Source: a virus. Taken from it: a stretch of DNA of 40,103 nt. This document shows positions 1-40,103 of the stretch, in pieces (positions within the stretch are counted from its first letter, which is position 1; every line of letters begins with the position of its first letter). A program made the translations under genes and the position numbers. A model generated the notes under the pieces. It was not told the DNA's origin, ran no database searches, and saw only the letters and a program-made list of their open reading frames with translations. The stretch is from the IMG/VR virus record IMGVR_UViG_3300044722_000022, positions 1 to 40,103 of that record. One strand, given 5' to 3'.

Positions 1-315
1 TTGGCTGCACGGAGCGGGGACGGAGCAGCGCGCGCGAAGGCCGGAGCCCGCAGGACCGCGGCGCGGGCCCAGGCCGCCGCCTGCCGGCTGGCGCCGAACG
101 GGGTCGCGACGATCGCGCGCGATGCGGTCGCGCACGCGTTCGACGAGATCGGCGGCGTGGCGGCGCTTGCCGAATGGGTGAAGGCGAACGAGGACAACCG
201 CAAGATCTTCTACACGAGCCTCTATCCGAAACTGATCGCGCTCCGGCAGCCCCCCGGCGAGACGGAGAAGCATGAACCGATCCATGAGATAAGGCGCATC
301 ATTGTCCGCCCATGA
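1..315 (+). CDS. Phage terminase small subunit (5' end outside window)
   Basis: This is probably the DNA-recognition subunit of the packaging motor. The frame is open from base 1, so the true start lies upstream. The C-terminal part (ALAEWVKANEDNRKIFYTSL, then YPKLIALRQPP) resembles the conserved end of small terminases found next to this type of large subunit, in which an 'ALAEW..N...FY..YPKL' block is followed by a short basic tail. The stop at 313-315 overlaps the next gene, whose TTG start is at 302, so the two are translationally coupled. The second small terminase at 38449-38769 has a related end (FLDWALDNSTDFYKLATRLLP). Identification rests on position and this short motif. The N-terminal Ala/Arg-rich stretch carries no recognisable domain. 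Confidence 0.7.
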   Translation: MAARSGDGAARAKAGARRTAARAQAAACRLAPNGVATIARDAVAHAFDEIGGVAALAEWVKANEDNRKIFYTSLYPKLIALRQPPGETEKHEPIHEIRRIIVRP

Positions 316-1594
316 GATCGCCACGGCTGCGGCGTTCGACCCGCTGCTGGCGCCGGCGCGGTACAAGGGCGCGTGGGGCGGGCGGGGATCGGGCAAATCC
401 CATTTCTTCGCCGAGAAACTGATCGAGGACAGCCTTTGCGAGCGGGGCCTGCTCAGCGTCTGCATCCGCGAGGTGCAGAAATCGCTGAAGGACAGCGCCA
501 AGAGGCTGATCGAAAGCAAGCTCGCCAGGTTCGGGTTCGGCGAGGCGGACGGGTTCAAAATCTATCGGGAGCTGATCCGGACTCCGGGCGACGGCATCAT
601 CATCTTCCAGGGCATGCAGGATCACACGGCCGAGAGCATCAAATCGCTCGAAGGCTTCCGGCGCGCGCTGGTGGAGGAGGCGCAGAGCCTTTCCGCCCGC
701 AGCCTGGCGCTGCTGCGGCCGACGATCCGCGCGGCCGGCTCCGAGCTCTGGTTCGCCTGGAATCCGCGGCGGCGGACCGACCCGGTCGACGCGATGCTGC
801 GCGGGCCGGAAATCCCAACGGGCGCGATCGTCGCGCGGGTCAACTGGTCGGACAATCCGTGGTTCACCGCCGAGCTCCAGCAGGAACGGCAGGATTGCCT
901 GAGGATGAGCCCCGATCAGTACGACCATATCTGGGAAGGCGGTTATGCGAAGGTGACCGAAGGCGCTTATTATGCGCGGCAGCTCAGCGAGGCGCGGGCG
1001 GCGGGGCGGATCGGCCGCGTCTCCGCCGACCCGCTGATGACGGTGCGCGCGGTGTTCGACATCGGCGGGACCGGCGCCAAGGCGGATGCGGTCGCGATCT
1101 GGATCGTCCAATATGTCGGGCGCGAGCTGAGGTGGCTCGATTATTACGAGGCGCAGGGCCAGCCGCTCGCCACCCATGTCGGCTGGCTGCGCGCCAAGGG
1201 CTATGGCAGCGCCTTGTGCGTGCTGCCCCATGACGGGGCGACGGCGGACCGGGTGCACGACGCCAGCTACGAAAGCGCGCTGCGGCAGGCCGGCTTTGCG
1301 GTCGTCGTGGTCCGCAACCAGGGCAAGGGCGCGGCGACCCTCCGGATCGAGGCGGCGCGGCGGCTGTTCCCCAATATGTGGTTCAACGAAGCAAGCTGCG
1401 CCGCCGGCCTCGACGCGCTCGGGGCCTATCACGAACGCAAGGACGAGGCGCGGGGCATCGGGCTCGGGCCGGCCCACGATTGGGCCTCGCACGGCGCCGA
1501 CGCCTTCGGGCTTGGCGCCGTGGCCTATGAGGCCCCGATCGAGAAGCGCAGGATCAGGGACCGGCCGGTGATCGAGGGAGGATGGATGGGATGA
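302..1594 (+). CDS. Phage terminase large subunit (ATPase and nuclease)
   Basis: Motor and nuclease of DNA packaging, 430 residues. Walker A (GGRGSGKS) is at residues 26-33 and a Walker B-like VEEA at about 124-127. The C-terminal RNase H-like nuclease half has acidic positions in VFDIGGTGAKADA (about 251-263), LPHDGAT (about 305) and HDWASHGADAFG near the end. The start must be the TTG at 302: an in-frame stop lies at 290-292 and no in-frame ATG follows before Walker A. A weak AAGG lies upstream. The gene overlaps the small subunit and also the portal start (ATGA at 1591-1594). The C-terminal half is closely similar to that of the second large terminase at 38766-40103, whereas the N-terminal ATPase halves differ strongly. 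Confidence 0.93.
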   Translation: MSAHEIATAAAFDPLLAPARYKGAWGGRGSGKSHFFAEKLIEDSLCERGLLSVCIREVQKSLKDSAKRLIESKLARFGFGEADGFKIYRELIRTPGDGIIIFQGMQDHTAESIKSLEGFRRALVEEAQSLSARSLALLRPTIRAAGSELWFAWNPRRRTDPVDAMLRGPEIPTGAIVARVNWSDNPWFTAELQQERQDCLRMSPDQYDHIWEGGYAKVTEGAYYARQLSEARAAGRIGRVSADPLMTVRAVFDIGGTGAKADAVAIWIVQYVGRELRWLDYYEAQGQPLATHVGWLRAKGYGSALCVLPHDGATADRVHDASYESALRQAGFAVVVVRNQGKGAATLRIEAARRLFPNMWFNEASCAAGLDALGAYHERKDEARGIGLGPAHDWASHGADAFGLGAVAYEAPIEKRRIRDRPVIEGGWMG

Positions 1595-3606
1595 GCCGCA
1601 AGCCGAAAGCCACCGCGGATGATGCCGATGCCGGCGGCGACGAGCGCCTGATCGAGCGCGCGCGCAAGGATTATGAGCGCTGCCGCGACGCTTGGCACCA
1701 GAATCAGGAAAGCGCGCGCGAGGATCTGCGCTTCGCCAGGCTCGGCGAGCAATGGCCGGCCGAGATGGAGCAGCAGCGGAAGCGCGAGAACCGACCCTGC
1801 CTCACCTTCAACAAGATGCCCGCCTTCATCCGCCAGGTCGTCAACGACGCGCGGCAGAACAAGCCGAGCATCAAGGTGCATCCGCAGGACAGCGGCGCCG
1901 ACAAGAGGGTCGCGGAGATTTTCGACGGGCTGATCCGCAACATCGAGACCGCGTCCGACGCCGACGTCGCCACCGACACCGCGATCGAGCATGCGGTGGG
2001 GCAGGGGTTCGGCTTCTGGCGCTACAATCTCGCTTATACGTGCGACGACGCCTTCGAGAAGGACATCGTCGTCGAGCGGGTGGCGAACCCGTTCGCCGTC
2101 TATGGCGACCCGCGATCGACCGCCGCCGATTCCTCCGACTGGGACGTGGCGTTCATCGTCACCACCCTGTCGAAGGACGAATATGAGCGCGAATATCCCG
2201 ATGCCGAGAAGACCGACTGGGACCATGATTTCCGGGACTGCCCGGAATGGCTGGACGGCGACGACGTCACCGTCGCCGAATATTGGACGCGCGAGAAGGT
2301 GCGGAGCGCGATCGTCGCGCTTTCGGACGGCACGATCGAGCGGGTCGATGAGGTCGAGCGCCGGGCGGCGGAGCTGGCCGCCGCCGGCATCGGCATCGTC
2401 GGGAGTGCCCGCGAGACCGAGAGCTGGAAGGTGAGGCAGCACATCATGTCCGGCGCCGAGCTGCTGAAGAGCGTCGACTGGGCGGGCAAATATATCCCGA
2501 TCGTCCCGGTCTATGGCGACGAGGTGATCGACGAAAGGGGCAAGCGCTGGTTCCGCTCGCTGATCCGCGACGCCAGATCGGCGCAGCAGATGTTCAATTA
2601 CTGGCGGACGACGACGACCGAGCTGATCGCGCTCGCGCCCAAGACGCCCTGGATCGGCGAGGAAGGCGCGTTCGACGCCGATCCCCATTGGGACACGGCC
2701 AACAGCACCAGCCATGCCAGGCTGGAATATGCGAAGGGCTCCCCGCCGCCGCAGCGCCAGCCTTTCTCGGGCGTCCCCGCGGGGGCGCTGCAGGAGGCGC
2801 TCAACGCCAATGACGACATGAAATCGATCATCGGGATTTACGATGCTTCCCTCGGCGCGCGGAGCAACGAGACTTCGGGCCGCGCGATCCTGGCCCGGCA
2901 ACGCGAGGGCGACGTTTCCACCTTCCACTTCATCGACAATCTCAGCCGCGCGATCCGCCATGGCGGCCGCATCCTGCTCGATCTCATCCCGCTTGTGTAC
3001 AGCAGCGAGCGGATGGTCAGGATATTGGGCGAGGATCTGGCGCCGGCGGCGGTGAAGATCGCGCCGACCGGGCAGCCGGTCACCGAGCATGCGGACGAGA
3101 CCGGGCGAATCGTCGCCCGCATCTACGATCTCACCGCCGGGAAGTACGATCTTACCGTCTCGTCGGGCCCGTCTTTCACGACCAGGCGCGAGGAGGCGGC
3201 GATGCAGATGGAGAGCTTCATCCAGAAGGTGCCGCAGGCGGCGCCGCTGATCGGCGATCTCTATGCGGAGGCGCTGGATTGGCCGCTGGCCGGCAAGATC
3301 GGCGAGCGGCTGAAACTGCTGCTGCCGCCGGAGCTCCAGGAAAGCGGGGGCGGCCAGCCGCAGGTCCCGCCGCAGCTTCAGGGCCAGATCCAGCAGGGGA
3401 TGCAGGTCATCCAGCAGCAGGGACAGCAGCTTCAGCAGGCGCAGCAGCGCATCCAGGCGCTGGAGCAGGGAGCGGCGATCAAGGCGCGGGAGCTCGACCT
3501 CAAGGAGCAGGAGCTGCGGATCAAGGGCTTCGAAGCGGAGACGCAGCGCATCGCGGCGGGGCGGCCCCACTTCGGGAAGGCGGCGCCGCCCCCGACGGAA
3601 CCGTAG
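1591..3606 (+). CDS. P22-type portal protein
   Basis: Forms the dodecameric DNA-entry ring at one capsid vertex, 671 residues. The N-terminal half has the P22-like portal signature: AREDLRFARLGEQWP, then RPCLTFNKMPAFIRQVVNDA and DARQNKPSIKVHPQDSGADK, then ADVATDTAIEHAVGQGFGFW and NPFAVYGDPRS. The C-terminal about 90 residues are Gln-rich with a heptad-like helix, as expected for the portal barrel or coiled-coil end. I chose ATG 1591 over ATG 1582 because GAGGGAGG (1574-1581) is correctly spaced from 1591 but abuts 1582, and 1591 gives an ATGA overlap with the terminase. The scaffold gene normally follows directly in P22-like phages; here 3.4 kb of cargo intervenes. Confidence 0.93.
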   Translation: MSRKPKATADDADAGGDERLIERARKDYERCRDAWHQNQESAREDLRFARLGEQWPAEMEQQRKRENRPCLTFNKMPAFIRQVVNDARQNKPSIKVHPQDSGADKRVAEIFDGLIRNIETASDADVATDTAIEHAVGQGFGFWRYNLAYTCDDAFEKDIVVERVANPFAVYGDPRSTAADSSDWDVAFIVTTLSKDEYEREYPDAEKTDWDHDFRDCPEWLDGDDVTVAEYWTREKVRSAIVALSDGTIERVDEVERRAAELAAAGIGIVGSARETESWKVRQHIMSGAELLKSVDWAGKYIPIVPVYGDEVIDERGKRWFRSLIRDARSAQQMFNYWRTTTTELIALAPKTPWIGEEGAFDADPHWDTANSTSHARLEYAKGSPPPQRQPFSGVPAGALQEALNANDDMKSIIGIYDASLGARSNETSGRAILARQREGDVSTFHFIDNLSRAIRHGGRILLDLIPLVYSSERMVRILGEDLAPAAVKIAPTGQPVTEHADETGRIVARIYDLTAGKYDLTVSSGPSFTTRREEAAMQMESFIQKVPQAAPLIGDLYAEALDWPLAGKIGERLKLLLPPELQESGGGQPQVPPQLQGQIQQGMQVIQQQGQQLQQAQQRIQALEQGAAIKARELDLKEQELRIKGFEAETQRIAAGRPHFGKAAPPPTEP

Positions 3607-3747
3607 CCGGGAGATGCATCTGCTTTTCACCGGTGGTGGATTCGCGAGGCTCCCGGCGCACGTCGGCGTCCGGTTGGCAGGCTTGTCAGCTTCATGCGTG
3701 GGACTGGTCCGCGCGGAACTTCGCGTCCATATTGGCATTGACCCGCC

Positions 3748-4041
3748 ATGCTGCTCCTCGCGCTCCTCATCGCCCAGCTTCCCGATACGACCAGGCCGCC
3801 GCCGGACATCGAGCTGAACCTCCACGCGACCGTGCGCGAGGTCCATATCAGGCAGCGGGGTGAGACCTCGCTCCAGGTCCATGCCACGCCCGATGCGAAC
3901 AGCCGGGTGACGATCGCGAGCCCGGCCAATGCCCGCGCGGACGGCCGGAACAAGGTCGTGGACATTCACGCCGAGGCCCGAATCGCCGACCCCGCAACAA
4001 ATTTGCCGGCGCCTGAAACCGCGACCCCCGATCGACGTTAG
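3748..4041 (+). CDS. Small secreted protein, unknown function
   Basis: 97 residues. A very short hydrophobic N-terminus (MLLLALLIAQ) could serve as a Sec signal, followed by a beta-rich stretch with alternating charged and hydrophobic residues (ELNLHATVREVHIRQRG) and a Pro/Thr-rich tail. It ends 24 bases before the next secreted-protein gene, on the same strand, so the two probably form one transcript. No ribosome-binding site better than a weak GC-rich stretch is visible. Coding character is supported by the amphipathic pattern and by pairing with the downstream gene, which looks like a chromosomal sphingomonad family. It is not a recognisable phage structural gene. Function unknown. Confidence 0.5.
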   Translation: MLLLALLIAQLPDTTRPPPDIELNLHATVREVHIRQRGETSLQVHATPDANSRVTIASPANARADGRNKVVDIHAEARIADPATNLPAPETATPDRR

Positions 4042-4065
4042 GCTGTCCATAACAGGGAGACAGAT

Positions 4066-4779
4066 ATGCGCGCTTCGTTGACGGCCGCCGCCGCGGCCTT
4101 CGCCTTCGCTTCGCTCGCCGCAACCCCGGCGCTGGCCCAACGGAACCAGCGCGACGCCGCGCCCGGGCCGGCCCAGAATTCCCCGCTGGCGATGCAGGCG
4201 ATGCAGGGCAGCAGCCAGCCCGACGTCCTCCTCGACGTTCCCAATCTTTCGGTCGAGCAGCTCACCATCGACGTGAACAACCTCCAGCTCCATCTCGCGC
4301 TCGATGCCCAGCTCGCCAACCTGCTTCACCTGACCGCGGGCGCCGATGCGCGGATCGACAATGTCCGGATCGACCTGCGCGGGGTGCGCGCGCAGGCGAC
4401 GTTGATCGTCCGGCTCGAAAATGTCCGCGCGATCATCGAACGGACGCTGCAGACGCTCGACAACAACCCGGCGATCGTCACCCAATTGCTGTCCACCGTC
4501 GACAATACGGTGAACACGGTGGGCGGGGTCGCGAACAATACGGTGGGCACGGTCGGCGGCGTCGCCAACAACCTGCTTCGCAACGGCCAGGTGCTGAACC
4601 TCGCGGCGGCCGGCCTCACCGAAGTCTCGCACACCGCCAATGCCGGGGGCCAGACGGTGCGGCAGGTGACGGACCGCGGCGGCCAGGCGCTCGAAGTGAT
4701 CACAGACACCGCCAACCGGATCGTGTCCTGGCGCAGGGTGCCCCGCGCGCCGGCCGCGCCGCAGCCGCGGCAGCAATAA
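4066..4779 (+). CDS. Secreted protein with Asn/Val/Gly repeat, unknown function
   Basis: 237 residues with a clear Sec signal peptide (MRASLTAAAAAFAFASLAAT, then PALA before AQR). The mature part begins with a Pro/Gln-rich linker, then alpha/beta-looking sequence (VPNLSVEQLTIDVNNLQLHL, LDAQLANLLHLTAGADARID) resembling exported proteins I associate with actinobacterial and sphingomonad chromosomes. It continues with a repeat of the form NTV(N/G)TVGGVANN at about residues 146-166, and a Pro/Arg tail. GGGAG lies just before the ATG. No catalytic motif is seen. Its place between portal and scaffold genes marks it as cargo rather than a virion component. Export to the periplasm or surface is a confident inference; the role is unknown. 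Confidence 0.8.
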   Translation: MRASLTAAAAAFAFASLAATPALAQRNQRDAAPGPAQNSPLAMQAMQGSSQPDVLLDVPNLSVEQLTIDVNNLQLHLALDAQLANLLHLTAGADARIDNVRIDLRGVRAQATLIVRLENVRAIIERTLQTLDNNPAIVTQLLSTVDNTVNTVGGVANNTVGTVGGVANNLLRNGQVLNLAAAGLTEVSHTANAGGQTVRQVTDRGGQALEVITDTANRIVSWRRVPRAPAAPQPRQQ

Positions 4780-4921
4780 GGGGCTGGGCGCGCCGGGCAG
4801 GCGCGGCAAGGAATGGTTCTGCGGCGCCCGCATTCGGGCCCGGATCGCCATCGCGGTCGCCGTCCCGGTCGTGGGTGGGAGGACAATGCGCGGCTGACCG
4901 GCGCCGCCGGAGGGGGACGGC

Positions 4922-5299
4922 CTAGGCGACGGAGGCGCTTTGCTGCATCGCGATTTCGATTGCTTCGGTCTCGCATTCGTCGGCGAGCATGAGCAGCCCG
5001 GCCGCGGTCCGTGCGTCGGCGCCCGCGCGTTCCACCTCGCGGCAATGGATCGCGCAATCGAGCAGCCGGTCAATCTCGCGTTCGGCGATCGACGCGGTTC
5101 GATCGGGTGGCGAGATCACCGGAAGCGACCAGATGATCTGGTTGCGAAGCATCTTTTCCTGATCCTCGAGCCCGGCCCGGTGCGCCGCGGCGCGCTTCCG
5201 CAACAGGCGTTCGAGCACGACCTCGCGGTTCTCGGGCGCTGCGTTCCCCGCCCGGCCCGAAGCCACCGCCTTCGAAAGTTGAAACGACATCTTCTTCAT
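4922..5299 (-). CDS. Hypothetical helical protein
   Basis: 125 residues, predominantly helical and charged, with no signal peptide or membrane segment. The N-terminus (MKKMSFQLSKAVASGRAG) is basic, and the middle is rich in Arg, Leu and Glu (ENREVVLERLLRKRAAAHRA, LLDCAIHCREVERAGADART). A GGAG about seven bases before the ATG supports the start. It is divergent from the small membrane-protein gene at 5425, with 125 bases between them that must hold promoters for both. I do not recognise the family. It belongs to the block of non-structural genes between portal and scaffold. Confidence 0.65.
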   Translation of the reverse strand: MKKMSFQLSKAVASGRAGNAAPENREVVLERLLRKRAAAHRAGLEDQEKMLRNQIIWSLPVISPPDRTASIAEREIDRLLDCAIHCREVERAGADARTAAGLLMLADECETEAIEIAMQQSASVA

Positions 5300-5424
5300 G
5301 CGTGACTCCGAGTCGAGCCACCCCGCACCCGTCTCGTAAGTCCATGCGGGTTAAGGCTTTATTGAGAGCGATGCGGGAAAAGCCGGCCGGCGCCGGGGTC
5401 CGATGCGCCAAGGGAGCACGGCGA

Positions 5425-5640
5425 ATGAATTTCAAGACGATCCTGCTCCTGGCGGTCGCGATCGGCCTCTATGCACTAAGCCGCTCGCTCGAGCTGCGCG
5501 GAGACGCCGCGCCGCTGGCGGCGCACGGCGTCTCCCCCGAACGCGCGAAGTTTCACATCATGGCGCTCGTCTTGTTGCTCGGCGCCATCGGGTCGTTCGT
5601 CTGTGCGGGCCTGGGCGCGTTCCGCAATCGGCACTTCTAG
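5425..5640 (+). CDS. Small two-segment membrane protein
   Basis: 71 residues with two hydrophobic stretches (ILLLAVAIGLYALS and MALVLLLGAIGSFVCAGLG) joined by a short polar loop containing ELRGDAAPLAAHGVSPERAK, which suggests a two-pass inner-membrane protein. The open frame extends further upstream, but ATG 5425 has a well-placed AGGGAG at 5411-5416, so the shorter product is preferred. It could be a small bacterial membrane protein or a phage cargo product. A holin is possible from size and topology alone, but no lysozyme or spanin is adjacent, so that reading is weak. Confidence 0.6.
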   Translation: MNFKTILLLAVAIGLYALSRSLELRGDAAPLAAHGVSPERAKFHIMALVLLLGAIGSFVCAGLGAFRNRHF

Positions 5641-5683
5641 GCAGCGTGTTCGGACGCGGTCGTCCCCGTTCGTGAAGGTGGCT

Positions 5684-5712
5684 CCGGCGGGCTGAGCAGG
5701 TCAGCCCGCCGG
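5684..5712. terminator. Strong hairpin between convergent genes
   Basis: A perfect 12-base-pair stem (CCGGCGGGCTGA at 5684-5695 with TCAGCCCGCCGG at 5701-5712) closes a 5-base loop. It lies between the ends of the plus-strand gene at 5640 and the minus-strand gene at 5736. There is no T run on either side, so it is either a bidirectional attenuating hairpin or a palindromic repeat rather than a classical intrinsic terminator. Confidence 0.55.
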
Positions 5713-5735
5713 CGGCCGGCTCAGCGAGCGGCTAC

Positions 5736-6065
5736 CTAGCGGCGATAATAACCATCGCCATCATCGTAGCGGTCGTAGCGATCGTAGCGCCTGTCATGCC
5801 GATGGTGGCGGCGCCGGGAATCGCGATAGTCGCGGCCGTAATAGGTGCTGTAGGCCGGATAATCGTAGGCGGATGGATAGGCGTAGCCATAATCGTAGGG
5901 CGAATAGCCATAGCCGTAGGAAGGCCCATAGCCGTAACCGTAGCCGCCACCGCCGATCGAGACGCTGACGCTGGTGTGGCCGCGATGATAGCGTTGCGCG
6001 GCGGCCGGGGACGTGGCGAGCATCATCGCACCCATGGCGCCGGCGGCGAGGAGCAGTTTCTTCAT
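5736..6065 (-). CDS. Secreted Tyr/Gly-rich protein
   Basis: 109 residues. The signal peptide MKKLLLAAGAMGAMMLATSP ends at AAAQ. The mature chain is GYGYGYG-type repeats, then PYDYGYAYPSAYDYPAYSTY, and finally a His/Arg/Asp/Tyr-rich basic end (RHHRHDRRYDRYDRYDDGDG). The ATG at 6065 is preceded by GGAGG at good spacing, whereas the longer open frame starting at 6104 has no such site. Low-complexity Tyr/Gly/Asp proteins of this kind are common exported products of sphingomonads; their role is unknown. Tyrosine and repeated-base content makes the translation sensitive to frame, but the signal peptide plus ribosome site are convincing. Confidence 0.75.
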   Translation of the reverse strand: MKKLLLAAGAMGAMMLATSPAAAQRYHRGHTSVSVSIGGGGYGYGYGPSYGYGYSPYDYGYAYPSAYDYPAYSTYYGRDYRDSRRRHHRHDRRYDRYDRYDDGDGYYRR

Positions 6066-6320
6066 GACGAACCTCCGATCGGGCCGAACAGACACGCGGC
6101 CCATTAACCATCCAACGTCCCGCTCGACCGGGGGGTTGCGGAGATCGGACGAGGCGAAGGCTCAGCGCGGCAGGCGCATCGATCCGGCCGCCGCCGGCAA
6201 ATCGCGCGACGGGCGGATCGGCAAAGCCACGGCCGGGATAGGCGGGGCCGTATCGGGATCCGCGCTCGCTTATGTCGTCGCGAAAGGCCGGCCGCCCGTC
6301 ACTCCGGCTCCGTGACCGCG

Positions 6321-6803
6321 CTACGCCGCGCCGCCGCCACCGCCTTCGGCGAGCAAGGCGTCGACATCCGCGACGAATTCGGGGATGAAGCCCACGCTTT
6401 TGGCGCCGTTCCACCAGGCGCCGCCGCGCGGGGTCTTGAGCACGTCGCACAGGAGCGGGCCCGCCGTCGCCTCGAACGTCCCTTTCGGGAACACGCCGCG
6501 CTGCGTCCGGTCCCAGATGTGAAACGCAGCCCAGGCGTTCTCCTGCAGAAACTGCGCCAGTCTCAATTCGTCGGCTTCATCCAATTGCCTGCGTCCGTGC
6601 AGCCCGGCCGTCATCAGCTCGGCAAGGTCCCGATCGCCGACGATCGCCATGCGGATCACCGTCCACTGCGCCATCGTATTGTTGTGCTCGTTGCGCTGGA
6701 GCGCGCCGGTATTCTGCCGGATCTGCAGGCCGACGAAGACGAGCGAGAGGATCACGCCGACCGTGCCGAGGATCGTCGCCGCATAGGATAATTGCTCGAG
6801 CAT
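6321..6803 (-). CDS. Membrane-anchored protein of unknown function
   Basis: 160 residues. A single N-terminal membrane segment (YAATILGTVGVILSLVFVGL) is followed by QIRQNTGALQRNEHN and a helical cytoplasmic or periplasmic part with conserved-looking aromatic residues (ENAWAAFHIWDRTQRGVFPK, GGAWWNGAKSVGF). The pattern 'ATxLGxxGVxxSLxxVGLQIRQNTxAL' is one I associate with a widespread uncharacterised bacterial family. The open frame continues far upstream across the antisense of the scaffold gene, but that extension is a shadow. ATG 6803 has a G-rich site (GGGGGG) about 10 bases upstream. The C-terminus ends in Gly/Ala. This is another non-structural gene in the portal-scaffold gap. Confidence 0.75.
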   Translation of the reverse strand: MLEQLSYAATILGTVGVILSLVFVGLQIRQNTGALQRNEHNNTMAQWTVIRMAIVGDRDLAELMTAGLHGRRQLDEADELRLAQFLQENAWAAFHIWDRTQRGVFPKGTFEATAGPLLCDVLKTPRGGAWWNGAKSVGFIPEFVADVDALLAEGGGGGAA

Positions 6804-6917
6804 CGCGATTTCGCCCCCCACAAGCCGTGCCGCTGTTCTCCGAGCTAGAGCATGCGGGATTCCAATGCCACTCCCTGGACGTTCACCGGAATCGCCGGCT
6901 TCGGAAAAGGCGGAGGG

Positions 6918-6948
6918 CTTCGACAGGCTCGGCCCGAACCGTTCGAAG
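6918..6948. repeat. Short palindromic intergenic element
   Basis: The 31 bases run from CTTCGACAGGCTCGG to a TTCGAAG end, with CTTCGA and TCGAAG as inverted ends. The core (TTCGACAGGCTCGGCCCGAAC) closely matches a short palindromic motif dispersed between genes in many sphingomonad genomes, as I recall it. It sits in the 243-base gap between the minus-strand membrane protein (start 6803) and the scaffold gene (start 7047), which otherwise holds no gene and should contain the promoters for both. Confidence 0.5.
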
Positions 6949-7046
6949 CAGCAGGCCCGGCCACCATGGCAGAACCCGCCGCCAACCGGCCCCGCCGGAG
7001 GCTTCACCCGCGTCGCGAGACGCCATTTTCCCGAAAGAAGGACAAT

Positions 7047-7901
7047 ATGACAGAAGAGAGTGCGACCAATCCGGCCGAGGGCGAGAACAATGTTCCGGCA
7101 ATCCTCCCCGAGGCGCAGGAAGTCGAGCCGCAGGCCGTCGACAACGAGTCGGGCTCCGAGGGCGACGTGCCCGAGGAGGGCGACGAGATCGAGCATGACG
7201 GCCGGAAATATCTGGTCCCGAAGGCGCTGAAGCCGCTGCTGCTGATGCAGGCGGATTATACCAGGAAGACGCAGGAGGTCGCCGAGCAGCGCCGGGCCGT
7301 GACGGCCGAGCGCCAGGCTCTGCACCAGACCTCGCAGGCGGAGCTGGACGCTTATGCCCGCGCCACCACGCTCGGGCAGCAGCTCGCCCAATATCAGCAG
7401 GTGGACTGGCGGGCCTGGCACGACAGCGACCCGTTCGCGGCCTCGGCCGCGACCAGCGAATATAATATGCTCCGGGACCAGCATCAGCAGGCCATCGGGC
7501 AGCTTTCGCAGCTCCACGGACAGCGGACCTTTCACGCGCAGCAGGACATTGCCAGGCGCATGGAAGCAGGCCGGGCCGCGCTGGCGAAGGAGATTCCCGG
7601 ATGGTCCGAAGATCTCAAGGCCAGGCTGATCGGCTTTGCCGCGGGCTACGGCTTCAGTCGCGACGAGCTCGACGACCTCGAAGCCGATCCCCGCGTCGCC
7701 AGGGTCCTTCACGCAGCCTTCAGCGGATCGAAGTCCGCGGAAACGGCAAGGAAGGTGCAGAACACGCTCGCGGCCCAGCAGGTCCAGCCGGCGGCATCGG
7801 TGAAGGCGCGCGGCGCCCCGCCGGCCGGGCTGGACGACCGACTGAGCGCCGACGAGTGGATGCGCCGACGCAACGCCCAGACCCGCAAATCGCGGGCCTG
7901 A
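7047..7901 (+). CDS. Phage scaffold / head assembly protein
   Basis: 284 residues, acidic N-terminus, then long helical coiled-coil sequence. The block EHDGRKYLVPKALKPLLLMQ leads into ADYTRKTQEVAEQRRAVTAE, the signature of podovirus scaffolds in alphaproteobacterial phages, in which a 'Y.VP..LKP.L..Q.DYTRKTQ' block precedes a helical body. The C-terminus is basic (MRRRNAQTRKSRA), as expected for the coat-binding end of a scaffold. The open frame starts earlier, but ATG 7047 has AAGAAGGA at ideal distance and is where the acidic domain begins. It lies 61 bases before the coat gene. The protein would be internal to the procapsid and absent from mature virions. Confidence 0.82.
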   Translation: MTEESATNPAEGENNVPAILPEAQEVEPQAVDNESGSEGDVPEEGDEIEHDGRKYLVPKALKPLLLMQADYTRKTQEVAEQRRAVTAERQALHQTSQAELDAYARATTLGQQLAQYQQVDWRAWHDSDPFAASAATSEYNMLRDQHQQAIGQLSQLHGQRTFHAQQDIARRMEAGRAALAKEIPGWSEDLKARLIGFAAGYGFSRDELDDLEADPRVARVLHAAFSGSKSAETARKVQNTLAAQQVQPAASVKARGAPPAGLDDRLSADEWMRRRNAQTRKSRA

Positions 7902-7962
7902 GCATCACCCCAACGGATCCGCGCCGCGAGGCGCCGACCCTCCCTCAGATGGAATTTTCAAC

Positions 7963-9162
7963 ATGGCGAACACTCTCCTGACTCCCACCGCGGTGACCCG
8001 CGAAGCGTTGCGGATCCTGCACCAAAAACTCACCTTCATCGGCTCGATCAACCGCCAATATGACGACAGCTTCGCCAAGGAAGGCGCGAAGATCGGCGAC
8101 ACGCTGAAGATCCGGCTGCCCAACCAGTACACCGTCACCAGCGGCGCCACCCTGGTCACCCAGGACACGTCCGAGACCTCGGTGTCGCTCCAGGTCGCGA
8201 CCCAGAAGCATGTCGGCATGAACTTCACCTCGGCCGAGCTCACCATGTCGATGGACGATTTCTCGAAGCGGATCATCGAGCCGGCGATGGCCGTGCTGGC
8301 GGCCAATGTCGAAGCCGACGCGCTCGGCACGATGCGCAAGGACGTCTATCAGCAGGCCAACAACATAGCGGCGGCGATCACCTTCGCCAACGTGCTCTCC
8401 GGCCGGCGCAAGCTCAACGACGCGCTCGCGCCGCCGGGCGACCGCACCGCCTTGCTCTCGTCGAACGACAGCGCCAATCTGGTCGACGCGTTGAAGGGCC
8501 TGTTCCAGGACGACGGGCAGATCGCGAAGCAATATCGCGAGGGCTATATGGGCCGAACGGCGGGTTTCGACTTCGCCGAATCCACCCATTTGTCGACCCA
8601 GACCAGGGGCGCCGGCGACGCCGCTTATGTGGTCAACACCTCGTCCGGGGTCACGTCGGGCTCCGCCACCATCGCGGTCACGGCCGGCACGGGCACGATC
8701 AGGCAGGGCGAGGTGATCACCATCGCCGGCATCGACGGCGTTCATCCGGAATCGAAGGTCGATACCGGCGTGCTCCAGCAGTTCGTGGTCACCGCGGATT
8801 ATGCAGGCGGCGCCGGCAACATCACCGTTTCGCCGGTTCCGGTGACGTCGGGGGCGACCCAGAATGTCGTGATCAATTCGGCCGGCGCATCCAAGGCCGT
8901 GGTGATCGCCGGTACCGCCTCGACCAATTACGGCCAGTCGATGGTCTATCAGAAGGACGCCTTCACCTTCGCCACGGCCGATCTGGTCATGCCGAAGGGC
9001 GTCGATTGGGGGGCGCGTGAGGTCTATGACGGCATCTCGCTTCGCATCGTGCGCGATTACGACATCAACAACGATCGCCTGCCGACGCGATGCGACATCC
9101 TTTACGGCTACAAGACGCTCCGGCCGCAGCTCGCCTGCCGCCTGGCGAACCTCGCCGGTTAG
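7963..9162 (+). CDS. Major capsid protein, P22 coat family
   Basis: 399 residues, HK97-fold coat subunit of the P22 type. The N-terminal part (MANTLLTPTAVTREALRILH, then YDDSFAKEGAKIGDTLKIRL and PNQYTV) is the conserved start of this family, and VGMNFTSAELTMSMDDFSKR follows. A beta-rich insertion at about residues 225-310 (SGSATIAVTAGTGTIRQGEV, FVVTADYAGGAGNITVSP) corresponds to the telokin/insertion domain of P22 coat. The end (VRDYDINNDRLPTRCDILYG) is also typical. An intrinsic terminator follows immediately, so coat transcription is probably insulated from the cargo downstream. Coat and scaffold form the expected pair. Confidence 0.93.
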   Translation: MANTLLTPTAVTREALRILHQKLTFIGSINRQYDDSFAKEGAKIGDTLKIRLPNQYTVTSGATLVTQDTSETSVSLQVATQKHVGMNFTSAELTMSMDDFSKRIIEPAMAVLAANVEADALGTMRKDVYQQANNIAAAITFANVLSGRRKLNDALAPPGDRTALLSSNDSANLVDALKGLFQDDGQIAKQYREGYMGRTAGFDFAESTHLSTQTRGAGDAAYVVNTSSGVTSGSATIAVTAGTGTIRQGEVITIAGIDGVHPESKVDTGVLQQFVVTADYAGGAGNITVSPVPVTSGATQNVVINSAGASKAVVIAGTASTNYGQSMVYQKDAFTFATADLVMPKGVDWGAREVYDGISLRIVRDYDINNDRLPTRCDILYGYKTLRPQLACRLANLAG

Positions 9163-9168
9163 GCGGGA

Positions 9169-9201
9169 GGGGAGAGGCCTCGCGGCCTCTCCCCCATTTT
9201 T
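9169..9201 (+). terminator. Rho-independent terminator after coat gene
   Basis: An 11-base-pair GC-rich stem (GGGGAGAGGCC at 9169-9179, GGCCTCTCCCC at 9184-9194) with a TCGC loop is followed by CA and five T. It begins 6 bases after the coat stop. This is the clearest intrinsic terminator in the window and marks the end of the head transcript. Confidence 0.85.
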
Positions 9202-9299
9202 ACGACCCCATGCGTCAAGGCGGAGCCCGGTCGCGAATTTGTTGGAGTGGAAGCGCGCCGAACATGGCGCCGGCCGGGTCGTTGCGTTACCGAATCCCG

Positions 9300-10100
9300 A
9301 TGCCGAAATATCGTCTCACGACCAGCAGCGCCGGGCGCTTCCTCACGATTCCGACCGACGCCTATGTCGGAAAATCGATCGAGCTTTACGGCGAATGGTC
9401 GTTCGGCGAGATACTCGCGCTTGGGAAATTCCTCCAGCCGACCGACAATGTGATCGAAGTCGGCGCGAACATCGGTGCTCACACCGTCTTTCTGGCGCGC
9501 GATCTTTGCCCGAAAGGGCTCGTGCACGCTTTCGAGCCCCGGCGAGCGCTGTTCCAGCTCCTGTGCGCAAATCTGGCGCTCAACGACGTGACCAACGTCT
9601 TCGCTCACCAGCTCGCGCTCGGCGACGAGGAAGGGCTTCTCCTGGAAGGGCCGATGCCCGGGGATCGGACGATCAACGCCGGCGCATACACCCTCGGCGC
9701 GTTGCCCGGCTCGAGCGAGCGTATCCTGATCCGGCCGCTCGACAGCATGGCCGACGCGCTCGGAAAGACCGCCCTGATCAAGGCCGACGTCGAAGGCCAC
9801 GAAATTGCGGTGATCAGGGGTGCCGCCGCGATCATCGCGCGCGATCGGCCGGCGCTCTATGTCGAGAACGATCGGCTCGAACAGAGCGAGGCCCTGATCT
9901 CGCACATCATGGGCCTCGATTACGACCTCTATTGGCACATCGTGCCGCTGTTCCGGCCTGAAAATCACGCGGGCACGGCCCAGAACATTTTCGGCAGCAT
10001 CGCGTCCTTCAACATGCTGTGCTTCCCGAGCGAGCGCGCTGCCCGGGTGTCGCACTTGCCGAGAATCTCGGATCCGGTTGCCCATCCGCTTCGCCGCTAG
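9300..10100 (+). CDS. FkbM-family methyltransferase
   Basis: 266 residues, a SAM-dependent O-methyltransferase of the FkbM type, which commonly methylates sugar hydroxyls. The sequence YGEWSFGEILALGKFLQPTD leads to the SAM-binding motif NVIEVGANIGAHTVFLA, then VHAFEPRRALFQLL and the family's DVEGHE motif in LIKADVEGHEIAVIRGA. The start is uncertain: ATG 9300 begins where similarity would start; ATG 9264 adds 12 residues. It follows the coat terminator, so it needs its own promoter. With four glycosyltransferases nearby, a role in modifying a glycan (on the virion or the host surface) is a reasonable inference. Its stop codon lies inside the palindromic element that follows. Confidence 0.88.
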   Translation: MPKYRLTTSSAGRFLTIPTDAYVGKSIELYGEWSFGEILALGKFLQPTDNVIEVGANIGAHTVFLARDLCPKGLVHAFEPRRALFQLLCANLALNDVTNVFAHQLALGDEEGLLLEGPMPGDRTINAGAYTLGALPGSSERILIRPLDSMADALGKTALIKADVEGHEIAVIRGAAAIIARDRPALYVENDRLEQSEALISHIMGLDYDLYWHIVPLFRPENHAGTAQNIFGSIASFNMLCFPSERAARVSHLPRISDPVAHPLRR

Positions 10101-10203
10101 AGCGATTTCTAGCCAGATGAAATCATCTGGCGACTCGGAAATCGCGGCCAATCAATAACCTGGAGGGGTCGATCCGCTTCAATCGGATCGCAAACCGCTC
10201 TAG
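10097..10203. repeat. Nested palindromic intergenic element
   Basis: The outer arms CTAGAGCG (10097-10104) and CGCTCTAG (10196-10203) are perfect inverted repeats. Inside are two hairpins. GCGATTTC (10102-10109) pairs with GAAATCGC (10138-10145) around an inner CCAGATGA/TCATCTGG stem. CGATCCG (10170-10176) pairs with CGGATCG (10184-10190). This resembles the AGAGCG-bounded REP-type elements scattered through alphaproteobacterial genomes, as I recall them. It could also act as a terminator for the methyltransferase, though there is no T run. Confidence 0.7.
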
Positions 10204-10333
10204 GCGCCGTTCGCCGATGGGGGCGCGGGATCGCGGAGGCAGTCAACCAAACCCAAGAATTAGCTAGGCTGGAGGAGGCGAAGATCCGTCGCGTCGCCGG
10301 CGCCGCGACGTGAGCCGCGGCGCCTGGCGCGGC

Positions 10334-10738
10334 CTAGCCTTGCAGGTCGGCGCTGACCCTTCCGCCGTTGGCGGCGAGCTGCCTCATCGCGTGCCGGTGC
10401 AGCCACATATTCATCTCGGCGCTGCCGTCCAGGGCGCCGGTATAGCCGAGCTCGTGGGCAAGCGCCTTGCGGTTGTCCAGGCTGGAATCGATATCGAGCA
10501 GCTTCATCAGATCGACGATCGACGTCTTGTAGTTGGAGGGCTGGCCCTTCTGCGCGGCGAGCCCCGCGAGCACGGCGTCGACGTCCACCGCCTGGGCCGG
10601 CGCTGCCGCCGGCGCGGCCGGAGCTGCGGGGCTGCTCATCTGCGGCATCGCGGCCGGTTGGGCGGCGGCGGGCTGGGCAGGCGCGGCCTGCTGGCTGTGG
10701 CCGAAAATGGCGTCCCTGATCGCTCCGAATATGCTCAT
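10334..10738 (-). CDS. DUF3597 family protein
   Basis: 134 residues. The N-terminus MSIFGAIRDAIFGH is followed by an Ala/Pro/Gln-rich linker and the C-terminal domain typical of DUF3597 (VDVDAVLAGLAAQKGQPSNY, KTSIVDLMKLLDIDSSLDNR, KALAHELGY, EMNMWLHRHAMRQLAANGG). The function of the family is not known; small proteins of this kind occur in many proteobacterial chromosomes and some prophages. AAGGAGAG at good distance fixes the start at 10738. It lies on the opposite strand to the morphogenesis genes and diverges from the adaptor gene at 10895, with 156 bases between them for promoters. Confidence 0.82.
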   Translation of the reverse strand: MSIFGAIRDAIFGHSQQAAPAQPAAAQPAAMPQMSSPAAPAAPAAAPAQAVDVDAVLAGLAAQKGQPSNYKTSIVDLMKLLDIDSSLDNRKALAHELGYTGALDGSAEMNMWLHRHAMRQLAANGGRVSADLQG

Positions 10739-10894
10739 GATGCTCTCCTTCGGCGAGGCCGGGATGGCCGCGCTCGCAAGCCCCACAACGTGCGGCCGGA
10801 GTCCCGGGTTTCCCCGGACTTCGCTGGATTCGAACGACTTACCCCAATCGAGGCCGGCGCGAGCCGCCCCAGCTCCGAAACGGAAGGAACCGGC

Positions 10895-11533
10895 ATGGCC
10901 ACGCTCGACCAGCTCTATGCGCGCATCGTCCTGGACACGAACCGGGACGATATGGGCTCCGGCGGCGAGCTGGAGCAGGCGAAGATCGACGCCGTCGCCG
11001 ACGCGATCGAGGGCCATGCCGGCGAGCTGTTCTGGTTCAACCGCCTGGCGGGGGCCGCCGCGACCGTTGCCGGCGCCGCCACCCTTGCCCTTCCGGCCGG
11101 GATGCGGATCGCCGAGGTCGTGACATATCTCGGCAGGGCGCTGCGCAAGGTGCCGCTCGAGAAGATCCAGAAGGCCGAGAACAGCACGGCGCCGGTCGCC
11201 GGGCCGCCATGCCTGTGGGCGGAGGACGGAGCCGCGATCCATCTCTGGCCGATGCCGGACGCCGTCTATGCGCTTGCCGTCAGCGGCATCGCCGATCTCG
11301 GCGTCCCGGCGAGCTCGAATGCGTGGACGGTGGAGGGCTATCGGCTGATCCTCGCCGAGGCGAAGAAGATCCTGTGCCGGGGGCCGCTACGCGATTCCGA
11401 CGGCATGGCGCTCGCCGCAGACGAGGCGCGCGAGGCGCTGACCAGGATGCGGCGCGAGACCCGCCGCCGCGCCTCCGCGCCGCTCGCCGCCGATCTTCCC
11501 GCGCCGTCCGGCTTTTCCATCCTCGCCGGCTGA
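10895..11533 (+). CDS. Head-tail adaptor candidate (P22 gp4-like position)
   Basis: 212 residues. The N-terminus (MATLDQLYARIVLDTNRDDM) and a helical region (KIDAVADAIEGHAGELFWFN) lead into a beta-rich middle (ITVxLP-type strands: ATLALPAGMRIAEVVTYLGR, PPCLWAEDGAAIHLWPMPDA) and a helical basic end. This layout matches proteins encoded next to coat and tail genes in podoviruses that serve as the ring between portal and tail hub. Identification is from position and overall pattern, not a catalytic motif. GGAAGGAA precedes the ATG. The tail fibre gene begins 6 bases after its stop, so the two are in one transcript. Confidence 0.6.
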   Translation: MATLDQLYARIVLDTNRDDMGSGGELEQAKIDAVADAIEGHAGELFWFNRLAGAAATVAGAATLALPAGMRIAEVVTYLGRALRKVPLEKIQKAENSTAPVAGPPCLWAEDGAAIHLWPMPDAVYALAVSGIADLGVPASSNAWTVEGYRLILAEAKKILCRGPLRDSDGMALAADEAREALTRMRRETRRRASAPLAADLPAPSGFSILAG

Positions 11534-11539
11534 CCCGGG

Positions 11540-12736
11540 ATGCGCAACTTCTTCGAGCCTACCGCATCGCCCGCCTGGCTGCGGCAGGTGCTGACTTCGG
11601 TCCGCGCCGCCCTGGGCGACATCTGGCCCACGCCGTTGCGGCTCAAGGATTACGCAACCGCCGATCTGCCGGACGCGGCGGATTTCGCGCAGGGTTTGGC
11701 CTGGAACGCGACGGTTTCGCGGGTGACCTATTCGGACGGGGCGGGATGGCAGCAGCTTCAGGACTATGATGCCACCCTGGCCGGGCTGGCGGCGTTGGAC
11801 GCGGCGGCGGGGATCGTCGTGGAAACCGCCGCCGACACCTTCACCAAACGCTCGCTGGCGGCCCCGGCGGCGGGCCTGACGATCGCCAACCCGGCGGGGA
11901 CGGCGGGCAATCCCACCTTCGCTCTCGCCAACGATCTCGCCGCGCTCGAAGGGCTGGCGGGCAACGGCATCGCGGCCCGAACCGGCACGGATGCCTGGGC
12001 GGTGCGCACGATCACCGGCCCGGCCGCCGGCCTTTCGGTGTCGAACGGGAACGGCGCGGCCGGCAACCCCACTTTGGCCCTCGTCAACGACCTTGCCGCG
12101 CTGGAGGCGCTGAGCGGCACGAGCACGATCTACTATCGCTCCGGCACGGATGCGTGGTCGCCGGTCACGATCGCCGCCAATCTCGGCTTCTCCGCCGGCA
12201 CTTTGGGCTCGGCGCTCGGCACGGCGGCGACGAAGGACAGCGGGACATCGGGGACGAAAATCCCCTTGCTGGACGGCGCCAACACCTGGTCGGCCAGCCA
12301 GGTCTTTTCCGCCGGCGTGCGGCAGGGCGGCACCGCGATCCTGGCCATCGAGAACAGCGCCTCCGCCTTGCCCTCGGGGCGCACGGGGCCAGGCATCGAG
12401 CTCGGCATCGCCAGCGGGACCGGCCTCCTGCAGGCGTACGATCGAACCGCAGCGGCCTATATCAACATCACCTGGAGCGGCGCCCAGCACACATTCCAGA
12501 CCGGCGGGTCGACCAGGGCCACGCTCACCTCGAGCGCGCTAAACCTCGCCTCCGGCGTGGCGCTGCAGGTGAACGGCGCTCAGGTCGTCGCCGCCCGCGT
12601 CACCGGCTGGGCGGCGGCGACCAACAGCAAGAGCAGGGCGACGTTCGACACCACCACGGTGACGACGGCGCAGCTCGCGGCGCGGCTCGGCCAATTGATC
12701 GACGACCTGATGACGCACGGGCTGATCGGGACCTGA
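11540..12736 (+). CDS. Tail fibre / spike-like protein with repeats
   Basis: 398 residues, Ala/Gly/Thr-rich with phage-fibre character. An N-terminal virion-binding-like part (WPTPLRLKDYATADLPDAAD) is followed by at least two copies of an about 60-residue repeat: NPTFALANDLAALEGLAGNG with ARTGTDAWAVRTITGPAAGL, then NPTLALVNDLAALEALSGTS with YRSGTDAWSPVTI. The C-terminal stretch (RATFDTTTVTTAQLAARLGQ, LIDDLMTHGLIG) is the helical end common on fibres of sphingomonad prophages. It is likely the receptor-binding protein or its shaft. The glycosyltransferase genes begin 41 bases downstream. No enzymatic (depolymerase) motif was seen. Confidence 0.75.
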   Translation: MRNFFEPTASPAWLRQVLTSVRAALGDIWPTPLRLKDYATADLPDAADFAQGLAWNATVSRVTYSDGAGWQQLQDYDATLAGLAALDAAAGIVVETAADTFTKRSLAAPAAGLTIANPAGTAGNPTFALANDLAALEGLAGNGIAARTGTDAWAVRTITGPAAGLSVSNGNGAAGNPTLALVNDLAALEALSGTSTIYYRSGTDAWSPVTIAANLGFSAGTLGSALGTAATKDSGTSGTKIPLLDGANTWSASQVFSAGVRQGGTAILAIENSASALPSGRTGPGIELGIASGTGLLQAYDRTAAAYINITWSGAQHTFQTGGSTRATLTSSALNLASGVALQVNGAQVVAARVTGWAAATNSKSRATFDTTTVTTAQLAARLGQLIDDLMTHGLIGT

Positions 12737-12777
12737 TTCAGCTTGCCGGAGGGGGGCGGGCGGGGCAGAATCGGGGG

Positions 12778-13377
12778 ATGAAGGTCGCGATCGCCGTTCC
12801 CTGCCACGGGGACACCAAGGCATGGTTCACGGAGTCCCTGGCGCGGCTCACGGCCGCCACGATGAAGTCGTCGCGCGGGCTGGAGCTGGAGACCTTCATT
12901 TGCAAGGGTTCCCGGGTCCATGAGGTGCGGAACACGCTGCACGGCTGGGCGATCGATTGGGGCGCGGACCATGTTCTCTGGGTGGACTCCGACCAGACCT
13001 TCCCGCGCGACGCATTGTTGAGGCTGCTGCTGCACAAGCGGCCCGTCGTCGGGGCGAATATCAGGTGGCGGACGGAGGAGATTATCCCGACGGCGCTGAT
13101 CGAGGGCGCGGACGGCACCCTGACGCCATTGGATACGACCGCTGAAAAGGCCGCGGCGGGAATCCTGGAGGAAGTCGCCAGCATGGGGCTCGGCTTCTGC
13201 CTGGTCGATATGGCGGCGGCGAAAATACAGGATCCGCCCTTCGCCATGATGGAGGGTGGGGAGGACCGCCACTATTTCGGCAAGCTGCGGCAGGCGGGGG
13301 TGAAGCTCTACGTCGATCACGCCTTGTCCATGGAGGTGGGGCACATCCACGAAACGATCCTGACCTTTCCGCGCTGA
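12778..13377 (+). CDS. GT-A-like glycosyltransferase, copy 1
   Basis: 199 residues. The GT-A nucleotide-sugar fold is indicated by the first beta strand MKVAIAVPCHGDTKAWFTES, the helix HEVRNTLHGWAIDWGADHVL, the DXD-type metal site WVDSDQTFP (about residues 72-80), the strand VVGANIRWRTEE, and a C-terminal acceptor-side motif YVDHALSMEVGHIHET. It is short for the family, with no membrane segment. It starts 41 bases after the tail fibre gene, on the same strand, and is convergent with copy 2. It belongs to the same subgroup as copy 3 (both have CHGDTKAxFTxS). The likely role is addition of a sugar to a virion protein or cell-surface glycan; donor and acceptor are unknown. Confidence 0.82.
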   Translation: MKVAIAVPCHGDTKAWFTESLARLTAATMKSSRGLELETFICKGSRVHEVRNTLHGWAIDWGADHVLWVDSDQTFPRDALLRLLLHKRPVVGANIRWRTEEIIPTALIEGADGTLTPLDTTAEKAAAGILEEVASMGLGFCLVDMAAAKIQDPPFAMMEGGEDRHYFGKLRQAGVKLYVDHALSMEVGHIHETILTFPR

Positions 13378-13381
13378 GCCT

Positions 13382-13400
13382 GTCGGGCCGGGCGCCCGAC
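13382..13400. terminator. Hairpin between convergent glycosyltransferases
   Basis: GTCGGGC (13382-13388) pairs with GCCCGAC (13394-13400) around a 5-base loop, directly after the stop of copy 1 and before the end of copy 2 on the other strand. No T run follows, so it is at most a weak or bidirectional terminator. Confidence 0.4.
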
Positions 13401-13441
13401 CGGGGACAAATGCGTGGCGGGAGGCGCGGGTGGGAAAGAGC

Positions 13442-14068
13442 CTAGGAGCTCGCCTGCCTCGCCTGCTCGAACCGGGCCGCGACGTCGTTGGTATAGACAT
13501 GCTCGACGACATGCCCGATGTGTTGCGAGAGGTCGTGATCGATGTGGATTTCTATCCCGGCGGCGCGGATGCGGCGGCAAAGGTGCATGTCCTCGCCGGG
13601 CCATTTGTCCTGCGACGGATCCGCGGCGAACAAGGGCGTGCCGAGCTCTTTCAGGACGGACGTGCGGATCATCGTGAAGCCCAGGCCGATGAAGTCGACC
13701 GGGACGAGGCCGGTCGCGCCCGCCGGCGAGTAAACGGGTTTTCCATTCGCGCCCGCCGTCGGGAAGGGCGGCGTGGAGCGGGTCGGGCAGTTGGTCGCGA
13801 CCATCGGCAGTTCGTGCGCGGCCAGGGCGATCAGTGCGCCATCCGGGAACTTCATGTCGGCGTCGATCCACAGGCAATAATCGGCGCCCCATTCGATCGC
13901 CGTTCTTGCCAGGAAATTGCGGTTCTGGATCAGATGCCCCTCGGCGAGCCGATAGAGGATTTCGATATCGGGCCGGTCCCGCGCGGTGCGCAGCAGCATG
14001 TTGCCGAGGCTCTGCGCGTAGAGCGCGCGGGGTGAGCCATGGACTGGCGTCAGGACGGCTATTCTCAT
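13442..14068 (-). CDS. GT-A-like glycosyltransferase, copy 2
   Basis: 208 residues. The start strand is MRIAVLTPVHGSPRALYAQS, followed by AEGHLIQNRNFLARTAIEWG, the metal-binding WIDADMKFP, the strand PMVATNCPTRSTPPFP, the segment FIGLGFTMIRTSVLKEL, an acceptor loop with PGEDMHLCRRIRAAGIEIHI, and DHDLSQHIGHVVEHVYTNDV. These features fit the GT-A fold with one DXD. It is closest to copy 4 (both have GHLI(Q/H)NRN, NCPT and YTN(D/E)VAAR), and like copy 4 it lies on the minus strand. It diverges from copy 3 across 145 bases. No ribosome site stronger than a weak AGA-type is visible before its ATG. Confidence 0.82.
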   Translation of the reverse strand: MRIAVLTPVHGSPRALYAQSLGNMLLRTARDRPDIEILYRLAEGHLIQNRNFLARTAIEWGADYCLWIDADMKFPDGALIALAAHELPMVATNCPTRSTPPFPTAGANGKPVYSPAGATGLVPVDFIGLGFTMIRTSVLKELGTPLFAADPSQDKWPGEDMHLCRRIRAAGIEIHIDHDLSQHIGHVVEHVYTNDVAARFEQARQASS

Positions 14069-14213
14069 TCTGTTTTTGTAGCACGGTGGGCTCCGAATGA
14101 CACCGATGTACTCAGCTCGATGGCCGTTTAGCGACTGGCGTGAAGCCCGATTGTTGTCCGGGGGTGTTAGGCTGAGAGTAGCCGAGCTGCTTCCTATCGG
14201 CTAGCAACCGGCT

Positions 14214-14855
14214 ATGAAAATAGCCATTTGCACGCCCTGCCACGGAGATACCAAGGCCCTTTTTACGGCCTCCCTGGTCGGAATGGTGAATTACGCGCTG
14301 AAGCAGGATCACGAGCTCGATTTTGCCTTCCTGCTGGAGCGGTCTTCAACCTTGGTTCGGTCCAGAACCAAGCTGGTCACACGCGCTTTGGAATGGGAGG
14401 CGGACTACATTCTTTGGGCGGACTCCGATCATCTGTTCGCCCCCGATGCCTTCACCCGGCTGCTGTCCAGAAAGGTGCCGGTTGTCGGCATCAACTATCC
14501 CCGCCGCCAGGTTGATGCCTGGCCGGTTGCGGTGCGGGAGGACAACGGCAGGCGGTCTCTGGTCTATACGACTAGGAAGAAAGCTGAAGCGAACGCGATC
14601 GAAGACGTAATCACGATGGGCTTCGGCCTGTGCCTGATCGACGCAAAGGTGATTAGAGCCCTTGAGCCTATGTTCCCGCTGTTCGCCGTAACTCCCACGG
14701 ATGATGGCGGGTACGAAACCGAAGACGCCTTCTTTTTTGGCCGGCTGAGAGAGGCCGGCGTTCCGCTCTATGTGGATCACGGGGTCTCAGGCCAGGTCGG
14801 CCATGTTTTCGAAACGCTTCTGACCAACGCGAACAGCCGGCCTACGCCTGGCTAG
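14214..14855 (+). CDS. GT-A-like glycosyltransferase, copy 3
   Basis: 213 residues. MKIAICTPCHGDTKALFTAS leads to RTKLVTRALEWEADYILWAD and the DSD metal site in WADSDHLFAP, then VVGINYPRRQVDAWPVAV, ITMGFGLCLIDAKVIRALEP and YVDHGVSGQVGHVFETLLTN. It shares the N-terminal CHGDTKA block with copy 1. It is followed 18 bases later by the gp10-like gene and probably shares a transcript with it. Its codons are visibly less GC-biased than those of copy 1, which suggests separate or more recent acquisition together with its downstream neighbour. The donor sugar cannot be read from the sequence. Confidence 0.82.
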   Translation: MKIAICTPCHGDTKALFTASLVGMVNYALKQDHELDFAFLLERSSTLVRSRTKLVTRALEWEADYILWADSDHLFAPDAFTRLLSRKVPVVGINYPRRQVDAWPVAVREDNGRRSLVYTTRKKAEANAIEDVITMGFGLCLIDAKVIRALEPMFPLFAVTPTDDGGYETEDAFFFGRLREAGVPLYVDHGVSGQVGHVFETLLTNANSRPTPG

Positions 14856-14873
14856 ACAATTGGGAGGTGCCAT

Positions 14874-16286
14874 GTGCTCACGCCTTTCTCGCCTCCTCCC
14901 GGTCTCATCTCAGACGACACGACATTCAGCGGCGCCGGCTGGGTAGACGGCAACAATGTGCGCTTCAGGATGGGACGTCCCCAAACGATCGGCGGCTACG
15001 CAATCGCAATTAACGGGCTTCCCAGCGTCGTCCGCAATATCATTAAAGCGGGCAGTAACGGGTCCCTAAAAATGGGAGCGGCGAGCAAGCTGTTCTCCGA
15101 CGGCAACAATGTGAGCCCGACGCCTTCCGCCGGCGCTGATTCCTGGTCTCTGCAAATGTGGGGCTCTGTTCTCCTCGCCAATCCAACGGGCGGCAAGCTC
15201 TATGAGCAGAGCGGTTTGTCCGCTGCTACCGTCGTCACTGAGGCGCCGGCTCAGATGACCGTTATGTTGGTTACGCCGCAGCGGCAAGTCATGGCGCTAG
15301 GTACCAATGAAGTGCTGTCCGGGGTCTACAATCCTCTGTGCATCAGGCTCAGTGACTTGGAGGATTATAGCTCGCTCGGCTCGTGGACACCGACTAGCAC
15401 AAACAATTCCGACGAAATCATTCTTGACGCTGGCGGCTCGATTAAGGGCGCCGCTATCGTCGGCGAGTATGTGGCGGTCTTCACCGAAGATCCACTCTAT
15501 CTCGGGCAGTTCATCGGCGATCCGCAACAAGCCTTTCGCTTCGACCGCGTCGCGGATGGGTGCGGCCTGCTCAATCCCAACACGGTAACGACCCTGAACG
15601 GGGTCGTCTATTTTATTGGCCAAGACATGCAGTTGCGGGCTTGGCAGCCTGGATCACCGCCCCAAGCCGTACCGTGCCCTATTTTGCGGGACGTGACGGA
15701 AAACGCCCTCTCTGACTTTTCAAAGGTCATAATGGGTCCCAACACTCGGTTCAGCGAAATCTGGGTTTTTTACCCAGACAGCCGAGACGGCACCGGCGAC
15801 AACAGCCGGTACTTCGCTTACTGCGCTGGCGAATCTGCCGCTGCCCAGAGGCCGGTCTGGTTCCGTGGGCAACTTGCGCGCACGGCAATATATGACAGCG
15901 GACTAGAGTCGGATGGCAGCCCGTCGTTCGTTTTGGCGGCCGGCACGGACATTCTTTACCATGAATACGATGTGGGCCAAATCCAGCACGCATCCTCCCT
16001 CACTTCCGCTGACCAATATCTCGACAATTCGCAACGCCGACTGATGGTTCGCAGCTTCATCCCTGATTTTGAATATCAGAGCGGCGATGTCGCGCTGACT
16101 GTTTACTGCCGTGACCGGCCGCAGTCGATGGCGGTCACGAAGGGCCCCTACACCATCGGCACAACCGCAACGAAAAAGGACTTTAGGGCGAGCGGGAAAA
16201 TAGTCTCAGTCAAATTCTCGGGCAACAGTGTTCGCTACCGCCTTGGCAAGCCTTGCTTCGACACGGTTCCGCTAGGCGAGCGATGA
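14874..16286 (+). CDS. P22 gp10-like tail hub / packaged-DNA stabilisation protein
   Basis: 470 residues, beta-rich throughout. The opening LTPFSPPPGLISDDTTFSGA then WVDGNNVRFRMGRPQTIGGY is the standard start of this podovirus tail family, followed by beta-propeller-like repeats (VNPTG/EVLSGVYN-type turns, GLLNPNTVTTLNGVVYFIGQ, SEIWVFYPDS, ARTAIYDSG, FVLAAGTDILYHEYDVG). In P22, gp10 closes the portal after packaging and attaches the tail needle and spikes. The start is GTG 14874, with GGGAGG at 14862-14867; the ATG two bases earlier is out of frame. Base composition is visibly lower in GC than the adjacent tail fibre and terminase genes. It lies between glycosyltransferase copies 3 and 4. Confidence 0.8.
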   Translation: MLTPFSPPPGLISDDTTFSGAGWVDGNNVRFRMGRPQTIGGYAIAINGLPSVVRNIIKAGSNGSLKMGAASKLFSDGNNVSPTPSAGADSWSLQMWGSVLLANPTGGKLYEQSGLSAATVVTEAPAQMTVMLVTPQRQVMALGTNEVLSGVYNPLCIRLSDLEDYSSLGSWTPTSTNNSDEIILDAGGSIKGAAIVGEYVAVFTEDPLYLGQFIGDPQQAFRFDRVADGCGLLNPNTVTTLNGVVYFIGQDMQLRAWQPGSPPQAVPCPILRDVTENALSDFSKVIMGPNTRFSEIWVFYPDSRDGTGDNSRYFAYCAGESAAAQRPVWFRGQLARTAIYDSGLESDGSPSFVLAAGTDILYHEYDVGQIQHASSLTSADQYLDNSQRRLMVRSFIPDFEYQSGDVALTVYCRDRPQSMAVTKGPYTIGTTATKKDFRASGKIVSVKFSGNSVRYRLGKPCFDTVPLGER

Positions 16287-16342
16287 AAGCCGGTACGGCT
16301 CCTCCGCAGTGCGTGACAAGGGCTAATTTCCCCCCGGTGGGT

Positions 16343-17011
16343 TCAATTCTGGTCGGCATGCGAGGCGCTGGCTGCGACACGTGCCGCGACCTCGTTCGTA
16401 TAGGCGAAATCTCCGATGTGCATGATGCTCAGGGAGGCGGCGTGGTCCACGAAGATGCGTTCCCCGCCCGCGCGTATCCGCTCGAACAGATATTCGTCCT
16501 CGCCCAGCCCCAGCCTGTGTCCCGGCTTTATAAGGAAGATCGGATCGCCCAGCGCCCGTAATATGCGGGCGGCGATCAGGCAGAAGCCCAGGCCCATCGT
16601 CGTCACCTCCTCGATCGGCGTCGCCCTCGCGATCTCGGGCGTGGTGAACACGTTGACGAAACGGCCGGGCGCTTCTTCCCGGAACACCGTGGTTCGCGGC
16701 GGCGGTATCTTGGTCGGGCAATTGCAGCCGACGACCGGGAGGTCCCGGTCGATCAGGGAGAGGAGACTGGTTTCCGAGAAGGATGTGTCGGCGTCGATCC
16801 ACAGTATGAAGTCCGCCCCCCAATCGAGGGCATCCTTCGCGAGCAGGTTCCGGTTGTGGATCAGATGACCCTGGGCGAGGCGCGGCCGCACGACAAGATC
16901 CGGCCGGTGCTCGGCGGTATAAGCCAGCATCGCCAGCAGGGAGCGCACATAATCGGTCTTCGGATCGCTGAAGACCGGGGTGCAGATGGCGACCTTGGTT
17001 TGGGCTGGCAT
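16343..17011 (-). CDS. GT-A-like glycosyltransferase, copy 4
   Basis: 222 residues. KVAICTPVFSDPKTDYVRSL is the first strand and helix, AQGHLIHNRNLLAKDALDWG follows, with the metal site WIDADTSFS, then VVGCNCPTKIPPPRTTVF, VTTMGLGFCLIAARILRALG, LGLGEDEYLFERIRAGGERI and FVDHAASLSIMHIGDFAYTN. It is the sister of copy 2 and is likewise on the minus strand. The ATG at 17011 (MPAQTK) is preferred to the longer open frame from 17056, which adds an unconserved leader. It is convergent with the gp10-like gene, with 56 bases between their ends. Like the other copies it lacks a membrane anchor, so it would act in the cytoplasm. Confidence 0.82.
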   Translation of the reverse strand: MPAQTKVAICTPVFSDPKTDYVRSLLAMLAYTAEHRPDLVVRPRLAQGHLIHNRNLLAKDALDWGADFILWIDADTSFSETSLLSLIDRDLPVVGCNCPTKIPPPRTTVFREEAPGRFVNVFTTPEIARATPIEEVTTMGLGFCLIAARILRALGDPIFLIKPGHRLGLGEDEYLFERIRAGGERIFVDHAASLSIMHIGDFAYTNEVAARVAASASHADQN

Positions 17012-17130
17012 GAGCGTGGCGCGTCCAATCCTGGAAGCCGGGTTCGGCCCGCCCACGCTAACGGCGCGCCCCCGAACAAGCCAGCGGCCAGCCGCCTCGA
17101 GGCCGTTGCATCGAAGGGATTCCAGACAAG

Positions 17131-17508
17131 ATGACCAGCCCCGACTGGGCGGGGTACCGCCGCTTTCGCGATCGCTTCGCAGAGGCGATGGACCCCGCTT
17201 TCTATCCGATCGACCATCTCGACGCCCTGATCCTTTCGGGGCGGGCGCGGCTCTGGGTCGGCGCGCAGGCGGCGATCGTCGCCGAGATCCGGGATTATCC
17301 CGGCGGCGCGCGGGCCGTGCACGGCCTCGTCGCGGCGGGGCGGATCGAGGAGATCGAGGCGCAGCTCATTCCCTTGGCCGAGGCCTGGGGGAAGACGCTG
17401 GGCTGCACCTGCGCGATCGTCGAAAGCCGCCCCGGCTGGATGCGCGCGCTCAAACCCTATGGCTACGCCCCGCACCAGGTCGCGCTCAGGAAGGAATTGA
17501 GGCCTTGA
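17131..17508 (+). CDS. Phage GNAT-fold-like protein, function unknown
   Basis: 125 residues. The central part (ARLWVGAQAAIVAEIRDYPG, then GARAVHGLVAAGRIEEIEAQ, LIPLAEAWGKTLGCTCAIVE) and the end (SRPGWMRALKPYGYAPHQVA, LRKEL) follow the pattern of small podovirus proteins with an acetyltransferase-like fold, comparable to the T7 gp13-type internal virion proteins. The usual acetyl-CoA loop (Q/RxxGxG/A) is not evident, so enzymatic activity is doubtful. AAGGGA lies before the ATG. The position between tail genes supports a virion-assembly or internal-protein role. This assignment relies on remembered family patterns. Confidence 0.6.
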   Translation: MTSPDWAGYRRFRDRFAEAMDPAFYPIDHLDALILSGRARLWVGAQAAIVAEIRDYPGGARAVHGLVAAGRIEEIEAQLIPLAEAWGKTLGCTCAIVESRPGWMRALKPYGYAPHQVALRKELRP

Positions 17509-17561
17509 TATTCTACGACCCAAAGCGGGCATCGTATCGCTTGCGGATAGGCGTCGCGGGA

Positions 17562-17587
17562 TGTCCGCTACGGGTGGGAACCGGACA
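17562..17587. repeat. GTCCGC...GCGGAC-type palindrome, copy 1
   Basis: TGTCCG (17562-17567) and CGGACA (17582-17587) are inverted ends around CTACGGGTGGGAAC. It is one of a family of related elements in this region (see 18475-18563, 19474-19499 and a half copy at 20201-20226). The core 'GTCCGCnAnGGGTGGAAAGCGGAC' is a common intergenic motif of sphingomonads, as I recall it. It lies in the gap after the GNAT-like gene. Confidence 0.6.
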
Positions 17588-17676
17588 TACCCACCTAAGC
17601 ATTTAAAGGCAGGCTGGGAATTGCGAACGCCGACAAAGCGCGATCTGACGGATCCCGTTTCCGAGCGGGGGCTAGC

Positions 17677-18321
17677 TCATCGCAACCCCGGCAAATGGCC
17701 TCTACTCTCTCTCTCGGCGATGGCGTCCGGCGTGATTCGATTCCTGCTGATGAAATCACGCCATGCATTTGCAACATCGCCCGGATAGGCGCGAGCGGCC
17801 GCCGCCAACTCATCACATGTGGTGTTATTCCAACAGTTGACCAAGTTCGCCTGAATTTGGCCGAGGCGTTGTTGCTCGGCGTAACGTTCCTGTGCAGCTA
17901 TCTGTTGCGCCTGCTGTGCTTGCTGCCGTGCAATCTCAGCCGCCTGCAGTTCGGCGGCGCGTTGAGCCTCCGCCTCTTCTGAAGTGCGTGAGTATTGCAC
18001 CCCCCCAAACGCAACGCGATCGGTCGATTGGAGATAACTCAGGTTCCCAAGCATAGTGCCCGTTGCGACAGATCCATCGGAGCACGGCCCCGCCAAGGAC
18101 TGACCCTGAAGGGAAATCGAATAAACTGACCCATCCTTGGTAATGCGGATGAGTGTGTTCCCATTTCGCCACACGCCCGCAAGCCGTTCGCACGAGTCGG
18201 CGAATAAGGAGGGCGCAGGGGCACTCGGCGCACCGTCGGTAGACGTTTGTCCTGGGGATCGATTGCATCCCGCGAGGGCTGCGACAACCGCCACGGCCGT
18301 CTTTCCAAGCGTCCGACGCAT
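17677..18321 (-). CDS. Lipoprotein, unknown function
   Basis: 214 residues. A signal peptide (MRRTLGKTAVAVVAALAGC) ends in the lipobox LAGC, so the product should be lipidated at that Cys and anchored in a membrane. A small beta-rich domain follows (LAGVWRNGNTLIRITKDGSV, YSISLQGQSLAGPCSDGSVA), then a Gln/Ala-rich helix (about residues 115-160) and a final domain with paired Cys (NCWNNTTCDELAAAARAYPG) and a short helical end. ATG 18321 is chosen because AAGGGGG is about 7 bases upstream of it, while the ATG two codons earlier abuts that site. It looks like a host-type gene, not a phage structural one. Confidence 0.82.
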   Translation of the reverse strand: MRRTLGKTAVAVVAALAGCNRSPGQTSTDGAPSAPAPSLFADSCERLAGVWRNGNTLIRITKDGSVYSISLQGQSLAGPCSDGSVATGTMLGNLSYLQSTDRVAFGGVQYSRTSEEAEAQRAAELQAAEIARQQAQQAQQIAAQERYAEQQRLGQIQANLVNCWNNTTCDELAAAARAYPGDVANAWRDFISRNRITPDAIAERESRGHLPGLR

Positions 18322-18474
18322 ATCCATCCCCCTTATGACCGCCGCCGCGAGCAATCTCTACCTCAGAGTTCCGTCCGTCAACCGCACCCAAGGCTCTGTC
18401 AGACCAACGCACCGCTCGTAGGGATACGACGGTGCCCTTCTTGAGATTGCCCATCAGCCTACCGGGTGTCGCTT

Positions 18475-18563
18475 TGTCCACAATGGGTCGAAAGCGGACC
18501 GTCGGCTTAGGGTGGAAAGCGGACGCTCGCGCAGAGCCCGCCAAGGGGTGGAAAGCGGCTCAC
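18475..18563. repeat. Cluster of GGGTGGAAAGCGGAC elements
   Basis: A first palindrome-like copy runs from TGTCCA (18475) to GCGGACC (18494-18500). It is followed by half copies GGTGGAAAGCGGACG (from 18511) and GGGGTGGAAAGCGGC (from about 18545). The gap 18322-18640 between the lipoprotein gene and the suhB fragment holds only these elements; no gene is evident in it. Confidence 0.6.
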
Positions 18564-18640
18564 GACACCAGGGCCGGGCGGTTCTTCCCGCCAATGACCG
18601 ACGCCGCAGCGGCCAGTTGGCCGGCCGTGCCCGGTGCGTC

Positions 18641-18784
18641 AGAATCGTCCTGGTCCGCGAGGCGGGCGGCTTCGTCACCGATTATCGCGGCGGCGACCGC
18701 ATGATCGCGCGCAACGAGCTCCTCGCCGGCAACGCCCACCTTCATTCGCGGCTGCAAGCTGGTGGTGAAGGCGCTCCTTCAGCT
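18641..18784 (+). pseudogene. suhB: Fragment of inositol monophosphatase (suhB C-terminus)
   Basis: The frame reads IVLVREAGGFVTDYRGGDRM then IARNELLAGNAHLHSRLQ, which is the well-known C-terminal end of alphaproteobacterial inositol-1-monophosphatase (VREAGGFVTD, then the AGN..LH..L block). The catalytic N-terminal metal-binding motifs (GE, DPIDGT, WD) are absent. After HSRL the natural continuation (KLVVKALLQLR) is in the next frame, so there is also a one-base frameshift. The fragment has no start codon or ribosome site of its own and is bounded by the palindromic repeats. It is a relic, useful as evidence of past recombination with chromosomal DNA. Confidence 0.72.
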
Positions 18785-19228
18785 GCGTCGGGTCAGGTGG
18801 CAGGGCTGATCGGTGCTGCCCGCCACCGGATCGACCAGCGCGTGGGTCGCGTCGATGATGTGAATGACGGCGGTTGCCTGCAGCGATCCCGTCCCGATCG
18901 TGACGGTCGCGCCCGCCGAGCTGACGTTGCTGTAGCTGGCGGCATTCGACGGCTGGCCCGCGTCGGGAGCGCGGAAGATCGCCTGGGTGGGTGTGAACTC
19001 GATGTCCCTGAGGTCGACCAGGCAGTCGTCGTCGATGCCGTTCCAGCGGCCGAGCAGGGGATTGCCGCCCGTCGGCAGGCCAGCGGTCGTCGCGGTAACC
19101 GTCGTGGCGTTCGTGGTCGTGGACACGGCCGCGTCGCCGGAGTTCGCAGCGATGCTGTTGGCGTTGGTCGACGTCTGCGGCGCACAGGCGGCGGCGAGCG
19201 CCGGGAGCATTATCCAAACGGGCCTCAT
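18779..19228 (-). CDS. Lipoprotein, unknown function
   Basis: 149 residues. The signal peptide MRPVWIMLPALAAACAPQ contains the lipobox LAAAC, predicting lipid attachment. A Thr/Asn/Ala-rich linker (about residues 19-55) precedes a compact beta domain: NPLLGRWNGIDDDCLVDLRD, IEFTPTQAIFRAPD, ATVTIGTGSLQATAVIHIID and ATHALVDPVAG, with two Cys that could form a disulphide. GGAGG lies at good distance before ATG 19228. It is similar in style to the lipoprotein at 17677-18321 (a small beta domain after a linker) but not obviously homologous. Its end overlaps the last bases of the suhB fragment on the other strand. Confidence 0.75.
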   Translation of the reverse strand: MRPVWIMLPALAAACAPQTSTNANSIAANSGDAAVSTTTNATTVTATTAGLPTGGNPLLGRWNGIDDDCLVDLRDIEFTPTQAIFRAPDAGQPSNAASYSNVSSAGATVTIGTGSLQATAVIHIIDATHALVDPVAGSTDQPCHLTRRS

Positions 19229-19473
19229 CGACAATCCTCCATCAAATGGGTGGTGTTGGGCTCCTGGGGCGTTGCGGCTGGCCGGAGCGCCCTCATCGCC
19301 CGTCCTCCGGTTCGTTGCGGATCGGTACCATCGTGTGCGAGGCGTGAGAAGGGGCTCGATGAAGGTGCGGCCGCGCTCGCTCTGCCTGGGACCTGACGAC
19401 GCGACACCTCCCAAGCCGTTCGAGAACGGTTTTCACCAGGTGGCATCGCGGCGAATTAGACTTGCAGGCTCGA

Positions 19474-19499
19474 TGTCCGCAATGGGTGGATAGCGGACC
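19474..19499. repeat. GTCCGC...GCGGAC palindrome, copy in the 19.2-19.6 kb gap
   Basis: TGTCCGC (from 19474) and GCGGACC (to 19499) flank AATGGGTGGATA. Two tandem 17-base units (CTTACGGGTGATTAGCG and its repeat) follow at about 19505-19538. The whole 19229-19631 gap holds no convincing gene, only this element, the tandem units and presumably the promoters for the flanking genes. Confidence 0.6.
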
Positions 19500-19631
19500 G
19501 GCCGCTTACGGGTGATTAGCGCTTACGGGTGATTAGCCGGGGATTGCCTCGGCCTGGAAAGCGATCGATGTTCGGGGTCGCCGGCGTCTGACGTCGTCTG
19601 CTATTGAAGAGGAAAGCGATCGCGGAACGGA

Positions 19632-20096
19632 ATGGCTACGGCGCATCTTGTGTTCGGCTTCTTGGGATCGGGAAAGACGACGCTAGCCAAGAGGCTGGAG
19701 CGCCAACATAGCGCTGTTCGCTTCACGCCTGATGAGTGGATGACGCGCCTATTCGGCGAAGACCCGCCCGCAGACACGTTTCAGGACAGGGCAGCTTCTA
19801 TCCTCGATGTCATGCAGCCTCTTTGGGTTCGCTGCCTATCGCTGGGTCTCGACGTTGTGCTCGACTACGGTTTCTGGTCCCGGGCTGAACGTGATCGCGT
19901 GCGGGTCGTGGTGGGCGCTATCGGGGTTACCCCCCTATTGTGGTCCGTGAGCTGTTCCGACGACGAGGCCCTGAAGCGCATCGCGCTAAGAAACGAGGCT
20001 GCTCACCGAAGCCTCTATATCGCTCCTGCCACCTTCGAGCTGCTCAAGGCACGGTTTGAACCTCTTGATGTGGACGAGCCCCATTCGGTAGCCTGA
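19632..20096 (+). CDS. P-loop kinase-like ATPase
   Basis: 154 residues. The start MATAHLVFGFLGSGKTTLAK carries a Walker A (GFLGSGKT, residues 9-16). FTPDEWMTRLF is typical of the AAA_33/zeta-toxin-like kinase group, where an Asp binds the acceptor. LSLGLDVVLDYGFWSRAERD gives the second strand and Asp, and a lid-like region with Arg residues follows (DEALKRIALRNEAAHRS). Such kinases phosphorylate small molecules, nucleotides or antibiotics; the substrate cannot be told. No antitoxin-like partner lies next to it, which argues against a zeta-type toxin pair. It is probably host-type cargo with normal codon usage. Confidence 0.8.
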   Translation: MATAHLVFGFLGSGKTTLAKRLERQHSAVRFTPDEWMTRLFGEDPPADTFQDRAASILDVMQPLWVRCLSLGLDVVLDYGFWSRAERDRVRVVVGAIGVTPLLWSVSCSDDEALKRIALRNEAAHRSLYIAPATFELLKARFEPLDVDEPHSVA

Positions 20097-20333
20097 AAGT
20101 CGGAGATTGGGCGACTGCCGACGGGCAGCTTTTCGCTTGGGGCGGGGACCGCAATCATACAATCCGGTTGCACTTCGGCCATCGTGCAACAGGGCCCTAA
20201 TGTCCGCGCTGGGTCGTTTCCAGACCCCGACGGCAAGGCGTGAAGGGCAAGGCCGGCAACGGCTTTTTCCCCGCCGGCTTCCGAAGCCGCCAGGCTGCTG
20301 CCGTCGCTCGATGCCATCAACCGAACCCACACA

Positions 20334-20358
20334 GGGCGGCCCGCGGGCCGCCCTTTTT
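20334..20358 (+). terminator. Intrinsic terminator in front of the ejection-protein gene
   Basis: GGGCGGCCCG and CGGGCCGCCC form a perfect 20-base palindrome (20334-20353), followed directly by TTTTT (20354-20358). It ends 15 bases before the ATG at 20374. Either it stops transcripts coming from the kinase side so that the ejection gene depends on another promoter, or it acts as a conditional terminator in its leader. Confidence 0.75.
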
Positions 20359-20373
20359 CATGAAGGAAAGCCC

Positions 20374-22497
20374 ATGGGCCTCAGCTCCTCCAAGACCAAG
20401 ACGACGTCGAACACATCGCAGAACACCAACCAGACCGAGAACGCCACGACCACGCCGGTTACGCCGGATTGGCTGACCAATGCGGCGCAGGATTATGTCG
20501 GCCGGATCGGCGCGTTCGGGGACATGGATCCGAACGGCTTCGTCGCGCCCGCCGCGCCGCTGCAGCAAATGGCCTGGCAGAATGCCGGCAGCCTCGGCGA
20601 TTGGCGCGGGCAGGCGGCGACCGCCTCGCAGCTTGCGCTCGGCGCAGGGCAAGGCGGAGCGAACCTTGCCGGGACCGGCGGCGCGATGCGCTTTGCCTCG
20701 CCTGGCCTCCAGCCGGCGGCGCGGATGAGCGGCGGCGGCGGTGTGCAGATGCAGTCGAGCGCGCTTGGAGGCTCGGCGCAGACGGCAAACGCGCTCGGCG
20801 GGGGCAAGATGATGCCGGCGCACAGCAGCAACATGCCGCGCCCGCCGGCGGATCAATCCGCGCCCCGGAATGCCTTCAGCGGCGCGCAACAGCCCCAGCA
20901 GCAAGGCCCGGCCTTCACCTATGACGCGCCCCACATCCGGGACGTCGCATCTCCCCCCGCCTATGGCGCATCGCAGACCAGCCTTGGCAACGCGCCGGAG
21001 GCCGGCGGACAGGGCTATGCCGCGCCGCAGCTCGGCAATGCGAACCTCGTCGGCGGGCAGGGCTATTCCGCGCCCCGGCTCGGCCAGGCGGGAAGCTATG
21101 CCGCCGCGCGCGCCGGCGCCCCCATCGGGGCGGAGACGAGGAGCTATAACCCGGCCCTCGCCACGCCGGCCGGCGTCGCCCCGGCCGCGGACGCATTCGC
21201 CTCCAGCGCCGGCTCGTCGAGCATGTTGGACAATCTGGGCGCCTATCAAAATCCCTATACCGATCAAGTCGTTCGAACGACGCTCGCCGATTACGACACC
21301 AATGCCGCCCGGCAGCAGGCCGCGCTGGAGGCGCAGGGCGCGCGGACCGGAGCGTTCGGCGGCTCCCGCTTCGGCATCGCCGAGGGCCAGCTTGGCGGCG
21401 ATCTCGCGCGGGGCCGGGCCACGCTCGAGGCGGGGCTGCTCGATCAGGGCTTCAACACGGCCGCCGGCCTTTCCCAATATGACGCGACGAACCGCCAGCA
21501 GGCCGGCCTGTTCAACGCCCAGAACCAGACCGGCGTCAGCCAGGGCAATGCGGCGGCTGCGAACAATCGGGCATTGGCGCAGGCCGGCATGGTCCAGCAG
21601 GCGAACCTCGCCGGCCAGGATGCGATGAACCAGAGCTCGCAGTTCGGCGCCGCGGCCTATAACGCCGCGCAGGGCCAATATGCCGACGCCGCGAACCGCG
21701 CCGCGCTGGACTATGCGGGCCGGGCCGACAGCGCGGCGCAATTCGGCATCGCCAACCAGCAGCAGCGCGATCTTGCCCAGGCTGGGTATGAAGACAACGC
21801 GGCCCGCTACGGCGCGGATTCGTCGATGCAGGCGGCCTTGGCGAACCAGGCCCAGCTCGGCCAATATGGCCTGGCCCAGGCGGGGCTCAGCGCCGACGCG
21901 GCCAAATATGGCGCCGAGGCGGGGAACCAGGCCGCGCTCGCCAATCAGGCCCTTGCCGGCCAATATGGCCTCGCCCGGTTCGGCGCCGATACCCAGAACG
22001 CCCAGAATTACGCGCAGGCCCGCAATGCGTCGGGCCTGGCCGGTTATCAGGGCCGGCTCGGCAACGCCCAGCTTAAGGCGCAGCTCGCGGCGCAGGCCGG
22101 GCAATATGATGCGGGCGCCAACAATCAGATGTCGCAGTTCAACGCCTCGCAGCAGGATGCGGCGCTCAATCGCCAACTTTCGGCGGCCGGAATGCTCGGC
22201 GGGCTGGCGAACGATTACGGCGCCGGCACCCGCGCCGATCTCGGCACGATGGCGCAGCTCGGCGACCAGCAGCGCGCGATCGAGCAGGCCTATGCGATGG
22301 CGGGCCCGGCGCAGCTCCAGCTGATGGGCCAGCTTTCGGGAATGACGCCCTACGACATATTGGTCGGGCGCCAGGTGAACGGCAGCACCGTGGGTGCGAC
22401 GACGGGGACTGGCACGAGCACCACGAGCCAGACTCCGAGCCTGTTCAGCCAGCTTCTCGCGGCGGGCCAGCTCGCCTCGTCATTCATCCCCAAATAG
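20374..22497 (+). CDS. Large Ala/Gln/Gly-rich phage protein, DNA-ejection candidate
   Basis: 707 residues. The first 250 are low complexity (Ser/Thr/Asn-rich start, Gly/Ala/Pro/Met middle). The second part begins with LGAYQNPYTDQVVRTTLADY and has the hallmark ARTGAFGGSRFGIAEGQLGG, found in large virion proteins of alphaproteobacterial podoviruses, followed by long helical Ala/Gln/Asn heptads (GLSQYDATNRQQAGLFNAQN, AALANQAQLGQYGLAQAGLS) repeated many times to about residue 650. Such proteins are packaged in the head and ejected ahead of the DNA. AAGGAAA precedes ATG 20374; the longer open frame is not used. The small virion gene follows 10 bases after the stop, so the two are co-transcribed. 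Confidence 0.75.
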   Translation: MGLSSSKTKTTSNTSQNTNQTENATTTPVTPDWLTNAAQDYVGRIGAFGDMDPNGFVAPAAPLQQMAWQNAGSLGDWRGQAATASQLALGAGQGGANLAGTGGAMRFASPGLQPAARMSGGGGVQMQSSALGGSAQTANALGGGKMMPAHSSNMPRPPADQSAPRNAFSGAQQPQQQGPAFTYDAPHIRDVASPPAYGASQTSLGNAPEAGGQGYAAPQLGNANLVGGQGYSAPRLGQAGSYAAARAGAPIGAETRSYNPALATPAGVAPAADAFASSAGSSSMLDNLGAYQNPYTDQVVRTTLADYDTNAARQQAALEAQGARTGAFGGSRFGIAEGQLGGDLARGRATLEAGLLDQGFNTAAGLSQYDATNRQQAGLFNAQNQTGVSQGNAAAANNRALAQAGMVQQANLAGQDAMNQSSQFGAAAYNAAQGQYADAANRAALDYAGRADSAAQFGIANQQQRDLAQAGYEDNAARYGADSSMQAALANQAQLGQYGLAQAGLSADAAKYGAEAGNQAALANQALAGQYGLARFGADTQNAQNYAQARNASGLAGYQGRLGNAQLKAQLAAQAGQYDAGANNQMSQFNASQQDAALNRQLSAAGMLGGLANDYGAGTRADLGTMAQLGDQQRAIEQAYAMAGPAQLQLMGQLSGMTPYDILVGRQVNGSTVGATTGTGTSTTSQTPSLFSQLLAAGQLASSFIPK

Positions 22498-22507
22498 GAG
22501 CACAGAC

Positions 22508-23065
22508 ATGAGCTTTCTCAGTGGCCTCGGCAGGGGCCTGCAGCGCACCTTCGATGGCAACAATCTCGCGATCGCCCAGGCGATCCTCGCCGGCGATTAC
22601 CATGCCGCCGCGGCGCTCCGCGCCCGGCAGGAAGACGTGGAGCGCCAGCGCCAGCAGGAACGGGAGCAGGCCGACGCCCGCGACGCGCAGGTGATCGGTG
22701 CCAAGAATATGGGTTTCAGCAGCGACGAAATCGGTGCGATGAGCGGACCCGCTCTGTCCTGGATGGCACGCGAGCGCGCCGCCACCCCGCCCGGCGATGC
22801 CGACGCGGCGGGAAGGGTAGTGGGCGGCGGGGCGCCTGCAGAGAAGGCGGTCCCGCGGCTCGCGCCACCCAGTGGGCCGTTTGCACCCATGATATCTGCG
22901 GCCGCGGTCAGCCCAGCGCCGCGCCAGCTGGGTGTCGCCCCTGGTTCTTCCAATTCGCGACGGCCGGGAAGCCCCCCGCGCGTCAGGACTCCGGCTCAGT
23001 TGTCGGCGCTTCCAAGAGGTACGCCGTTCATCACGCCCGACGGCTCGATCAGAACGAAAATATGA
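22508..23065 (+). CDS. Small virion-associated protein
   Basis: 185 residues. The helical start (MSFLSGLGRGLQRTFDGNNL, then AIAQAILAGDYHAAAALRAR) has a charged coiled-coil (QEDVERQRQQEREQADARDA). A Pro/Ala/Gly-rich linker follows, and the end TPAQLSALPRGTPFITPDGS then IRTKI is a recurring motif at the tail of podovirus structural proteins ('LPxGTPFxxPDGxxRxK'). AGGAG lies 7 bases before the ATG. It sits immediately downstream of the ejection-protein gene and is probably also packaged or involved in its assembly. The exact role is unknown. Confidence 0.72.
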   Translation: MSFLSGLGRGLQRTFDGNNLAIAQAILAGDYHAAAALRARQEDVERQRQQEREQADARDAQVIGAKNMGFSSDEIGAMSGPALSWMARERAATPPGDADAAGRVVGGGAPAEKAVPRLAPPSGPFAPMISAAAVSPAPRQLGVAPGSSNSRRPGSPPRVRTPAQLSALPRGTPFITPDGSIRTKI

Positions 23066-23337
23066 TGCAGCGGAATAGGTGGCCCTACTACTGGATAGAT
23101 GGACATACTACTCGGAAGGAGTTTGGCAATTGTCTGTTTGCGACATGTTGCCGCCGGCATGGCCTGATGAACCCGAGCCAGCGCGTTCCACGGCATTAAG
23201 CGGCGGGGGCGCCCTATATCCTCATACGATTAATAGGCGTGGCGAATTCCGCGTCCGAAGACGATTAGCCCAGAGTAAAAAAAAGCTTGCGCGCAGCGCC
23301 AAATACCAACAACTTGCAAGCAAAGGGGGGGGAATAG

Positions 23338-24309
23338 GTGCCAGAACTCTCGCTGGCGCAGCACGCTGCGCAGGTAGCAAGTGCGCAGCGTACGCGAGCA
23401 AGGCTGACCCGTTGGGTTCTCCTTTTCTTCAAACTCGTCTTCGTTATCGGTGGTTCGGCAGTGGCAGCTATCGCACTTGAAAGCGAGTTCCCCGCCACGG
23501 GAGCCACTCCAGCCCAGGTCATCGGCATTATTGCTTCGGGATCGGTAGCGATCGGGATGATGATCGTCCTCGTCTTCGAGCGGGACACGGACAAAGAACT
23601 GCTAATCGCGCAGGAGGGTTTGGAGGTAGCGCAGCGGTCCGAAAGTTTGGAACTGGTGCTGGAGCTTCAGGACGACCACTCGCGCGCCGCGAATCTCTAC
23701 AACGCTCTGCTTCAGATGCGTCGGGCAATCGAGCGGGCCTGCCTCACCGGCGCGATTTGGGAAGAGGACATCGTCGATCGAATGCTCTCAATGGCCGCGC
23801 GCAATTTGCGGGTAGCGCTGGGTTTCAACCAAGGCGACACGTGGACGATTTGCGTCTACCGGCCCGTCAGAGTGCGCGGATCACCCACGGTCCTCAGATG
23901 CGCCGCGCATGATCGCGCTATCCCCTGCGACAAAGCCAACGCTCGCGAGTGGAAAGAGGGTGACGGCGTCGTCGGACTGGCCTACCTTCGGCGGAAGGCG
24001 GTGGTCATCGCGGATATGCAGGATCCAAAGGTCAAGCGGCTGCTGAGCGCCAACAGTTTTTCCCGCTCCCACGACGCCCAGAGATACCGATCGGTCGCGG
24101 CCGTTCCGGTGAGGGTAGATGACGACGCGGAACCCAGCGCGATTGTTGTCGCAAGCAGCGACGTTCCTGGCCATTTCAGCGAAGATGAGCTTGGCGTGAC
24201 CGGCGTGGAGGGGGTGACCGCGTTTTCGCGGATGGTGGAACTTCTTGAGGCAATTCGGCGTAGGGTCCCTGAGCCAAGGGCTCCCTCGCGCCGGAAACAA
24301 AAGGCTTAA
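23338..24309 (+). CDS. Membrane protein with C-terminal GAF-like domain
   Basis: 323 residues. Two membrane segments lie near the N-terminus (WVLLFFKLVFVIGGSAVAAI, residues about 26-45, and VIGIIASGSVAIGMMIVLVF, about 60-80). A helical linker (KELLIAQEGLEVAQRSESLE, LVLELQDDHSRAANLYNALL) and a GAF-like sensory domain follow from about residue 140 (EWKEGDGVVGLAYLRRKAVV, SVAAVPVRVDDDAEPSAIVV, EDELGVTGVEGVTAFSRMVE). The start is GTG at 23338, with eight G upstream at correct distance. No kinase, cyclase or nuclease domain is present, so it is probably a sensor that acts through another protein. The 272 bases before it hold no gene. A 74-residue protein gene follows 28 bases later. Confidence 0.75.
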   Translation: MPELSLAQHAAQVASAQRTRARLTRWVLLFFKLVFVIGGSAVAAIALESEFPATGATPAQVIGIIASGSVAIGMMIVLVFERDTDKELLIAQEGLEVAQRSESLELVLELQDDHSRAANLYNALLQMRRAIERACLTGAIWEEDIVDRMLSMAARNLRVALGFNQGDTWTICVYRPVRVRGSPTVLRCAAHDRAIPCDKANAREWKEGDGVVGLAYLRRKAVVIADMQDPKVKRLLSANSFSRSHDAQRYRSVAAVPVRVDDDAEPSAIVVASSDVPGHFSEDELGVTGVEGVTAFSRMVELLEAIRRRVPEPRAPSRRKQKA

Positions 24310-24337
24310 CCTTAAATTCAGATCGAGGGTGTATTAC

Positions 24338-24562
24338 ATGGCTAGTATGGCTGCAGAAGTCTCAACTGAGCCCAGAGAGGCCCAAATCGACCGAGAGCTC
24401 GACGAGCTTGGCGCGAAGGTGCTCGACGGCACCGCGAACGCCGAAGAACGGGCGCGGTACGATCTTCTCGTGGCTGAGCGCACAGCGCTGATGCAACCCA
24501 ACCGCATCGAGCTGGGCAAATGGTGGAGCCTTCGCCGTTCGGGAAGTGCGCTAAGCGCCTAA
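24338..24562 (+). CDS. Small acidic partner protein of the GAF membrane protein
   Basis: 74 residues, charged and helical (EPREAQIDRELDELGAKVLD, GTANAEERARYDLLVAERTA), with a C-terminal basic WWSLRR. No domain is recognised. ATG 24338 has GAGG about 9 bases upstream, which is better supported than the longer open frame starting at 24245 that overlaps the previous gene. Being 28 bases after the GAF protein on the same strand, it probably shares its transcript. Its heptad-like helices suggest it could bind that protein or another partner. Function unknown. Confidence 0.6.
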   Translation: MASMAAEVSTEPREAQIDRELDELGAKVLDGTANAEERARYDLLVAERTALMQPNRIELGKWWSLRRSGSALSA

Positions 24563-24714
24563 GTCAACCCAATCGGCGGTGTCGGCAGGCCCGATGCCGA
24601 GCTCGCACGCTATCGGAAGCGCGTTGCCACGCCTGCGCATAGGGCGAAGGTCCCGAGAAAGCCGGCCACGAACCAGCGGTTAGCCACGACCCCGCGGGCT
24701 CTTACGCAACCGCC

Positions 24715-24813
24715 TTGCGCTGGCAGGTCGGCGTGACCAGTCAGCACGTCGCCGAGAACGCCCGCCGAGTCGAATTGCTCGAGGCGGCCGACCGCCAGCA
24801 AGTCGAAGGCCAT
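24715..24813 (+). pseudogene. Partial duplicate of the membrane-protein gene at 28144
   Basis: The frame reads RWQVGVTSQHVAENARRVEL then LEAADRQ, nearly identical to FWQVGVTSQRVAENARRVEL then LEAADRQ in the gene at 28144-28443. The DNA also matches closely over about 85 bases (from GGCAGGTCGGCGTGACCAG). The upstream membrane segment and the downstream end are missing, so this is a remnant. The rest of the 24563-24896 gap holds no convincing gene. Confidence 0.65.
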
Positions 24814-24896
24814 GAAGACGAGATCATGCGGCTAGCCGCCGATCGCCGCGCGCAACGCGTGGAAGTCGGAGCGGCCGCCTCCGGCCAGAGAAACAG

Positions 24897-25094
24897 CTAT
24901 GATCGGCGGTCGTTCCTCGCAGCAGTGTCGACCGAGTTCATGCGCGCCGCGATCGCCTTCCACCGATCGACGCCGGCGACATTGCCGGCCAGGACGAGCG
25001 CGCCGATCCGCTCAGCGACAAATACCGGCGCCTGGTCGCCGTGCTGCTTCTTCACTTCGAGGGCGCAGGCCCACAGGTGCTGTTCTTCGGTCAC
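24897..25094 (-). CDS. Small DUF6961-like protein
   Basis: 65 residues, GTG start at 25094. The sequence HLWACALEVKKQHGDQAPVF then VAERIGALVLAGNVAGVDRW and KAIAARMN follows a pattern I recall for small proteins of sphingomonad genomes and prophages ('LWAEAL.VEK.HGD.A..FIAERI.AL...GD.AGV.R...IA.RL'). Function unknown. The GTG overlaps the TGA of the upstream gene by four bases (GTGA, 25091-25094), implying translational coupling. It is the last gene of the minus-strand run that begins at 27969. The longer antisense reading frame covering 24897-25409 is not used upstream of this start. Confidence 0.65.
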   Translation of the reverse strand: MTEEQHLWACALEVKKQHGDQAPVFVAERIGALVLAGNVAGVDRWKAIAARMNSVDTAARNDRRS

Positions 25095-25468
25095 GGGGCC
25101 TGCTTGGTCCCGTCGCCGGGCAGGAACCAGATTGCTCTCACGATGCACCCGGCGAGCAACAGAAAGAACCCCGCCCACAGCGCATCGCCCGCCAAGTTCA
25201 GCAGGATCATGCTCCGAGGTATCGCGCTCAGGTCCGCCAGGTCCACGCGGCCTGATGAGGAAGGGATCGCGCAGACAGCAAGGACGGCAGCAGCGACAAT
25301 GCCGAGCCAGCCTGACAAGATCAGCGGCGTTCCCGTTGGCCGTCCCGCTACGGCGAGGCGCGTGTGGGCAGTCGACGCAGCACCCGCATCCGCCATCGGC
25401 GCGGCGCACCTTCCGCAGGCGACGGAGCCCGCAGGATTATAGACTTCGCAGGCAGGGCATAGTGGCAT
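25091..25468 (-). CDS. Zinc-ribbon membrane protein
   Basis: 125 residues. The N-terminus MPLCPACEVYNPAGSVACGR then CAAPM is a CxxC...CxxC zinc ribbon (Cys 4, 7, 18, 21). Two membrane segments follow: LILSGWLGIVAAAVLAVCAI and SMILLNLAGDALWAGFFLLL then AGCIV. AAGGAGG six bases before ATG 25468 is one of the best ribosome sites in the run; the longer frame from 25540 is rejected. Zinc-ribbon plus membrane topology is widespread among small bacterial proteins of unknown role. The gene is coupled to its downstream neighbour through the GTGA overlap. It lies 81 bases from the yedK gene. Confidence 0.78.
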   Translation of the reverse strand: MPLCPACEVYNPAGSVACGRCAAPMADAGAASTAHTRLAVAGRPTGTPLILSGWLGIVAAAVLAVCAIPSSSGRVDLADLSAIPRSMILLNLAGDALWAGFFLLLAGCIVRAIWFLPGDGTKQAP

Positions 25469-25549
25469 GGTAGCCTCCTTTCGCCATTCTCGCTGATCGG
25501 CACCCGCTCGCCCCTCGGGCCCAGGGTCCCACATCGGCACGTGGCGCTG

Positions 25550-26128
25550 TCACGCTACCGCCATCAACTGTGACGGAAAAGGCTGCGCCAGGGCACATAC
25601 GTCGTCATAGGTGCCGTCCAGCCAGCGCTGTTCGTCCTCGGCCAGGAGGATCACCGGGCACGCTTTCTCATGGATCGCTCCGACGATATGGGCCGCCGGA
25701 TCGCCGAGATAGCCGCACGTCAGGAACGCGAAGGCGTTGCCCGCTTCGCTTGGCCGCCAGATGCCCGCGAAGGCGAATATCGGATCGGCCGGCAGCGAGA
25801 ACCAATGCTCGATCTTCGATCCCTTCTCGCCGCTCCATTCGCAGAAGTCGGTCACCGGGACGAGGCACCGCCGCTCAGGGTTGCCGAGCATGTTGCGCCA
25901 GAACCCGCTTTGCAGGTTGCGGACATTCGTGATGGGCTTACCGTTGAAAGGAACGCCCCATTGCATAACCTCGAGCTGGCGCCGACCGTCATGCCGACGG
26001 ACGACCCAGGCGGGCCGCTTCGGGAAAAGCTCAGGTGGCGGCAAGGTGTCCGCGTCTGGAATGAGCTTCACGCCGAAGCGCGCGGCGACGGCGGCCCGGG
26101 CGGCGGTGACTCGATAGCGGTTGCACAT
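25550..26128 (-). CDS. yedK: SOS-associated DNA-protein crosslink enzyme (SRAP family)
   Basis: 192 residues, the usual SRAP length. The initiator Met is followed by the catalytic Cys (MCNRYRV), which forms a thiazolidine with abasic sites in single-stranded DNA. The family's Asn is in TNVRNLQ (about residue 68), the Glu in FCEWSG (about 97) and the His in HEKACPVILL (about 153), where the more usual sequence is HxRMPVIL. These enzymes protect abasic sites at replication forks and are often SOS-linked. It sits inside the minus-strand run whose head carries a LexA-type box, consistent with damage control. It lies 18 bases from the previous gene in the run. Confidence 0.93.
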   Translation of the reverse strand: MCNRYRVTAARAAVAARFGVKLIPDADTLPPPELFPKRPAWVVRRHDGRRQLEVMQWGVPFNGKPITNVRNLQSGFWRNMLGNPERRCLVPVTDFCEWSGEKGSKIEHWFSLPADPIFAFAGIWRPSEAGNAFAFLTCGYLGDPAAHIVGAIHEKACPVILLAEDEQRWLDGTYDDVCALAQPFPSQLMAVA

Positions 26129-26146
26129 CGGCGCCCTCTAAGTGCC

Positions 26147-26647
26147 CTACGGGTGTAGAGTCGGCGAAACCAAAAGCGAATAGCCGGCCGCGGCGCATCC
26201 TCCAGCGAAGCAGACAGCCGCCGCCCAAAGCGCGACTATCGCGGGAAATGCCTTCCGACTCAACTCGTGGCTGAACTCGCTGTAGGCCTGCTCAATCGCC
26301 AAGACCCTGCTCCCATCATGAATGACCGACAGCCAGTAGCCAGCATTCTGGGATATCCTACTAAGGGCGCCGGTCATCCTGCGCATACCGATCGCCGCGG
26401 CCCACAGGGTGAGGAGCATCCCCAGCACAAAAGTCGCGCCCGCGGCCACCTTGCCGCCAGCTGAGACATTCAAACCCGCGACCGCCGCAGCGCCGGCTCC
26501 ATTTATTAGCAGGAGTGAGGCTTGCGACCAGCGCAGCGACGCAAGCGTCTCGGCCATCAACGCGTCGCGCAATGAGAGAGCTAGCTGCATTTCCATCCGG
26601 GCAGCTTCCCGCTCGGCCTCGTCCACGATCGGCTCCGAATCTGACAT
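26147..26647 (-). CDS. Three-segment membrane protein, unknown function
   Basis: 166 residues. The N-terminal about 40 residues are acidic and helical (SEPIVDEAEREAARMEMQLA). Hydrophobic segments follow at about residues 50-70 (ASLLLINGAGAAAVAGL), 75-98 (VAAGATFVLGMLLTLWAAAI) and 140-163 (AFPAIVALWAAAVCFAGGCA). No catalytic motif was seen. ATG 26647 is preferred because the longer open frame (from 26683) adds an unconserved leader across the gap. It ends 18 bases before the yedK gene and begins 5 bases after the previous gene's stop, so it belongs to the same transcript. This topology also occurs in effector subunits of some defence systems, but nothing here supports that directly. Confidence 0.72.
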   Translation of the reverse strand: MSDSEPIVDEAEREAARMEMQLALSLRDALMAETLASLRWSQASLLLINGAGAAAVAGLNVSAGGKVAAGATFVLGMLLTLWAAAIGMRRMTGALSRISQNAGYWLSVIHDGSRVLAIEQAYSEFSHELSRKAFPAIVALWAAAVCFAGGCAAAGYSLLVSPTLHP

Positions 26648-26652
26648 CGTCG

Positions 26653-26853
26653 CTATTCCCCGAAATCGTGCTGGCCTAGCCAATCGGCCATCGCAGTCGC
26701 CGCCGGCTCATACGGACCTAGATTTCGACACCAAACCGCGCGCCCCTCAGTCGAGCAGATCCACACGCACCCATCATCGTCGGGGCCCTCGATTTTGAAG
26801 AGCGCGCCCTGCGCCGGGCCGTCCAGATTGTCGTCGCTGCCCTCGGATGCCAT
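26653..26853 (-). CDS. Small acidic protein, unknown
   Basis: 66 residues, acidic, with two Cys and several Trp (GALFKIEGPDDDGCVWICST, RAVWCRNLGPYEP). It reads as a compact beta domain with a helical end (AATAMADWLGQHDFGE). GAGGAA lies about 10 bases before the ATG. It is part of the minus-strand run, 65 bases after the previous gene and 5 bases before the next. No family is recognised. Other frames here have no ribosome site, so this reading is preferred. Confidence 0.6.
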   Translation of the reverse strand: MASEGSDDNLDGPAQGALFKIEGPDDDGCVWICSTEGRAVWCRNLGPYEPAATAMADWLGQHDFGE

Positions 26854-26918
26854 GGTCCGCGTTCCTCGGTGCTGATCGGGACCGGTTTAGCGCTAAGCGT
26901 ACCGATTCGCATCCGTCC

Positions 26919-27251
26919 TCATTTCGGCGGGTTCTTGACGGTCTTCTCAACGCCAAAAGCTGAGATAATGCTCTCGCCCGTCGCCTCGTCATGGTCCCTG
27001 ATCGCCTTGGCGTAGGCGGCGACGCGTCGGCCGATGTCCTCGCCCCGAAGCCGGAGGTGGCTGGGCGCCGTCGCGTGGGGGTCGGACTCGATCACCAGGC
27101 CGAGCAGGAAGGAGAGGTCATCGACCATATCGGCCGCCGAGCGGAAGACCCGGTTGTCGCCGGTGAGGTCGGAGCCCGATAGCGCCAGGAACGCGAGGGT
27201 CGCGCGGCGGTGACGGGTCTCGTCGTCGAGTATCTTGGTCAGGTCCGTCAT
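26919..27251 (-). CDS. Helical protein of unknown function
   Basis: 110 residues, mostly helical (MTDLTKILDDETRHRRATLA, FRSAADMVDDLSFLLGLVIE, LRGEDIGRRVAAYAKAIRDH), with a basic C-terminus (EKTVKNPPK). The ATG overlaps the stop of the upstream gene as ATGA (27248-27251), a sign of tight translational coupling and of stoichiometric expression of the two proteins. No membrane segment, signal peptide or motif was seen. It may form a complex with its coupled partner, but that is inference. Confidence 0.72.
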   Translation of the reverse strand: MTDLTKILDDETRHRRATLAFLALSGSDLTGDNRVFRSAADMVDDLSFLLGLVIESDPHATAPSHLRLRGEDIGRRVAAYAKAIRDHDEATGESIISAFGVEKTVKNPPK

Positions 27252-27658
27252 TCTGCTACTCCATTCTGGGCCGGCACTGTAAAAAATGGCCCGTGGTCGG
27301 GCTCGGGGAACACCTCGCCGCCCCCTGCGATCGTCGCCAGCATCTTGGCATTGCGCTGGACGCCAAGGTCGGCGGGGAAGAGCATCCCCCCCTCAGAGTG
27401 CTCGGCGCCCAGCCCCGCGGCCTCATTGGCCGCGTCCAGCGCTGCGAACCATGCGTCATACAATTCTTGGTCCCGCTTGCTCATGCGCTCTCGAGTGAAC
27501 TCAATCGCTTCCGGCTTCCAACTCGCAGCGTAGGCCTCCTCGATCGACACGGCGGCGCTGGCGAGCGATCGATGCGCCGCAGCCAAGCCCGCAGTCAGCT
27601 GATCTTCGGTCCTGCCGGGAGCCTCGTACCAAAGCAGGCCGTCATTGACGTTCGACAT
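27248..27658 (-). CDS. Hypothetical protein, coupled pair member
   Basis: 136 residues. MSNVNDGLLWYEAPGRTEDQ begins a helical protein with AGLAAAHRSLASAAVSIEEA, RERMSKRDQELYDAWFAALD, AANEAAGLGAEHSEGGMLFP and a final segment MLATIAGGGEVFPEPDHGPF. ATG 27658 is preferred over the longer open frame from 27694, which runs through the intergenic gap. Its stop overlaps the next start (ATGA). The overall pattern is of a soluble cytoplasmic protein; the family is not recognised. Confidence 0.7.
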   Translation of the reverse strand: MSNVNDGLLWYEAPGRTEDQLTAGLAAAHRSLASAAVSIEEAYAASWKPEAIEFTRERMSKRDQELYDAWFAALDAANEAAGLGAEHSEGGMLFPADLGVQRNAKMLATIAGGGEVFPEPDHGPFFTVPAQNGVAE

Positions 27659-27696
27659 CAGTCGCCATCCTTCCCCCTGTCCCCGCCGCCACAACG

Positions 27697-27969
27697 CTAC
27701 CTGCGAGGATCGTTTCCCGTGCCGGTCTTGTCGACGACGAGTTCGGGCACGGGGCGCGTTGCCTCCCAGTTTGCGCGCGCGAACTTATCCGTGATCCACG
27801 CGGCTAGGTCGCTGCGCGGGTCCGGCGCCTTCGACGGGTCGTGCCGCTTCTGCGCCTTTAGCGCTTCATAGAGTTCGTCCGGCCTCCAGATGTGCCGCGG
27901 CGAGGCGCGTATCCAGAGGCGAATCGCCTCGCCGAGTTCGTCGATTGATACCGTGATTCGCTCGCCCAT
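27697..27969 (-). CDS. First gene of the LexA-box run, unknown function
   Basis: 90 residues. MGERITVSIDELGEAIRLWI leads to RASPRHIWRPDELYEALKAQ, KRHDPSKAPDPRSDLAAWIT and DKFARANWEATRPVPELVVD. It reads as a small helical, charged protein without membrane segments. Its ATG at 27969 lies only 5 bases downstream of a perfect GTTC-N7-GTTC box (minus-strand sense), so LexA would block its ribosome-binding or promoter region. It heads the eight-gene minus-strand run that includes yedK. Function unknown; a small DNA-damage-induced protein is a plausible guess only. Confidence 0.68.
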   Translation of the reverse strand: MGERITVSIDELGEAIRLWIRASPRHIWRPDELYEALKAQKRHDPSKAPDPRSDLAAWITDKFARANWEATRPVPELVVDKTGTGNDPRR

Positions 27970-27974
27970 GACGT

Positions 27975-27989
27975 GAACATATGCGGAAC
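27975..27989 (-). promoter_or_regulatory. LexA (SOS) box, alphaproteobacterial type
   Basis: On the plus strand the sequence is GAACATATGCGGAAC, i.e. GAAC-N7-GAAC; read toward the operon it is GTTC-N7-GTTC. This direct repeat is the established LexA operator of alphaproteobacteria. It ends 5 bases before the ATG at 27969. The presence of the SOS-associated yedK in the same run supports it being functional. Confidence 0.75.
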
Positions 27990-28111
27990 AGGCTGCGGGA
28001 GTCTAGCGGCGTGCGCGGCAGCGGCGGAAGGAGGCTGGGAGCGGCCGCGCGATGGGGAGCCGTCAAGCTCTGGCCCTATGGCCTGCAAGATCCACCAAAA
28101 GGAGCATGATC

Positions 28112-28144
28112 ATGCATAACTGTTTGCCCGGCGGGCGCTCGTGA
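28112..28144 (+). CDS. Micro-ORF coupled to the next gene
   Basis: A 10-codon frame (MHNCLPGGRS) with GGAG at 28101-28104, seven bases before its ATG. Its TGA (28142-28144) overlaps the next ATG as TGATG. The next gene has no good ribosome site of its own, so ribosomes finishing here could re-initiate on it. The peptide itself need not have a function. Confidence 0.35.
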   Translation: MHNCLPGGRS

Positions 28145-28443
28145 TGGCGAGCGCTCCCGAAGACGCGGCCATGCGCCGCTTCACGCTGAGCCCCGCCTGG
28201 ATCGCCCTCGGGTTCAGCCTATTTGGCGCCTTCTGGCAGGTCGGCGTGACCAGCCAGCGCGTCGCCGAAAATGCCCGGCGCGTCGAATTGCTTGAGGCGG
28301 CCGACCGCCAGCGCGGCGACGCGCTCGGCCGGATCGACGCGCGCACCGCACGCATCGAGGCGACGCTCGACATCATCACCCGAGGCACGGCGCAGCGCCC
28401 GCTCGCCGAGCCGCTTCCTTCCACCGACGATCCCCGCCCATGA
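28144..28443 (+). CDS. Small membrane protein with coiled coil
   Basis: 99 residues. One membrane segment (WIALGFSLFGAFWQVGV, about residues 18-34) is followed by a coiled-coil (VAENARRVELLEAADRQRGD, ALGRIDARTARIEATLDIIT) and a Pro-rich end. Size and topology fit a phage lysis accessory (holin- or spanin-like) or another small phage membrane protein, but no endolysin is adjacent, so this is open. A partial duplicate lies at 24715-24813. The ATG at 28144 has only a weak GGCGGG upstream and is coupled to the micro-ORF. Confidence 0.6.
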   Translation: MASAPEDAAMRRFTLSPAWIALGFSLFGAFWQVGVTSQRVAENARRVELLEAADRQRGDALGRIDARTARIEATLDIITRGTAQRPLAEPLPSTDDPRP

Positions 28444-28500
28444 GGCAGCCGATATGCAATCCGCAAAGCTGGTAAGTTCGCCCGGCCAGGAGGCGTCGGC

Positions 28501-28530
28501 TTGCCAAGTAATTGATTTCTAGCATAGTCT
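28501..28530 (+). promoter_or_regulatory. Sigma-70-like promoter candidate for the RTX gene
   Basis: TTGCCA (28501-28506) and TAGTCT (28525-28530) are separated by 18 bases, in a locally AT-rich stretch (AGTAATTGATTTCTAGCA) that stands out from the GC-rich surroundings. It lies 118 bases upstream of the RTX start at 28648. The -10 match is imperfect. Confidence 0.3.
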
Positions 28531-28647
28531 CATTGCGGGTTTTTGAAGGGAGACGTGCCAGCCCTCATTGCATTCCAGTCCGATCGAACTCCGTTGCGCC
28601 GCGGCTGGTGCAGCATCCGAGCCAAATCTCAGCTTCAGGAACCCCAG

Positions 28648-31416
28648 ATGACGTTTTATCCCGGAACCTCCCTGAATGACACATTCCACATTCAGGCTGG
28701 CGACAGTGCGAACGGCCAAGCGGGAAACGACACGTTCCTGCTCACCGGGATAAGCTCCAGCACGGTCCGCACCACCCTCGATGGGGGCGCCGATGCGGAC
28801 ACCCTTGATGCCAGCAACGTCTTCGTCGGCTTCGAGATAATGTTCTTCACGGACGACTATTCCGATACGGGGTCCTTCAACGTCGGTTCCTTCCATGTCC
28901 GTGGCGTGGAGACGATCTACGGAAGCCTCCTAGGGGGTAACTACTTCACGCTGCAAAATGCGCAGAGCGGGCTTACCCTTTATGGGGCGAACTATGCCGA
29001 TGTGTTCACGGGCTCATTCGACTATGCGGACACCTTCGCAGGTTTCGGCGGAAACGATACGTTCAATATTCGATACGGCGACGTCGCGCTCGGCGGCGGC
29101 GACAATGACTCCTTCGTCTTCTATGCCACCGGTTACGGATATGCCGATGGGGGATCCGGCACCGACACCCTCGTGCTCGCTTTCGGCTGGACGGCAGACC
29201 TAGCGGCCGGGGCGGCGCACGGCCCCCTCGCCGGGCCGACCTCGACCCTTGTCAGCATCGAGAACATCCAGATCACCGCGATGTCCGGCTATGCGTCCTC
29301 GGCTTACGGGGACGATGGCGCGAACGTGATAGAGGTGACCACCGACGCCTTTGAAGACGATGGCAGGGCTGGAGTGGTCTTCGACGGACGGGGTGGCGCG
29401 GACACGCTGATTGGCAGCCACGGCGCCGACTCCCTCTCGGGAGGCGACGGCGATGATATTATCGCGGGCGGGGCCGGCGCGGACACGATCAATGGAGGGG
29501 CCGGCAACGATGTCCTGATCGGGGGCGCGGGGGCGGATACGCTCGTCGGCGATACGGGACTGGACTTGGCCAGTTACAGTGACGCCACGCAAAGTGTGAC
29601 GATCAATCTCACCACCGGCGTCTACACCGGAGACGCGGCCGGCGACTCTTTCTCCGGCATCGAGGGGTTCGTGCTCTCGACCAAAAACGACTACTTCGTG
29701 GGCGACTCAGGCGCGAACATAGTGTTCGGCGGGGGCGGTGCCGACGTCCTCGAAGGGCGCGGCGGCAACGACACTTTTTTTGGCGACGCGTCGGCCCCGA
29801 TCACCATTTATGGCGGAACGGGCGACGACTGGTTCTATGTGTACAATGGCGGCGACAGCATCGTCGAGGCCGCGGGCGAAGGCAATGATCGCATCTTGGC
29901 AAGCGTGAGCTTCACGCTCTCGGCCGGCCAGGAGGTCGAGTGGCTGGCGGCGGCCGACCCGGCCACCACCACCGCGATCAACCTGACCGGCAACGCTCTG
30001 GCGCAGGTGATCGGCGGCAATGCGGGCGCCAACGTCCTAATCAGCGGAGGCGGCGCGGATTATCTCGTCGGCTTCGGCGGCGACGATGTGCTGGTTGGCA
30101 ATGCCGACACCGCTTCGACCCTTCAGGGCGGGACGGGCAATGACTGGTATTATATCTCCCGGACGGGCGACTCCCTGGTCGAGTTCGCCGGCGAAGGGAA
30201 TGACCGCATCCTGACCAGCGTGAGCTACACGCTGTCGGCGGGCCAGGAGATCGAGACCCTCAGCGCGGTCGATCCAGCCGCGACTACGGCCATCGATCTG
30301 ACCGGCAACGCCTTGGCGCAAGTGATCAACGGGAATGCCGGGGCAAACGTTCTGGCCGGCGGCGGCGGCAGTGATTATCTCGTCGGCCTGGGCGGCGACG
30401 ACATATTGGTCGGCAATGCCGACACCGCCTCGACGCTCCAGGGCGGGACGGGCAATGACTGGTATTATATCTCCCGGACCGGCGACTCTCTCGTTGAGTT
30501 CGCTGGCGAAGGGAATGACCGCATCCTCACCAGCGTGAGCTACACGCTCTCGGCGGGCCAGGAGATCGAAACCTTGAGCGCCGTCGATCCGGCTGCGACG
30601 ACGGCCATCAGCCTGACCGGCAACGCCCTGGGGCAAGTGATCAACGGGAATGCCGGGGCGAACGTTCTGACCGGCGGCGGCGGCAGCGATTATCTCGTCG
30701 GGCTGGGCGGCGACGACATATTGGTCGGCAATGCAGATGCGAACTCGACGCTACAGGGCGGGGCCGGCAACGACTGGTATTATATCTCCCGGACCGGCGA
30801 CTCACTGGTCGAGTTCGCCGGCGAAGGGGATGACCGGATCCTGACCAGCGTCAGCTACACCCTCTCGGCGGGTCAGGAGATCGAGACCCTGATGGGCGTC
30901 GATCCGGCGGGCACCGCGGCGATCGATCTTGCCGGCAACGGCTTTGGCCAGTTCATCCAGGGGACGAACGGCGCCAACGTCCTGTTCGGCGACGCGGGCG
31001 CGGACATTCTTGCCGGGCTGGGCGGCTCCGATACCCTGGGCGGCGGCGACGGCGACGACCAGCTGAATGGCGGCGCCGGCAACGACGTTCTGACCGGCGG
31101 CACCGGCGCCGACCAGTTCGTCTTCGCCGATGCGCTCGGCTCAGGCAACGTCGATCTCGTGCAGGACTTCGTGTCGGGCACCGACCGCCTGCTCCTCGAG
31201 CACGGCATCTTCACCGGCCTCTCGGCGGGTGCGCTCGCGCCCGGAGCCTTCGTGACGGGGACAACGGCCCAGGATGCCGACGATCGCATTCTCTACGATG
31301 CCACCACCGGCAACCTTTATTACGATGCCGATGGCAACGGCGCCGGAGCCGCGATTTTGTTCGCAACTCTGAGCGGCCATCCTGCCCTCACTGCAAGCGA
31401 CGTCACGGTCATCTGA
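28648..31416 (+). CDS. RTX (calcium-binding repeat) secreted protein
   Basis: 922 residues. MTFYPGTSLNDTFHIQAGDS starts directly with RTX-like sequence. Glycine/Asp nonapeptide repeats of the GGxGxDxLx type occur around residues 250-305 (GAGNDVLIGGAGADTLVGD) and again near the end (GGDGDDQLNGGAGNDVLTGG). Between them are four 105-residue repeats containing DWYYISRTGDSLVEFAGEGN and DRILTSVSYTLSAGQEIETL. The C-terminal part (LVQDFVSGTDRLLLEHGIFT, ILYDATTGNLYYDADGNGAG, FATLSGHPALTASDVTVI) is the usual type I secretion end. No protease or lipase domain was found, so it is likely structural or adhesive. AGGA lies before ATG 28648. No secretion genes are in the window. Confidence 0.88.
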   Translation: MTFYPGTSLNDTFHIQAGDSANGQAGNDTFLLTGISSSTVRTTLDGGADADTLDASNVFVGFEIMFFTDDYSDTGSFNVGSFHVRGVETIYGSLLGGNYFTLQNAQSGLTLYGANYADVFTGSFDYADTFAGFGGNDTFNIRYGDVALGGGDNDSFVFYATGYGYADGGSGTDTLVLAFGWTADLAAGAAHGPLAGPTSTLVSIENIQITAMSGYASSAYGDDGANVIEVTTDAFEDDGRAGVVFDGRGGADTLIGSHGADSLSGGDGDDIIAGGAGADTINGGAGNDVLIGGAGADTLVGDTGLDLASYSDATQSVTINLTTGVYTGDAAGDSFSGIEGFVLSTKNDYFVGDSGANIVFGGGGADVLEGRGGNDTFFGDASAPITIYGGTGDDWFYVYNGGDSIVEAAGEGNDRILASVSFTLSAGQEVEWLAAADPATTTAINLTGNALAQVIGGNAGANVLISGGGADYLVGFGGDDVLVGNADTASTLQGGTGNDWYYISRTGDSLVEFAGEGNDRILTSVSYTLSAGQEIETLSAVDPAATTAIDLTGNALAQVINGNAGANVLAGGGGSDYLVGLGGDDILVGNADTASTLQGGTGNDWYYISRTGDSLVEFAGEGNDRILTSVSYTLSAGQEIETLSAVDPAATTAISLTGNALGQVINGNAGANVLTGGGGSDYLVGLGGDDILVGNADANSTLQGGAGNDWYYISRTGDSLVEFAGEGDDRILTSVSYTLSAGQEIETLMGVDPAGTAAIDLAGNGFGQFIQGTNGANVLFGDAGADILAGLGGSDTLGGGDGDDQLNGGAGNDVLTGGTGADQFVFADALGSGNVDLVQDFVSGTDRLLLEHGIFTGLSAGALAPGAFVTGTTAQDADDRILYDATTGNLYYDADGNGAGAAILFATLSGHPALTASDVTVI
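29683..30942 (+). repeat. Four 315-bp tandem repeats in the RTX gene
   Basis: Anchors such as the GACTGG before TTCTATGT/TATTATATC recur at 29827, 30142, 30457 and 30772, i.e. every 315 bases. The unit starts can be placed at about 29683, 29998, 30313 and 30628. Units 2-4 are nearly identical at DNA level and unit 1 is more diverged. A period divisible by three keeps the frame, so copy number can change without breaking the gene. Confidence 0.85.
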
Positions 31417-31680
31417 GGGAGCATCACCGGCTTCATGGACGGGAGCCGTGGCTACGGGCTCGCGGACTGCGACGCCGAGATCGCGAAACCCCAAGAAAGC
31501 TCGGGCGCCCGGGCAGGCTCTTCACGCTGAGGCGGCATATGAGGACGTCGCACATTCTAGGCCGGGATCGTGGCGCTTCCTTTGGCGGTGATCGGTCTGC
31601 AGCTGCGGCTGATCGACCCTACGTCGAAGGCGGTAACGCGCCTTCATTAGGATTGTCGCTGCGCCATCACCCTCCGGCTC

Positions 31681-32334
31681 CTATTCGCCTTCGTCTTCAT
31701 CAATCGCCGCGTTCAGTGTGTTGCCGATGTCGCGACTGGACACTGCCGGGCGACGTCCCACCGTTCGCGAACGCGCTATATGCGACTGTAACTCGCTTAA
31801 GCGACGGTCAGCGTCAGCGGCCGGCTCCCCGGCGCCGGTCGACGCCGCTAGGTAGCGCTGGGCGGCGGTTTCGCTGTCGAACCAAGCGGTCTCGTTATCG
31901 AGGCCGGTTGTGTCGGCCTTGCCGAGCGAGCGGACGGCGAGCACGTCGAAGGCGCCGCACTGATCGAGCTTAGCCCAAGCGAAGTGGCGAGCGAGTGCGT
32001 CGTAGCAGTTCTGGCTGTAGATCATTGCGCCGGAGAAGCCTTCGGCGGCGAAGGCGGTGCGAAGGTGGGCGGCGCCGCGGTTAATGCTGGCGGCATTCAG
32101 CGGCTCGGGCGCGGGGGGCGGCCCTTGCGCCGCAATCGCATTGCTCATGTCAGTGGCATAGTTGGTGTCGGCCGCGGAATTAGCCGGGCCGTTGTTGCGC
32201 GAAGAGCATTGCCCGATCACCGCAATCAGCAAGATGATGCCGACAAGAACGCCCCAAGCAAGGCGGCCGCCGCCGGAGGTCGGCTGCGTCTGGACATTCG
32301 GCGCACGGAAGGCGGGCGGCTTGGGTGTCATCAT
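31681..32334 (-). CDS. Single-pass membrane protein, unknown function
   Basis: 217 residues. A short basic/proline-rich N-terminus (MMTPKPPAFRAPNVQTQPTS) is followed by one membrane segment (RLAWGVLVGIILLIAVIGQC, about residues 24-43), and the remainder lies on the far side. That part has paired Cys (MIYSQNCYDALARHF, AKLDQCGAFDVLAVRSLGKA) and a helical end (ADADRRLSELQSHIARSRTV), and it ends acidic (IDEDEGE). No strong ribosome site is visible; ATG 32334 and ATG 32331 are adjacent alternatives. The 31417-31680 gap between this gene and the RTX stop holds no gene. It is divergent from the Hxs operon. Confidence 0.68.
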   Translation of the reverse strand: MMTPKPPAFRAPNVQTQPTSGGGRLAWGVLVGIILLIAVIGQCSSRNNGPANSAADTNYATDMSNAIAAQGPPPAPEPLNAASINRGAAHLRTAFAAEGFSGAMIYSQNCYDALARHFAWAKLDQCGAFDVLAVRSLGKADTTGLDNETAWFDSETAAQRYLAASTGAGEPAADADRRLSELQSHIARSRTVGRRPAVSSRDIGNTLNAAIDEDEGE

Positions 32335-32468
32335 TCACGACGATGCCTGAAACGACGCAATCGTCGCGACTCAGTGCCCGCGCGCTGCTTCACCGACTCC
32401 GCCACGCATTCCCCCTTGTCGTCGTTCAATCTAGCGGCGCTTTGCCGGGGCGCAATCGGCAAATCGAC

Positions 32469-32495
32469 TTGACGCTATCTTACGGAAATTAATCT
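32469..32495 (+). promoter_or_regulatory. Promoter candidate for the Hxs operon
   Basis: TTGACG (32469-32474) is a good alphaproteobacterial -35, followed after 15 bases by TAATCT (32490-32495) in an AT-rich patch. The operon's first reading frame begins about 50 bases downstream. The short spacing makes this tentative. Confidence 0.35.
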
Positions 32496-32544
32496 TGTTG
32501 GCGCGGCGGACTCGTCCTAATCTTCGCGCGATGGGGGAAATGAC

Positions 32545-32601
32545 ATGGTACGCGCCGAGTCCCGTGTAATTGCGCCGCGCCGGCTGGTGATGCAGCCGTG
32601 A
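32545..32601 (+). CDS. 18-codon ORF coupled to hxsB
   Basis: The frame MVRAESRVIAPRRLVMQP has a GGGGGA site (32533-32538) six to seven bases before its ATG. Its TGA (32599-32601) overlaps the GTG start of hxsB as GTGA. hxsB lacks a good site of its own, so coupling is likely. It could be a leader peptide or the remains of a missing hxsD; it does not resemble HxsD. Upstream in this frame there is a stop at 32518. Confidence 0.4.
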   Translation: MVRAESRVIAPRRLVMQP

Positions 32602-34031
32602 CATTGCTCTCGCTTCGTGCACGTCCGCTACGCGGATCGGATGACGCACTCTGCGTTACCGACAGCGGGCGGTTCTTCGCGGCCAGCCCCGACTTCGCGG
32701 ACCGGCTCGGCCGCGACGCCCTATCGGCCGGCGACATGGATTTCCTGCACCGCGAGGGCCACGCCATCGCCGTGGATGACGAGCTGGGCGCGGTGGCCCA
32801 TGCCTTCGCGCTAGGCCAGCGGCTGAACCAGCCCGAGACGCTGGACTATCTCATCCTCGTGCCGACGCTGCGCTGCAACCTTTCTTGCAGCTACTGCCAG
32901 GTCTCGCGCGCGGCGCTGGATGCGCGCGGCTTCGACTGGTCGGACGAAACGCTCGCCTCGGTTCTGGATTTGCTCGAGTCACTTCCAACCGACCGGATCA
33001 AAATTGAGTTTCAGGGCGGGGAACCGACGCTGCGGCCTGACTTGATCCGCGCGGTGATCGCACGCGCCGAGCGCTTCGAACATCGAGAGTTCGTGATTTG
33101 CACGAACCTGCAGCGGCTTAGCCCGGAAATCGTTGGGCTGTTCGACCGGCCCGATCTCTTCATCAGCACGTCGCTCGATGGCGACGCGGCGACGCACGGC
33201 GCCAATCGAACGGGTGACGATGCCGCCACCGGCGTTTTCATGGAAAACTTGAGGTTCGTGCTCGACCGGTACGGGCCGCGCAAGGTTTCGGCGCTGCCGA
33301 CAGTCGATCCGATCAACCCGCCGGATATCGACGCGCTGATCGACAGCTACGCCGATCTCGGACTCGACCACATCTTCCTGCGCCCGATCAATTATCAGGG
33401 CTTTGCGCGCAAGCGGCATAGCCATTCGCGCGAGCAGAGCGAGGCGTGGCGCGATTATCATGAGCGCTTCGTGCGCCGGTTGATCGAGCTCAACTGGCAG
33501 GACAAGAGCCGGGTGCTCAGCGAAAGCTATTTCACGATCTGCCTGCGGCGCATCTTTCAGCCGGGCCGGGAGAGGCATGTCGATCTGCGCAGCCCGAATC
33601 CGATGGGGGTCGATTACATCGTGGTCGACCATGACGGCACGATCTACCCGACCGACGAAGCACGGATGCTGTCGCGCTCCGGCGTCATCGACCTGTCCAT
33701 CGGGGATATCGCGTCGGGGTGGGATACCGAGGCGCGGGGGCTCTTGAACGCGCACGCGACCAACCAGCGCGATCCGGCCTGCCAGTGCTGCACCTACCAG
33801 CCCTTCTGCGGGCGCGACCTCGTGGACGATATCGCCCGTTACGGGCGTATCGACATGCCCCGGGAGGAGACCGAGTTCTGCCGGAAGCATCTTCGGCTGT
33901 TCGATTTCATCTTCAGCCTCATCTACGAGGATGATCCGGCGGTGAGCTACTCGCTCAGCCGCTGGCTACGGCTGCCGGGGACGCCGCTCGCGCTCGGGAC
34001 GCGGGCGCCGGGCGGGATCCGCGCAGCATGA
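32598..34031 (+). CDS. hxsB: His-Xaa-Ser system radical SAM maturase HxsB
   Basis: 477 residues. The radical SAM iron-sulphur motif CxxxCxxC is in LRCNLSCSYCQ (Cys 93, 97, 100), after an N-terminal domain of about 85 residues. FQGGEPTLRPDLI is the SAM-binding GGEP block. A SPASM/twitch-like Cys cluster (PACQCCTYQPFCGRD and EFCRKH, residues about 395-428) should hold auxiliary clusters. Paired with a second radical SAM protein and an HxS-repeat protein, it fits HxsB of the His-Xaa-Ser peptide-modification system, in which the pair is thought to modify the repeat protein. The start is GTG 32598, coupled to the 18-codon frame upstream. It overlaps the next gene by ATGA (34028-34031). Confidence 0.88.
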   Translation: MTLLSLRARPLRGSDDALCVTDSGRFFAASPDFADRLGRDALSAGDMDFLHREGHAIAVDDELGAVAHAFALGQRLNQPETLDYLILVPTLRCNLSCSYCQVSRAALDARGFDWSDETLASVLDLLESLPTDRIKIEFQGGEPTLRPDLIRAVIARAERFEHREFVICTNLQRLSPEIVGLFDRPDLFISTSLDGDAATHGANRTGDDAATGVFMENLRFVLDRYGPRKVSALPTVDPINPPDIDALIDSYADLGLDHIFLRPINYQGFARKRHSHSREQSEAWRDYHERFVRRLIELNWQDKSRVLSESYFTICLRRIFQPGRERHVDLRSPNPMGVDYIVVDHDGTIYPTDEARMLSRSGVIDLSIGDIASGWDTEARGLLNAHATNQRDPACQCCTYQPFCGRDLVDDIARYGRIDMPREETEFCRKHLRLFDFIFSLIYEDDPAVSYSLSRWLRLPGTPLALGTRAPGGIRAA

Positions 34032-35155
34032 TCCCGCTCAATCTTCCGGCGATGGCCGAAGCCGAGCGGCCATACGTCACCCGTCTCCGGTCGCGGCGGC
34101 CGGCAGGGCCGGCAGGCGATTGTCTTTCGACCGATTCCTACCTTGTCGAAGAAACGCCTGAAGGTGGAGCCTTCAGCGGCGCGCACGGCCTCATTGCAGT
34201 CGATGGCGTCCCGGCCGGCCAGCTCGACGGCGACGTCGTGCTGGTACAGCCGCAGGCCCGGCCGGGATCGTCCGGGCGCATTGAGCGGCTGCTGCGTGCG
34301 CGCCGGCCTGGCGAGCCACGCGTGCACAACACGCTACTCGTGACGGAGCGCTGCGACCAGCTCTGCGTCATGTGCTCACAGCCTCCCAAAAAGACGCATA
34401 TCGACCGCTTCGCCTTACTCGAAGACGCCTGCCGCTTGGCGGAGCCGAGGAGCCTGATCGGCATCACCGGGGGAGAGCCAACGCTCTACAAGGATCAGCT
34501 TCTGGGCATGATCGAGCGCGTGCTGGCCGCGCGGCCCGATATCGAATTCCACGTGCTGAGCAACGGGCAGCATTTCGAGCGGGAGGACATCGCCCGGCTG
34601 CGCCAGCCGATCTTCCGGCGCGTAAGCTGGGGTATCCCGCTCTACGCGCCCGCGCTGGGCCTGCACGATGAAATCGTCGGCAAGGCGGGAGCCTTTGCCC
34701 GGCTCGAGGAGAGCTTCGCCTACCTCGTCCAGGCCGGTGCGCGGATCGAGCTGCGCACCGTGCTGCTCGCCTCCAACGTCGCGGCACTGCCGGCACTGGC
34801 GCGCTACGTGACGACGCGGCTGCGATTTGTCGAAGTGTGGTCGATCATGCAGCTGGAATGTACCGGCTTCGCGAAGAACCGCTGGCGCGATCTTTTTGTG
34901 GATCACGCGGCCGATTTCGGGCCGGTCGCGGCGGCACTCGACACGGCTTTCCTTCACGGCGTGCGGGCGCAGCTTTTCAACTTCCCGCGCTGCACCGTGC
35001 CGGCGCCCTACCGGCACGTCGCCGTGGCGTCGATCTCGGACTGGAAGCGCAAATACACGCCCGCTTGCGCGGGCTGCCGCGAGCAGGACAGATGCTGCGG
35101 GTTTTTCGAATGGCATCCCGACGACGAAGCATTGATGGGAGTGAGGCCCCTATGA
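34028..35155 (+). CDS. hxsC: His-Xaa-Ser system radical SAM maturase HxsC
   Basis: 375 residues. After a variable N-terminal domain (about 100 residues) comes RPGEPRVHNTLLVTERCDQL then CVMCSQPPKK, giving the CxxxCxxC motif at Cys 109, 113 and 116. ITGGEPTLYKDQLL supplies the GGEP motif. C-terminal Cys residues (ACAGCREQDRCCGFF, about 347-357) resemble the auxiliary-cluster region of the family. In the described Hxs systems HxsC is always paired with HxsB, as here with a four-base overlap. It ends in an ATGA overlap with the repeat-protein gene (35152-35155), so the three proteins are made in close ratio. Confidence 0.88.
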   Translation: MIPLNLPAMAEAERPYVTRLRSRRPAGPAGDCLSTDSYLVEETPEGGAFSGAHGLIAVDGVPAGQLDGDVVLVQPQARPGSSGRIERLLRARRPGEPRVHNTLLVTERCDQLCVMCSQPPKKTHIDRFALLEDACRLAEPRSLIGITGGEPTLYKDQLLGMIERVLAARPDIEFHVLSNGQHFEREDIARLRQPIFRRVSWGIPLYAPALGLHDEIVGKAGAFARLEESFAYLVQAGARIELRTVLLASNVAALPALARYVTTRLRFVEVWSIMQLECTGFAKNRWRDLFVDHAADFGPVAAALDTAFLHGVRAQLFNFPRCTVPAPYRHVAVASISDWKRKYTPACAGCREQDRCCGFFEWHPDDEALMGVRPL

Positions 35156-35865
35156 CCGAGGGCAAGAAGATTCGGCGATTCCTGATCCCGAGCCTGCTAG
35201 CGGCCGGGTTCATCGCGCACGATCCGGCGACCGCCGCGGTGCCGCAGGTAACTACCAGCGGCGGCGACGATCCGAACCGGGCCGACGCGCCGCGTCCTTT
35301 CGCGCAGGATCATCTGGTGACGCTGGCGCAGCATGCGAGCCACGCCAGCCACTCGTCGGGCGGTTACAGCGGCGGCCACGCCAGCCATGCCAGCCATTCG
35401 TCGGGCGGCTACAGCGGCGGCCACGCGAGCCATATGAGTCATACCAGCCACCGGTCGAGCGCGACTTACGAGCCCTACGACGATGCCGATTACGGCACGT
35501 CGCCGCCGCCGGTGCCGGCCCCTCCGCCGCCGCCCCCGTTGATGCCGGCGCCGAACGGGCCGCGCACGATGCCGCCACGAGGCACAGGCGGGCTGTTCGA
35601 CACGCCCTCCGCCTCGTCAGAAGCGACGGCGCCGACGCAGAACGCGCTCCCTGCAATGCCGGGGCGCTCGCAGCGCTTCGCGTCGATCGTGCGCCGCGTA
35701 CAGATCGCGCTGCTTGCACAGGGCTTTTACGATGGCCCGATCAACGGCGCGGTCGGTCCAGCCACGCGCGCCGCGCTCCGCGAGTTCCAGCGCAGCCGCG
35801 ATCTCGAAGAAACCGGCACGATCACGCCGCCAACGCTGGATGCGCTGCGGGTATCGAGCGACTAG
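35152..35865 (+). CDS. hxsA: His-Xaa-Ser repeat protein HxsA
   Basis: 237 residues. A weak signal-like N-terminus (MTEGKKIRRFLIPSLLAAGF then IAHDPATAA) points to export. Residues 61-102 hold ten His-Xaa-Ser units (HASHASHSS, HASHASHSS, HASHMSHTSHRSS), the presumed target of the radical SAM pair. A Pro-rich linker (about 118-145) is followed by a C-terminal peptidoglycan-binding-type domain (FASIVRRVQIALLAQGFYDG, PINGAVGPATRAALREFQRS, LEETGTITPPTLDALRV, residues about 175-233). This domain combination matches HxsA of the published system. A cell-wall-attached, post-translationally modified protein is therefore expected. It overlaps hxsC by four bases. Confidence 0.88.
   Translation: MTEGKKIRRFLIPSLLAAGFIAHDPATAAVPQVTTSGGDDPNRADAPRPFAQDHLVTLAQHASHASHSSGGYSGGHASHASHSSGGYSGGHASHMSHTSHRSSATYEPYDDADYGTSPPPVPAPPPPPPLMPAPNGPRTMPPRGTGGLFDTPSASSEATAPTQNALPAMPGRSQRFASIVRRVQIALLAQGFYDGPINGAVGPATRAALREFQRSRDLEETGTITPPTLDALRVSSD
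35332..35421 (+). repeat. Two 45-bp units encoding HASHASHSSGGYSGG
   Basis: The first unit (35332-35376) and second unit (35377-35421) encode the same 15 residues with a few silent differences, and a third partial unit (HASHMSHTSHRSS) follows to 35457. The differences at third positions show selection on the protein, so this is a coding repeat and not a CRISPR-like array. Confidence 0.8.
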
Positions 35866-35923
35866 GGCCGCCGGGCGCAATCGCGGCACCGCGCGGGGGC
35901 GCGGGTTCGGGGAGGAAGGCAGG

Positions 35924-36766
35924 ATGAACATGCTTCGACAATTCTTCGCACCGCTAGCGATGCTGCTGGCTTTCGCTTCATCCTCCGCCCCTGCCGCCAG
36001 GCACCGGACTGCGGCGCCCTCGCACCATGTTGATCCGGCGCCGCCAGTCCCGCCGCCCTGCCTCCAGTTTTATCTCGGCGGGCAGGCGCCGGCTGTGGTC
36101 GCACCCACTGCTCCGAACGGGCAGGTTTTCTGCCACAGCTTCTACGCGCTCTCCTATTCGACCGCACTGCACGATCCGATCTGGACATCCTACGAACTGA
36201 CAGCGGCTATGGTGCGCGGCTCTGCCGGCTTCGATCGCGCGAACATCACTTCATTCGCCGCGCAGGCTGGTTTGAGCGCGACACAACAGGCGAGGAATAG
36301 CGATTACACCGACCGGCGCTTTCAACGTGGGCACATGACGCCCGATAATGACGCCGGCGATGAGCCGGCGCAGGCCGACACTTACGTGATTACCAATGTC
36401 GTGCCGCAAAATGGGGGGCTTAACGGCGGGCTCTGGGCGCGGCTCGAGGGCGCGGTGCACGCGCTGGGCGGCAGCGAAGGCTCAGTATTCGTCGTCACTG
36501 GTCCGCTGTTCGAGTCGAGCCGGCCGCCTATGCACGGGATCGCAATACCGTCGCATACGTTCAAGGCGATCTTCGTGCCGTCGCGCGGTTTTGCGCTGGC
36601 ATTTGTAGCGACCAACGAAAAGCCGACGGTCTGCACAATCGTCCCTATCGACGACATCGCGCGCCGTGCTGGGATCGACCCGTTCCCGTCACTGCCGGCA
36701 AGCGTCAAGGCGACTCTGCCGGTTAGGCCGCCCGGCTGGGGACATTTTCCGCGCGCCTGTCACTAG
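35924..36766 (+). CDS. Secreted DNA/RNA non-specific endonuclease
   Basis: 280 residues. The signal peptide MNMLRQFFAPLAMLLAFASS ends at SAPAA. The catalytic motif is FQRGHMTPDNDAG (His at about residue 137); the usual first residue is Asp (DRGH), replaced by Gln here. TNVVPQNGGLNGGLWARLEG gives the metal-binding Asn and the typical LN.G.WARLE block, and VFVVTGPLFESSRPP and IPSHTFKAIFVPS are also usual. The family cuts DNA and RNA without sequence preference using a beta-beta-alpha-metal site. ATG 35924 has GGAGG and AGG sites upstream; the longer frame from 35714 is not used. It lies 58 bases after hxsA, same strand. Confidence 0.88.
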   Translation: MNMLRQFFAPLAMLLAFASSSAPAARHRTAAPSHHVDPAPPVPPPCLQFYLGGQAPAVVAPTAPNGQVFCHSFYALSYSTALHDPIWTSYELTAAMVRGSAGFDRANITSFAAQAGLSATQQARNSDYTDRRFQRGHMTPDNDAGDEPAQADTYVITNVVPQNGGLNGGLWARLEGAVHALGGSEGSVFVVTGPLFESSRPPMHGIAIPSHTFKAIFVPSRGFALAFVATNEKPTVCTIVPIDDIARRAGIDPFPSLPASVKATLPVRPPGWGHFPRACH

Positions 36767-37093
36767 GTGGGTGAGCCGGCGAGCCCGGCCTGAAGCTGTT
36801 TGATCCGGGGAAGGACGAGCTGCCAAGTCGCGCCACCTTGGCTGGCGCCCTCGCGCTCCAGAAGGTCAGAGTTCACCAATCGGAGAGCATGGATGCAGTC
36901 AGCTTAGCCACAAGCTCCCCGCCGCGATCAGGAGTGACAGCCCTGCCAGCGCAGTGGCGACACCCAGCCAAAATGGCATTGAGGCGATGATCGGGCGGCC
37001 CATGGGCAAGGAGTGCCAGCCGGAGCCCGTGCATGGCAAGCGTGCTGTGCTAGGAACGATACAAGCCTAACAGCCGGCCGGGCCCGGCGGTGC
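36767..37093. other. Intergenic gap between two nuclease genes
   Basis: No convincing gene was found between the convergent nucleases. The only hint is a 34-codon minus-strand frame (36899-37003; MGRPIIASMPFWLGVATALA, then GLSLLIAAGSLWLS) that would be one membrane segment, but it has no ribosome site. No terminator with a T run is visible. Confidence 0.5.
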
Positions 37094-38143
37094 CTAATCC
37101 GGCCAGATTGTGGCCAACAGCTGGGCAAGCCGAGCACCGCCCTTAGCGATCTGCTCGCGCTGGATCCGTTCCCGAGCACCGTCGTAGTCGTCTTGATTGC
37201 CGAAATTCACACGCCAAGTGTTGCCGTGCTTGGAGCCGAAGGTCAGGCCCTCAAACGCGTGACGGGATTGTATAAGCGTATCGTTCGCCCATTGCTCCAC
37301 CCATCCGTCCATTGATCCCGTCGTGGGCGTGACTTGGCGCGCGGCGGCCACGGAATCGCTCAGCGGAATCGAGGGAATGCCGTCCCATACCGAATGCAGT
37401 TTGAGTATTCCTCCACGGGGGCCCGGGTTCGGCCAGGTAAGTGAATTGCCGCCGAAATTGAATGTTACCTTGGAATCCAATGCGCGGGCACGTTCCGAGG
37501 TAGAGGAATCAGGATCGACGCGGCCTCCCTGCTCGTCCAGATAGATCGAGCCTACATGCAACGGCTGGTGCAGGTCACCGATTAGGTGCACGAGCATCAT
37601 CAGCGCCTGACTACAGGTGAAATGGAAATTCCCAGGAGCGTGCACCTCGGTGGTGTCTGGCGGTTGTGGCCCGCTGCAGTCGGGCGTCTGCAGCACGGTG
37701 ATCGCGGCCTTCATGGTTTGGACAATGTCGTAGGGGCGGGTGCCGACGTCGCCGAAATGATAGCGGAGCCGTTGCAAGGCCATGTTGACGAAGTGGTATT
37801 GGCTATGGCAGCCGTCGCGCTCGTTCTTGCACTGGTCCCAAGTGCTCCAATTGTTGCGGACGTAGCTCTCCATTGAGGCCTGTCGCGCGCCGCCTTCAAA
37901 GACGAGGCATGGCGGGCGGAAGTCGGGCGCGGGTGTGTAATGGAAACCGTCGGCTGGACCGGTGACTGAGCGGACGCAATCGCCCCACGGGCCCGCCTGA
38001 GCCAAAGTGATGTCGCCAAGGATCGCCCGTATCTGGGCGGCGGCGCGCGGGTGATTCTCCTTCAGCAGCTCATCGGCAACTGCGCCCACCTCAGTATGGC
38101 CGGGCGGCCCCCAAGCAACGGCGGCGGTGGTAACGATGGCCAT
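37094..38143 (-). CDS. S1/P1-type nuclease, signal peptide split by a frameshift
   Basis: 349 residues from the ATG at 38143. The mature N-terminal Trp motif is AWGPPGHTEVGAVAD (Trp as first residue after cleavage). ALMMLVHLIGDLHQPLHVG is the hallmark zinc-site block, GPWGDCVRSV and FHYTPAP supply other ligands, and LKLHSVWD is the last His/Asp. These secreted enzymes cleave single-stranded DNA and RNA with three zinc ions. A better start is ATG 38195 with GAGGGGAGAGGA upstream, whose reading (MTAPRPIQRVF...) joins the nuclease frame if one T of a six-T run (plus-strand A 38162-38167) is skipped, giving a full signal peptide ending AVA-W. As written, the signal peptide is truncated. Confidence 0.85.
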   Translation of the reverse strand: MAIVTTAAVAWGPPGHTEVGAVADELLKENHPRAAAQIRAILGDITLAQAGPWGDCVRSVTGPADGFHYTPAPDFRPPCLVFEGGARQASMESYVRNNWSTWDQCKNERDGCHSQYHFVNMALQRLRYHFGDVGTRPYDIVQTMKAAITVLQTPDCSGPQPPDTTEVHAPGNFHFTCSQALMMLVHLIGDLHQPLHVGSIYLDEQGGRVDPDSSTSERARALDSKVTFNFGGNSLTWPNPGPRGGILKLHSVWDGIPSIPLSDSVAAARQVTPTTGSMDGWVEQWANDTLIQSRHAFEGLTFGSKHGNTWRVNFGNQDDYDGARERIQREQIAKGGARLAQLLATIWPD

Positions 38144-38448
38144 GCCCGCGAAAACGGCGAGAAAAAACGCGCTGGATCGGGCGCGGTGCGGTCATGATCC
38201 TCTCCCCTCGGATCGACTCAGTATCGCAATGGTGATCGCAATCGTGCGCCGTCAATGGGGTCATGTCGAGTCGGTTGAGTTTATCACCACGGGCCAGGCC
38301 AATGACAGGTTCGAGATAGGGCGGCGAAATTGATCATCGGAATTGCGCCCGCGGCAGATCGCCGTTGGGGCGCTTTTTCGTACGCTCCGTCCCGGCCGTC
38401 GCCTCGGCAGCAGCGCTCACTACCCAACCCCAACCGAAGGAGAATCCA

Positions 38449-38769
38449 ATGCCCCGCACCTACACACCCCGCATCCCGGCCGGCGAAAAGCGTCCCAAAA
38501 CCGGCGGCCGCAAGAAAGGCTCGCGCAACAAGACCACCGTCGCCATCCGCGAGGCGATGCTCCAGGTCTTTGCCGATATGCAAAACACGACTGGCCGGGA
38601 AAACGGCCATTTCCTCGATTGGGCGCTCGACAACTCGACCGATTTCTACAAGCTGGCGACGCGCCTGCTGCCCCTGCAGGTCACGGGTGAGAATGGCGGA
38701 CCGGTGATTACGCGCATCGAGCTGGTCGCGCCCACGGCGGAGGATATCGCGCGGGAGCGGGGACAATGA
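38449..38769 (+). CDS. Phage terminase small subunit, second copy
   Basis: 106 residues, complete. The N-terminus MPRTYTPRIPAGEKRPKTGG then RKKGSRNKTTVAIREAMLQV is the usual small-terminase start (a basic 'GGRKKGSRNKTT' linker before the helical DNA-binding part). ENGHFLDWALDNSTDFYKLA then TRLLPLQVTGENGGPVITRI is the conserved end, with YKLATRLLP corresponding to the block in the partial copy at the start of the window. AAGGAG lies before ATG 38449. The stop overlaps the next start (ATGA, 38766-38769). The 38196-38448 gap upstream should contain the promoter. Confidence 0.85.
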   Translation: MPRTYTPRIPAGEKRPKTGGRKKGSRNKTTVAIREAMLQVFADMQNTTGRENGHFLDWALDNSTDFYKLATRLLPLQVTGENGGPVITRIELVAPTAEDIARERGQ

Positions 38770-40103
38770 GCGCCGCCGGCCCCGAGGGCATCGCCCGGAT
38801 CAAGCCGCCGCCGAAGCTCATCCCCGTCTTCTCCGGCCCGGCCCGCTATCGCGGCGCCTGGGGCGGGCGCGGCTCGGGCAAAAGCCGCACCTTCGCCAAG
38901 ATGAGCGCCGTCTCCGGCTATATGTGGAGCAAGGAGGGCGATGAGGGCGTCATCCTGTGCGGCCGCGAATATATGAATTCGCTTGAGGAAAGCTCGATGG
39001 CCGAGATCAAGGCGGCGATCCGTTCCGAGCCCTGGCTCGACGCCCATTACGATATCGGGGAAACCTATATCCGCACCCGCTGCGGCCGAATCGAATATTG
39101 CTTCACCGGCCTCCGCCACAGCCTGGACAGCATCAAGTCCAAGGCCCGGATCAAACTGCTTTGGGTCGACGAGGCCGAGCCGGTCAGCGAGGCCGCTTGG
39201 CAAAAAGCGATTCCGAGCGTGCGTGAGCATGGCTCGGAAATCTGGGTGACGTGGAATCCGGAGCGCAAGGGTAGCGCTACGCACCGCCGTTTCCGCGAGT
39301 TCCCGCCGGCCGATAGCCGGATTGTCGAGCTCAACTGGCGCGACAATCCATATTTCCCGCAGGTCCTCGAAGACGCCCGGCTCGAGGACCAGCGCCTGCG
39401 CCCCGACAGCTATGAGCATATCTGGGAGGGCGGTTTCGTATCGGTCGTTGAAGGCGCCTATTATGCCGCCTCGCTCACCGAGGCGAAATCCACCGGCCGC
39501 ATCGGCCATGTCGCCTTTGATCCTTTGCTGCCCATCCGTCTCTATTGCGACATCGGTGGCGCAGGCGCTCGCGCGGACGCCTTCGCCTTATGGCCCGCGC
39601 AGTTCGTCGGCCGCGAAATCCGCGTCCGCGATTACTACGAAGCGCAGGGCCAGCCGCTCGCGGCCCACCTCGCCTGGCTCAGGAGCATGGGCTATGGACC
39701 CGATCGGGCAGCTTTCTGGCTACCGCATGACGGCGCGACTAGCGATCGCGTCTATGCCGTCTCCTACGAAAGTGCGCTCCGCGACGCCGGCTACAAGGTG
39801 AGCGTCGTCCCCAATCAGGGCCGCGGGGCGGCCGCGACCCGGATCGAGGCGGTCCGCCGCCTCTTCCCTGCCATCTGGTTCGACGACGAGAGCACGGCCG
39901 GCGGGCGAGACGCGCTGGGCTGGTATCATGAGCGGCGGGACGCAATGCGCGGCATCGGCCTCGGGCCGAAGCACGATTGGTCATCCCACGGCGCCGATGC
40001 CTTCGGCCTGATGTGCGTCGCTTATGAAGAGCCCCGCCCGGGGCGGCTGCGGCGGATGAAGCCGCTCGATCGTCACTATACGGATGGCGCTTGGATGGGG
40101 TGA
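38766..40103 (+). CDS. Phage terminase large subunit, second copy
   Basis: 445 residues, ending exactly at the window edge. Walker A (GGRGSGKS) is at 33-40, Walker B (LLWVDEAE) at 131-138, and the ATPase part has CGREYMNSLEESSMAEIKAA and RHSLDSIKSKARI. The nuclease half has CDIGGAGARADAFALWPAQF, LPHDGATSDRV and KHDWSSHGADAFGL, and is strikingly close to the first copy at 302-1594. The N-terminal half is only distantly related, with a different Walker B context. This suggests recombination within the gene or a second, partly related phage. Both copies end in GGWMG/GAWMG. The portal of this second module should lie just downstream of the window. Confidence 0.92.
   Translation: MSAAGPEGIARIKPPPKLIPVFSGPARYRGAWGGRGSGKSRTFAKMSAVSGYMWSKEGDEGVILCGREYMNSLEESSMAEIKAAIRSEPWLDAHYDIGETYIRTRCGRIEYCFTGLRHSLDSIKSKARIKLLWVDEAEPVSEAAWQKAIPSVREHGSEIWVTWNPERKGSATHRRFREFPPADSRIVELNWRDNPYFPQVLEDARLEDQRLRPDSYEHIWEGGFVSVVEGAYYAASLTEAKSTGRIGHVAFDPLLPIRLYCDIGGAGARADAFALWPAQFVGREIRVRDYYEAQGQPLAAHLAWLRSMGYGPDRAAFWLPHDGATSDRVYAVSYESALRDAGYKVSVVPNQGRGAAATRIEAVRRLFPAIWFDDESTAGGRDALGWYHERRDAMRGIGLGPKHDWSSHGADAFGLMCVAYEEPRPGRLRRMKPLDRHYTDGAWMG

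Follow-up and report, generated by a model that had tools for sequence, protein, structure and literature searches.

An hxsD-less His-Xaa-Ser operon and its divergent neighbour, hxsX, in a virus-classified record

Introduction

The His-Xaa-Ser (Hxs) system is catalogued in NCBIfam as four proteins, HxsA (TIGR03979), HxsB (TIGR03978), HxsC (TIGR03977) and HxsD (TIGR03976), and in Klebsiella the genes are ordered D-B-C-A. A literature search returned almost nothing on Hxs and no experimental study of its product or of HxsD, so all Hxs function, including the chemistry, the location, the identity of the substrate and the roles of HxsD and of the HxsX protein described below, is what we infer.

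Cassettes with the same gene order occur on rhizobial plasmids (Aminobacter pAA02, Agrobacterium pAt and Rhizobium plasmids), where HxsB is 46-51% identical to that of the window, i.e. the whole 40,103-nucleotide stretch of DNA analysed here (IMG/VR record IMGVR_UViG_3300044722_000022). Unlike the window, these cassettes have a divergent hxsD upstream of hxsB, and on four annotated plasmids it is either called hypothetical or left unannotated. On pAA02 (L180) the hxs cassette is immediately preceded by a CBASS defence cluster (1-3317). Seven sphingomonad loci (L027, L030, L031 and L176-L179) share with the window an hxsBCA set that lacks hxsD, but they belong to a separate clade and six of the seven carry genes for a MauG-type di-haem peroxidase and a 132-residue protein.

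The window resembles the NCBIfam system in its HxsB and HxsC, both of which score above their cut-offs, in the architecture of HxsA and in the overlapping B-C-A genes, which are arranged as in Klebsiella. It differs in having no hxsD, in an HxsA that falls just under its cut-off and in two additional linked genes, hxsX and an endonuclease gene. The locus is a well-preserved hxsD-less Hxs variant, as the earlier note on this DNA had considered it might be, and not a complete four-gene system within the 40 kb record.

Results

The earlier note, made from the letters alone, had described an hxsBCA operon with four-base overlaps, and this is borne out by the coordinates (Table 1): the three genes are contiguous, their frames are intact and both junctions, hxsB/hxsC and hxsC/hxsA, overlap by 4 bases. 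HxsB and HxsC exceeded their NCBIfam cut-offs (377.3 bits vs 370 and 289.5 bits vs 267.9, respectively), while HxsA, at 115.6 bits (E 2.5e-33), came slightly below its curated cut-off of 121.65. The ten HxS units and peptidoglycan-binding-type domain attributed to HxsA were both recovered, with exactly ten triplets counted between residues 61 and 102 and a Pfam match to PG_binding_1 at E 3.8e-13. The CxxxCxxC motif seen in each maturase corresponds to C93/C97/C100 in HxsB and C109/C113/C116 in HxsC; C-terminal cysteines are conserved in both proteins, and all of the conserved cysteines are retained in the window. Assignment of the two maturases to another radical SAM system was rejected, as other NCBIfam families scored far below their cut-offs and matches to viperin were at superfamily level.

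Table 1. Features of the window discussed in the text
Feature	Coordinates	Strand	Description
large terminase 1	302-1591		
hxsX (name coined here)	31684-32334	-	lies divergently beside the hxs operon; a single transmembrane helix and a helical domain
spacer, 263 bases	32335-32597	.	site of hxsD in relatives; no hxsD-like frame in six-frame and stop-read-through profile searches
18-codon ORF MVRAESRVIAPRRLVMQP	32545-32601	+	GGGGGA Shine-Dalgarno-like stretch; 4-base overlap with hxsB
hxsB	32598-34031	+	radical SAM/SPASM maturase; TIGR03978
hxsC	34028-35155	+	second radical SAM maturase; TIGR03977
hxsA	35152-35865	+	exported-type, ten HxS units, PG_binding_1; TIGR03979, PF01471
DNA/RNA non-specific endonuclease	35924-36766	+	PF01223 (E 3e-39); signal-peptide-like N-terminus; 58 bases past hxsA
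large terminase 2	38766-40103		49% identical to the first; record ends exactly at its stop codon

In the repeat region of HxsA (35332-35433) a 15-residue block, HASHASHSSGGYSGG, is duplicated at a place where relatives have HRSHSSHSSH-type units. Because the protein scores below its cut-off and its repeats are unlike those of relatives, the substrate may have been remodelled in this hxsD-less locus and may still be changing.

Alphaproteobacterial hxs loci usually do contain an hxsD, but its sequence has diverged so far that the curated model does not recognise it, and in annotations it is hypothetical or missing. Across the genomes of 11 relatives, TIGR03976 gave no match above its cut-off; one canonical copy scored 45 bits, and the weak matches (E 0.38 and 1.08) that two rhizobial genomes gave fell exactly on the small gene that abuts hxsB. 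The curated model is thus unfit as the sole test, since most hxsD-bearing relatives are missed by it too. In relatives, an ORF of 75-97 residues lies upstream of hxsB and ends at the hxsB start, and a custom HxsD profile was built from 13 of these; each was recovered in leave-one-out searches (13/13, E<=7.7e-8). With this profile, 23 of the 31 comparison loci were found to have an HxsD-like gene immediately before hxsB; seven of the 23 lie outside the training set (L168-L174, though L171 is nearly identical to a locus used in training). The profile performs well without being infallible, as it missed a diverged hxsD in L175 that is supported by comparison of the protein tails (p 0.0002). HxsD evolves fast, with a single invariant residue across 19 sequences, so the custom profile can miss a copy.

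The divergent gene occupies the position of canonical hxsD in the Klebsiella cluster. When the two were aligned with hhalign, the C-terminal 33 columns matched in the same register at E 0.011, with a probability of only 3.8%; homology between them is likely, if weakly supported. The AF2 model of HxsD has a beta-alpha-beta-beta-alpha order (pLDDT 92.5). Its identification as an RRE, i.e. a PqqD-like winged helix, was rejected, as nothing in the PDB matched at E<=0.001 and the 50 matches listed included no RRE.

Against this background, hxsD is absent from the 40 kb record. TIGR03976 had no match in the window, the best match of the custom profile across all 40 kb was antisense within hxsB (E 0.15), and the frames upstream of hxsB, with stops read through, reached only 2.1 bits. 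The absence is taken as real because the profile finds the gene in 23/31 relatives yet finds nothing here. The earlier observation that no nearby frame could encode HxsD therefore holds, even through stop codons, and neither model places an HxsD elsewhere on the contig. The NCBIfam models, which the earlier note had named as a check for HxsA to HxsD, gave a clear answer for HxsB and HxsC, one just under the line for HxsA and none for HxsD, the last with a model that is insensitive here. Compared with sphingomonad relatives, the B-C-A order is kept, and most of the relatives compared have hxsD directly upstream of hxsB.

The short ORF within the spacer does overlap hxsB, in keeping with the coupling suggested previously, and it may couple its translation to that of hxsB. 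As a remnant of hxsD it was rejected: its tail is unlike HxsD tails (shuffle p 0.77, compared with 0.0002 for the L175 copy), and the shared TGA carries no information because any start codon followed by A yields it.

In a tree of HxsB and HxsC together, the window is nested within an hxsD-bearing sphingomonad clade (UFBoot 95), and the seven hxsD-less loci form a clade of their own (UFBoot 91). When the whole genomes of the seven were searched with TIGR03976 and the custom profile, no convincing HxsD match emerged; nearly all of the weak matches were within larger frames and none adjoined hxs, whereas the custom profile reached 1e-23 and 1e-25 in two hxsD-bearing control genomes. As the window and the seven relatives fall in different clades, the simplest reading of the tree is that hxsD was lost at least two times. 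The suggestion that HxsD is dispensable thus gains indirect support, in that seven related genomes keep hxsBCA and lack a convincing HxsD.

Compared with L028 (NG86), dN was 0.22 and dS 0.98 for hxsB (dN/dS about 0.22), and dN was 0.24 and dS 1.02 for hxsC (dN/dS about 0.24); these ratios are close to those between hxsD-bearing relatives and mainly reflect time preceding the loss of hxsD. The branch leading to the window is of ordinary length. Together with the retained cysteines, these values argue that HxsB and HxsC are under purifying selection and, unless hxsD was lost very recently, that the system has persisted in its absence. In a Sphingomonas locus (L002, around 7209, G002:C14) hxsB has one in-frame TGA; the gene is intact in its near relative, L001/L032.

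The minus-strand neighbour, hxsX, has homologues at 19 of 24 sphingomonad hxs loci, and in 16 the homologue is divergent and directly upstream. Among 399 Sphingomonadaceae genomes, hxsB is present in 10 and strong hxsX matches in eight, all of them among those 10 (hypergeometric 3e-15, shared ancestry ignored). The six rhizobial genome loci in the comparison yielded no homologue. HxsX has no Pfam or NCBIfam family; its invariant residues include two cysteines of the helical domain, C110 and C126, and the AF2 model consists of one membrane helix and a confidently predicted helical domain (mean pLDDT 83). A function could not be drawn from this fold, as the model had no PDB match. From its linkage, hxsX appears to be an undescribed partner and a candidate Hxs component.

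Downstream of hxsA, the endonuclease gene is possibly on the same transcript as hxs. Homologues lie near hxs in L002 (3601-3996), L011 (887-1489), L030, L177 and L178. The endonuclease is only weakly enriched among hxs genomes (4/15 vs 25/236, p 0.08), and its adjacency is the stronger observation: in the 251-genome sample, four hxs-bearing genomes have an endonuclease homologue and in three of the four it adjoins hxs. A gene for an S1/P1 nuclease (37097-38143, minus strand) converges on the hxs/endonuclease side, which places two nucleases near the operon. The 132-residue protein and MauG-type peroxidase genes located downstream of hxsA at six of the seven loci without hxsD (L027, 12776-14414; also L176-L179 and L030) are likewise found after hxsA in L010, which has hxsD; the peroxidase is a possible oxidative partner of Hxs.

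Discussion

The locus is probably a sphingomonad-type Hxs cassette, once arranged as hxsX / hxsD-hxsB-hxsC-hxsA, from which hxsD was lost on its own lineage while hxsBCA stayed under selection. This reading is carried by direct observations: which genes are present and in what order, the families to which they belong, the loss of hxsD and where it falls on the tree, the constraint on the sequences and the linkage of hxsX. Two points weigh against it, namely the slightly low score and unusual repeats of HxsA, and the prospect of a recent loss with decay still ahead, since dN/dS mostly predates the loss.

How the cassette came to be in a virus-classified record bears on its origin. The first 28.4 kb or so are a P22-like late module (terminase, portal, scaffold and coat), in which an FkbM-type methyltransferase ORF (9090-10097) sits between the coat and adaptor genes and overlaps the coat gene; directly past the last phage-like gene is an RTX calcium-binding repeat protein of 957 residues (28543-31416). 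The operon could be cargo of a temperate P22-like sphingomonad phage, an origin compatible with the loss of hxsD from a once complete cassette and in line with the viral classification, the late module at the start of the record and a Leptospira phage record that carries hxsA-D-B-C. We nonetheless hold it to be unlikely. The closest sister phages (portal 91-98% identical), known from partial sequences, have no hxs match, and pattern-based searches of viral contigs, which are fragments, turned up no HxsB, HxsC or HxsX relatives. The region from 28 to 38 kb is tied to phage contigs only by weak RTX similarity and a short stretch before the RTX gene. Because a second, different terminase closes the record and the partial sister-phage sequences have no hxs match, the hxs segment looks like bacterial-type host DNA between two phage elements. 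Furthermore, the record ends exactly at the stop codon of that terminase, which suggests that it is a trimmed provirus with host DNA as well as two phage elements.

If the cassette did lose hxsD, a divergent copy elsewhere in the host genome, beyond the 40 kb, or an unrelated replacement protein might still serve it in trans. The fast evolution of HxsD and the L175 copy, seen only by tail comparison, lend this some credence, but in all 24 relatives with an HxsD in the examined locus (24/24) the gene is directly upstream of hxsB, and neither model found a convincing match elsewhere in the seven sister-clade genomes; supply in trans is quite improbable. Decay of the whole locus, with hxsD the first gene to go and the others no longer useful, is very unlikely. 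L011 does have partial hxs remnants (about 127 residues of hxsB and an HxsA domain) and the window HxsA is remodelled in its repeats, but three intact coupled frames, every conserved cysteine, the low dN/dS and the ordinary branch speak otherwise. An assembly or binning artefact, conceivable for a single virus-collection record in which, as its two terminases show, parts of two elements are joined, can be set aside as highly improbable, as hxsX on one side of the gap and hxsBCA on the other lie in a single uninterrupted sequence, arranged and oriented just as in relatives.

For the cassette that has lost hxsD, a working model can be outlined from sequence and predicted structure. HxsB and HxsC, as two [4Fe-4S] radical SAM enzymes, would be translated together with their substrate, HxsA, and would modify its ten HxS units in the cytoplasm prior to export. 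HxsA would then be exported and retained in the periplasm through its C-terminal peptidoglycan-binding domain. HxsX, which may be anchored in the inner membrane with its helical domain probably periplasmic, would assist or receive HxsA. HxsD would help the maturases without itself being catalytic, and the window cassette and one sister clade dispense with it; it is taken as a losable partner of this kind because its predicted fold has no significant PDB match and no listed RRE. Taken more broadly, the proposal that two radical SAM enzymes can carry out Hxs maturation in the absence of HxsD, and that sphingomonads add HxsX as a membrane-anchored partner, is a tentative one, to which we give a little under an even chance.

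Apparent 'hxsBCA only' operons are usually not true losses, as annotation misses the alphaproteobacterial hxsD, and the custom profile together with the position rule separates true losses from missed genes. Furthermore, hxsX is added as a candidate Hxs component. Natural hxsD-less systems, arising from at least two separate losses and with close hxsD-bearing relatives, allow direct comparison and make the role of HxsD testable. Should HxsA prove to be modified in the absence of HxsD, HxsB and HxsC would make up the minimal maturase set; HxsD would then be an accessory factor, and the minimal machinery of the family would be HxsB, HxsC and HxsA.
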